Part shown: in pieces, positions 1 through 40,603 of the stretch | Position numbering within the stretch: the stretch's first letter is position 1 | Layout of the letters: every line of letters begins with the position of its first letter | NCBI GenBank assembly: GCA_022448725.1 | Contig: JAKUTR010000019.1 | Location: 1-40,603 of the forward strand | DNA from: SAR202 cluster bacterium | Lineage (GTDB): Bacteria > Chloroflexota > Dehalococcoidia > Lucifugimonadales > VXLM01 | DNA: 40,603 nucleotides | Direction: 5' to 3' | Notes under the pieces: model-generated | What the model was told of the DNA's origin: nothing | Databases searched by the model: none | What the model saw: only the letters and a program-made list of their open reading frames with translations | Position numbers and translations under genes: made by a program

Positions 1-161
1 CAGCAAAACACTCAGCGTTATGGGGGAATGTCCCTGTCAAGCTTCCCTTAGAAGATCGCTCATTGACCCTGTATCCGGTGGCATACCGATGGCTGGGGGG
101 TGACCAGAGTGGAAGTGTTCAGACAACAGAGGAAGCTCGATCCATGAAACTCTTTACCTAA
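1..161 (+). CDS. C-terminal end of an unidentified protein (cut by window edge)
   Basis: An open frame runs from the first bases of the window to a TAA at 159-161 with no stop before it, giving about 52 residues that end in RSMKLFT. The start lies outside the window. I do not recognise the family: the tail has no metal-binding, membrane or repeat signature. It reads toward the tRNA pair that lies on the opposite strand, and a hairpin at 226-251 separates them. It could be a chance open frame, but its length up to a clean stop and its normal residue mix favour a real gene end. Confidence 0.45.
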   Translation, partial: AKHSALWGNVPVKLPLEDRSLTLYPVAYRWLGGDQSGSVQTTEEARSMKLFT

Positions 162-225
162 TATAGATGGAGCGCGGGAGTCAAATTCGCTTAATGCGAA
201 GCTCTTGAGTTCACCATCTGCTCTA

Positions 226-251
226 TCACGTATCTCTACGGAGATACGTGA
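226..251. terminator. Perfect 11-bp inverted repeat, probable bidirectional terminator
   Basis: TCACGTATCTC (226-236) and GAGATACGTGA (241-251) are exact reverse complements around a TACG tetraloop. It sits between the end of the left-edge frame and the 3' end of the minus-strand tRNA-Arg, where a shared terminator is expected. There is no T-run on either side, so efficient intrinsic termination is uncertain. A weaker repeat (TTCGC/GCGAA, 186-200) lies just upstream. Confidence 0.4.
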
Positions 252-301
252 CCAACTTCAGGGCAGTTATCGTGTCTGACAGCACCGTAGCTGTGGTGTT
301 G

Positions 302-377
302 TGGCGCGCCTGGAGGGACTCGAACCCCCGACACCTGGTTCCGAAGACCAGTGCTCTATCCGCTGAGCTACAGGCGC
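302..377 (-). tRNA. tRNA-Arg (anticodon TCG)
   Basis: On the minus strand the acceptor stem GCGCCTG (377-371) pairs with CAGGCGC (312-306), the discriminator is G (305), and the CCA end is encoded (304-302). The anticodon stem CTGGT/ACCAG closes the loop CTTCGGA, giving anticodon TCG, which reads CGA. The T-arm contains the GGTTCGAGTCC core. It lies 16 bases downstream of tRNA-His on the same strand and is probably co-transcribed with it. Confidence 0.96.
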
Positions 378-393
378 ACGACGGAGGTGGTGC

Positions 394-471
394 TGGGGTG
401 AGCGAAGGGATTCGAACCCTCGATCTCCAGGGCCACAACCTGGCGCCTTAACCAACTTGGCCACGCCCACC
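394..471 (-). tRNA. tRNA-His (anticodon GTG)
   Basis: Acceptor GTGGGCG pairs with CGCTCAC. The anticodon stem CCAGG/CCTGG closes the loop TTGTGGC, giving anticodon GTG. The histidine identity pair is visible: an encoded G at position -1 (base 471) opposite discriminator C (397). CCA is encoded (396-394). It is the first gene of a tRNA-His/tRNA-Arg pair with a promoter just upstream. Confidence 0.96.
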
Positions 472-481
472 TCAGAGAAAA

Positions 482-511
482 ATTCTAGCACCCGGTCGCG
501 AAATCGGTCAA
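482..511 (-). promoter_or_regulatory. Sigma70-type promoter for the tRNA-His/tRNA-Arg pair
   Basis: On the minus strand TTGACC (511-506) is followed after 18 bases by TAGAAT (487-482). The -10 box ends 11 bases before the tRNA-His 5' end, so the leader would be only a few bases long, as is common for tRNA operons. Confidence 0.6.
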
Positions 512-610
512 CGAAGACTAAAAGATTATCTATCTATTGGTTCAGTAAGAGCTTTAGTAGATACAGGGTTAGCCGGTTAATAACCAGTGTCCGCTAACAA
601 TAAGCTTGTG

Positions 611-937
611 TTATATGGTCGATCCTGTAGAAGGAGGTTCTAGAACAGAAGTCATTGGTTTTGACGTTAGTGATTCCATGAGATCTGCAACCAAGATGTC
701 AGTCTTAGTGTGATGTCTTAGTGGCAGGCTAGGATCATGGCTGTAGAGGTTCTTGCGCCCACTTTTGTGGCGTTGGATATAACCTGCTGTTTCAAGATCA
801 GAAATAATCTTGTGGGTGGTTCGTTCAGTTATTCCCACGTGAGCTGCTATCTCTCGCGCCGTATGGTCCGGGTTATGATAGATGTAGCTCAGCACCAAGC
901 CGTGGTTAGTTATGAAGGTCCATCCAGAGGTAGTCAA
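611..937 (-). CDS. Small winged helix-turn-helix transcriptional regulator
   Basis: A 108-residue protein that is almost entirely one winged-HTH domain. Residues about 24-60 (HTAREIAAHVGITERTTHKI) form the HTH, followed by the wing (AGYIQRHKSGRKNLY). No ligand-binding or second domain is seen. Single-domain proteins of this MarR/ArsR-like shape, with the 'HGLVL.YI..NPD.T.REIA' opening, are widespread in Actinobacteria and Chloroflexi. The start is read as TTG at 937 with GGAGG 10 bases upstream; the nearby ATG out of frame ends after four codons. It is divergent from the barrel-protein gene at 1031 with 93 bases between them, so it may control that gene and itself (inference). The effector is unknown. 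Confidence 0.8.
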   Translation of the reverse strand: MTTSGWTFITNHGLVLSYIYHNPDHTAREIAAHVGITERTTHKIISDLETAGYIQRHKSGRKNLYSHDPSLPLRHHTKTDILVADLMESLTSKPMTSVLEPPSTGSTI

Positions 938-1030
938 ATTGCACTCATCCTCCTCGCCACCTTGATCGTAACATAGCTACATATCATATGCCCAGCAAAC
1001 AGATTTATCCAAACACCCGGAGGTCTGGCC

Positions 1031-2500
1031 TTGTTATTCCATAAAAATCGTAAGCGGAGAGTTATATTTAACGACGATGCTGATCAGCAGTTTGTTCGGA
1101 AAGCTGGCCCTCCTCTTAATGTAAGAGACGAGGAATCATTTATAAATGCACGTACAACGCCTACTTTCGATACCCATGTAGATACGTATGTTTGGTGTGT
1201 GGGGAATGGCGCTGATCCTCCATGGGGACGCTGGGCAGAAACACTGGATTATGAAATCCAACCTTTTCTGGGAGATATCGATCAGGCTGCGGATAGTATC
1301 ATTGATGCTTGTCATGCCAACGGTATGGAAGTCTGGGCTTCCTTCCGTATCAACGACCTGCACGATGCCAGTGCCCAAAGTATTGAGGATACTAACGATC
1401 CTCTGAAAGCACGGCACCCCGAGTACTTGCTAGGGACCATAGAGGATCGCAGCCTTGGAACCGAGTTCGTTGAAAGTCATTCATGGTCGGCTTTCAACTT
1501 TGAGCGTGCCGAGGTACGCCAACATCGTCTCGAGTACATAAAAAATGACGCAGCGGCACATGACTTTGATGGATATGAGTTAGATTTCACTCGCTTCATA
1601 TTGAATTTTCCACAAGGCAGAGAGCGCGTACTAGCTCCCCTTATGACTGACTTCCTCCGTGATTTCCGCTCAGAACTAGACTTCATCGGTCGTAGACGGG
1701 GGCGTCCTTACACGCTGGTTACGCATGTACCGGATTCACTTGAGACTTCTCTCAATCTTGGATTAGACGTGGAGACATGGGTGTCCGACGGTTTGGTAGA
1801 TGTCTTGGTTGTTGGGATGGGTTTTATGCCTAATGCTCTTCGGCTGGGGCAATGGAAAGAATTGAGCGAACGTTACAACACTCCCATATATCCATCGCTA
1901 AATACGAGACCGCTCTTCCGCATGTACAAAGACAGATTTAAACGGGACGCTTCGTTGGAAGAATACATCCGAGGTGCTGCCGCACGCTGGTGGCAGGACG
2001 GTTCAGATGGTATCTATCTTTTTAATCTCTTCACCCACTATGAACACAAAGGCTTCGGTCCGTTAGACAAAAAATTCGTCTACCCAGCACTCGCTGATAT
2101 TGGGGAGCCTGCTGCACTTATCGGTAAAGACAAGATCTACGGAATAGAGGGGCCAGGAGGTATGTTTAATCAAGCCTCAGAGGCCGCTGTACTACCTGTG
2201 CCATTGGATATACACGAACGTAGGTTACCACTGAACATTGGCCCTGACGCTGAGGATCCGAGGGCACGTTTCCAAATTCATGTTTGGACCAGTCATGAGG
2301 CTGTTGACGTGAAGGTTTGGATACGGCTAAACCATGTATTACTACAAACTGTGTGGCAAAATGGCTGCTACACAGTGGAGGTGCCTGACGGCATCTTATT
2401 GGTTGGCCGTAATGAACTCTCAGTGTTTTGTAACGTTGAACTTACCACCTCGGACACCGCGATCATTGTTCATGAGATTCTGGTCTCAGTGAAGTACTAG
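1031..2500 (+). CDS. Glycosidase-like (GHL10/DUF187-type) beta/alpha-barrel protein, orphan
   Basis: A 489-residue protein with no signal peptide. The region around residues 45-350 looks like a TIM barrel: an acidic strand end DFDGYELDF (178-186), a THVPDS strand, LGLDVETW (243-250), and late strands ending YPSLNT and DGIYLFN. The C-terminal about 110 residues look like a beta-sandwich (FQIHVWTSHEAVDVKVWIRL). The 'DG.ELDF' motif resembles the catalytic-side motif of glycosyl hydrolase-like family 10, but I cannot assign a substrate. The TTG start at 1031 has GGAGG 7 bases upstream. The protein at 26360-27940 shares the FND/YND N-terminus, the DG.ELDF motif and LGLDVETW, so the two are distant paralogues. 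It is divergent from the winged-HTH gene. Confidence 0.7.
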   Translation: MLFHKNRKRRVIFNDDADQQFVRKAGPPLNVRDEESFINARTTPTFDTHVDTYVWCVGNGADPPWGRWAETLDYEIQPFLGDIDQAADSIIDACHANGMEVWASFRINDLHDASAQSIEDTNDPLKARHPEYLLGTIEDRSLGTEFVESHSWSAFNFERAEVRQHRLEYIKNDAAAHDFDGYELDFTRFILNFPQGRERVLAPLMTDFLRDFRSELDFIGRRRGRPYTLVTHVPDSLETSLNLGLDVETWVSDGLVDVLVVGMGFMPNALRLGQWKELSERYNTPIYPSLNTRPLFRMYKDRFKRDASLEEYIRGAAARWWQDGSDGIYLFNLFTHYEHKGFGPLDKKFVYPALADIGEPAALIGKDKIYGIEGPGGMFNQASEAAVLPVPLDIHERRLPLNIGPDAEDPRARFQIHVWTSHEAVDVKVWIRLNHVLLQTVWQNGCYTVEVPDGILLVGRNELSVFCNVELTTSDTAIIVHEILVSVKY

Positions 2501-2557
2501 TTGGGTAGAACTGCCATCTCAAACTCTTACCGAGGGTGCGAATGGAGCCTTCTTAAG

Positions 2558-4057
2558 TCACTCGGCCAATACTTGCGTAAGTTTTACTAAAGTCCGAACA
2601 GGGACTCCTGTCGCTCCTTTGGGAGCGTGGCCCGTGGTGCTTTTTGCCATGGACGTGCCAGCAATGTCGAGATGCGCCCACTCAGCATCTCCAACGAACT
2701 CTCCAATGATCAGAGCTCCCGTTATGGAGCCAGCAGGTCGTCCCCCTGTATTCTTTATGTCAGCAATATCACTCTTGTACAAATCTTTGTACTCTTCAAA
2801 CGTTGGGAGATGCCACATTTTTTCACCGGTTTGGCGTCCACATTCAATGATGGCATCGGTTAGCAATTGGCTATTTCCGAAAACTCCTGTGCAAGTGTAG
2901 CCAAGGGTTGTGATAATCGCTCCTGTTAACGTCGCTACGTCAACTATCCGTGAGAATCCTTTTGAATGAGCGTAAGCAACCGTATCTGCAAGGACGAGTC
3001 TCCCCTCAGCGTCGGTGTTGTCAATTTCAATCGTTTTTCCTGTCATCGTTTTAACTACGTCTCCAGGGCGCTGGGCACTGCCACCGGGCATATTCTCCGC
3101 CGCAGCGACAAAGCCAGAAACATTGATTTTCGGTTTTAGGGCGGCAATAGCTTTCATTGCGGATATGACTGCAGCACCTCCGGCCATATCGCCTTTCATT
3201 GCACCCATATTGGCGGCGGGTTTGAGTGAAATGCCGCCACTGTCGAAAGTGATACCTTTGCCAACTATCGCAAGATTATTCGCTTCGTTCTCAGGATCCC
3301 CTTTATAGTGAAGTTCGATTAACTTTGGATCTTCTTTGCTTCCCTGGGCGACTCCTAGGAGTGCCCCCATACCAAGTTCCTGCATATGTTCGCGGTCCAT
3401 GATATTGCTGTCTAAATCTGACGTGGCTGCTATATCAAGTGCACGTTCTGAAAGGGTGGTGGGGGTCATATCATTTGCGGGAGTATTGACCATGTCACGA
3501 CATAGTGTCGTAGCTTCAACTAGGAGCTTTGCCTCTATAGAAGCTTCCTTAATTTCCTGGATTTTCGACTTGTCTATCTCGGTTATCTCTAGAACTTCGA
3601 GCTTGTCATTACTCTTTGTAGACTTGTAGTCGTTAAATCTGTATTTTCCTAGCAGAGTTCCTTCCACAACCGCCATTACTGACTCGCTGGTTTCCAGTCC
3701 TCCAGTATTTGTTCCATGTGTGATAGTAGCCATTTTCTTCACACCCAGCTTCTGGATATATCTTGCGACTGTCCCTGAGGTATTTCTGGCCACGTTAGAG
3801 TCAAACTTCTTGGGCGCCCCTAAGCCAAGTACAACCACACGCGGTGAGGATATTTTCCCGAACGTGTGAATGAGAGTTATCTCACCTTGCTTACCTTTGA
3901 TTTCACCCTCCCCAATTAGTGAAGAGATAGCCCCATCTAAAGCATCGTCGACAGCACCCGTTGCTCCGTCGAGACGTTTAACGTCCTCAAAGAGGTTTAC
4001 GACAATTGCTCCTACATCCCGAGTTGAGATATCTCCATGCACAACTTTAATCTGCAT
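2558..4057 (-). CDS. pepA: Leucyl aminopeptidase (peptidase family M17)
   Basis: A cytosolic exopeptidase that removes N-terminal residues, using two metal ions. From the chosen start it is 499 residues, normal for M17. The family signature NTDAEGRL is at 347-354, and the lysine and first metal-binding aspartate are in GKGITFDSGG (K267, D272). MKGDMAGGAAV adds further metal and structural residues. The N-terminal about 170 residues match the hexamer-forming M17 N-domain. I place the start at ATG 4057 because GGAG lies 9 bases upstream; an in-frame ATG at 4090 would add 11 residues but has no ribosome site. It is convergent with the barrel protein gene, about 57 bases from its stop. Confidence 0.95.
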   Translation of the reverse strand: MQIKVVHGDISTRDVGAIVVNLFEDVKRLDGATGAVDDALDGAISSLIGEGEIKGKQGEITLIHTFGKISSPRVVVLGLGAPKKFDSNVARNTSGTVARYIQKLGVKKMATITHGTNTGGLETSESVMAVVEGTLLGKYRFNDYKSTKSNDKLEVLEITEIDKSKIQEIKEASIEAKLLVEATTLCRDMVNTPANDMTPTTLSERALDIAATSDLDSNIMDREHMQELGMGALLGVAQGSKEDPKLIELHYKGDPENEANNLAIVGKGITFDSGGISLKPAANMGAMKGDMAGGAAVISAMKAIAALKPKINVSGFVAAAENMPGGSAQRPGDVVKTMTGKTIEIDNTDAEGRLVLADTVAYAHSKGFSRIVDVATLTGAIITTLGYTCTGVFGNSQLLTDAIIECGRQTGEKMWHLPTFEEYKDLYKSDIADIKNTGGRPAGSITGALIIGEFVGDAEWAHLDIAGTSMAKSTTGHAPKGATGVPVRTLVKLTQVLAE

Positions 4058-4116
4058 ATAGTTTGTCTCCGAATCCTTGGTATATCCCATTATAGGGCAG
4101 CGCAGGGTTAGAAGTT

Positions 4117-4125
4117 TGTTATAAT
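4117..4125 (+). promoter_or_regulatory. Extended -10 promoter for the aminotransferase gene
   Basis: TGT directly precedes a perfect TATAAT (4120-4125), forming an extended -10 element. No convincing -35 box is present 16-18 bases upstream, which is typical of extended -10 promoters. It lies 73 bases before the TTG start at 4199. Confidence 0.55.
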
Positions 4126-4198
4126 CTGGCGGCTAGGGATTAGTAATTTTGGAAACTATCTGCAACGTGGACGTACACGTTGATTTGAGGAGAAAATA

Positions 4199-5485
4199 TT
4201 GAACCAAAGAACCTCAAGCGTAAAGGAACAGAGGCTACTGCAAAAAGCCGCTAAGTATATGCCCGGAGGCAGTAATGGCAACATGATCCATATGGATGTT
4301 GTCATCGAACGAGGAGAAGGCTCGCACGTCTGGGATGTTAGTGGAAATGAGTATGTTGACTATGCTCTTGGCTCTGGGCCCATGTTTATAGGCCACGCGC
4401 ACCCGGATGTTGTCAAAGAAGTTCAGGAAAGGATGACCAAAAGCTCAACATTTTTTGCGTTGGTTGAGCCTGCTATCGAACTGGCCGAGGAAATTTGTAG
4501 CGCGATGCCTTGCGCTGAAAATATTAGGTATGCTAGTGGAGGTTCTGAGGCAACCCTGTTCGCAATGCGAGCTGCTCGTGCCTACCGAGGGCGCGACAAA
4601 ATCATGAAATTTGAAGGTGGTTACCACGGTATGAGTGACTACGCTCTGATGAGTCTCGCCCCTTCGAACCCTGCTGACTTTCCTGACCCGGTTCCAGACT
4701 CGGCTGGTATCCCGAAATCAATACGGGATGAGATGTTAATTGCTCCATTTAATGATCTTGAAACCACTACGGCACTCATCGATCAGTATCATGACGAGCT
4801 TGGGGGAGTGATCGTAGAAGCTTTCCAAAGAGTTATTTCTCCAAAGCCTGGCTTCCTCAAGGGGTTGCGTGACATCACCAGCCACTATGGGATTCCGCTG
4901 ATCTTTGACGAGATTGTGACTGGCTTTCGGTTGTCCTATGGAGGCGCGCAATCGTACTATGGTGTGACTCCTGACCTGTGTTCCCTTGGCAAGATTGTTG
5001 GAGGAGGGTTTGCACTTTCTGCGGTAGCGGGTAAAGAGGAATTTATGAAAGTGTTCGATTCTGCGAACTCTAGCGAGACCGGCCCTATGCCTCAGGTCGG
5101 AACCCTTAATGGCAATCCAATTGCTACAGTTGCTGGCCTTTCTACTTTGAGGGTTCTTCGTGAGACCGCTGGTATTTATGAGAACACGTTTGCTAAAGGA
5201 CGCAGGTTACAGCAAGGTATTAGAGAGGTACTAGACAAGGCAGAAATTCCCGCCCAGGTTATTGGTCATGATGCGCTTTTCGATGTGTATTTCACTGGGG
5301 ATGAGATATACGATTATCGTGGGACTCTAAAGGCTGATAAATCAAAGACTATTATGCTTAATAGTCTTCTTCTGGAAAGAGGGATTTTTAAGGGGGAAAC
5401 GAAATTTTATGTTTCTACTGCCCATTCAGATGCCGATATTGATTTCACTCTTGATGCCTTCAACTCCGCCGTTGGTGAACTGTAA
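4199..5485 (+). CDS. Class III PLP aminotransferase, glutamate-1-semialdehyde aminomutase-like
   Basis: A 428-residue fold-type I PLP enzyme. Visible elements are the entrance region YALGSGPMFIGHAHPDV, the cofactor phosphate motif SGGSEATLFAMRAARA (114-129), the pyridine-binding FDEIVTGFR (aspartate 237), and the Schiff-base lysine K265 in SLGKIVGGG. Overall layout and length match HemL and the many HemL-like transaminases. Being alone, with no heme biosynthesis neighbour, it is more safely called an HemL-like aminotransferase of unknown substrate. The start is TTG 4199 with GAGGAG 6 bases upstream. Nothing in the active-site motifs looks damaged. Confidence 0.88.
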   Translation: MNQRTSSVKEQRLLQKAAKYMPGGSNGNMIHMDVVIERGEGSHVWDVSGNEYVDYALGSGPMFIGHAHPDVVKEVQERMTKSSTFFALVEPAIELAEEICSAMPCAENIRYASGGSEATLFAMRAARAYRGRDKIMKFEGGYHGMSDYALMSLAPSNPADFPDPVPDSAGIPKSIRDEMLIAPFNDLETTTALIDQYHDELGGVIVEAFQRVISPKPGFLKGLRDITSHYGIPLIFDEIVTGFRLSYGGAQSYYGVTPDLCSLGKIVGGGFALSAVAGKEEFMKVFDSANSSETGPMPQVGTLNGNPIATVAGLSTLRVLRETAGIYENTFAKGRRLQQGIREVLDKAEIPAQVIGHDALFDVYFTGDEIYDYRGTLKADKSKTIMLNSLLLERGIFKGETKFYVSTAHSDADIDFTLDAFNSAVGEL

Positions 5486-5924
5486 GATTCCGTAAGGAGC
5501 AAAATGGGCTGGCTCACGTATCTCAGCCAGCCTACCAAGCCTTGGGTGGTTATCGAGCCATGGACTTGTCTAAGATAAATACCAGAAAGATTCAGGGGGT
5601 ATATTTACGATATACGTTACATATATGCCCTTAATCGGTTGGTTTGTTGCATATAGGTCGTTGAATTGATAAGAAGCGTTAAATAATATCTCAAAACCCC
5701 TTGACATCGTGCGGATTCGAACGTACCGTACCGTCTTGGGGGGCTAGGTAGTTACTTGAGTGCTAGTTTCGGAGCTTCTGTAGAGTTCGCTAGAACTCTG
5801 CAGTTAGTCTTTGCTGGTCGATTCTCTTCTAACCTCTCAACCGCATGGGCGCCTAGGCGCTTTGCAAAATAAGTGACTGTCCCGGATGAAGCGGGGGTGT
5901 CACGAAAACTTAGGGAGGTGTTAC
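5486..5924. other. Long intergenic region with inverted repeats before the MBL-like gene
   Basis: No convincing gene is seen in these 439 bases. From left to right it holds a hairpin GGCTGGCT/AGCCAGCC (5507-5514, 5525-5532) just after the aminotransferase stop, probably a weak terminator without a T-run. TTGACA (5701-5706) is followed 17 bases later by a poor -10, TACCGT. There is an 18-base dyad AGAGTTC-GCTA-GAACTCT (5782-5799) and a 12-base perfect palindrome GCGCCTAGGCGC (5849-5860). The last two lie between the possible promoter and the MBL-like gene and could be operator sites. Confidence 0.45.
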
Positions 5925-6761
5925 ATGCAGCTGGGTACAACTTATGTCGACGTTGTAAGTGATGGTACCTATCATGTTGATGGCGGTGCGGTGTTTGGGC
6001 TCGTTCCCAAGGTTGAATGGGATATGTATCTTAAACCTGATCGCAAGAACCGAGTTCGTTTGGGGCTGAACTGTTTACTTATCCGGATGCCGAATATGAA
6101 TATACTGGTCGGCACGGGAGCGGGTACTAAACGGGCTGATAAATTAAAGGATACGTATGGTTTGAACGGGAACAAGCTGCAAAAAGGGCTCAAGAAGTTG
6201 GGTATAACCTCTCGGGATATAGACGTTGTGATCTTGCCTAACTTGCAGTTTGATACAGCTGGCGGCGCGACCAAGTTGGATCGATCAGGGAACGTGGTTC
6301 CAACTTTTCAGAAAGCCCAGCATCTTGTACAACGTGCTGCTTGGGATGAAGCTAATAATGTAACGGAAAGGAACCGGAAGCTATACAATGCCGACGATTT
6401 TGTACCCTTGGAGGAACAAGGTCTTCTAACCTTACTTGATGAGGACCATCAAATCGCTCCAGGTGTGCGTACTCAAGTGACTGGTGGATATACGGCAGGC
6501 CATCAGATTGTCCTTGTAGAAGTTGGCAGCGAGCGTATTGCGTTTATGTCCAACTTGGTCCCAACACCCTTTCACACTGCGTTGTCTACGATTACTGCAT
6601 TTGACAAGGATCCGAGTGCCGTTCTTGAACAGAAACGACGTATTGTTGGAATGGCAGTTAGTGAAGGTTGGCTAATGATTTTCGGGCATGCCAACGAACA
6701 AGTAGGAGCTTACATCGAGGAACGGAACGGGAAGTCTCAACTCCTACCAGTTGCCATTTAG
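5925..6761 (+). CDS. Metallo-beta-lactamase-fold protein with degraded metal site (probable pseudoenzyme)
   Basis: A 278-residue protein that follows the MBL-fold hydrolase template from end to end (VSDGTYHVDGGAVFGLVPK, LGLNCLLIR, VVPTF, AGHQIVLVEVGSE, LVPTPFHT, EGWLMIFGH). The metal ligands are mostly replaced. The HxHxDH motif is NLQFDT (N106, Q108, D110, T111), the fourth histidine is Y189 (GGYTAGH), the bridging aspartate is N210 (MSNLVPT), and the early DTG is GTG (63-65). D110 and H255 remain. Metal-dependent hydrolysis is therefore unlikely; a binding or regulatory role is possible (inference). The start is ATG 5925 with GGGAGGTG just upstream; an earlier in-frame ATG at 5886 lacks a ribosome site. 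A strong terminator follows, so it is a single-gene unit. Confidence 0.85.
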   Translation: MQLGTTYVDVVSDGTYHVDGGAVFGLVPKVEWDMYLKPDRKNRVRLGLNCLLIRMPNMNILVGTGAGTKRADKLKDTYGLNGNKLQKGLKKLGITSRDIDVVILPNLQFDTAGGATKLDRSGNVVPTFQKAQHLVQRAAWDEANNVTERNRKLYNADDFVPLEEQGLLTLLDEDHQIAPGVRTQVTGGYTAGHQIVLVEVGSERIAFMSNLVPTPFHTALSTITAFDKDPSAVLEQKRRIVGMAVSEGWLMIFGHANEQVGAYIEERNGKSQLLPVAI

Positions 6762-6783
6762 TCTGAAGGTTCCACGACCTCTT

Positions 6784-6820
6784 GAAAGGCGATTCAATCA
6801 GAATCGCCTTTCTTATTTTT
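6784..6820 (+). terminator. Rho-independent terminator after the MBL-like gene
   Basis: GAAAGGCGATTC (6784-6795) and GAATCGCCTTTC (6801-6812) form a perfect 12-bp stem with a 5-base loop, followed by TTATTTTT. It ends only 12 bases before the start codon of the next gene, so that gene must be read through it or carry a promoter inside the preceding gene. Confidence 0.9.
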
Positions 6821-6832
6821 CGGGTGCACTAA

Positions 6833-7600
6833 ATGCGATTAGATAATAAAGTCACACTTATCACGGGTGCAGGTTCCGGAATCGGAAGAGCAACTGCTTT
6901 GCTCTTCGCCTCCGAGGGGGCACAGGTGATGGTGTCTGATGTGGATGAGGATGCTGCATTAGTCACTGCAGATATGGTTCGTAAATCTGGTGGCACAGTT
7001 GGTATCTCTATTGGGGATGTTACAGAGGAGGGAACGGCGGCAAGAATAGTCCAACAAACGATTACTCAATTCAGTCAACTTCACGTACTGGTCAATAGTG
7101 CGGGGATAACTGCTAGGAATCTACCCTCTGATAGCAAGCCTTTCGACGTTTGGCGTCGAGTGATGGATGTGAATCTAAACGGAACTTACTTGATGTGTTG
7201 GAGCGCTGTGCCTGAAATGGAAAGGGCTGGGGGCGGCTCTATCTTGAACCTTGGTTCAATCATGAGCCACGTGGGCTATCCTCCCCAGTTTAAAAGTGGT
7301 TTCAACCCATACCCGGTTTCCAAAGGGGCGATCCTGCAGTTAACTCGTAACTTAGCTAATGATCTCGCTTCAAGAAATATTCGTGTGAACTGTCTAGCTC
7401 CTGGGTTTACCGAAACTAGTCTTACCGAGTCTCTCACAAAAGATCGGGAGACCCTTGCATTTCTTCAGAGTCGTCATCCGATGGGGCGCCTTGGAAAGCC
7501 AGAGGAAATTGCCCATGCTGCTCTATATCTGGTCTCTGACGATGCATCGTTTGTTACAGGAACGAGTCTAGCTGTTGACGGTGGGTATCTTGCTCAGTAG
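6833..7600 (+). CDS. Short-chain dehydrogenase/reductase (SDR, classical)
   Basis: A 255-residue NAD(P)-dependent oxidoreductase. It has the cofactor motif TGAGSGIG (11-18), NSAGI for the adenine ring side, the catalytic set N114, S142, Y160 and K164 (YPVSK), and the C-terminal 'TGTSLAVDGGY' typical of the FabG-like group. The position after the second beta-strand is aspartate (SDVDED), which usually favours NAD over NADP. The substrate cannot be told. It starts with ATG directly behind a terminator and has no clear ribosome site, so expression may depend on read-through or a leaderless transcript. Confidence 0.9.
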   Translation: MRLDNKVTLITGAGSGIGRATALLFASEGAQVMVSDVDEDAALVTADMVRKSGGTVGISIGDVTEEGTAARIVQQTITQFSQLHVLVNSAGITARNLPSDSKPFDVWRRVMDVNLNGTYLMCWSAVPEMERAGGGSILNLGSIMSHVGYPPQFKSGFNPYPVSKGAILQLTRNLANDLASRNIRVNCLAPGFTETSLTESLTKDRETLAFLQSRHPMGRLGKPEEIAHAALYLVSDDASFVTGTSLAVDGGYLAQ

Positions 7601-7731
7601 GTCGTAAACCTCCTTCCCCTCAGGATAATCTTCGCGATTAAGTTACCTGGGTATCAGGCTAGTTTTCAAAACTCGCTGATTGGAATACGGTTTCTTGTGC
7701 TCTGACGAGAATAGGTAAATATGTGTGCGCT

Positions 7732-8505
7732 TTAAAGCCCTTGATCGGGTGTGCGTTGCAGTGTAATCATTCGGCTACGCCATACCTCGGTCACAATCCC
7801 TTGCAGTGCTTTTTGGTTTGGTCTACCGACTTCTAGAAGTCGCTTGAGCCTAGGAGTTTTCATACGACGGATGTAATCACAGCGTTTAACGAATCCTGTG
7901 ATCGTTTGGCGCTCCCCTCCTAGTAAAAGGTAGTCGAGATTTTCCTCGTATGGTCTTAAAATGTTCTGGGTTGTATCACATGTCTCGTCATACAACTCCC
8001 TAATTAATCGCTCTCGGCTACGCATGAATCTTCGCTGCGAGGAGCCTCCCGCTCGGTGCCTATTTTTGACGTAACGGGAGTCTGTTTTTGAAGCAATCAG
8101 TTTATTCCCATCAAGTACTCCTACAGCGTATCTACCTAGGCGGAGTAGTACAACTCCAATGGTGAGCTTGGTTTCTATAACACGTTGGAGCTCTGAGTGG
8201 TTGTAGTTTTCAAAAACTCTGGATTCCCTTACTGGAAAAGGTGGAGCGATGGCGACCACATCGTGATCCGAAGTGAAAATTACAACACCTGTGTCCGATA
8301 GGACGATATCTTTAGGCATAAATTTAAGTAGATGACCAATAGACTCTTTATGATAGTCCGACAAGGGTTGAAGCGCTTGTGGAGTCAGGTATATAGAACT
8401 CGTGAATTTTCCCATGGACCACTCAGTAAACAACTGGTGCATTTGCCTTCGGGTGATTGTTGAGCGGCAGACGATTTCGTATTCCGGATTGGTGGATCGA
8501 AGCAT
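7732..8505 (-). CDS. Vms1-like release factor (bacterial VLRF1 / acVLRF1 family)
   Basis: A 257-residue protein with an eRF1-domain-like core. The stretch VVLLRLGRYAVGVLDGNKLIASKTDSRYV is followed by RHRAGGSSQRRF (149-160), then a basic helix (MRSRERLIRELYDE) and a late LDYLLLGGERQTI strand-loop. The G-G-S-S-Q element matches the GxxQ motif (Q157) used by eukaryotic Vms1/ANKZF1 to cleave peptidyl-tRNA on stalled 60S subunits. Bacterial proteins with this architecture have been grouped as VLRF1 domains in Actinobacteria and Chloroflexi. I infer a ribosome-rescue or peptidyl-tRNA hydrolase role on the 50S subunit. It is divergent from rpiB with about 60 bases between the starts. The ATG at 8505 has no clear ribosome site, so an internal start such as ATG at codon 22 is possible. 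Confidence 0.72.
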   Translation of the reverse strand: MLRSTNPEYEIVCRSTITRRQMHQLFTEWSMGKFTSSIYLTPQALQPLSDYHKESIGHLLKFMPKDIVLSDTGVVIFTSDHDVVAIAPPFPVRESRVFENYNHSELQRVIETKLTIGVVLLRLGRYAVGVLDGNKLIASKTDSRYVKNRHRAGGSSQRRFMRSRERLIRELYDETCDTTQNILRPYEENLDYLLLGGERQTITGFVKRCDYIRRMKTPRLKRLLEVGRPNQKALQGIVTEVWRSRMITLQRTPDQGL

Positions 8506-8564
8506 GGAGCGATTCTACCACCGTACAGCCTATGGTAAGGTGTTTTCTTAGTAAGGAGGCAGCC

Positions 8565-9020
8565 GTGCGAGTTGCTATTGGTTTAGACCATGCTGGATTT
8601 CACATCCGTGATTTGGTTCTTGAACACCTTGTTAACCTAGGTCATGAAGTGGTTGACGAAGGAGCATACGATTATGACGCTAAGGACGACTTTCCGGACT
8701 TTGCTGAAGCTGTTGCGGACCGTGTTGCGAATGGTGATGCGGATAGGGGACTGGTCGTATGTGGTAGTGGAGTAGGAGCCTGTATAGCAGCAAACAAAGT
8801 TGCTGGTATTCGAGCTGGTACATGTCATGACACCTATTCTGCTCATCAGGGTGTGGAGCACGATGATATGAATATATTGTGTATCGGCTCACGTATTATA
8901 GGAGAAGAGGTTATAAAGGAAGTCATCAGTGCGTTCTTATCAGCGGAGTTCATTGATGAAGAGAAGTACCAGCGCCGTCTGAAAAAGGTACTCTCAATCG
9001 AGGCCCGTGGTGAACGTTAA
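8565..9020 (+). CDS. rpiB: Ribose-5-phosphate isomerase B
   Basis: Interconverts ribulose-5-phosphate and ribose-5-phosphate in the pentose phosphate pathway. The protein is 151 residues, the normal RpiB length, beginning VRVAIGLDHAGFHIRD. The catalytic cysteine C66 is in VVCGSGVGACIAANK, and the conserved GTCHDTYSAHQGVEHDDMN and LCIGSRIIG segments are intact. The start is GTG 8565 with AAGGAGG 6 bases upstream; a longer frame reaching back to 8457 would overlap the divergent neighbour and is not needed. Its stop codon abuts the stop of the convergent NHL gene with no gap. Confidence 0.95.
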   Translation: MRVAIGLDHAGFHIRDLVLEHLVNLGHEVVDEGAYDYDAKDDFPDFAEAVADRVANGDADRGLVVCGSGVGACIAANKVAGIRAGTCHDTYSAHQGVEHDDMNILCIGSRIIGEEVIKEVISAFLSAEFIDEEKYQRRLKKVLSIEARGER

Positions 9021-10070
9021 CTACATGTAATTGAGAGTTGGGACACGCAGTGGGGGCGTGACCTCGGTATCGGCCATTGGGTAAGCTTGCTTTTTATAGA
9101 TTTGGATGCGGTAGTGCTCGTAGTCTGGCACATACATATGGTATTGGCTATCTACTCGGACCGATCGAGGTCTAGCAAAGTATTTTTCAGGTTCTACAGG
9201 AGCAGTTTCTCGTATACGCCGCAGTTTGGCTGGACGCGTAAGCATGCGCTCAAGATTGGCAGCTGACATAGTTGCGTCACCCACGAACTTTTGTACAAAC
9301 CTCCCATCTGGTGTGAAGAGTTGTACGCGGTTGTTTCCCCAATCACAGATATACACGTCACCATCCTGATCGACTTCAACCGCTGATGGGCGGTAAAGCT
9401 GACCATCTTGGTGCCCAGATGTTCCAAATGAAGATATGAATTCCCCATCTTTGGTTAACTTTTGAATGCGGTCATTCCGCCAGTCAGCGATGTGAATAAA
9501 TCCCTCGTCATCAATCGTGATACCCCAGGGCATGTTGAACTTGCCCGGTTCGCTCCCAAGACCGCCGAAGCTAGATATGTGTCTGCCCTCCCAAGTGAAG
9601 CGTTGAATCCGATGGTTCATTGTGTCAACGACATAGACGGTGTCATCTCCATCGACTGCTATCCCTGCAGGACGGTTAAGTTGTCCTGAGCTTTGGCCAT
9701 GCTCACCCCATTTACCTAAATATTCTCCCCATTTTGTGAAGACCGAGATGCGGTGTGTTGCACTGTCAGAGATGAAGAGGCGCTGTTGTTGAGAGTCCAG
9801 CCTGATCTGAACAGGCCACATAAATGTTGCATCGCCAACGAAGTTATCGTCGTATGCCTTCCAGCCGAAGCTTCCAAGATTATCGTCATTTAGGTTTGTA
9901 ATTAGGATGGGGCCAGATTTTCCCTTTGTGTAATTACTGCCAGTTTGCAACACATATAAAACGCCATCATCAGAGATCGCTAGATCGACAGGGAAGTGCA
10001 TCCGCATGAACTCCCCAATTGTCTTCACGTATGGGAACCCGGCTCGAAGTAGAGCATACGGTCGAACCAT
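9021..10070 (-). CDS. NHL-repeat beta-propeller protein
   Basis: A 349-residue protein built from about six NHL repeats. The clearest units read NRPAGIAVDGDDTVYVVDTMNHRIQ (given here only as a pattern: P.GIAVD...VYV.D..NHRIQ.F), then MPWGITIDDEGFIHIADWRNDRIQ-type and RPSAVEVDQDGDVYICDWGNNRVQ-type units, between about residues 125 and 260. No signal peptide or membrane segment is seen, so it looks cytosolic or non-classically exported. NHL propellers bind proteins, RNA or small ligands, and some have lyase activity; no catalytic residues can be assigned here. It lies 63 bases downstream of the DUF1800 gene on the same strand and may share its transcript. Confidence 0.85.
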   Translation of the reverse strand: MVRPYALLRAGFPYVKTIGEFMRMHFPVDLAISDDGVLYVLQTGSNYTKGKSGPILITNLNDDNLGSFGWKAYDDNFVGDATFMWPVQIRLDSQQQRLFISDSATHRISVFTKWGEYLGKWGEHGQSSGQLNRPAGIAVDGDDTVYVVDTMNHRIQRFTWEGRHISSFGGLGSEPGKFNMPWGITIDDEGFIHIADWRNDRIQKLTKDGEFISSFGTSGHQDGQLYRPSAVEVDQDGDVYICDWGNNRVQLFTPDGRFVQKFVGDATMSAANLERMLTRPAKLRRIRETAPVEPEKYFARPRSVRVDSQYHMYVPDYEHYRIQIYKKQAYPMADTEVTPPLRVPTLNYM

Positions 10071-10133
10071 CTACGCCTCCATTTCCGTGATTTAATTTAC
10101 CTGCCAGGGCAGAGATGCATTTACCATTTTTCG

Positions 10134-11540
10134 CTAGTTAAGTTGGTATTCTCGAGTAGACACTATAAGTTGCAGCATGCGTAGCACTCTATATTCGTTG
10201 TCTACTCGTTTTGATTCGTCGTTCAGGTCGATAACCCGTTCTGCCTCTGCGAAATTTAGGAGCCCTAATATTGCTTCATCGCCGAGGGGTGCAGGTCGGA
10301 CCATTCTTACACATTCACCTACGAACTCTGCTGGAGACAAAGGCCCCATCTGCTGTAGTCTCTCAATAATGAGTCGAATACCCGGCTTCTCTGTATCGTC
10401 TAGTTCGTCGACAGCGAAGTTAATCCGAGAGTTAAGTGTGCCCCCATCTATCCAACCCTGACCGGTCTGCCAACCTTCAACGGTCAGAGGGTTCATGAGG
10501 CTTTGCCCCATCTGTCCAGCCATGCCACCAAAGCGGCTGAAGCCTATTGCAGGAGTTTGATAGTCACCGGTTAGCTTTAAAATCCCTGTGACAAGTTCGG
10601 TAGGACTTTTTACTCTAAGAAATCGTGAGTGTTTGAAGAATTCAGAGTTGAAAAGGGTTCTCAAAATCGTGCATATGTCACCATTAGATGCTAAGTAGGC
10701 TTGGACGAGGAGATCAATTGCTTGTGGGTCTTTCGGGGGGATCTCATTCCATGAAGAGACTGATGGTTCATCTGCTACGAAAAAACTATATAGATGACGG
10801 GCGATGAATATTGCCGTGGCGGGTTGCATCGAGATGATGTCAACGATATCTACTCCATCAAAGCTACCTGAGTGTCCGAGAAATTCTTTCTGTGACGTGT
10901 CATGTTCCTCAGGTTGATAAACGAAAGCTGAAGGATAGCCACCATATTTACTGCCAGCGCCTGGGATGGGTGTTTCTAGTGTCCACCCTGTGAATGCGTA
11001 AGCGGCTGCTTTGACGTCGGGCTCGGTGTAATTTCCTACCCCCATTGAGAAGAGTTCGAGCAATTCCCTGCCATAGTTTTCGTTAGGCTCATCTTTAAGG
11101 TTTTCGTTGTTGTCGAGCCAAAATAGCATGGCTGGGTCTCGAGATAACTCTGTAAGGATGTTGCGGATATCGGTCATCCCAATATTGCGGAACATTTTGA
11201 TTTGGTCTTGAGAGGATGGGGGATGAGCTGACTTCGCAAGGCCAGTGGCAAATACGTGATGCCAAAATAGAGTCGTCTTTTCCTGAAGGTGACGTTCAGA
11301 GTTGATCATCCGGTGCCACCAGTCCGGTCCAAACCCTTGCTGGCCCGTACCGTACCATCGTTCGAGAACATCGGTTTCTACATCTTGGACTAATTCTGGG
11401 TGGAGAAGGTCTTCAACGACTTCCGCATATGGTCTTTCGGCAAGCTTCTCTAACTCGTCTAGCCGCACTCCAAAGCCAGCTCGGCGCATGAGATGGGCAT
11501 AAAGGTCAAGGTCAGGAGTTGTGGAAGCTACCATGTGCAT
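10134..11540 (-). CDS. DUF1800 domain protein
   Basis: A 468-residue protein of the DUF1800 family. The family hallmarks are visible: HLMRRAGFGV near the N-terminus, W-x-H-R-M...EKTTLFWHHVFATG, ENYGRELLELFSMG, a 'DVKAAAYAFTGWT' segment, and the C-terminal QTGQGWIDGG and LIVSTREYQLN. The biochemical function of DUF1800 is not established. It usually sits next to a DUF1501 protein, often with a secretion signal; here both the signal and a DUF1501 neighbour are missing. Instead it lies between a sulfatase remnant and an NHL gene, all on the minus strand. The start is either ATG 11540 or the ATG two codons later. Confidence 0.92.
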   Translation of the reverse strand: MHMVASTTPDLDLYAHLMRRAGFGVRLDELEKLAERPYAEVVEDLLHPELVQDVETDVLERWYGTGQQGFGPDWWHRMINSERHLQEKTTLFWHHVFATGLAKSAHPPSSQDQIKMFRNIGMTDIRNILTELSRDPAMLFWLDNNENLKDEPNENYGRELLELFSMGVGNYTEPDVKAAAYAFTGWTLETPIPGAGSKYGGYPSAFVYQPEEHDTSQKEFLGHSGSFDGVDIVDIISMQPATAIFIARHLYSFFVADEPSVSSWNEIPPKDPQAIDLLVQAYLASNGDICTILRTLFNSEFFKHSRFLRVKSPTELVTGILKLTGDYQTPAIGFSRFGGMAGQMGQSLMNPLTVEGWQTGQGWIDGGTLNSRINFAVDELDDTEKPGIRLIIERLQQMGPLSPAEFVGECVRMVRPAPLGDEAILGLLNFAEAERVIDLNDESKRVDNEYRVLRMLQLIVSTREYQLN

Positions 11541-11649
11541 CTCCTGTGCGAATCGTATTCCACACCCGCTGCGTTTGCAAACGTGTTTGAATATACGAGT
11601 TGGAGGAATGATTGTCGGTTAGGCTAGGGGGGACAGTTTGTTCATATAT

Positions 11650-11880
11650 AGACACAGGCGTGGGCAGTGTTTCGTTGAAAACACGGTCTTCATGTGTACG
11701 TGAGAAGGCTCCAGTCATCAACTCTCGTCGGGCGGGGATGCACGAAGGCGTACTAATGTAGCTAATACCGTTGCCGATTAGTTGATCTGGAGTAGAGGGT
11801 AGTACTACTGGGTGTCCAAGTAAGCCAACTAATCGCCCAAACCAGTGATCGGCACATATCAAAAGAACATTGATGGGGAC
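11650..11880 (-). pseudogene. Fragment of a sulfatase N-terminus, in frame behind the intact sulfatase
   Basis: About 75 codons matching the start of the neighbouring sulfatase: LLICADHWFGRLVGLLGHP, then DQLIGNGISY, then TPSCIPARRELMTGAFSRTH and RVFNETLP, after which homology stops. It keeps the C-x-P-x-R active-site signature but lacks the catalytic core, a start with a ribosome site, and about five residues around the loop before the cysteine. It begins right after the sulfatase TAA (11893-11895), in the same frame and with no further stop until 11512. Bases 11661-11752 are 91/92 identical to 13137-13228 in the intact gene, whereas the flanking homologous part is only roughly 70 per cent identical. 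It is best explained as a decayed paralogue or partial duplication. Confidence 0.85.
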
Positions 11881-11892
11881 GGTCCAAGGTCC

Positions 11893-13374
11893 TTACATTC
11901 TCGAAGGCATGTTACTGGTAGGGCCTTCGTGGCCGAATCGCAGGCCCCGTTGGTTACCGAATGCTCGTGTATACAGTGGGTGGGGCACAGGATCTGGCTC
12001 AGGAGTGCCAATTAACTCACCATTCTCAATCCAGTCTAGATCATTACCGTACATGTTCTGCATTAGCAGGTTTGTAAGTTGACCGAGGATTTCCGCATGT
12101 GTGGCGTCGTCCGATATATCCTTTTGTTCCCGCGGATCTTCTTTCAGGTCAAACATTTGAAGATGGTTGCCTTCCGGATAGTAGATTAGTTTGTATCGAC
12201 TATCCCGAACCATGCGAGTGGGGCGTTGGTCTTCGCCATGTTCGCCATATATGTATGCTCGGGTCTTTTCACCTGTAAGCGAAAGACCTTCGACTGTTTT
12301 GGGAGTCTCGATTCCGCAGATTTCGGCTAGCGTAGGGAATACGTCTGCTTGAACAGCTAGGCGATCATCCCGCAGTCCCTGACCGATATCAGTCCGATTA
12401 GCTGGAGGCATCAGTATCATTGGGATTTTTGCCGAATTCTCATACATGACGCTCTTAGCAAAGAGTCCGTGGTTACCCAACATGTCCCCATGGTCTGAAG
12501 TAAACATGATCGCTGTGTTATCCAAGATACCTTCTTCTCGGAGCAGTCCAATAACTAGACGAATTTGATGGTCGATGTGCGTTGCTGACGCGTAGAAAGC
12601 TTGTCTAGCCATCCGTAGTGCATCTGTAGAGTACATACCTCTGCCTTGAGGCCGGGCTCGCAGTGCAAACGGCCAGGAGTCGGCGCTAGCTGACCAGTCT
12701 CCATAGTAAGGTTCGTCGATTACAACGTCCCGGTACATATCCAGATATTGCTGTAGGGGGGCAAGTGGAGGGTGAGGCGGACTGAAAGACATGTACCAAA
12801 AGCCCGGCTTGCGTGGATCGCGGCGGGCTATGAACTTGGACATCTCACGGACTGTCCAATTCGTTTGGTGGAGGTGTTCGGGTAAGTGCCATGGTCGGAC
12901 AGTGTAGTCATTGTTAGACATACCATGTCCATACTCCTCACCAGAAAAACCCTGCTCTTGCAGAAATAACTCGTAGTCGTCTTTGCTCATCCCAAACTGG
13001 TGGCGACCTTCTTCTAGAACGAGTACATCATCAAAGCCGATGCGGTCGCGTTGAGGGTAAACATGAAGCTTACCAACAGCGTAAGCTTGATAGCCGTTAT
13101 CACGGAACGTCTGAGCCATAGTAGGCAGATTTGGCATGGGCAGTGTTTCGTTGAAAACACGGTCTCCATGTGTACGTGAGAAGGCTCCAGTCATCAACTC
13201 TCGTCGGGCGGGGATGCACGAAGGCGTAGTAGTGTATGCGTTTGTGTACGCAACACCATTGCCGATCAGTTGATCCAGGGTAGGGGTTAGCACAGTTGGG
13301 TGCCCTAGTGCTCCAACTAGATCTCCGAACCAATGGTCAACACAGATGAGAACTACGTTTGGTCGGTTAGGCAT
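11893..13374 (-). CDS. Sulfatase (alkaline-phosphatase superfamily, type I formylglycine)
   Basis: A 493-residue sulfate-ester hydrolase. It opens PNVVLICVDHW, with metal aspartate D13. C53 in the C-x-P-x-R signature (SCIPARR, 52-58) is the residue oxidised to formylglycine. The second metal-site motif FTSDHGDMLGNHG is intact, followed by the family C-terminal part YKLIYYPEGNHLQMFDLKEDP. No signal peptide is present, so it is probably cytosolic and acts on imported substrate; the substrate is unknown, although the 'DMLG.HGLF.K' form is common in choline-sulfatase-like and arylsulfatase-like groups. No formylglycine-generating enzyme is in the window. It lies 17 bases upstream-to-downstream from the AI-2E permease gene on the same strand. 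A decayed paralogue follows it in frame. Confidence 0.93.
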   Translation of the reverse strand: MPNRPNVVLICVDHWFGDLVGALGHPTVLTPTLDQLIGNGVAYTNAYTTTPSCIPARRELMTGAFSRTHGDRVFNETLPMPNLPTMAQTFRDNGYQAYAVGKLHVYPQRDRIGFDDVLVLEEGRHQFGMSKDDYELFLQEQGFSGEEYGHGMSNNDYTVRPWHLPEHLHQTNWTVREMSKFIARRDPRKPGFWYMSFSPPHPPLAPLQQYLDMYRDVVIDEPYYGDWSASADSWPFALRARPQGRGMYSTDALRMARQAFYASATHIDHQIRLVIGLLREEGILDNTAIMFTSDHGDMLGNHGLFAKSVMYENSAKIPMILMPPANRTDIGQGLRDDRLAVQADVFPTLAEICGIETPKTVEGLSLTGEKTRAYIYGEHGEDQRPTRMVRDSRYKLIYYPEGNHLQMFDLKEDPREQKDISDDATHAEILGQLTNLLMQNMYGNDLDWIENGELIGTPEPDPVPHPLYTRAFGNQRGLRFGHEGPTSNMPSRM

Positions 13375-13391
13375 GGTAACTCCAATCCGAG

Positions 13392-14606
13392 TCAGATCTC
13401 ACTACTAGTCGCTTGATGCGGTGCAGTATCCGCAATGACTTCCAGTGGGCGTTCGTCACTCCACTGTTCATAGAAATATCTGAAGGAGTCACGAGCAATG
13501 CTTGTTGCAGGTACCACTGCTATAACGCCCACTAAGCCAAAGGTCTCACTTGCGATAATCAAGAGGGCCATTATGATCGCTGGGTGTAACCCGACAGCGT
13601 TGCCCTGTATACGGGGTACCAGTAAAGAATTCTCGATCAACTGGACACTGGTGTATATCAGGATAACCCACAAAAGTTTTTCTGGTGCAGTGGCTAGAGT
13701 TACAAGGATACCTGGGATGGCGCCAAGTATTGGACCGACCACTGGAATGGCCTCGGTGATACCTGCAGTTAGTCCAAGCAAGATGGCAAATTCTATATCA
13801 AGAATAAAAAGTCCTATAAAGACAATAATCCCAACGAAGAGCATTAGCGTAAGTTGGGCACGAACATAGGAGCCCAGCGAGCGGTTCGCTATTTGAACTA
13901 TCGCCTGGCAATGCTCACGCGCTTTGCCGGGGAAAAGGTTATATAGGTTGCGAACAATAAGTTCGTCGTCTTTTAACAAGTAAAAGAGGAGAACCGGGGT
14001 TATAGCTAGCCCCAGTACGAAAGTTAAGGTGTTGGCGACAACCCCTAGCCCGCGTGTGAGGAGTCCTTGGATGAATCCGATTACTAAATTGCCGATTTGG
14101 CCTGCATACTGCTCAGCTTGGTTTCTGAGATCTTCAGGAATCTCCCTAGAAATGCGGTCTACCGTACTCTCAACGACTTGGCGTGCCTCGCTGACAAACT
14201 CCGGTAAATTACTTACAAAGTCGCCCGATTGTCGAAAAGCCGGAGGTACAATTAAGAGCGCAATGGCTGCGATAATTCCAATCGCCACGACGTAAATAAC
14301 AGTGATCGCGACAACACGTGATGCGTGTGGGTATCGGTTGCGGAAAGGGATGATCTCTTCAATGCGTTTCACTGCAGGGAACAAAATGTATGCGGCAACA
14401 CCGCTGATGATAAAGGGAAAAAGCGCGTTCCTTGAAACATAGAGGAGGGCTACCACGACCAAGACCGTTGCCAAAACCAGAACAAACCGCTTCCGTTGAT
14501 TCGTTCCGAGTGCCCCGAGTGCCGTAAAGCTCTCCCATGAAGAGAGATTCTCTGACTGTTCTGTGCCCACGATGGTGTGCACTATACCATGCATGACTTG
14601 CAGCAT
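13392..14606 (-). CDS. AI-2E family transporter (PerM/TqsA-like permease)
   Basis: A 404-residue integral membrane protein. Hydrophobic segments start with VLVLATVLVVVALLYVS (about 42-60) and FIISGVAAYILFPAV, with a third around IAAIALLIVPPAF. A soluble, partly helical stretch follows (FVSNLPEFVSEARQVVE ... EQYAGQIGNLV). The conserved family core comes next: LGLAITPVLLFYLLKDDE, then LGLTAGITEAIPVVGPILG (the P-x-x-G-P motif) and LVPRIQGNAVGLHPAIIM. About eight membrane spans are expected. Family members export small molecules or act as antiporters; the cargo here is unknown. The first 30 residues are poorly conserved and ATG 14606 has no good ribosome site, so translation may begin further in. 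Confidence 0.9.
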   Translation of the reverse strand: MLQVMHGIVHTIVGTEQSENLSSWESFTALGALGTNQRKRFVLVLATVLVVVALLYVSRNALFPFIISGVAAYILFPAVKRIEEIIPFRNRYPHASRVVAITVIYVVAIGIIAAIALLIVPPAFRQSGDFVSNLPEFVSEARQVVESTVDRISREIPEDLRNQAEQYAGQIGNLVIGFIQGLLTRGLGVVANTLTFVLGLAITPVLLFYLLKDDELIVRNLYNLFPGKAREHCQAIVQIANRSLGSYVRAQLTLMLFVGIIVFIGLFILDIEFAILLGLTAGITEAIPVVGPILGAIPGILVTLATAPEKLLWVILIYTSVQLIENSLLVPRIQGNAVGLHPAIIMALLIIASETFGLVGVIAVVPATSIARDSFRYFYEQWSDERPLEVIADTAPHQATSSEI

Positions 14607-14912
14607 ATGTCTGAGAGGTGAGATCAGATATGAGAGGCAGGGCGATGGTAGCCTCTCCGAAATATTAGAGGCCCTATGCGTGTTCGAAAATGTGCGGATC
14701 GATCTTAAGGGTAACTGTTGGTAAAAAAGTGCGAGGAGGCGTCCTACGGAGAACCGATTTTATAAAGATTTACCGAGAATTCCACATAGTGTGTTAATCG
14801 ACTGGACAGACTTTGTCTCCCATTTAGGAGCACGAACCATCATTAGTTAGCCGTATTGGACTCATGTTTGGTCACCCTGTACCCTCAGTTTTACTAACAG
14901 CAGGGGGTTCAT
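14607..14912. other. Divergent intergenic region
   Basis: These 306 bases separate the divergent AI-2E permease and P-loop kinase genes and must contain both promoters. I see no RNA gene, strong repeat or convincing -35/-10 pair; AGAC-TTT-GTCT near 14808-14818 is too short to claim. A ribosome site (AGGGGG) precedes the kinase ATG. Confidence 0.4.
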
Positions 14913-15665
14913 ATGAAGCTAATAATCGTTGGGTGTGAACATGTTGGGAAAACGACACTTGCTGATGGTGTTTCTCGATGGCTTGCTGAAATCACAGGAT
15001 ATAGCCGATCCTTCCACGACCACTTTACCGTGCCATCGCCTGAAGTTAGTGGTAAGGATCGGGAATTATTTATGCAGATGAGCCCCAAGTTCAAAGAGAA
15101 GTTTCAGCGGTACCAGATCGACTACCATGCCGGAGGTGCATTCTCAAGCGACAATGACCATATGCTTGTTGGTTACCATATTGAGGAAGCAGTCTATGCC
15201 CCACTTTATTATGGCTATGGAGGAAAAGGTCAATACGCTGAGCGTTCTTCGTTTGCTAGGCGTGTGGAACAGGGCATTATGCGAGAGGCACCGGATACAA
15301 TTCTTGTACTTCTCACTGCTAAACCTGACATCATAAAGGGGCGAATGCGACAAGATCCGCTGCCGCGTGATCAGTCAGGGCGCCGACCTGGCCTGCTTCG
15401 AAGCGAGCACGTAGAGGATGTCCTGCATCAGTTTGAAGAGGAGTTCACGGCTAGCCTGATTAGGCGTAAATTCAGGATAGACAACTCGGATCTTACACCG
15501 GACGAGACATTGTCAGAGTTTGTTTGGAAAGCTCAGAAGCATCTGTCAGCTTTAGACAGAACCCGAATCCTCGCACGGGATGCCATGACTAGGCGTGGCG
15601 ATGCCCGTGCGCCTGTCGTTGAACATGATAAGACAGTACCACCCGATGAGCGGATTAAGTTGTAG
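14913..15665 (+). CDS. P-loop kinase, (deoxy)nucleoside/nucleotide kinase-like
   Basis: A 250-residue P-loop NTPase with Walker A GCEHVGKTT (G7-T15), a following helix, and an aromatic, acidic central region (DYHAGGAFSSDNDHMLVGYH). Next comes a strand ILVLLTAKPDIIKGRM, positioned like the strand before the lid of thymidylate kinase and deoxynucleoside kinases. The lid-like part is RQDPLPRDQSGRRPG. A C-terminal tail of about 45 residues is hydrophilic. The substrate cannot be fixed: thymidylate-kinase-like is the best structural guess, but the DRX/ERH signatures are not clear. It is monocistronic, and its last 11 bases overlap the convergent amidohydrolase gene. Confidence 0.6.
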   Translation: MKLIIVGCEHVGKTTLADGVSRWLAEITGYSRSFHDHFTVPSPEVSGKDRELFMQMSPKFKEKFQRYQIDYHAGGAFSSDNDHMLVGYHIEEAVYAPLYYGYGGKGQYAERSSFARRVEQGIMREAPDTILVLLTAKPDIIKGRMRQDPLPRDQSGRRPGLLRSEHVEDVLHQFEEEFTASLIRRKFRIDNSDLTPDETLSEFVWKAQKHLSALDRTRILARDAMTRRGDARAPVVEHDKTVPPDERIKL

Positions 15666-17241
15666 ATGGAGTTGAAGAGCGGCCGCGTCGTAGTGCTTGT
15701 CCCTTCAACAAACCGGTGTTTTTCCCACGGTCAATAACTACGTTCCCATTAACGATAACGTAATCAATACCAACCGGATACTGTTTTGGATCCTCTTTGG
15801 TCGCGTGGGTTTTTACCGCTTGCGGATCAAAGATGACGATGTCAGCTTTGAATCCGTCGCGTAGTAGGCCCCGATCGGGCAGGCCTAATCTTTGAGCGGG
15901 GAAAGAGGTCATCTTGCGGATGGCTTCGGGTAGTCTAAGATGCTTCTCACTTCTGACGTACTCTGCTAGAACGAGTGGGAAACATCCGTACGATCGTGGA
16001 TTCTGATATTCGCCAAGTAAGATCGCGTCTGAGGCGATCATCCCGTACGGATGTGAGATGAACGCATACAGTGTATGGGCGTTGGTGCCGAGGCTGACGA
16101 TGTGAATTCCTAGATTCTCATCGAGGAGTAGATCGCACATAGCATCGACGGGATCCTGGCTCCGCATTTCAGCAATATCGATGATTGACTTGCCATCGTA
16201 GATTTGGTTTTCAGACTTTTTGAAGTTTGTTAACCAAGTTGCGGGGAATTGTTCCTTGTCAACTTCACGTTTTATCCGAGTGCGGTCATCTGGGTCCTTG
16301 AAAGCAGCAATTGCTCGTTCTGGGCCACCGTCCATCGTCCAGTTGGGTACGAGCATCATCAGAGAGGTTCCAGAGTAAGGGTAACTGTAACAGTCGAAAG
16401 TGACATCTAATCCCTCATCTCGACCGTTCTCAACCAGTCCCAGATAGTCAAGGTGACTACCAACGCCCTGGGCAGTTTGGCGGTAGTGAGTTAGGTGGAC
16501 AGGACTCCCGCTACGTCGTCCAATATCGAGAGCTTCGTTCCACGGTTCGAGTAGGCCTAGTTTACGTAGACTAGCTCGAGTATGTGTGTGGTAGAACCCT
16601 CCGTATCGGGCTGATACTCCAGCGATCTCAACTAATTCATCAGTTGAGGCGAATGATCCTGGAGGATAGTCAAGGCCTGTAGATATTCCCCAAGCCCCTT
16701 CCTCCATGGCTTCTTTGGCCACAGCTTTCATCTCTTCAATCTCGCTTGGTGTTGCTGGCCGATCATTCCAGCCCGCGGCCCATATCCGAAGCGCTGCATT
16801 GCCTAGTATAAAAGCGACGTTAATAGCCACGTTATTATCGTATTTCCCAAGTAGCTCAGCGACAGTGAGCCAGTCAGCAGGAAGAGGAGGATACCCGTTA
16901 AATCCGGCGTCAAGCCAGATGGCACGGTGGAGTTCCTCCTGCGATTTGAACGGGGCGTGTGAAATGCCATCAATACCAACGAGTTCCGTAGTAACTCCCT
17001 GACGGATTTTAGGGTCGTGATGAGGTTCCCCTAGTATCGTTAGCCCCGCGTGGGAATGAACGTCAATAAAGCCCGGGCAAACTACCATGCCGTCTGCGTC
17101 AATCGTACGGCTTGCCTCAAGGCTATTTGGATCACCGTGGTAGACCTTGATAGTCTCGTTTTGCACAATAATAGAGGCTCGGAAACTTGGGCTGCCACTA
17201 CCATCAATGATAGCCCCGTTTTTTATAAGTAAATCAAACAT
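15655..17241 (-). CDS. Amidohydrolase, N-acyl-D-amino-acid deacylase family
   Basis: A 528-residue metal-dependent hydrolase with the split beta-sandwich plus TIM-barrel layout of the urease superfamily. It shows N-terminal sandwich DLLIKNGAIIDGSG, the first metal motif GFIDVHSH (H62, H64), the IRQGVTT strand typical of D-aminoacylases, a later THTR segment, SPVHLTHYRQ, and the C-terminal sandwich return GFKADIVIFDP. In characterised D-aminoacylases the loop after RQGVTT is GNCG with a metal-binding cysteine; here it is GIDG (D91), so the metal site may differ. It probably acts on N-acylated D-amino acids or a related cyclic or N-carbamoyl amide. Its 3' end overlaps the kinase gene by 11 bases, tail to tail. 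Confidence 0.85.
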   Translation of the reverse strand: MFDLLIKNGAIIDGSGSPSFRASIIVQNETIKVYHGDPNSLEASRTIDADGMVVCPGFIDVHSHAGLTILGEPHHDPKIRQGVTTELVGIDGISHAPFKSQEELHRAIWLDAGFNGYPPLPADWLTVAELLGKYDNNVAINVAFILGNAALRIWAAGWNDRPATPSEIEEMKAVAKEAMEEGAWGISTGLDYPPGSFASTDELVEIAGVSARYGGFYHTHTRASLRKLGLLEPWNEALDIGRRSGSPVHLTHYRQTAQGVGSHLDYLGLVENGRDEGLDVTFDCYSYPYSGTSLMMLVPNWTMDGGPERAIAAFKDPDDRTRIKREVDKEQFPATWLTNFKKSENQIYDGKSIIDIAEMRSQDPVDAMCDLLLDENLGIHIVSLGTNAHTLYAFISHPYGMIASDAILLGEYQNPRSYGCFPLVLAEYVRSEKHLRLPEAIRKMTSFPAQRLGLPDRGLLRDGFKADIVIFDPQAVKTHATKEDPKQYPVGIDYVIVNGNVVIDRGKNTGLLKGQALRRGRSSTPSTT

Positions 17242-17403
17242 CGTTATGCCTCCACGATAAAGCCATAGTAAGCCACATTAGACTATAGGTCGCAATTAGG
17301 GAGCCCCTTATCGGGCACTAGGCCACAGGGAAAGGCCATGAATGCTCAGTAGGGGTGTTCGTTCTGTCTGCCTATGCCGTATTAGACCACGAAACCAAGA
17401 AAC

Positions 17404-18132
17404 TCAAGTAGCCGAATTCTCGTCGATACCCAACTCATACTCTTCTGGTTCGTCCCAGTGGCGAACCTGCCGGCGTCGTTTATGTCCTAGTAACGCACGC
17501 GCCAGAACTAGACCTGTAAGTCCTCCAACCCCCAATGTTAGTGGTATATTCACATCATAATAAATGCTTAGGGCGACGAGCGTTGCGTATCCAAAAACTG
17601 TGCCGAGCAGCGACGTATAAGGCATTTTCTGTCCACCGAGAGTGATCAGAAGTGCCACTAATATACTGATCACTCCGAATACAGGAAATATCGCCAAAAT
17701 GATACCTCCAAGAGTCACCAGACCGTCTCCACCTCTGAACCCAGTGAATAGTGACTTCCAATGTCCGAAGATTGCAGCTCCTGCAGGTATGAGCAGCCAA
17801 GTTCCCTCTACACCGATGAGTCGTTCGGCGAGTAAGATCGTTCCAGCGCCCTTAACCAAATCGCCGATAGAAACCATAGCGGCTGGTACTGCACCAACAT
17901 TCCGTAGAACGTTTGAGGCGCCAGCAAGTTTAGTGCCCTTGGAGAATATACTCTTACCACTGCGCTGTTTGGTAATAAGGTCCGCTAGCGGTAGCGACCC
18001 TATAAGGTACGCGGCACCGCTCGCTATAAGTACCGGAGGGGCTAGGTTCAGAAATTCGCTCAATTGCGTGTCCAGTGTAGTGAGTTCGCTTCTGATTATA
18101 GCGTTATGCCACGAGGTAGGCCAACCGATCAA
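17404..18132 (-). CDS. plsY: Divergent glycerol-3-phosphate acyltransferase, PlsY-like membrane protein
   Basis: A 242-residue polytopic membrane protein with the PlsY layout: about five hydrophobic segments, starting AAYLIGSLPLADLI. PlsY uses acyl-phosphate to acylate glycerol-3-phosphate, making lysophosphatidate at the inner membrane. The three PlsY motifs are recognisable but altered: SGKSIFSKGTKLAGASNVLRNVG replaces the usual G-S-G-N-P-G-A-T-N loop (split here: KLAGASNVLR), and GHWKSLFTGFRGGDG replaces GH.FPVFL.FKGGKG. The lysine of GGKG is aspartate here. A charged tail (HKRRRQVRHWDEPEEYE) follows the last span. The start at TTG 18132 is uncertain; about 30 residues precede the conserved part. 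It lies 104 bases downstream of btuD on the same strand. Confidence 0.75.
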   Translation of the reverse strand: MIGWPTSWHNAIIRSELTTLDTQLSEFLNLAPPVLIASGAAYLIGSLPLADLITKQRSGKSIFSKGTKLAGASNVLRNVGAVPAAMVSIGDLVKGAGTILLAERLIGVEGTWLLIPAGAAIFGHWKSLFTGFRGGDGLVTLGGIILAIFPVFGVISILVALLITLGGQKMPYTSLLGTVFGYATLVALSIYYDVNIPLTLGVGGLTGLVLARALLGHKRRRQVRHWDEPEEYELGIDENSAT

Positions 18133-18236
18133 CTCAAGTATGGATTTTCCAGAAAATCATCACGACTGGCTAACTCAACCTGCTAAGGACTATCGCTGTA
18201 GAGACTGAGGGCGTTTTGAGATTCCCCTTAAGGTAA

Positions 18237-19010
18237 TTATTTTCGAACCCCTACCACAACAGGCGACCCCGTAGTCGGGTGTCTCATGACAATAACTTCT
18301 GTGTCATAAGCACGAGAGATGATTTCTGGCTTAAGGACATCTACAGGCGAACCATCGGCATGCACCACACCCTCAGCCAGCATGATCAATCTATCGCAAT
18401 ATTGTGCCGCAAGAGATAGGTCATGCATCGCGATAATAACAGAGCCTTGCCGCTTCCTTTGTGTGTCTGCGACGATGCCTAGTACCTTACTTTGGTGAGC
18501 GATATCGAGGTTGGCTGTGGGCTCATCTAGGAGGATCAAAGGAGTTTCCTGTGCAATTGCCATGGCGATGACAATTCGTTGTCTTTCTCCCCCGGATAGC
18601 GTTGTGATGGCCCTATCGGCGAACTGTAAAGTATCAGTCATATGCATCGCGTTGAGGGCGATTTCATGGTCATTCTTGCTCTCCCAGTCATATAGCTTAA
18701 GGTGGGCGTTGCGGCCCATTAGTACCAAGTCAATGACTTTGTACCATTCAGGGAGGGGGGGTGTTTGTGGTGCTACAGCGACAAGTCTTGCTCTTTCACT
18801 GGGCGGGTACTCAGCACTAGCCTTACTGTTGATGAGGACGTCACCAGTCGATGGTTTTATAACACCACTGATAAGGTTTAATAGCGTAGTTTTTCCAGCT
18901 CCATTGGGCCCAATGATCCCCACTACCTCACTACCTGCCACCTCAATGTCTATACCGCGGAGCACATCCGTACCTTGGTATGAGAATCTGACATCTTGTA
19001 ATTTAAGCAT
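18237..19010 (-). CDS. btuD: Cobalamin ABC transporter, ATP-binding subunit
   Basis: A 257-residue ABC ATPase of the FecE/BtuD/HmuV type that powers import through the BtuC-like permease. Walker A GPNGAGKTT (34-42), the Q-loop (APQTPPLP), the signature LSGGERQR, Walker B LILLDEPT and the H-loop (IIAMHD) are all present. It is the third gene of btuF-btuC-btuD, with a 2-base gap after btuC. Assignment to vitamin B12 rather than siderophore-iron rests on the cobalamin riboswitch ahead of btuF, because the protein family alone does not separate the two. Confidence 0.9.
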   Translation of the reverse strand: MLKLQDVRFSYQGTDVLRGIDIEVAGSEVVGIIGPNGAGKTTLLNLISGVIKPSTGDVLINSKASAEYPPSERARLVAVAPQTPPLPEWYKVIDLVLMGRNAHLKLYDWESKNDHEIALNAMHMTDTLQFADRAITTLSGGERQRIVIAMAIAQETPLILLDEPTANLDIAHQSKVLGIVADTQRKRQGSVIIAMHDLSLAAQYCDRLIMLAEGVVHADGSPVDVLKPEIISRAYDTEVIVMRHPTTGSPVVVGVRK

Positions 19011-19012
19011 GG

Positions 19013-20110
19013 CTATAGGCCAAACCTTATACCCCGGCGTAGTAAGTAAAGGAAGAAAGGAGCACCGAAGAAAGCTGTAACGACACCGACGGGTAACTCC
19101 GTTGGGCTGATAATGGTTCGCGCCGTAAGATCCGCAATAATTAAAATCCCTGCACCACTTAGGGCCGCCATGGGGATCAATGTTCGGTAATCGGTTCCCC
19201 AGATAAGCCTGACCGCGTGTGGTGCAATTAAGCCGACAAAGCCTATCAATCCACTGAAAGACACCGCTCCAGCAGTTGCAAGCGAAGCACCTAAGATTAG
19301 GAGGAATTTTGTACGTTCAGTATTGACTCCCATTTGGTTAGCATGACCTTCTTCCAGTTGCATAACGTTTAGAACACGACCGTATATAACGATGAGGGCT
19401 GCTGCTGGTAGGACGTAAATTACTGTCAACGCGCATTTAGTCCAATTTGCTTCAATAAACCCACCTAATAACCAACTTAGAATTGGACGAAGATCATCAT
19501 CCCCCAGCATCATGATCAGTGTGGTGGCAGCCGCCATCAACGAGGAGACCGCGACGCCAGCCAAAATCAGTGTTGTAATTGGTAAACCGCCGGTGTTTTT
19601 CGCCACGCTGTAGGTAATGAATACAGCCAACAGTGCACCAACAAACGCAGCTATTGGTAGGAAAGTGGTTATTGACATCAAGTTACCGAGTGGGGTTGCT
19701 AGCATGACTGTTGCTCCAAGTCCTGCTCCTGCGGCTACCCCTATCAGGTAGGGGTCAGCCAGAGGATTACGAAATACTCCCTGGTATGTTGCACCAGACA
19801 TCGCTAATGTAGCGCCGACGATTGCAGCGAGAACGACCCGCGGTATACGTAATTGCCATAAGATAGTTTCCCACTCGTTTGACCAAGAAGTGGGTAACTC
19901 AATTCCTGGCAATTTGTTGATGACAATCTTTACGCTCTGTAATAGTGGGATGTCCACGCTACCGATGCTTGATGCTAAAAAGCCGATGAGAATAAGTGAC
20001 GCTATACCTCCGATTACTCGGTTCCAAGGATAGCTTGCCTTTACAGGGGGAATCTCTAGCTTCGCATTGGGCATAGATGTCTTACTGCTAGATGACGACA
20101 TAGGGTCCAC
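19013..20110 (-). CDS. btuC: Cobalamin ABC transporter, permease subunit (FecCD family)
   Basis: A 365-residue FecCD/BtuC permease with about ten hydrophobic spans. Family landmarks are LRIPRVVLAAIVGATLAMSG followed by YQGVFRNPLADPYLIGVAAG, then LLGGFIEANW, and the ATPase-coupling segment SFSGLIGFVGLIAPHAVRLI, with the closing ELPVGVVTAFFGAPFFLYLL near the C-terminus. A polar N-terminal extension of about 30 residues precedes the first span. It sits 6 bases after btuF and 2 bases before btuD, so the three are one transcript under the cobalamin riboswitch. Confidence 0.92.
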   Translation of the reverse strand: MDPMSSSSSKTSMPNAKLEIPPVKASYPWNRVIGGIASLILIGFLASSIGSVDIPLLQSVKIVINKLPGIELPTSWSNEWETILWQLRIPRVVLAAIVGATLAMSGATYQGVFRNPLADPYLIGVAAGAGLGATVMLATPLGNLMSITTFLPIAAFVGALLAVFITYSVAKNTGGLPITTLILAGVAVSSLMAAATTLIMMLGDDDLRPILSWLLGGFIEANWTKCALTVIYVLPAAALIVIYGRVLNVMQLEEGHANQMGVNTERTKFLLILGASLATAGAVSFSGLIGFVGLIAPHAVRLIWGTDYRTLIPMAALSGAGILIIADLTARTIISPTELPVGVVTAFFGAPFFLYLLRRGIRFGL

Positions 20111-20116
20111 TTTTTT

Positions 20117-21112
20117 TCATCTGAAAGTTTCTGGATACGCTAACCGTGCAAGTTCCTCGACTGCTTCTATGAACCTAGGACTTGCGACACTTAGTCCATC
20201 TGAGGTTAGTGTGTAGACGCGATTATTTTTTATGGCATTAACGTTAGCAAATGCATCCTGGTCTACGAACCTGTCTCTATTGGGTGTGATTATGATTTCG
20301 GGGTTACGATCTACTATAACTTCAGGACTAAGTTGCTGGTATCCATCTATGTCGTGAGCGATGTTTTGAAGTTTAAGGAATGTAAGAACCTCTCCCACCA
20401 AAGTATTTGCGCCAGGAGTCCAAAGGTCCCCTGTGTCATGGAATATTTTTTGCCCGATGTTGACATTGTCGATAGTGCTTTGGATCAATTCAACCCGATT
20501 CTCAAATTCAGCGGCGACTTGTTCTGCGCGTTCTATTGCTCCAGTGATACGGCCCCACAAGCGTATGTCATTTGCTACTTCCCTAAAATTGGACCCAAGA
20601 CTCTTTCTATACAGGACTGTAATGCCAGTCTTTTCTACGTCGTCAACGAACCCTTCGGAGAAGAAGAAGACAAGGTCTGGCTTTAAGGCAACGATCTGCT
20701 CGATGTTAATGCTGAAAGCTGACCCAAGTTTAGGGATGTCTTCAGTCTCGGGAGGATGGGTCACGAAGTCGTGAGTACCAATGATGCGCTGTCCTTCGCC
20801 GATTGCGAAGAGTATCTCTACAACGGCTGAATCATAAGCGATGATACGTTCAGGAAACTCATGCAACTGTATGTCCAGACCGCGTGAATCACGGATAGTT
20901 ATTGGGAATGGCGTAGCAAGGGAATTAGATCTGGTCGGAGTCGTCAAAAGAGGCAGCGAAGGAGACTCGTTGTTATTGTTTGGTGAAATTTGAGAGGCTC
21001 CCTCCGTGGCCTCATCAAGTAGTCCTTTCTTGGTGTCTGAACTATTGCAGCCTACTACGGTGAGACTGGCTAGTATGGTGATCATAAGAGCCAGGCCTTT
21101 TGCTACTGTCAT
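20117..21112 (-). CDS. btuF: Cobalamin ABC transporter, substrate-binding lipoprotein
   Basis: A 331-residue class III solute-binding lipoprotein. The signal peptide ends in the lipobox V-V-G-C (C22). A Ser/Thr/Asn-rich linker up to about residue 70 tethers the binding domain outside the membrane. The domain has the BtuF/FepB layout: PERIIAYDSAVVEILFAIG, an IVALKPDLVFFF strand, a long backbone helix, and the second lobe DRNPEIIITPNRDRF. The start is ATG 21112 with GGAGG 8 bases upstream. It is the first gene after the cobalamin riboswitch and terminator, which makes B12 or a cobamide the likely ligand. Confidence 0.9.
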   Translation of the reverse strand: MTVAKGLALMITILASLTVVGCNSSDTKKGLLDEATEGASQISPNNNNESPSLPLLTTPTRSNSLATPFPITIRDSRGLDIQLHEFPERIIAYDSAVVEILFAIGEGQRIIGTHDFVTHPPETEDIPKLGSAFSINIEQIVALKPDLVFFFSEGFVDDVEKTGITVLYRKSLGSNFREVANDIRLWGRITGAIERAEQVAAEFENRVELIQSTIDNVNIGQKIFHDTGDLWTPGANTLVGEVLTFLKLQNIAHDIDGYQQLSPEVIVDRNPEIIITPNRDRFVDQDAFANVNAIKNNRVYTLTSDGLSVASPRFIEAVEELARLAYPETFR

Positions 21113-21182
21113 CCCTACGTCCTCCTAATTCGTTATCTGTTCATTAACCTTCTGGAAGGAGCATTTGTAGGTAAACGGTCGC

Positions 21183-21210
21183 AAAAAAGCCCCGATTGGG
21201 TGTCGGGGCT
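21183..21210 (-). terminator. Intrinsic terminator forming the riboswitch expression platform
   Basis: On the minus strand AGCCCCGA (21210-21203) pairs with TCGGGGCT (21195-21188) around a 7-base loop, followed by a run of T (21188-21183). It lies between the cobalamin aptamer and btuF. This suggests transcription attenuation: ligand-bound aptamer leaves the terminator free and the btu genes off. The anti-terminator pairing partner was not identified. Confidence 0.85.
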
Positions 21211-21216
21211 ACTCAA

Positions 21217-21394
21217 GCAGCGTGCCGAGACCTCAACCTCGAAGGTCTTACTGACATCAAGCGCAAGACGTTGATCGGACTCGATCTCTTCATGAGATCC
21301 TACCGCTGCGGGACAGTGCCGGATTTTGACCGGCTTCCTCGTTTTTAGCCTCTCGGAAGTTACTCAAATTACCACTTTGCTGAGAGGCACCTGC
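21217..21394 (-). promoter_or_regulatory. Cobalamin riboswitch
   Basis: On the minus strand the closing stem GCAGGTGCC (21394-21386) pairs with GGCACGCTGC (21226-21217) with one bulged G. Inside is a TCTC/GAGA stem, then the hallmark core: GCCGGTCAAAATCCGGC (21334-21318), a hairpin, joined directly to ACTGTCCCGCAGC (21317-21305). This closely follows the B12 aptamer consensus 'CCGGT..AA.TCCGG..CTG.CCCGC'. It lies upstream of btuF-btuC-btuD and is followed by an intrinsic terminator. The 5' and 3' limits are estimated from the closing stem. Confidence 0.9.
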
Positions 21395-21425
21395 GCCGAC
21401 ATTCAATTGTTAGTGTGCGTTGTGA

Positions 21426-21454
21426 ATAATACGATCGTATCAGAACATGCTCAA
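21426..21454 (-). promoter_or_regulatory. Sigma70-type promoter for the riboswitch-btu operon
   Basis: On the minus strand TTGAGC (21454-21449) is followed after 17 bases by TATTAT (21431-21426), about 32 bases before the aptamer. A TTGACA just upstream is spaced 20 bases from a possible TGATAC and is a weaker alternative. Confidence 0.5.
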
Positions 21455-21503
21455 TGACTGGGTGTCAATCCTTCTGGGCACATTATGGGGGAGGGGATTG
21501 TAA

Positions 21504-21854
21504 ATGCACTTGACCACAACACCTTGGGCTGGTAGCTTCTTTGTACCTAATATGTTGGGTGTGTTTATGGCTTACTATATGATTATTGACGCGGAAATAC
21601 TTGATCATGATAAGTACGCCCAATATGTCGCAGCAGTGACTTCTGTTGTGGAGAGGTTTGGAGGTCGATACTTGGTTCGTGGGGGTGAAGTCGAGCTGTT
21701 CGCTGGTGATTACGATGGTAACCGGCAGGTTGTGATTGAATTTGAGTCAAAACATCAGGCTAGAGCTTTTTGGGATTCCTCTGAATACGCAGCGACCAAA
21801 ACTCTTCGTGAAGGTGCATCCCGAGGGAGTGCTTTGGGAGTGGAAGGTGTTTGA
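21504..21854 (+). CDS. DUF1330 domain protein (EthD/ABM-like ferredoxin fold)
   Basis: A 116-residue protein whose residues 22-116 are a DUF1330 domain: MAYYMIIDAEILDHDKYAQY, GGRYLVRGGEVELFAGDY and VVIEFESKHQARAFWDSSEY. This is the usual pattern of the dimeric alpha/beta barrel domain. DUF1330 has no proven general function. The ATG at 21504 has a good ribosome site (GAGGGG), which gives a 21-residue extension; the ATG at 21567 starts exactly at the domain but lacks one. It is a lone gene between the riboswitch-controlled operon (divergent) and gyrB. Confidence 0.85.
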   Translation: MHLTTTPWAGSFFVPNMLGVFMAYYMIIDAEILDHDKYAQYVAAVTSVVERFGGRYLVRGGEVELFAGDYDGNRQVVIEFESKHQARAFWDSSEYAATKTLREGASRGSALGVEGV

Positions 21855-22228
21855 CTTCTTCGATGTTCTGCCTGTCCTGGTTATTGAAAATGTTTTGGAC
21901 TGATTTGGGACATACTTTGAATATGGGTTGACTGATGCCCTGACCGATGCCCTCGTCGATTAATAGGGTTTGTTGGTCTATTTTGCTGGCTGACACGCAA
22001 AAACAAGCGTCGGGTCACCGCATCGGTCTACCGGCCAGTTACCCTGCTCTCTTTTGGGTATGTGATACAGGCTATATGCCGCAATGCGAACTACTTGATG
22101 GCAGTTTTTGTGCATGGTAGACTACAGCTATTAGTCAGGGTTTAGGATTGTGTATAGCATTCGGTTAAAAATCTGGGCACAAAAACTTGAGTGGGACTAG
22201 GCTAGATCACAGGGGTTAGGAGACGCAC
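21855..22228. other. Intergenic region upstream of gyrB
   Basis: These 374 bases have no gene or RNA that I can support. The only clear element is the promoter-like pair at 22095-22123, about 105 bases before the gyrB start; AGGAG lies before the ATG. Confidence 0.4.
22095..22123 (+). promoter_or_regulatory. Candidate gyrB promoter
   Basis: TTGATG (22095-22100), a 17-base spacer, and TAGACT (22118-22123). It gives a leader of about 100 bases. The spacing is ideal and four to five bases match each box. Confidence 0.45.
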
Positions 22229-24175
22229 ATGGCGACCAAACAAGACGCTTATTCCGCTAGTGATATCCAGGTTCTGGAGGGTATGGAGGCTGTTCGTAAG
22301 CGTCCTGGGATGTACATTGGGGGCACTGACCAACGTGGTATTCACCAGCTGATTTTCGAGCCTGTCGATAATGCGATCGACGAGTTCATGGCTGGGTTCT
22401 CTTCCCGAGTTGACATTCTAGTGGATCGTGAAGGAGTCGTAACAGTCACTGATGACGGGAGAGGCATCCCTGTCGATAAGCACAAGGCTACAGGCGTGTC
22501 CGCACTTGAGACCGTTATGACGACCCTTCACGCTGGAGGAAAGTTTGGGGGTAAGGCCTATTCGGTATCGTCGGGACTCCATGGTGTAGGTGTTTCTGCA
22601 GTTAACGCTTTATCTGAATGGCTCACTGTAGATGTATATCGTAACAAGCGTCATTACACCCAAAAATTTGCGCAAGGCCAACCAGTTTCCAAACTTAAAT
22701 CAACCGCGCTGAGTGAGTCTGACGAGGCGAAAACAGGAACGGTTATTACCTTTAAGCCGGACATCGGTATTTTTGGAGAAATCAGCTACGAGTTCTCCGT
22801 GCTCTCGCAGCGATTTAAAGAAATCGCTTACCTTAATAAAGGTTTCACAGTTCACTTCCGTAACGAATGGCAGGCGGAGTTGTTCGAAAGCGAACCTCAG
22901 GAGGTGACTTACTTATTTGAAGGTGGGATAGCTGAGTTTGTAGAGTCTTTAAATAAGACCCGTAACCCTTTACACAAAAAACCTGTTTACATTGAGAAAA
23001 AAATCGAAACGACTTATGTAGAAACTGCACTCCAATGGAACGATGGTTTCTCAGAGTCAGTTTTCGCGTTTGCTAACACGATTAACAATATTGATGGCGG
23101 TTCTCACATTACCGGAATTAGGGCAGCCATTACCCGTGTCCTTAACGATTACGGGAGAAAAGAAAAACTGATCAAAGAGGGCGAGGAGAATTTAGCAGGT
23201 GAAGATACTCGTGCAGGCCTTGCTGCAATAGTAAGCGTCAAAATCCCCGAACCCCAGTTTGAAGGGCAAACCAAACGTAAGCTAAATAATCCTGAAGTCC
23301 GGCCACATGTTGAGATAGTAGTGGCCGAAGCCCTTCAAATGCATCTGGAAGATAACCCGCAGGATGCTAAACGAATAATTGAGAAATGTGTTGTGTCACA
23401 GCGGGCACGGGATGCTGCACGCAAGGCCCGGGAACTCATCACCCGGAAAAATGCGATGGATACTGGAGCCTTGCCGGGTAAGCTTGCTGATTGCTCTGAC
23501 AAGAATCCAGAGAACTGCGAACTTTATATAGTGGAAGGAGACTCAGCAGGCGGAACCGCCAAAATGGGCCGAGATCGGTCCAATCAAGCCGTACTGCCTT
23601 TACGTGGGAAGATACTTAATGTCGAGAAAGCCAGAGAAGACAAAATGTTATCCCATGAAGAGATTAAGGCCCTTATTATCGCAATTGGAGCTGGCTTGGG
23701 AGAGGATTTTGATCTCGCGAAGCTCAGGTACCATCGGATAATCATCATGACTGACGCGGATGTGGATGGTCAGCATATACGTACGCTGCTACTGACCTTC
23801 TTTTTCAGAAATATGTTCCCGTTGATTGCGAATGGGCACCTCTATATTGCACAACCTCCTCTTTATAAGGTAACTTCCGGACGGAAACAACGTTGGATTA
23901 TTGATGAAGCTGATCTGGAGAAACAGATCGCTGAGTTTTCAGGTGAAGGGGCAAAGAAATCCTACAGTGTGCAGCGCTATAAAGGTCTTGGCGAGATGAG
24001 CGCGGAACAACTCTGGGATACAACACTCGATCCGACGTCGCGGACTCTCTTGAGGGTCGAAACTCAGGATGCCGCAATGGCGGATGAACTCTTTTCGCTG
24101 CTCATGGGCGATGTAGTGCCTCCTCGCCGCGAATTTATTGAATCACATGCCTTAGAAGCGGACGTGGACGCATAG
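22229..24175 (+). CDS. gyrB: DNA gyrase / type IIA topoisomerase subunit B
   Basis: A 648-residue ATPase subunit that pairs with GyrA to supercoil DNA. It has the GHKL ATP site: EPVDNAIDE (the catalytic E before DN), DDGRGIPVD, LHAGGKF and GLHGVGVSAVNALS. The TOPRIM metal-binding motifs are EGDSAGG, PLRGKILNVEKA and DADVDGQHIRTL, followed by the closing QRYKGLGEMSAEQLWDTT. Its length fits the short GyrB class without the proteobacterial insert. ParE cannot be excluded by sequence alone. The first glutamate motif reads EPVDNAIDEFMAG instead of the usual EVVDNSIDEAMAG. It starts at ATG 22229 with AGGAG upstream and stands just upstream of tsaE. Confidence 0.95.
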   Translation: MATKQDAYSASDIQVLEGMEAVRKRPGMYIGGTDQRGIHQLIFEPVDNAIDEFMAGFSSRVDILVDREGVVTVTDDGRGIPVDKHKATGVSALETVMTTLHAGGKFGGKAYSVSSGLHGVGVSAVNALSEWLTVDVYRNKRHYTQKFAQGQPVSKLKSTALSESDEAKTGTVITFKPDIGIFGEISYEFSVLSQRFKEIAYLNKGFTVHFRNEWQAELFESEPQEVTYLFEGGIAEFVESLNKTRNPLHKKPVYIEKKIETTYVETALQWNDGFSESVFAFANTINNIDGGSHITGIRAAITRVLNDYGRKEKLIKEGEENLAGEDTRAGLAAIVSVKIPEPQFEGQTKRKLNNPEVRPHVEIVVAEALQMHLEDNPQDAKRIIEKCVVSQRARDAARKARELITRKNAMDTGALPGKLADCSDKNPENCELYIVEGDSAGGTAKMGRDRSNQAVLPLRGKILNVEKAREDKMLSHEEIKALIIAIGAGLGEDFDLAKLRYHRIIIMTDADVDGQHIRTLLLTFFFRNMFPLIANGHLYIAQPPLYKVTSGRKQRWIIDEADLEKQIAEFSGEGAKKSYSVQRYKGLGEMSAEQLWDTTLDPTSRTLLRVETQDAAMADELFSLLMGDVVPPRREFIESHALEADVDA

Positions 24176-24284
24176 TTTTCTGTGGGGTATTAAGGTAAAT
24201 ACGGTATACGGCCAGGTATCTTTCTGGGATAAAGGTGAGAACGGGCACTATCTGTCATATCTTACTTCTGGGTGCGTAGTCTAG

Positions 24285-24755
24285 TTGAGTCAGATACGAA
24301 ACCAAATTACCTCAGTCGGCCCTGACGAGACATGGGCGATTGGCAAGAGCCTTGGGATGCTTGCGCAGCCGGGAGATGTATTCCTACTCATTGGACAACT
24401 CGGGGCAGGTAAAACGAGGCTTACTCAGGGCATTCTTAATGGGCTTGGGAGTGAAAATATTGCTCGGAGCCCTACGTTCGTAATGGTTACCGAACATTTA
24501 AACGGGCGTCTCCCCCTTTACCATATGGATCTCTACCGTATTGGTTCCAGTGACGATCTTACAGAACTTGGATTGGATGAGTACCTTTACGGTGATGGGT
24601 TGAGTGTAGTTGAATGGCCAGATAGAGCTCCAGATGCATTTCCAAGAAATCATCTTGAAGTGCGTATTGAGGTTCTTTCTGGAAGTAAGAGACAGCTTAC
24701 GATCTCTGGATCCGATAAATACGAACATATTCTGGGTGAGATGTTTCGCTATTAG
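24285..24755 (+). CDS. tsaE: tRNA threonylcarbamoyladenosine biosynthesis ATPase TsaE
   Basis: A 156-residue ATPase that supports the TsaB-TsaD complex making t6A37 in ANN-reading tRNAs. Walker A is GQLGAGKT (37-44), followed by the TsaE-specific SPTFVMVTEH and the YHMDLYRI and VVEWPDRAPD segments. Length and order of motifs are normal. The start is TTG 24285; the ribosome site is weak. It is followed after 2 bases by tsaB, so the pair is translationally linked; tsaD is not in the window. Confidence 0.93.
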   Translation: MSQIRNQITSVGPDETWAIGKSLGMLAQPGDVFLLIGQLGAGKTRLTQGILNGLGSENIARSPTFVMVTEHLNGRLPLYHMDLYRIGSSDDLTELGLDEYLYGDGLSVVEWPDRAPDAFPRNHLEVRIEVLSGSKRQLTISGSDKYEHILGEMFRY

Positions 24756-24757
24756 TC

Positions 24758-25447
24758 ATGGAATTATGCATCGACAGTTCAACGCGATACGCTTCTGTAG
24801 GAGTTGCTCACGATAACGATGTAATCGCAGAAGTTTCTTGGCGTTCAGACCGGAATCATTCAGCCGAACTGGTACCCCGTATTCGGTCCATAATGAAAAA
24901 GGCTGACCTGTCTATAAAAGACATGGATGCGGTCTTCGTTGCGCAAGGCCCAGGTGGGTTTAGCGCTTTGCGAGTCGGGATATCCTTTGCTAAATCTTTG
25001 GCAATGGCTAGACAGATAAAGCTAATTGGAGTGGACACACTTCAGATAGAGGCGAAGCCACATATCGCATTTACGGGCCTAGTTTGTGCAGTTATTGGAG
25101 CTGGTCGGGGGCGTGTTTATGCTAGTCATTACACTAGAGGTACATTGCTGCAACAGGCAGAGGTCTTGACTCACGAAGAATTGGCACAAAAACTACCAGA
25201 GAGTACACTCGTCTGTGGTGAGGAGGCTTGCGAACTTTCTATTGTTTGGGACTCTCTTGGGGGGAAGGCTGTTACCTTTTGGGATACGGAAAAACCAACC
25301 CGTACTGTCAAATCTTTATCACAACTAGGTTACGAGAGACTTGCGCAGGGAGATACGGATGATTTAATGGTGTTACAGCCGACACTAATAGGCAGCACCC
25401 AATTTACTAAAGCAGAACAAAACCGGAAACGAAGGACTAATGCGTAA
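24758..25447 (+). CDS. tsaB: tRNA threonylcarbamoyladenosine biosynthesis protein TsaB
   Basis: A 229-residue ASKHA-fold protein that dimerises with TsaD for t6A synthesis. Its first strand is [16 protein letters not shown], followed by HSAELVPRI, the conserved [23 protein letters not shown] and a [15 protein letters not shown] segment. These are the classical TsaB landmarks. It starts 2 bases after the tsaE stop, and its TAA shares its last base with the ndk start (TAATG), so tsaE-tsaB-ndk form a tight operon. Confidence 0.93.
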
Positions 25448-25902
25448 TGAATAGAACACTGATTCTTTTGAAACCTGATGCGGTGCAGCGAGGCTTGGTT
25501 GGAGAGTTGATCATGAGAATAGAGCGTAAAGGCCTGAAGCTAGCCGCAATGAAACTAATGTCTGTTACCGAAGATTTAGCGCAACAGCATTATGCCGAAC
25601 ACATTGGGAAACCCTTCTTCGACGGTCTCGTTGCATTTATAACCTCAAGTCCCGTTGTTGCTTTGGTTGTAGAGGGCGAGAATGCGGTTCTTACTATGCG
25701 TAACACTCTTATGGGGGCAACTAACCCACAGGAAGCAGCTACAGGTACTATACGTGGAGATTATGGGATGACGATCGGGATGAACTTGATCCACGGTTCA
25801 GATTCTGCAGAGTCTGCTGAACGTGAAATCGATATCTTTTTCTGCGCCGAGGAGATACTCAATTATCAAAGAGTTTTGGACTCTTGGATTATTGAATCCT
25901 GA
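25447..25902 (+). CDS. ndk: Nucleoside diphosphate kinase
   Basis: A 151-residue enzyme that transfers the gamma phosphate between NTPs and NDPs. It opens [18 protein letters not shown]; the nucleotide-binding region includes [10 protein letters not shown] and TIRGDYG, and the phosphohistidine is H116 in NLIHGSDS. A 1-base overlap with tsaB indicates coupling. Its last 14 bases overlap the 3' end of the convergent rsfS gene. Confidence 0.96.
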
Positions 25903-26236
25903 CGGTTTCTGTCGCTCCAGTCCAGGCATCCTCTAGCTGATAATACTCGCGTTCTTCAGGGCGGAAGATGTGCACGATCACGTCAATGAAGTCTAGTAGG
26001 ACCCAACCGCTGTCAGCTGTCCCTTCACGGTGATGTGGTCGGACGCCTTGTAGTTTGAGGGCTGCCTCGATCTGATCTACAAGTGTGTTGATCTGTCGGG
26101 AGGAATCAGCGTTCATCAGGACGAAATAATCTGCGAAGTCACAGATACCCTGAAGGTCTAACATCAGTATGTCTGACGCTTGATTATCGTCAGCGGTATC
26201 TACGGCTATACGAGCTCTATCTGTAGGGTCGAGGAT
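25889..26236 (-). CDS. rsfS: Ribosomal silencing factor RsfS, apparently starting at AUC
   Basis: RsfS binds uL14 and blocks 50S-30S joining in starved cells. The family core is clear: [62 protein letters not shown]. The only in-frame ATG (26164) would remove the first family helix. The frame stays open upstream to a TAA near 26268 and encodes [16 protein letters not shown], which fits that helix. No ATG, GTG or TTG exists there. An AUC at 26236-26234 lies exactly 8 bases after AGGAG and gives a 115-residue protein, normal for RsfS. I therefore take AUC as the start (inference). Its tail overlaps the convergent ndk by 14 bases. Confidence 0.85.
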
Positions 26237-26359
26237 AGGGTTTTCTCCTGAAGACCGGCATTATAGATATCAGCTTAGTTGGCAGTCAATACTCCGTCTA
26301 GGAGTGTGTACTAGTTTTGAGATGATAGGATACCGGTAAATCACTTAGGGAGTTTTAGT

Positions 26360-27940
26360 ATGCGACGACCTAGACTGATCTATTACAACGATGCTCACCA
26401 TTTCCATGCTAAGCGCATAGATCCCATGCTAACGATGAATAAACTGAGGCAACCTGTCGACGAAGTTTTGAGTACTGGTGTCGATTTGCTAATCCTTGGT
26501 TTGGGTTATGGAGATGTTTACTTTCATCAAAGCAATGTCGGACGTGTAGTCGGCGAGGAAAAGGACACATGGGAGAATTATATTGACTGGCGCATTATGC
26601 GCATGGTTGAAGACTCCGCTGGAATGGGAACTGATCAAGTTCGAGAAAATATCAGATACGCTCGTGAGATGGGGATGCCCCTGTTTCCTAGTCTAAAGAT
26701 GCAAGACACAGCTCGACAGGGTGATGAACGCTGTGGATGGCTAAAATGGAAATATGGTAAGGATGTGTGCTTTGGGGGAGATGATAGCGACCGGAACACG
26801 TGGGCGTACGATTTTACAAATAGGCTGGTACAACAGGACAAACTTGCAATGGTCCGGGAGATGCTTGAAGACTATGAGGCGGATGGTATTGAGTTGGATT
26901 TCATGTTCTACCCCGTCTATTTTAGGCCAGGCGAAGTAGAGACCAACGTTGCAACGATGAACGATTACGTTAATGAAATTCGTAATCTCGCGAATCAGAT
27001 AGGCCGGGCACAGGGACGGGAGATACCGATTGCAGCACGAGTAGCACATCGGCGTGACGACAATCTCAAGCTTGGCCTGGATGTCGAGACTTGGTTAGAC
27101 GAAGGTAGTATCGATTTAGTTATAGGGCAAGTCTCTGAATTCCTGTTGGATACAGGACTACCAGATGTGGATTGGCTGGCTGCTAAAGCTAACCAATGCG
27201 GAGCCGCCGCCTACATTCGTTCCCCACGCTATGTTTATGACGAGCGTAGTGTCAACCCAGATATCGAGATGTACCGTGCCTTGTTGCAGAACTTACATCT
27301 CAAAGGTTTTGCTGGTCTATATTTTGGTTACTTGGGCTGGCCTTTTGATGACTATGAATACAAAATGCTGCGCGAGTTAGCTAATCCACAGTCGATACAT
27401 CGGCGAAACAAGCGCTATATTCTTCAACCCAAAGAACTGCCATCTGGATCCAATGAAACTCCCCAGTTGCGGGAGTTACCAATACCCATCATCGCGGGAG
27501 AAACAACGTCGGTGTCTATAGATGTAGCTGACGATATTGAGAATGCCATTACAGAAAAAGAAGCACGAAATGCAATACTAACCCTACGGTTTGAGTTCTT
27601 CTGTATCGAGGATGAGATAGAGTTTTGGTTTAATGATGTGCAACTACCTAGAGAAGATGCGGAAGTAACAGACGAACGTGCAATGCATATGCCTAAACTG
27701 CCAGGTTGGTTTGGTGGTGAGATAGCCGGACCGCCTTCTAGTTCTATGCATTGGTTTAGGTGGTCTGTCGATCCGGCTTTGGTAAGGCATGGAGAAAATG
27801 TGATCAGTATAGAAGCGAAGAAATTCGAGCCAACAGCGGGTTTTGCTCGGAAGCTTAATGGTGTTGAGTTACGAACGCGCTATAAGGAGTTCGAGCGACC
27901 GCAAGGATTTGATATGCCGCGGATCCAATCAAGAAGCTAG
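26360..27940 (+). CDS. Glycosidase-like (GHL10/DUF187-type) barrel protein, second orphan copy
   Basis: A 526-residue protein without signal peptide. It opens RPRLIYYNDAHHFH; the probable TIM barrel carries LLILGLGYGDVYFH, MPLFPSLKM, the acidic strand end DGIELDFMFYP (175-185), a PIAARVAH strand, LGLDVETW (238-245) and GFAGLYFGYLGWPF. From about residue 370 a beta-sandwich-like domain follows (LTLRFEFFCIEDEIEFWFNDVQLP). It shares the YND/FND opening, DG.ELDF and LGLDVETW with the 1031-2500 protein and ends in a similar accessory domain, so the two are paralogues. Glycan hydrolysis is plausible but unproven. The ATG start at 26360 has GGGAG 7 bases upstream. A strong hairpin lies about 47 bases after the stop. 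Confidence 0.7.
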   Translation: MRRPRLIYYNDAHHFHAKRIDPMLTMNKLRQPVDEVLSTGVDLLILGLGYGDVYFHQSNVGRVVGEEKDTWENYIDWRIMRMVEDSAGMGTDQVRENIRYAREMGMPLFPSLKMQDTARQGDERCGWLKWKYGKDVCFGGDDSDRNTWAYDFTNRLVQQDKLAMVREMLEDYEADGIELDFMFYPVYFRPGEVETNVATMNDYVNEIRNLANQIGRAQGREIPIAARVAHRRDDNLKLGLDVETWLDEGSIDLVIGQVSEFLLDTGLPDVDWLAAKANQCGAAAYIRSPRYVYDERSVNPDIEMYRALLQNLHLKGFAGLYFGYLGWPFDDYEYKMLRELANPQSIHRRNKRYILQPKELPSGSNETPQLRELPIPIIAGETTSVSIDVADDIENAITEKEARNAILTLRFEFFCIEDEIEFWFNDVQLPREDAEVTDERAMHMPKLPGWFGGEIAGPPSSSMHWFRWSVDPALVRHGENVISIEAKKFEPTAGFARKLNGVELRTRYKEFERPQGFDMPRIQSRS

Positions 27941-27987
27941 CGGGACATTATTGGACTCTTGGCCTCAGTGATAGCACTGATGGGGCG

Positions 27988-28029
27988 ATTTGAAACGCCC
28001 GCGCACCCGAATCCGCGGGCGTTTCAAAT
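27988..28029. terminator. 16-bp perfect hairpin between barrel gene and tRNA-Glu
   Basis: ATTTGAAACGCCCGCG (27988-28003) and CGCGGGCGTTTCAAAT (28014-28029) are exact complements around a 10-base loop. It lies just beyond the 3' ends of the plus-strand barrel gene and the minus-strand tRNA-Glu, as expected for a bidirectional terminator. Its arms end in AAAT/ATTT rather than a long T-run. Confidence 0.7.
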
Positions 28030-28033
28030 TTGG

Positions 28034-28110
28034 TGGTAGCGCATACGGGATTCGAACCCGTGATCTCCGCCTTGAGAGGGCGGTGTCCTTGGCCGCTAGA
28101 CGAATGCGCC
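28034..28110 (-). tRNA. tRNA-Glu (anticodon CTC)
   Basis: Acceptor GGCGCAT pairs with ATGCGCT, with a G-T pair at the end. The anticodon stem CCGCC/GGCGG closes the loop CTCTCAA, giving anticodon CTC, which reads GAG. The T-arm is CGGGTTCGAATCCCG. The discriminator is A, followed by encoded CCA (28036-28034). It is downstream of tRNA-Gln with only a few bases between. Confidence 0.96.
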
Positions 28111-28113
28111 TTA

Positions 28114-28187
28114 TGGCTGGGGATAGAGGATTCGAACCTCTGCTTACAGATCCAGAATCTGTCGTCCTACCACTAGACGAATCCCCA
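28114..28187 (-). tRNA. tRNA-Gln (anticodon CTG)
   Basis: Acceptor TGGGGAT pairs with ATCCCCA, which gives the U1-A72 pair typical of tRNA-Gln. The anticodon stem ACAGA/TCTGT closes the loop TTCTGGA, giving anticodon CTG, which reads CAG. The discriminator is G, and CCA is encoded (28116-28114). It is the first gene of the tRNA-Gln/tRNA-Glu pair. Confidence 0.96.
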
Positions 28188-28198
28188 GAATGCAGTCG

Positions 28199-28228
28199 AT
28201 ATTATCACGCTTTCAGAATCTGAGGCAA
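28199..28228 (-). promoter_or_regulatory. Sigma70-type promoter for the tRNA-Gln/tRNA-Glu pair
   Basis: On the minus strand TTGCCT (28228-28223), an 18-base spacer, and TAATAT (28204-28199), ending 12 bases before tRNA-Gln. It has the same layout as the promoter ahead of tRNA-His. Confidence 0.6.
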
Positions 28229-28264
28229 GCTTCTGATGGTCTCTCAAGAGCACTACGACGCGGC

Positions 28265-28744
28265 TCACGCCGATTCGTTATTCAATGATCGGCAGAGATT
28301 TGCCATCTCAATTGCGGTTACCGCAGCGCCGTGTCCGTGGTTGCCACTTTTACCACCGGCACGATCGAGGGCTTGTTGAGCATTCTCGGTGGTAAGAATT
28401 CCGAAGACTGTCGGTTTACCAGTGGAAAGTCCAACCTCTCTGACGCCTTCTGCGGTTGCTCGGGCGATGTGTTCATAGTGATCAGTCTCGCCTCGAATTA
28501 CTGCTCCAAGACAGATGACCACGTCCACATCTGATGATTCAGACAGTTTTTTCGCCGCAAAACTCACCTCGAAAGATCCTGGAACCGAAACGACAGTAAT
28601 ATTGGTTTCTGTTACACCATGTTGTGCAAGGGCAGCTTTGGCACCTTCCAGCAGTTGGGAAGTTACAAACTCGTTGTACCGAGCAACTACGATCCCGACA
28701 CGAAGGTCTGCCCCGTCAAGACTGCCTCGAATCTCAGTTGCCAA
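28265..28744 (-). CDS. ribH: 6,7-dimethyl-8-ribityllumazine synthase
   Basis: Condenses 3,4-dihydroxy-2-butanone 4-phosphate with the ribitylaminopyrimidine, the penultimate riboflavin step. At 159 residues it has normal length. It shows GIVVARYNEFVTSQLLEGA, the phosphate-binding VPGSFEVSFAAKKL, the active-site histidine region CLGAVIRGETDHYEHIA, and GKPTVFGILTTENAQQALDRAGG. Its first 11 bases overlap the end of ribBA, so it is the last gene of ribD-ribE-ribBA-ribH. Confidence 0.96.
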   Translation of the reverse strand: MATEIRGSLDGADLRVGIVVARYNEFVTSQLLEGAKAALAQHGVTETNITVVSVPGSFEVSFAAKKLSESSDVDVVICLGAVIRGETDHYEHIARATAEGVREVGLSTGKPTVFGILTTENAQQALDRAGGKSGNHGHGAAVTAIEMANLCRSLNNESA

Positions 28745-30002
28745 GGCCGCTCTCCACGGCTTTATCTATAGATTGTCCGCCGCTTCCATTTACGTTGGTG
28801 TCGGATTCGTCAAACAAGTGCCCTAGTTTGGTTCTCTTGGTCTCGAGATAACGGGTGTTTTCCTCGTTAGGATTCGTTTTAATCGGTAAGCGTCCTACGA
28901 TCTCCAATCCAAATCCCTCAAGTCCGCTTACCTTTCTCGGGTTGTTAGTCAAGATTTGCATTTTGCGAACACCAAGGTCGGCTAGTATTTGAGCACCTAC
29001 TCCGTAGTGTCTGATGTCAGGGGCGAACCCTAGGTGCACGTTTGCATCGACTGTGTCATAGCCTAAATCCTGCAGATAGTAAGATTTGATCTTGTTATGG
29101 ATGCCGATGCCACGGCCTTCCTGTCTCATGTATACAAAAACACCCTTGCCCTCGTGTTCTATCGCTTGGAGAGCCAAATCGACCTGCTCGCCACAGTCAC
29201 ACCGGAGACTTCCAAATACGTCTCCAGTAAGACATTCGCTATGTACCCGTACTAGAGTTGGACTTTCGGGACCGATATCTCCAAGGATCAGTGCAACGTG
29301 TTCAGCTTTATCCACTATACTTCGATAGGATATGACGGTATATTCACCGTTTTCCGTAGGTAATCGTGCCTCCGCCACTCGCTCAATCAGTTTCTCATGG
29401 CTGCGACGATAAGAGATAATACTTGCTATGCTGACGATTCCGATATTGTGCTCATCCGAAAACGCCAAGAGATCGGGCATCCGGGCCATCTCTCCTCCAT
29501 CGCGGACGACCTCACAAAGCACTCCAGCCGGGTGCAGACCCGCCATTCGCGATAAATCGACAGCGGCTTCCGTGTGACCTGCTCTTGCCAGCACACCGCC
29601 TTCGGCGTAACGGAGAGGGAAAATGTGGCCTGGTCGACCTAAGTCGTCAGGTCGGGTTGATGGTTCTATTAGTGCTTTCACGGTAGTGGATCGGTCGTGT
29701 GATGAGACGCCAGTCGTGGTTCCATTGAGAGCATCCACAGATACAGTAAAGGCTGTACCAAGACGTGCAGTGTTGTCTTGTACCATCATCGGTAGGTGTA
29801 GTTCTTCAAGCCGATCTGCCGTAAGCGGCACACATACGATTCCACTAGTATGTTTAACGATGAAGCTCATAGCTTCAGGAGTAATCTTCTCTGCTGCCAT
29901 CACAAGGTCGCCCTCGTTTTCTCGGCCAGCATCGTCTACCACAATGATCATTTTGCCATCGTGGATATCCTTAATCGCCTGATCTACCGCTATCTCCCCC
30001 AC
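28734..30002 (-). CDS. ribBA: Bifunctional DHBP synthase / GTP cyclohydrolase II
   Basis: A 422-residue fusion. Residues about 1-205 are 3,4-dihydroxy-2-butanone 4-phosphate synthase (DDAGRENEGDLVMAAE, ...HDRSTTVKALI, RAGHTEAAVDLSRMAG). Residues about 206-395 are GTP cyclohydrolase II, with zinc cysteines in SECLTGDVFGSLRCDCGEQ and RQEGRGIGIHNK. Both active sites look intact, so it supplies both precursors of lumazine. A C-terminal tail of about 25 residues is Ser/Asn/Gly-rich. It begins 1 base after ribE and overlaps ribH by 11 bases. Confidence 0.96.
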   Translation of the reverse strand: MGEIAVDQAIKDIHDGKMIIVVDDAGRENEGDLVMAAEKITPEAMSFIVKHTSGIVCVPLTADRLEELHLPMMVQDNTARLGTAFTVSVDALNGTTTGVSSHDRSTTVKALIEPSTRPDDLGRPGHIFPLRYAEGGVLARAGHTEAAVDLSRMAGLHPAGVLCEVVRDGGEMARMPDLLAFSDEHNIGIVSIASIISYRRSHEKLIERVAEARLPTENGEYTVISYRSIVDKAEHVALILGDIGPESPTLVRVHSECLTGDVFGSLRCDCGEQVDLALQAIEHEGKGVFVYMRQEGRGIGIHNKIKSYYLQDLGYDTVDANVHLGFAPDIRHYGVGAQILADLGVRKMQILTNNPRKVSGLEGFGLEIVGRLPIKTNPNEENTRYLETKRTKLGHLFDESDTNVNGSGGQSIDKAVESGLGN

Positions 30003-30003
30003 G

Positions 30004-30594
30004 TTACCTCTCAGTATCTATTGGTTTGTGGAGTCGCTCGACATACTTGGACAGGATATCAACCTCAAGGTTGACTCTATCATTAGGTTTTCGTGTTTGG
30101 AATACCGTGTTTTTACGAGTGTGTGGAACCAACGTGAAAGCCAGCCTCGTACTGTCACAGTTTACAACTGTAAGGCTGACTCCGTCCACAGTAATGAAAC
30201 CCTTCGGAACGATATAGCGCATCAAATCGCCGGTAACAGTTATTCGTACCATGGATGCGTCCCCATCGGGTTCAATAGACTCAACTGTCCCCGTGCCGTC
30301 TACGTGTCCCTGAACAATGTGTCCACCGAACCTTCCGTCAGCTGGTAGAGGGCGTTCAAGATTAACCAAGTCGTCGGTTTTTAAATCGCCTAGGTTGCTG
30401 CGGCGTATCGTCTCGGGGACCACGTCGACGGAAAACGACGATTTGGATACAGAAGTTACCGTCAGGCATACACCACTTACACATATGCTAGCGCCAAGCG
30501 CCATATCTTCAGTGACTTTCTTGGCAGTAACCTGTAATTTCCCGCCGGCTGCTAACTTAACCTGGCCGACTTCCTCAACTATACCTGTGAACAA
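30004..30594 (-). CDS. ribE: Riboflavin synthase, alpha subunit
   Basis: Dismutates two lumazines into riboflavin and the pyrimidine. The 196-residue protein has the expected two lumazine-binding repeats: MFTGIVEEVGQV ... GASICVSGVCLTV in the first half, and GGHIVQGHVDGTGTV ... FITVDGVSLTVVN in the second. The catalytic N-terminal MFTGI is intact. It lies 9 bases after ribD and 1 base before ribBA. Confidence 0.96.
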   Translation of the reverse strand: MFTGIVEEVGQVKLAAGGKLQVTAKKVTEDMALGASICVSGVCLTVTSVSKSSFSVDVVPETIRRSNLGDLKTDDLVNLERPLPADGRFGGHIVQGHVDGTGTVESIEPDGDASMVRITVTGDLMRYIVPKGFITVDGVSLTVVNCDSTRLAFTLVPHTRKNTVFQTRKPNDRVNLEVDILSKYVERLHKPIDTER

Positions 30595-30603
30595 TCATTC
30601 TCC

Positions 30604-31644
30604 TTAGCAATAACCAATAATTGCGATATCCCGACCCAGGTTTTTCCGTTTTACGTTCTGGAGGCTTAATGCTTCCCTCATTGTTCCAGCCCCTAGGCCA
30701 GCTACTGCCGTGACTGCTTCTGACCCTCCGATGATGGTTGGGGCAATTATTGCCACTACCTTGTCTATCAAACCTTGGTCGAATAACGAGCCTAGTAAGG
30801 ATCCTCCACCTTCTACTAAAATGCTGGCAACATCCCGTTCGGCCGCAAGATACTGTAATAAAGCGGGTAGGTCGACTTTAGTACGAGAATTGGCAGCAGC
30901 GTTTTTCTCAGTGGAGGAGGCTATATATGTTTCTCCGGGCTCACTCCACATCTTTGCATTTGGGGGTGTCCTTTGCTTACTATCAACGATTACTCTTAGC
31001 GGCTGTATGCTACTTGGATGGCCATGTTCATCCCGAGCTGTTAGCTTCGGGTCGTCTGCGATAACAGTACCAACACCTACCATCACGGCGTCTGAGATAC
31101 TTCTAAGTTGATGAGCATACCAACGGGCCTTATCACCAGTCACCCATTTCGAATCCCCGGTTCGAGTTGCTATCTTGCCATCCATGCTCATAGCAAACTT
31201 TGCTGTGACAAATGGCGAACCGGTTCTCACGAATTTCAACCATGCCTCGAGCTGACGTTCTACTCTGCCAGTCTCATCTCCCATGTTGGTACCGATGCCA
31301 GAATCTGATAATCGAGCCATACCCCCACCGATGACCGAAGTATTGGGATCCGGGATTGATACTACAACCTCACGAATTCCTGAAGTGATGATTGCCTCGG
31401 TGCAAGGTGGAGTCTTGCCGTAATGGTTACACGGTTCAAGAGTAACGTACATTGTGGCGTCTTCTGCCCTGCGGCCCGCTTGCTTTAGGGCGATGATCTC
31501 AGCATGGCTTCCACCTGCTGGTTGGGTGAAGCCCTCACCTACGATATCACCTTCCTTAACCACAACGGCACCCACAGCAGGATTAGGACTGGTTGAGCCC
31601 AGTGCCAGATTCGCTAGGGAGATGGCCCGGCGCATATATGTCAT
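30604..31644 (-). CDS. ribD: Bifunctional riboflavin deaminase-reductase
   Basis: A 346-residue fusion of diaminohydroxyphosphoribosylaminopyrimidine deaminase (about 1-140) and uracil reductase (about 145-346). The zinc site of the deaminase is H47-A-E49 with C72 and C81 (LEPCNHYGKTPPC). The reductase shows FAMSMDGKIAT, the NADP-site LVEGGGSLLGSLFDQGLID region and the late GLGAGT. It lies 5 bases after dcd, so dcd and the four rib genes share a transcript. No FMN riboswitch was recognised upstream. Confidence 0.95.
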   Translation of the reverse strand: MTYMRRAISLANLALGSTSPNPAVGAVVVKEGDIVGEGFTQPAGGSHAEIIALKQAGRRAEDATMYVTLEPCNHYGKTPPCTEAIITSGIREVVVSIPDPNTSVIGGGMARLSDSGIGTNMGDETGRVERQLEAWLKFVRTGSPFVTAKFAMSMDGKIATRTGDSKWVTGDKARWYAHQLRSISDAVMVGVGTVIADDPKLTARDEHGHPSSIQPLRVIVDSKQRTPPNAKMWSEPGETYIASSTEKNAAANSRTKVDLPALLQYLAAERDVASILVEGGGSLLGSLFDQGLIDKVVAIIAPTIIGGSEAVTAVAGLGAGTMREALSLQNVKRKNLGRDIAIIGYC

Positions 31645-31649
31645 TGGGG

Positions 31650-32225
31650 TTAGCCTGAGTTACTGTCAAAGTCACGGTACATTTGACTAGGGGTGGGCTC
31701 GACTTGCCCTTGGTATTTACTACCGAGTTCAGGTGAGCCATACAGCCGTTCAGCGGGAGATGTGAGACGGAGGAAGGATATCTGACCAATTTTCATGCCG
31801 TGGTAAAGAGTAATTGGCAAGTTCGATACGTTACTTAACTCAAGAGTCAAGCGCCCTTTCCAACCAGGATCTACATACCCAGCTGTGGAGTGGATAAGTA
31901 GCCCAATCCTTCCCAAGGAACTCTTACCCTCAATCCGAGCAACTAGATCATCTGGAACTTCAATATTTTCCAACGTGCTTCCAAGCACGAACTCACGCGG
32001 GTGAAGAATAAAAGGTTCGTCGTAGGTAGTCTTAACCATTTCAGTCAGGTCACTCATGTCCTTGCGGATATCAATATAGGGACGCATCGAGTTTCGAAAG
32101 ACGAGGATCTGATCGCTAAGGTGAACGTCTACACTAGCAGGCTGAATACACCCTTCACCCAAAGGGTCCACGACAATACGTCCCTTATCTATCTCTTCTC
32201 TGATTGTGCGATCACTTAGAACCAA
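31650..32225 (-). CDS. dcd: dCTP deaminase
   Basis: Converts dCTP to dUTP (or dUMP in the bifunctional type) in thymidylate supply. The dUTPase-fold signatures are present: IQPASVDVHLSD, FVLGSTLENIEVPDDLVARIEGKSSLGRIGL read as separate motifs (LGSTLE, IEGKSSLGR), then TAGYVDPGWKGRLTLEL and YHGMKIGQISF. I choose TTG 32225 as start (LVLSDRTIREE, 191 residues) because homology begins there and AGGGG lies 5 bases upstream; a longer frame to 32291 adds 22 unrelated residues and covers the promoter. It heads the riboflavin operon, an uncommon pairing. Confidence 0.93.
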   Translation of the reverse strand: MVLSDRTIREEIDKGRIVVDPLGEGCIQPASVDVHLSDQILVFRNSMRPYIDIRKDMSDLTEMVKTTYDEPFILHPREFVLGSTLENIEVPDDLVARIEGKSSLGRIGLLIHSTAGYVDPGWKGRLTLELSNVSNLPITLYHGMKIGQISFLRLTSPAERLYGSPELGSKYQGQVEPTPSQMYRDFDSNSG

Positions 32226-32261
32226 AAGAGCCCCTTGACTGCATCGTAAAGTTGACAACCG

Positions 32262-32291
32262 ATTGTAGCAGTCAGTTGAGTGAGCGGGCAA
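32262..32291 (-). promoter_or_regulatory. Promoter for the dcd-rib operon
   Basis: On the minus strand TTGCCC (32291-32286), an 18-base spacer, and TACAAT (32267-32262), 37 bases before the dcd TTG start. The short leader leaves no room for an FMN riboswitch. Confidence 0.5.
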
Positions 32292-32434
32292 TTGAATAAG
32301 AGCAGTAATGAGGTTGAATGGGCGAAGTTAATGTTGCTTCTATCTGTTGCGATACTGAAGTATTAGTGTCATTGTTGTTTTGACTGGATTCCAGTATGGC
32401 CCATGCTAAAATTTCACTGGAAAGGTCGTTAACC

Positions 32435-33796
32435 ATGTCTCGAGTCCGAACTCGCTTCGCTCCAAGCCCTACGGGGACACCACACATTGGAAACATACGT
32501 ACAGCACTTTTTGAATGGCTCTTTGCGCGCCATAACGGAGGCGAATTCATTGTTCGGATAGAGGATACAGACCAATCACGGAAGGTAGAGGGATCTGTAG
32601 AGTCATTACTAGAATCCCTCCGATGGTTGGGCATGGATTGGGATGAAGGTCCCGAAGTTGGCGGTGAGAATGGTCCGTACTTCCAATCGGAGCGATTGGA
32701 TTACTATCGGGCTTATACAGACAAACTTATCGAGATGGGCAAGGCATATCGCTTCGAGGACGAACGTGGTTCTGCAGTCAAGTTTGCCATGCCCCGTGAT
32801 GGGTCCACCATTACTCATGACCGTGTCCGTGGAGAGGTTAGCTTCGATAATCTTCTCCTGGATGACTTTGTGATACTCAAATCAGATGGGTTTCCCACTT
32901 ACCACCTCGCTCACATTGTTGATGATCATCTTATGGGTATAACCCACGTGATTAGGGCTGAGGAGTGGTTGCCTAGTTTACCTAAGCATTTGCTTATATA
33001 TGAGGCACTAGAATGGGATCCACCAGAGTTCGCTCACTTACCAGTGATTCTTGCACCTGATAAGTCAAAACTAAGTAAAAGACATGGATCCACATCATTA
33101 CTTGAGTACAAAGAGAGCGGGTATTTGCCGCAAGCCATGATGAATTTTATGGCACTACTAGGCTGGTCATTAGATGATAAATCCGAGCTGTTTAGCCGAG
33201 ATGAATTGGTCAACGTTTTCACCCTCGATCGGGTTGTTAGTTCCCCAGCGATTTTCAACATTGAAAAATTGGATTGGATGAATGGCCACTACATTCGCGA
33301 GATGTCTGGTGATGAACTTACAATGGCTCTCCTTTCCTATTGGAATGTTGTGTCACCTCCGGGACTCCCTCCCGGACCAGACCCCAAGGTGCTAGCCCAG
33401 ATTGTTCCTTTGATTCAGGATCGGCTTAAGACTCTTGATGATGCTGCAGAGCGTATCCCATTCTTCTTTTCTGATGAATTTGAGTACGAAGCTAGTGAAC
33501 TTATCCAACGTAATATGGATGACGCTGAGACAGTGAGTGCCCTAGAGGCAACTATGTCAGCGGTTAGTTCAGTTCATCCATTTACTGCATCGAGCCTTGA
33601 AGAACGTTTGCGTACCCTAGCTGAGGATTTAGAATTGAAAGTAGGGCAATTACTCGGAACCCTGCGTGTTGCTACGAGTGGATTAAAAGTCTCGCCGCCA
33701 CTGTTTGAATCGTTAGAGATTTTAGGAAGAGAGAGAGTTCTCCATGACGTACAGCGGGCTATCGAGAAGCTGTCTCAATGTCGTGATCCTATCTAA
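32435..33796 (+). CDS. gltX: Glutamyl-tRNA synthetase
   Basis: A 453-residue class I aminoacyl-tRNA synthetase. The HIGH-type motif is PSPTGTPHIGN, and FVRIEDTDQSR marks the glutamate site. The KMSKS-type loop is DKSKLSKRHG, and the anticodon-binding alpha-helical C-terminal domain follows from about residue 310. The length is at the short end for bacterial GluRS. I use ATG 32435 (MSRVRTRF) with AAAGG 9 bases upstream; an in-frame ATG 13 codons earlier lacks a ribosome site. It is divergent from dcd. A discriminating or non-discriminating type cannot be told from sequence by eye. Confidence 0.95.
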   Translation: MSRVRTRFAPSPTGTPHIGNIRTALFEWLFARHNGGEFIVRIEDTDQSRKVEGSVESLLESLRWLGMDWDEGPEVGGENGPYFQSERLDYYRAYTDKLIEMGKAYRFEDERGSAVKFAMPRDGSTITHDRVRGEVSFDNLLLDDFVILKSDGFPTYHLAHIVDDHLMGITHVIRAEEWLPSLPKHLLIYEALEWDPPEFAHLPVILAPDKSKLSKRHGSTSLLEYKESGYLPQAMMNFMALLGWSLDDKSELFSRDELVNVFTLDRVVSSPAIFNIEKLDWMNGHYIREMSGDELTMALLSYWNVVSPPGLPPGPDPKVLAQIVPLIQDRLKTLDDAAERIPFFFSDEFEYEASELIQRNMDDAETVSALEATMSAVSSVHPFTASSLEERLRTLAEDLELKVGQLLGTLRVATSGLKVSPPLFESLEILGRERVLHDVQRAIEKLSQCRDPI

Positions 33797-33865
33797 TATA
33801 CCTGATCCTGGATATCTTACCTGGCGCTGATGTCCATGCGGGTACGAGATCTCTAAACATCTTGC

Positions 33866-33895
33866 TTGACACCTTTTCATTCTCGTTCCTATACT
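33866..33895 (+). promoter_or_regulatory. Promoter for the yqeY-purQ-purL operon
   Basis: TTGACA (33866-33871), an 18-base spacer, and TATACT (33890-33895). The -35 is perfect and five of six -10 bases match. It lies about 40 bases before the yqeY start, which has GAGGGAGG as ribosome site. Confidence 0.7.
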
Positions 33896-33935
33896 CGCCT
33901 ATAGCGGCCATCGTTTATTAAAGAGGGAGGAAGAG

Positions 33936-34376
33936 ATGTCCCTAAAAACAGAGTTTTCAGAAGAGACAAAAAAGGCCATGCGGGAACGAAATGTAGCCCG
34001 GCGTGATTTGATGCGTTTTATTCTGGCTGCAGTGAAAAACCTGGAAATAGAGCTTCAACGAGAAGCTAATGATGAAGAAATTCTCCAACTTTTAGGTAAA
34101 CAGGCTCAGCAGCGGAAAGACAGTATTGAAAGCTTCCAGGCAGGTGGTCGTGAAGACCTCGTGGCCAAGGAGGAGGCTGAGTTGGCTATCATCAGTGAAT
34201 ACCTACCTGAGCAGATGTCAGAAAACGAGATTAAGGTACTGGTGGAGGCAGTCATTTTGGAAGTTGGAGCTAGCGGTCCTCAGGACATGGGAAAGGTTAT
34301 GGGCAAGATTATGCCCCAGGTGAAGGGTAGAGCCGACGGTCGCCTCATTAATCAGATGGTCAGAGACTCTCTGTGA
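33936..34376 (+). CDS. yqeY: GatB/YqeY domain protein
   Basis: A 146-residue stand-alone YqeY-family protein, related to the tail domain of GatB that contacts tRNA. Landmarks are MRERNVARRDLMRFILAAVKN, AQQRKDSIESFQAGGREDLV, EEAELAIISEYLPEQMS and the C-terminal GKVMGKIMPQVKGRADGRL. Its exact role is not settled; a link to tRNA-dependent amidation is usually proposed. It is the first gene of the purine operon here, and its TGA overlaps the GTG of the next small frame (GTGA). Confidence 0.93.
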   Translation: MSLKTEFSEETKKAMRERNVARRDLMRFILAAVKNLEIELQREANDEEILQLLGKQAQQRKDSIESFQAGGREDLVAKEEAELAIISEYLPEQMSENEIKVLVEAVILEVGASGPQDMGKVMGKIMPQVKGRADGRLINQMVRDSL

Positions 34377-34555
34377 GTCCAGAGTTTGAGTGTTTTGATA
34401 TGGCACTGGCAGGAGGCCTGTGCAACATGACCTCGTCTAGTGGGGATGAAGGTTTGCCACATGCCGTACGACTTAATAGTCTGATTGAGTCTCTAGTGGG
34501 TCACTTAGGTGCTTACCAAAAGGGCATTGATACGGAAGGAAGTTTGCTCAGATGA
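34373..34555 (+). CDS. Small unknown protein between yqeY and purQ
   Basis: A 60-residue frame that fills the gap between yqeY and purQ and overlaps both by 4 bases (GTGA at the start, ATGA at the end). That bracketing suggests real translational coupling. The product is neutral to slightly acidic and soluble, with two cysteines and a possible helix (HAVRLNSLIESLVGHLGAYQ); no family is recognised. It occupies the place where purS is often found but does not look like PurS, which is about 80 residues and begins with a beta-strand rich in valine and lysine. It could also be a non-coding spacer that is open by chance. Confidence 0.45.
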   Translation: MSPEFECFDMALAGGLCNMTSSSGDEGLPHAVRLNSLIESLVGHLGAYQKGIDTEGSLLR

Positions 34556-35250
34556 GATTCGGTGTCGTTGTCTTTCCAGGGACATGGAGTGATGCTGATT
34601 GCTACCACGTTCTCGATGAGGTTTTCAAACAGGAAGTAGATTATGTATGGCATAAAGAGACTGACTTATCCCGTTTTGACTGCGTAATCTTACCTGGTGG
34701 ATTTTCTTATGGAGATTACTTGAGGTGTGGGGCAATAGCACGTTTTTCTCCTGTGATGAGGGCGGTAGAAGAGTTTGCTGAGCAGGGTGGTTTAGTTTAT
34801 GGGATATGCAATGGGTTCCAAATACTATGTGAATCTGGACTGTTACCAGGTGTGTTGATTCGGAACGAAAGCCTACAGTTCCGTTGCGAATGGGCCAATC
34901 TGAGGATTGAACATTCTACTTCTCCATTCACGAATGCAGGGATAAAGGGACAAATATTAAGAGTGCCGATATCCCACGGTGAAGGAAATTATCATGCCGA
35001 TGCTAAAACCATTGCGGCATTGGAGGATTCCGGAAGAGTCCTATTCCGTTACAGTACGGGAGATGGCGTGATTAATTCCGAAGCTAACCCCAATGGCTCC
35101 ATTAATAATATCGCTGGTATTACAAATGAAAGACGCAACGTTCTAGGTATGATGCCTCATCCAGAGCGGTGTTGTGAGTCAGTTGTTGGTGGTGAAGATG
35201 GGAAGATAATCTTTCAGTCACTGGTAAATCACGCACTGACGGGCGCTTAA
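34552..35250 (+). CDS. purQ: Phosphoribosylformylglycinamidine synthase, glutaminase subunit PurQ
   Basis: A 232-residue class I glutamine amidotransferase that feeds ammonia to PurL in step 4 of purine synthesis. It opens MRFGVVVFPGTWSDADC; the oxyanion region is PGGFSYGDYLRCGAIA, the nucleophile cysteine is in YGICNGFQIL, and the catalytic histidine-glutamate pair is in MMPHPERC. Length is normal. Its ATG overlaps the stop of the small frame upstream, and its TAA abuts the next ATG. The partner purL lies two genes downstream; purS is not found. Confidence 0.95.
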   Translation: MRFGVVVFPGTWSDADCYHVLDEVFKQEVDYVWHKETDLSRFDCVILPGGFSYGDYLRCGAIARFSPVMRAVEEFAEQGGLVYGICNGFQILCESGLLPGVLIRNESLQFRCEWANLRIEHSTSPFTNAGIKGQILRVPISHGEGNYHADAKTIAALEDSGRVLFRYSTGDGVINSEANPNGSINNIAGITNERRNVLGMMPHPERCCESVVGGEDGKIIFQSLVNHALTGA

Positions 35251-35670
35251 ATGTTGGGAGTATTGCTTGCACTGGGCGCAGCTATTGGGTTCGGTGCTAC
35301 AGGCGTAACTGCTAGATTAAGTGTTGAGCATATGCGCCCAACCACCGGCACACTGCTATCACTTATGGTTGGTGGTGCAGTTGTCTTCGTTATCGCCGCC
35401 ATAGTCAGCGGGATTAGTGAATTCAAGCTCGAGCCTATAGCGTACGTTTGGTTGTGTGCAGCTGGCATATCTAGTTTTGTGGTTGGCCGTCTACTAAACT
35501 TTGTGGCGGTATCACGTATTGGGGTCTCCAGATCTGCTCCTCTTGTTGGAACGTCTCCGGTATTCGCCGCAACCGCTGCGGTTCTTTTTGCCGGAGAATC
35601 ACTGAACACTTTCATTATTGTTGGTACATTGGCAATTATTGGTGGGCTCGCGATTGTAGTCCGCCAATGA
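35251..35670 (+). CDS. EamA/DMT-family transporter, first half
   Basis: A 139-residue membrane protein that corresponds to one EamA domain with about four to five spans: LGVLLALGAAIGFGATGVTA, LLSLMVGGAVVFVIAAIVSG, YVWLCAAGISSFVVGRLLNF, and SRSAPLVGTSPVFAATAAVLF plus a last span FIIVGTLAIIGGLAIVV. Most DMT exporters carry two such domains in one chain of about 290 residues. Here the second domain is a separate gene that begins inside the stop of this one (ATGA). The two probably form a heterodimeric exporter of unknown cargo, or a formerly fused gene split by a frameshift. Confidence 0.85.
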   Translation: MLGVLLALGAAIGFGATGVTARLSVEHMRPTTGTLLSLMVGGAVVFVIAAIVSGISEFKLEPIAYVWLCAAGISSFVVGRLLNFVAVSRIGVSRSAPLVGTSPVFAATAAVLFAGESLNTFIIVGTLAIIGGLAIVVRQ

Positions 35671-36134
35671 GACCTATTATCGACCTAACCAACGGTTCGC
35701 CCGTTTTCGGGTACGGTCTATCTTTAGGTGCAGCCTGCGGGTATGGGGTAGGGACGTACCTGGCTTTAGTCTCTGTACGGGACTATGCACCGCCTTTGGT
35801 TGCTAGCTCGTACGCACTATTCTTTGGTCTAATTATCATGGCGGGACTTTTCCACCGCTCTGCTTTTAGTGATGTAAGGCTACTCCCTGCCCGTGGGTGG
35901 GTAGTAGTATCCCTCGCAGGACTTGCAGGAGCCTTCGGAGTGGTTTTGCTCTTCTGGGCTCTAACAGAGGCACCCGTGGTTGTGGTGTCTCCTATCACAG
36001 GAATAAATCCTTTGGTTGCTATACTACTTACCCACGTTTTTTTGCAGCGCTTTGAACATGTGACGAAGCGGACGATTGTGGGGGGTATACTTGTTGTTGC
36101 TGGCGTGGCACTTGTAGCAATCGGACGGAGCTAA
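35667..36134 (+). CDS. EamA/DMT-family transporter, second half
   Basis: A 155-residue membrane protein, again one EamA domain: FGYGLSLGAACGYGVGTYLA, LVASSYALFFGLIIMAGLF, GWVVVSLAGLAGAFGVVLLFW, and VVVVSPITGINPLVAILLTHVFLQ with the closing GGILVVAGVALVAIG. The 'SPITGINPLVA..L' stretch is the usual end of the second EamA repeat. It overlaps its partner by 4 bases (ATGA) and lies 6 bases before purL. It has no clear ribosome site of its own, so translation probably depends on the upstream gene. Confidence 0.85.
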   Translation: MRPIIDLTNGSPVFGYGLSLGAACGYGVGTYLALVSVRDYAPPLVASSYALFFGLIIMAGLFHRSAFSDVRLLPARGWVVVSLAGLAGAFGVVLLFWALTEAPVVVVSPITGINPLVAILLTHVFLQRFEHVTKRTIVGGILVVAGVALVAIGRS

Positions 36135-36140
36135 ATTAAG

Positions 36141-38360
36141 ATGCCCACTAAAGAATCACTGGACGAATTAGCGATCTCTGAGGCCGAGTACGAAGCTATT
36201 GTTGAGCGCCTCGGCCGTGAGCCTAACGATCTTGAGCTTGGGCTTTTCGGATCGTTGTGGAGCGAACATTGTGCCTATAAGCACTCGAAGCCGCTCTTAC
36301 GTATGTTTGCAGTTGATAGCCCACGTCTGCTGGTTGCACCCGGGGAAGAGAATGCCGGAGCCGTTGATATCGGTGATGGCCTTGCTATCGTTATGAAGAT
36401 AGAATCCCATAACCACCCTTCGGCTATTGAACCGTATGAGGGAGCCGCAACCGGCGTCGGTGGCATTGTCAGAGATATCTTTGCGATGGGCGCCCGGCCA
36501 ATTGCTTTGATGAACTCCCTCCGTTTTGGCCCGCTAGAATCAGCCCGTAACAGATACTTGTTTGGAGGAGTAGTTGCTGGCATCTCCGGCTACGGGAACT
36601 GTATAGGTGTTCCCAACGTCGGGGGTGAGGTAGTGTTCGCTGATTCTTACTCAGGGAATCCGCTAGTGAACGCGATGTGTGTAGGTATCCTTCCCAAGGA
36701 AAGACTGATCAGTGCTACAACCGGACACGCTGGGAATGTGCTTATGCTGATTGGAGCGGATACTGGCCGAGATGGGATACACGGAGCATCTGGGCTTGCT
36801 TCAAGGACCTTTGAAGAAGAAAGGGAATTAAGACCCGCAGTCCAGGTCGGGAACCCTTTTCTTGAGAAGGTTTTGATTGAAGCGTGTCTTGAACTGGTAG
36901 ACACCGACCACATTGTGGGGCTTCAAGATCTTGGTGCTGCTGGTCTTTCCACGGCATCAGTAGAGTGTGCTAGTAAGGGAAGTACCGGTCTTGCCATCGA
37001 TGTTTCCAAGATTCCACGACGTGAAGAAGGGATGAGCCCTTACGAGACAATGCTTTCAGAATCTCAAGAACGGATGCTGGTGATTGTTAAACCTGGTCAT
37101 GAACAGGCTGTGGAGGAGATTCTTAACAAATGGGACTTACAAGCCACTGCGATTGGGGTGGCGACCGATGATGGACATGCAAAGATAACGGAAAATGATG
37201 TTGTTCTAGGCGAACTCCCAGTCAGCCTGCTGACTGATGCCCCAATGTATCGGCTACAAGGGACTAAACCTGAAGGGCTATCTGAGTTACAAGGATACGA
37301 CTTTGGCCAGATTTCGATACCGCATGAGTCACCCTCCGATATTCTCTTACGTCTTCTAGGATCGCCCAATATTGCGAGTAAACGTTCGGTGTACCGTCAG
37401 TATGATCATCAAGTTCAGACGAATACGGTTGTTAGTCCCGGTGGCGATGCAGCAATTATTAGAGTGAAAGGCACTTCGAAAGGTATTGCCCTTGCTACAG
37501 ATGGGAATGGCCGTAAGTGTTATTTGAACCCATATGTTGGTGGGATGTTGGCGGTGGCTGAAGCCTGTCGCAATGTTTCCGTTGTTGGAGCAACACCGAT
37601 CGCGTTAACTGACTGTCTTAACTTCGGTAACCCAGAAAAGTCTGAGATCTATTACCAACTAGAAGAGGCGGTCAAGGGGATGTCGGCTGCGAGTGGCGCA
37701 TTTAACTCGCCTGTTGTTAGTGGGAACGTTAGTCTTTATAACGAAGCACAAGGTGAAGGGATTTACCCTACACCTGTAGTTGGAGCCCTTGGTCTTCTAG
37801 AAAATGTAGCTATGTACACGACCGTAGGTTTCAAAAAAACAGGTGACGTTGTAGTGCTTATTGGTGATGATCTATCGCAAGTCAAACTGGAAAATTTGGC
37901 AGGTAGTGAATATCTTGAATTAGTACATGGCCTTGTTGCTGGTAACCCATCTTTGGACATAGATGCGGAAGTAATGGTTCAGAACCTATGTCGGCGTGTT
38001 ATCCAAGAGGGGCTGGTTTCATCAGCTCATGATTGCTCCGATGGGGGCTTAGCTGTAGCGTTGGCAGAGTCTTGTATACAGGGTGGCATAGGGTTCAGTG
38101 GTAAGTTCATGGCGAGTGATCGTTGGGATGTGGCGCTGTTTGGGGAAGGCGAATCACGGATCATACTGTCGCTCCCTCAATTCCATCTGCCACGGCTGGA
38201 GAACCTCTGTGAGGAGAGTTCTGTCAGTTACGCTGTGATTGGAACGGTGGGAGGCGAACGGTTTCTAATCGACGAAGCTATAAACCTGAGTTTAGCTGAC
38301 TTGGCCAAGAGTTGGGAGAATGGTCTTGAAGATGCCGTCGGTGCTGCGGCCCGTATTTGA
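36141..38360 (+). CDS. purL: Phosphoribosylformylglycinamidine synthase subunit PurL (small type)
   Basis: A 739-residue ATP-dependent synthetase that converts FGAR to FGAM with ammonia from PurQ. The active-site histidine is in LWSEHCAYKHS; the ATP/Mg motif is ESHNHPSAIEPYEGAATG, followed by GVGGIVRDIFAMGARP. The second AIRS-like half has FGNPEKSEIYYQLEEAVKG, SGNVSLYNE and AHDCSDGGLAVALAESC. The length marks the small PurL type that needs separate PurQ and PurS subunits. It is the last gene of the operon and is followed by an intrinsic terminator. Confidence 0.96.
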   Translation: MPTKESLDELAISEAEYEAIVERLGREPNDLELGLFGSLWSEHCAYKHSKPLLRMFAVDSPRLLVAPGEENAGAVDIGDGLAIVMKIESHNHPSAIEPYEGAATGVGGIVRDIFAMGARPIALMNSLRFGPLESARNRYLFGGVVAGISGYGNCIGVPNVGGEVVFADSYSGNPLVNAMCVGILPKERLISATTGHAGNVLMLIGADTGRDGIHGASGLASRTFEEERELRPAVQVGNPFLEKVLIEACLELVDTDHIVGLQDLGAAGLSTASVECASKGSTGLAIDVSKIPRREEGMSPYETMLSESQERMLVIVKPGHEQAVEEILNKWDLQATAIGVATDDGHAKITENDVVLGELPVSLLTDAPMYRLQGTKPEGLSELQGYDFGQISIPHESPSDILLRLLGSPNIASKRSVYRQYDHQVQTNTVVSPGGDAAIIRVKGTSKGIALATDGNGRKCYLNPYVGGMLAVAEACRNVSVVGATPIALTDCLNFGNPEKSEIYYQLEEAVKGMSAASGAFNSPVVSGNVSLYNEAQGEGIYPTPVVGALGLLENVAMYTTVGFKKTGDVVVLIGDDLSQVKLENLAGSEYLELVHGLVAGNPSLDIDAEVMVQNLCRRVIQEGLVSSAHDCSDGGLAVALAESCIQGGIGFSGKFMASDRWDVALFGEGESRIILSLPQFHLPRLENLCEESSVSYAVIGTVGGERFLIDEAINLSLADLAKSWENGLEDAVGAAARI

Positions 38361-38396
38361 CACCATTTCAAGGCACTTGTTACATTGGAAGGCGTT

Positions 38397-38426
38397 AGCA
38401 GGCTCCATCGGAGGCTGCTATTTTTT
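38397..38426 (+). terminator. Rho-independent terminator after purL
   Basis: AGCAGGCTCC (38397-38406) pairs with GGAGGCTGCT (38410-38419) with one mismatch around a 3-base loop, followed by ATTTTTT. It closes the purine operon 36 bases after the purL stop. Confidence 0.85.
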
Positions 38427-38446
38427 GGCACTTTAAGGAGGTTCTG

Positions 38447-38770
38447 GTGCCACGGTACGATTATAAATGTCCTGAATGTGAGCACGAGTTTGAGGTGAAA
38501 CAGAGTTTCTCTGAGGATCCAGTCGCCTCATGCCCAAGCTGTGGAACAGCATCTCAACGCGTTTTTCACGCGGTGCCTGTGGTGTTTAAAGGTAGTGGTT
38601 TTTATGTGAATGAGTACGGTAAAGGCAGTGGGCGTAACGAACAGTCGTCTGATGATTCCAATAAGTCTGATTCAAAGTCAGAGAGCAAGTCAGAGACAAA
38701 ATCAGAAGCTAAGTCTGAAGGCAAGTCTGATTCAACTGGGAGCAAGAAAGAAGCTGCCGGGACCAAGTAG
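38447..38770 (+). CDS. FmdB-family zinc-ribbon protein with Ser/Lys/Glu tail
   Basis: A 107-residue protein. Residues 1-50 are an FmdB zinc ribbon: PRYDYKCPECEHEFEV, then SCPSCGTASQRVFH, giving two C-x-x-C pairs. From about residue 65 the chain turns into a repetitive, highly charged tail of S-K-S-E-type repeats ending EAAGTK, with no predicted fold. FmdB proteins are proposed regulators or metal-binding accessory proteins; the role is not established. The start is GTG 38447 with AAGGAGG 6 bases upstream. It lies 6 bases before dtd and is probably co-transcribed with it. Confidence 0.92.
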   Translation: MPRYDYKCPECEHEFEVKQSFSEDPVASCPSCGTASQRVFHAVPVVFKGSGFYVNEYGKGSGRNEQSSDDSNKSDSKSESKSETKSEAKSEGKSDSTGSKKEAAGTK

Positions 38771-38776
38771 AGAGTA

Positions 38777-39241
38777 ATGCGAGCACTCGTTCAGCGAGTT
38801 TCGGAAGCGTCAGTATCTGTCGATGGCAAAACCGTTGGCAGTATTGGTAAAGGCCTGTTGGTGTTCCTCGCTGTGGGGCGTAACGACGAAGAATCAGATA
38901 TCAACTATCTCGTAAACAAAATTACTAACCTCCGTGTTTTCTACGATGATGAAGAGAAGTTCAATCGGTCTTGCCTAGATATTGGAGGACATGTACTACT
39001 TGTAAGCCAGTTCACCCTTTATGCGGATACCCGTAAAGGTAGGCGGCCTAGCTTCATTGATGCTGCTCCTCCAGAGATGGCACAGTCACTGTTTCAAACG
39101 GCCTATGCTAAGTTTCAAGAGACAGGACTACGTGTTGAAGGAGGTAAGTTTCAGGCATATATGATGGTCTCGCTTGTGAACGATGGACCTGTAACTTTAA
39201 TGATTGATTCTCCTGAAAAGGAAGGTTCTCCTGGAAGGTAG
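38777..39241 (+). CDS. dtd: D-aminoacyl-tRNA deacylase
   Basis: Removes D-amino acids (and glycine from tRNA-Ala) mischarged on tRNA. The 154-residue protein begins MRALVQRVSEASVSVDG. Both active-site motifs are present: SQFTLYAD and NDGPVTLMID, the latter holding the cross-subunit G-P dipeptide that excludes L-amino acids. Length and order are normal. It follows fmdB by 6 bases and precedes tRNA-Gly. Confidence 0.96.
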   Translation: MRALVQRVSEASVSVDGKTVGSIGKGLLVFLAVGRNDEESDINYLVNKITNLRVFYDDEEKFNRSCLDIGGHVLLVSQFTLYADTRKGRRPSFIDAAPPEMAQSLFQTAYAKFQETGLRVEGGKFQAYMMVSLVNDGPVTLMIDSPEKEGSPGR

Positions 39242-39271
39242 CGGATAATTCGTTTTGGATGATTTGTCCGG

Positions 39272-39300
39272 TTAATAGGTTCAGGATGCTGTGTTATATT
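39272..39300 (+). promoter_or_regulatory. Candidate tRNA-Gly promoter
   Basis: TTAATA (39272-39277), a 17-base spacer, and TATATT (39295-39300), ending 8 bases before the tRNA. The -35 is poor. Confidence 0.4.
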
Positions 39301-39308
39301 TGGAGCAT

Positions 39309-39385
39309 GCGGGAGTAACTCAGTCTGGTAGAGTACCTGCCTTCCAAGCAGGCCGTCGCGGGTTCGAGTCCCGTCTCCCGCTCCA
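39309..39385 (+). tRNA. tRNA-Gly (anticodon TCC)
   Basis: Acceptor GCGGGAG pairs with CTCCCGC. The anticodon stem CCTGC/GCAGG closes the loop CTTCCAA, giving anticodon TCC, which reads GGA and GGG. The T-arm is CGGGTTCGAGTCCCG. The discriminator is T, and CCA is encoded (39383-39385). Confidence 0.96.
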
Positions 39386-39589
39386 TCACTTCCTTTGAAT
39401 GGTTCTTTCGTCAATCATCTTCATCGGCATACACCTGCGATGTAGCCTTATTCCCTGGTCAAGTTAGACCTCGAAATCTGAAAGGTTGTCATTTAGATAC
39501 CACTTCGTCTAATATCGCTTTGATGAAGAACTGAGCACTTTCTAGGTACGAAGTGTGAATTAGCTTCAGAGCGTCATCGGAGACAGATT

Positions 39590-40351
39590 GTGAGCCATCG
39601 CTTGATTCATCGGTATTTGATACTTGGATTTTCATCCTTTTCCCTAATGGTATTTGTCATAGGTTGCGGGGATGGAAATGATGATAGTTCACCAGTAGCG
39701 ATTGAACCGACGGCTGTTGTAGTGCAAGCGGTCGCAACCGTTGCCCCAGCGCCATCGACAGCGACCCCGAAGCCGGTACCACCGACGGCGACCCCGAAAC
39801 CAGTGCCACCAACAGCGACTCCAGTGCCACCAACGGCGACTCCAGTACCACCCACGGCGACTTCGACAGCAACCCCGGTTCCGAACAATACTTACAAGAC
39901 TTACGGCTTTACCCTGAAACTTGACCCAGATACTGATTTTGAATCTACAGGACTCAATGCTTCAGGCTATACGAAGTCCCCAGCTGATAATTCTCAAGGT
40001 CTACTCACTTTTAGCTACAACGGAGCAAACGTGATTCTTTACTGGCAGCCTGCATCTACGGATGTCCAACCACAGCAGGCAGTAGTAAACGCTCTCAGTC
40101 TATTGTCGAACGGGAGTCCAACGATTACTTTTACCGCAGTCAGTGAAGGAGACATAGTAGTCGACAGTATTGCCGGAAGATTTGGCGGCTTTGTTTCTAC
40201 TAACTCAGATGGCACCGCGGCTGGCGGAGGCTTAATTGGGGCATGGGATTGCACTTCAACATCATCTAACTTTTCCCTCATAGTCAGTTCGGCGGATTCC
40301 ACAGTGCTTCAAATCAGATTTGATCGGATTATTGAAAACTTTTCGTGCTAA
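39590..40351 (+). CDS. Lipoprotein with P-T-A-T-P linker and unknown domain
   Basis: A 253-residue exported lipoprotein. The signal peptide ends in the lipobox V-I-G-C (C26), followed by an acidic stretch. Residues about 53-98 are a low-complexity linker of PPTATPVP/PPTATPKP units, a form common in Chloroflexota surface proteins. The C-terminal about 150 residues (TYKTYGFTLKLDPDTDFE onwards) form a beta-rich domain that I do not recognise, with a single pair of cysteines (AWDCTS and the final NFSC) that may bond. The GTG start at 39590 lacks a strong ribosome site. It is followed by a second exported Pro-rich frame. Confidence 0.8.
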   Translation: MSHRLIHRYLILGFSSFSLMVFVIGCGDGNDDSSPVAIEPTAVVVQAVATVAPAPSTATPKPVPPTATPKPVPPTATPVPPTATPVPPTATSTATPVPNNTYKTYGFTLKLDPDTDFESTGLNASGYTKSPADNSQGLLTFSYNGANVILYWQPASTDVQPQQAVVNALSLLSNGSPTITFTAVSEGDIVVDSIAGRFGGFVSTNSDGTAAGGGLIGAWDCTSTSSNFSLIVSSADSTVLQIRFDRIIENFSC

Positions 40352-40384
40352 TAGGACCTGCTAAGTAAGGATAGGAGTTTGGAA

Positions 40385-40549
40385 GTGAGTAGAGTGACTG
40401 ATATACACAGAGTCATTTCGGTATTTCTTGTACTTTCGCTTTTCTCTTATCATCTAGTATTAGTGTTGCCGGCAGAGGCACAAACGCCGCCATACAATAG
40501 ACCGCCCAGTGGACCGGCCAGTGGACCGCCCTGTGGACCGCCCAGTTGA
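40385..40549 (+). CDS. Exported Pro-rich repeat protein, cut by an in-frame TGA
   Basis: A 54-residue frame starting at GTG 40385 with AGGAG 8 bases upstream. Residues 1-32 are a clear signal peptide (VISVFLVLSLF core) with a likely cleavage after AEA, followed by short G-P-P-S repeats. One repeat unit, CCGCCCAGTGGA elsewhere, reads CCGCCCAGTTGA here, which makes the TGA at 40547-40549. Beyond it the same frame stays open to the window end and codes more Pro/Ser repeats (PPVSSPPPP...). It may be a pseudogene by nonsense mutation, a sequencing error in repeats, or a truly short peptide. Confidence 0.5.
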   Translation: MSRVTDIHRVISVFLVLSLFSYHLVLVLPAEAQTPPYNRPPSGPASGPPCGPPS

Positions 40550-40603
40550 CCGCCGGTAAGCTCTCCACCTCCACCTCCAAGCTCTCCACCGGTAAGCTCT
40601 CCA

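Follow-up and report, generated by a model that had tools for sequence, protein, structure and literature searches.

Lactonases with the metallo-beta-lactamase (MBL) fold, such as AaL and GcL, hold two metals by means of five histidines and two aspartates (PMC6062542, PMC11423328), and AaL, GcL, AiiA, AidC and methyl parathion hydrolase are all dinuclear enzymes. Likewise, Bacillus YtnP (NF047919; PMC9201388) carries the HXHXDH motif, and the ligands are present in the Staphylococcus aureus structure PDB 3esh. MBL folds that have lost their metal ligands are also on record. INTS9 and CPSF100 are MBL pseudoenzymes with a non-catalytic role beside the active INTS11 and CPSF73 (PMC7980224), and cyanobacterial Flv1/Flv2 contain an MBL domain without canonical metal ligands that is maintained by selection (PMC4390876). 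INTS9 and Flv1/Flv2 show that MBL folds can persist metal-free, but beside active paralogs. Loss of activity among orthologs has been described for the fungal Ssd1/Dis3L2 pseudonucleases, in which nuclease activity disappeared on at least four occasions, with conservation of a different part of the protein (PMC8097288).

The DNA analysed here (the window, 40,603 nt) comes from a 2.1 Mb genome of the SAR202 group (Chloroflexota, Dehalococcoidia), in which it is contig 11. The original prediction, made from the letters of this DNA, was that the window encodes an MBL-fold protein with an intact frame, a good ribosome site and its own strong terminator, from which nearly all metal ligands had been lost. 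Translation confirmed a frame of 278 codons that is open throughout, and both flanking signals were found as described (Table 1). The terminator has a 12-bp stem followed by a T tail (dG -19.2 kcal/mol, z -5.4); chance alone would give 1.2 terminator-like sites in the region. Another strong hairpin (5778-5803, + strand; 11-bp stem, z -4.2 with flanks, weak T tail) was noted in the 400-bp gap 5' of the gene, and is perhaps a leader element or the terminator of the aminotransferase.

Table 1. Features of the MBL-fold gene and its conserved neighbours (positions are those of the window).
Feature	Position	Strand	Remarks
Leucyl aminopeptidase (M17)	2558..4090	-	Conserved syntenic neighbour
Class-III aminotransferase	4199..5485	+	Upstream; synteny conserved across many SAR202 genomes
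Shine-Dalgarno sequence AGGGAGGT	5912..5919	+	ATG 6 nt further on
YtnP-like MBL-fold protein	5925..6761	+	278 aa; five of seven dinuclear-site ligands gone
Residues 39-49, DRKNRVRLGLN	6039..6071	+	D39, N42, R43 and N49 invariant in intact and eroded orthologs
G63	6111..6113	+	Replaces the Asp of the DTG motif (GTG)
NLQFDT, residues 106-111	6240..6257	+	Stands where HxHxDH is expected; D110 kept
Y189	6489..6491	+	Replaces a metal-ligand His
N210	6552..6554	+	Replaces the bridging Asp
H217	6573..6575	+	Invariant in 37/37 intact and 68/68 strongly eroded orthologs; usually Gln in other orders
H255	6687..6689	+	Last metal-ligand His, kept; Leu in same-genus relatives
Intrinsic terminator	6784..6812	+	Stem-loop, then T-rich tail

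The predicted end-to-end likeness to MBL hydrolases was borne out. The 278-aa product passed the Pfam Lactamase_B model (PF00753; 1.2e-7, 32.3 bits against a cut-off of 22.7), matched 3esh over its full length (1.8e-30), and had YtnP (NF047919) as its best NCBIfam model (2.3e-46). Its score of 158 bits falls far short of the equivalog cut-off of 425 bits for that model, and SAR202 orthologs with all ligands in place also reach just 187-218 bits. Structure prediction, which had been proposed as a check, gave an AlphaFold2 model of the MBL-lactonase fold with a pLDDT of 95.5. Its top structural match was 3esh (Z 38.2, rmsd 1.6 A over 270 residues, 24% identity in the structure alignment), followed in order by methyl parathion hydrolase, AidC, pyridoxolactonase, GcL and AiiA, with the MBL lactonase matches spanning Z 38-26. 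On this model the fold is intact. In sequence, YtnP, 3esh and the product share an N-terminal block (DGG..FG..P+..W) and a PT..H motif after the bridging Asp; AaL, GcL, AiiA, AidC and methyl parathion hydrolase resemble it in fold and in the positions of the ligands.

Where it departs from these enzymes is in the ligands themselves. The seven positions read N106, Q108, D110, T111, Y189, N210 and H255, so that the set HxHxDH + H + D + H is absent and only D110, from the HxHxDH motif, and the last His, H255, are retained; these readings, as well as GTG for DTG, agree with the prediction in every residue. The DTG Asp does not count among the metal ligands. Since the 16-sequence alignment of the product and its 15 nearest orthologs contains no internal gaps, misplacement of the ligand columns as an alignment artefact was ruled out. 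With five of the seven ligands gone, a stable dinuclear site in this protein is very unlikely, and its sequence very likely precludes the binding of two zinc ions. It could be argued that the first site was lost and that one metal at D110/H111/D210/H255 suffices, as in the mono-metal B2 MBLs. The second site is indeed kept in 45 of 97 eroded sequences when D or E is allowed (for example NQDHPDH and SHEHPDH), and a mono-metal form of GcL D122N has been solved. The product studied here, however, has also lost H111 and D210, so that both of its sites are broken, and elsewhere there are seven distinct patterns in which it is the second site that is broken and the first that is kept; several lineages lose both. 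A mononuclear enzyme is accordingly an improbable account of the family.

Relatives were sought across the SAR202 group, most of the compared genomes being metagenome assemblies. A single-protein search of the genome contigs gave no match, and a profile built from the 16-row alignment did find relatives. The gene was present in 89 of 98 genomes of the same order, including 47 of the 50 of high quality, and was usually single-copy. It was missing from three near-complete genomes, all of one family, so its role is not essential everywhere. Named relatives, with up to 68-69% identity, belong to SAR202 or Dehalococcoidia metagenome-assembled genomes; among cultivated strains, Candidatus Lucifugimonas marina JH1073 has an ortholog too. 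A search for literature joining SAR202 with metallo-beta-lactamases returned a single, unrelated paper. A phage or mobile origin was rejected, no relative having been found among viral contigs.

The ancestral gene order (leucyl aminopeptidase < > class-III aminotransferase > MBL < MtaB > FabF) is recognisable in many genomes; the window keeps the aminopeptidase and the aminotransferase, and a short-chain dehydrogenase stands where the MtaB side was. The gene is thus a positional ortholog that is near-universal in SAR202. Synteny yielded no functional partner, as the neighbours are housekeeping genes. Elsewhere in the window, a 489-aa open frame (1031-2497, +) had no Pfam match at 1e-5, a cobalamin riboswitch (21249-21409, -) scored 40.8 bits, over the Rfam gathering score, and a sulfatase gene (11893-13374, -) was adjoined by a truncated second copy of its 5' part (11512-11862, -). 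The two sulfatase copies share 104 nt at 96% identity, which suggests a recent partial duplication with decay.

Among 142 distinct SAR202 orthologs, 37 were intact, 68 lacked three or more ligands and 15 lacked five or more. Since 18 of 19 sampled orthologs from other orders of the class were intact (the remaining one having a single D-to-E change), the intact state is ancestral. Changes between the intact and eroded states numbered at least 15-17 on the gene tree, from which the ligand columns had been removed, and individual ligands were lost 7-18 times on it. The tree of the neighbouring mtaB gene required at least 12 changes, which makes the count independent of the MBL protein's own tree; as parsimony minima, these loss counts assume that no copy regained all seven ligands. 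The mosaic of intact and eroded copies might instead reflect paralogs or horizontal transfer, in place of repeated loss in one ortholog, and a more distant, also altered paralog does occur in a few genomes. Most genomes are single-copy, however, the same syntenic slot holds intact and eroded copies alike, and the neighbour-gene tree yields a similar number of changes, which leaves this explanation very little room. The second paralog itself (family f19, G010; L086-L089, L149 and L150) shows ligand patterns such as HHEHPTG and DFEYPMG.

More than 40 ligand patterns were seen among the eroded orthologs, with replacements that vary by lineage (Pro or Tyr for H189, Gln or Ala for H108, Glu or Ser for D110, Asn for D210). 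In 26 tips Y189 is found together with N210; a coupling of Y189/N210 as against P189/D210 looked clear by tips, but independent pairs are too few to bear it out. A Lucifugimonas-type clade of 24 distinct sequences, which includes L045/L215 of Candidatus Lucifugimonas marina (L045 reads HASHYNH), has a fixed set of H106, Ala108, Ser/Phe110, H111, Y189, N210 and H255, of which H106, H111 and H255 may perhaps, judging from the residues, form a rebuilt three-His metal site. Same-genus copies, the close homologues that were to be aligned as a check on the prediction, are also altered (DLQFDT/Y/H/L, that is, DQDTYHL at the seven positions).

Five ligand changes and the loss of the DTG Asp within one copy might also point to a gene that is decaying in this genome or lineage. 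The prediction had named the pattern that would betray such decay, namely close homologues keeping the histidines with the changes in this genome alone, and this pattern was looked for and was not found. The open frame, the ribosome site and the terminator are all present, the same-genus copies are equally altered with a dN/dS of 0.064 between two of them, residues other than the ligands are strongly conserved, and the gene has been retained through the depth of the order. Decay specific to this genome was ruled out by the altered same-genus copies and their dN/dS, and decay in any form is hardly credible. The earlier claim that selection is keeping a ligand-poor protein is supported.

This constraint extends across the eroded orthologs. 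In other eroded close pairs dN/dS was 0.02-0.08, the same range as in intact pairs (the set leaves out the misaligned pairs L069/L074 and L139/L141). Mean column entropy without the ligand columns was 1.42 bits in intact and 1.36 bits in strongly eroded copies, and divergence relative to the neighbouring proteins was similar in intact and eroded pairs at matched distance (0.98 and 1.00, respectively, for MtaB; 1.56 and 1.50 for FabF). Each of the 68 strongly eroded copies has retained ten near-invariant residues (D13, D19, W32, D39, N42, R43, N49, Q136, P213 and H217) wherever the column is present, as have all 37 intact copies save for one P213A. These residues are at least as conserved in eroded copies as in the outgroups, several being less conserved in other orders. 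These sequence comparisons show purifying selection outside the ligands to be unchanged after ligand loss. As a control, other MBL-fold genes were checked in eight SAR202 genomes, and 46 of 47 kept HxHxDH. A general erosion of MBL proteins across SAR202 was thereby ruled out, the loss being specific to the YtnP-like family and not a property of the whole clade. The sole control gene without the motif, L266 (G086:C1:2416500-2417900), has an open frame of 812 aa. Beyond the original prediction, the loss was repeated at least 12-17 times across SAR202, was confined to one MBL family and was decoupled from constraint on the rest of the protein.

One explanation for such constraint is that the protein is still an enzyme with a changed chemistry, either a metal-free or a differently metallated hydrolase or lyase that would use the invariant H217, H193, D19, W32 and R43. 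Certain clades would add to these a rebuilt site, either three-His or Tyr/Asn. The absolute conservation of residues in the pocket region, the joint occurrence of Y189 and N210, the fixation of H106/H111/H255 in the Lucifugimonas-type sequences and a dN/dS that matches the low values of intact copies are all compatible with this. On the other hand, the ligand patterns differ from lineage to lineage with no common new catalytic set at these positions, and independent contrasts between Y189 and loss of D210 are too few to bear out a link. Changed chemistry is consequently rated as unlikely, although clearly less so than the alternatives above. For mildly altered members the case is different: GcL D122N, a single-ligand variant at the equivalent of D110, keeps most of its activity (PMC11423328), so these members may still be enzymes.

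The data demonstrate a fold that has been kept, ligands that have been lost repeatedly, purifying selection elsewhere in the protein and an intact ancestral state. The product is probably an ortholog of YtnP-type MBL lactonases that has turned into a pseudoenzyme with a metal-independent role; as far as sequence can tell, it is an orthologous pseudoenzyme in the sense of having lost catalytic residues under continued purifying selection. The SAR202 ancestor had a complete dinuclear site and presumably hydrolysed a lactone or ester. The same ancestral protein would also have had a second, metal-independent job, which would account for the retained residues. The metal-dependent activity would then have become dispensable many times, with ligands being replaced one by one, while selection on the second job, as seen at the sequence level, went on unabated. 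The second job would most likely be small-molecule binding in the retained pocket, or a dimer or partner role acting via the invariant N-terminal block and H217. The acyl-binding pocket of AaL is lined by M20, M22 and W26 near the N-terminus, and its dimer is made by a loop at 33-41 (PMC6062542). The pocket-lining residues have a likeness in the SAR202 protein, where the conserved 13-49 block, judged by position, would do much as the AaL N-terminus does. Ligand binding or a dimer or partner role is favoured as the probable function over altered catalysis. The fuller proposal of a bifunctional SAR202 lactonase-fold protein, whose metal-independent function is near-universal and whose catalysis was dropped a dozen or more times, is made tentatively and is given a little less than an even chance.

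INTS9 and CPSF100 have likewise kept the MBL fold and lost metal ligands, but they pair with an active paralog, whereas the SAR202 protein is the only copy and its loss recurs in orthologs. Flv1/Flv2 belong to a duplicated family with ligand-bearing partners (Flv3/Flv4) and have another domain context. The closest logical precedent is Ssd1/Dis3L2, for its second-function model, although this is a eukaryotic RNase II of unrelated fold with fewer independent losses.

Pseudoenzymes usually have a single origin, arising after duplication next to an active partner. The SAR202 family differs from this: its ortholog, in most cases the only copy, has been stripped of its catalytic metals many times over within an abundant marine clade, and intact sister lineages serve as controls. 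The family therefore amounts to a natural experiment, run in replicate, on what the remainder of an enzyme is for. If the proposed account is true, no orthologous conversion of an enzyme into a pseudoenzyme known to us in bacteria would have been repeated more often, and the clade-specific rebuilt sites (Tyr189/Asn210 and three-His) would be further experiments of nature. The protein is testable, since one altered ortholog occurs in the cultivated strain Candidatus Lucifugimonas marina (PMC10444878). The opening of lactone rings in organic matter of the deep sea has been proposed for SAR202 bacteria (PMC5395668), and activity should not be inferred from MBL or lactonase annotations in this group before the ligands have been checked.
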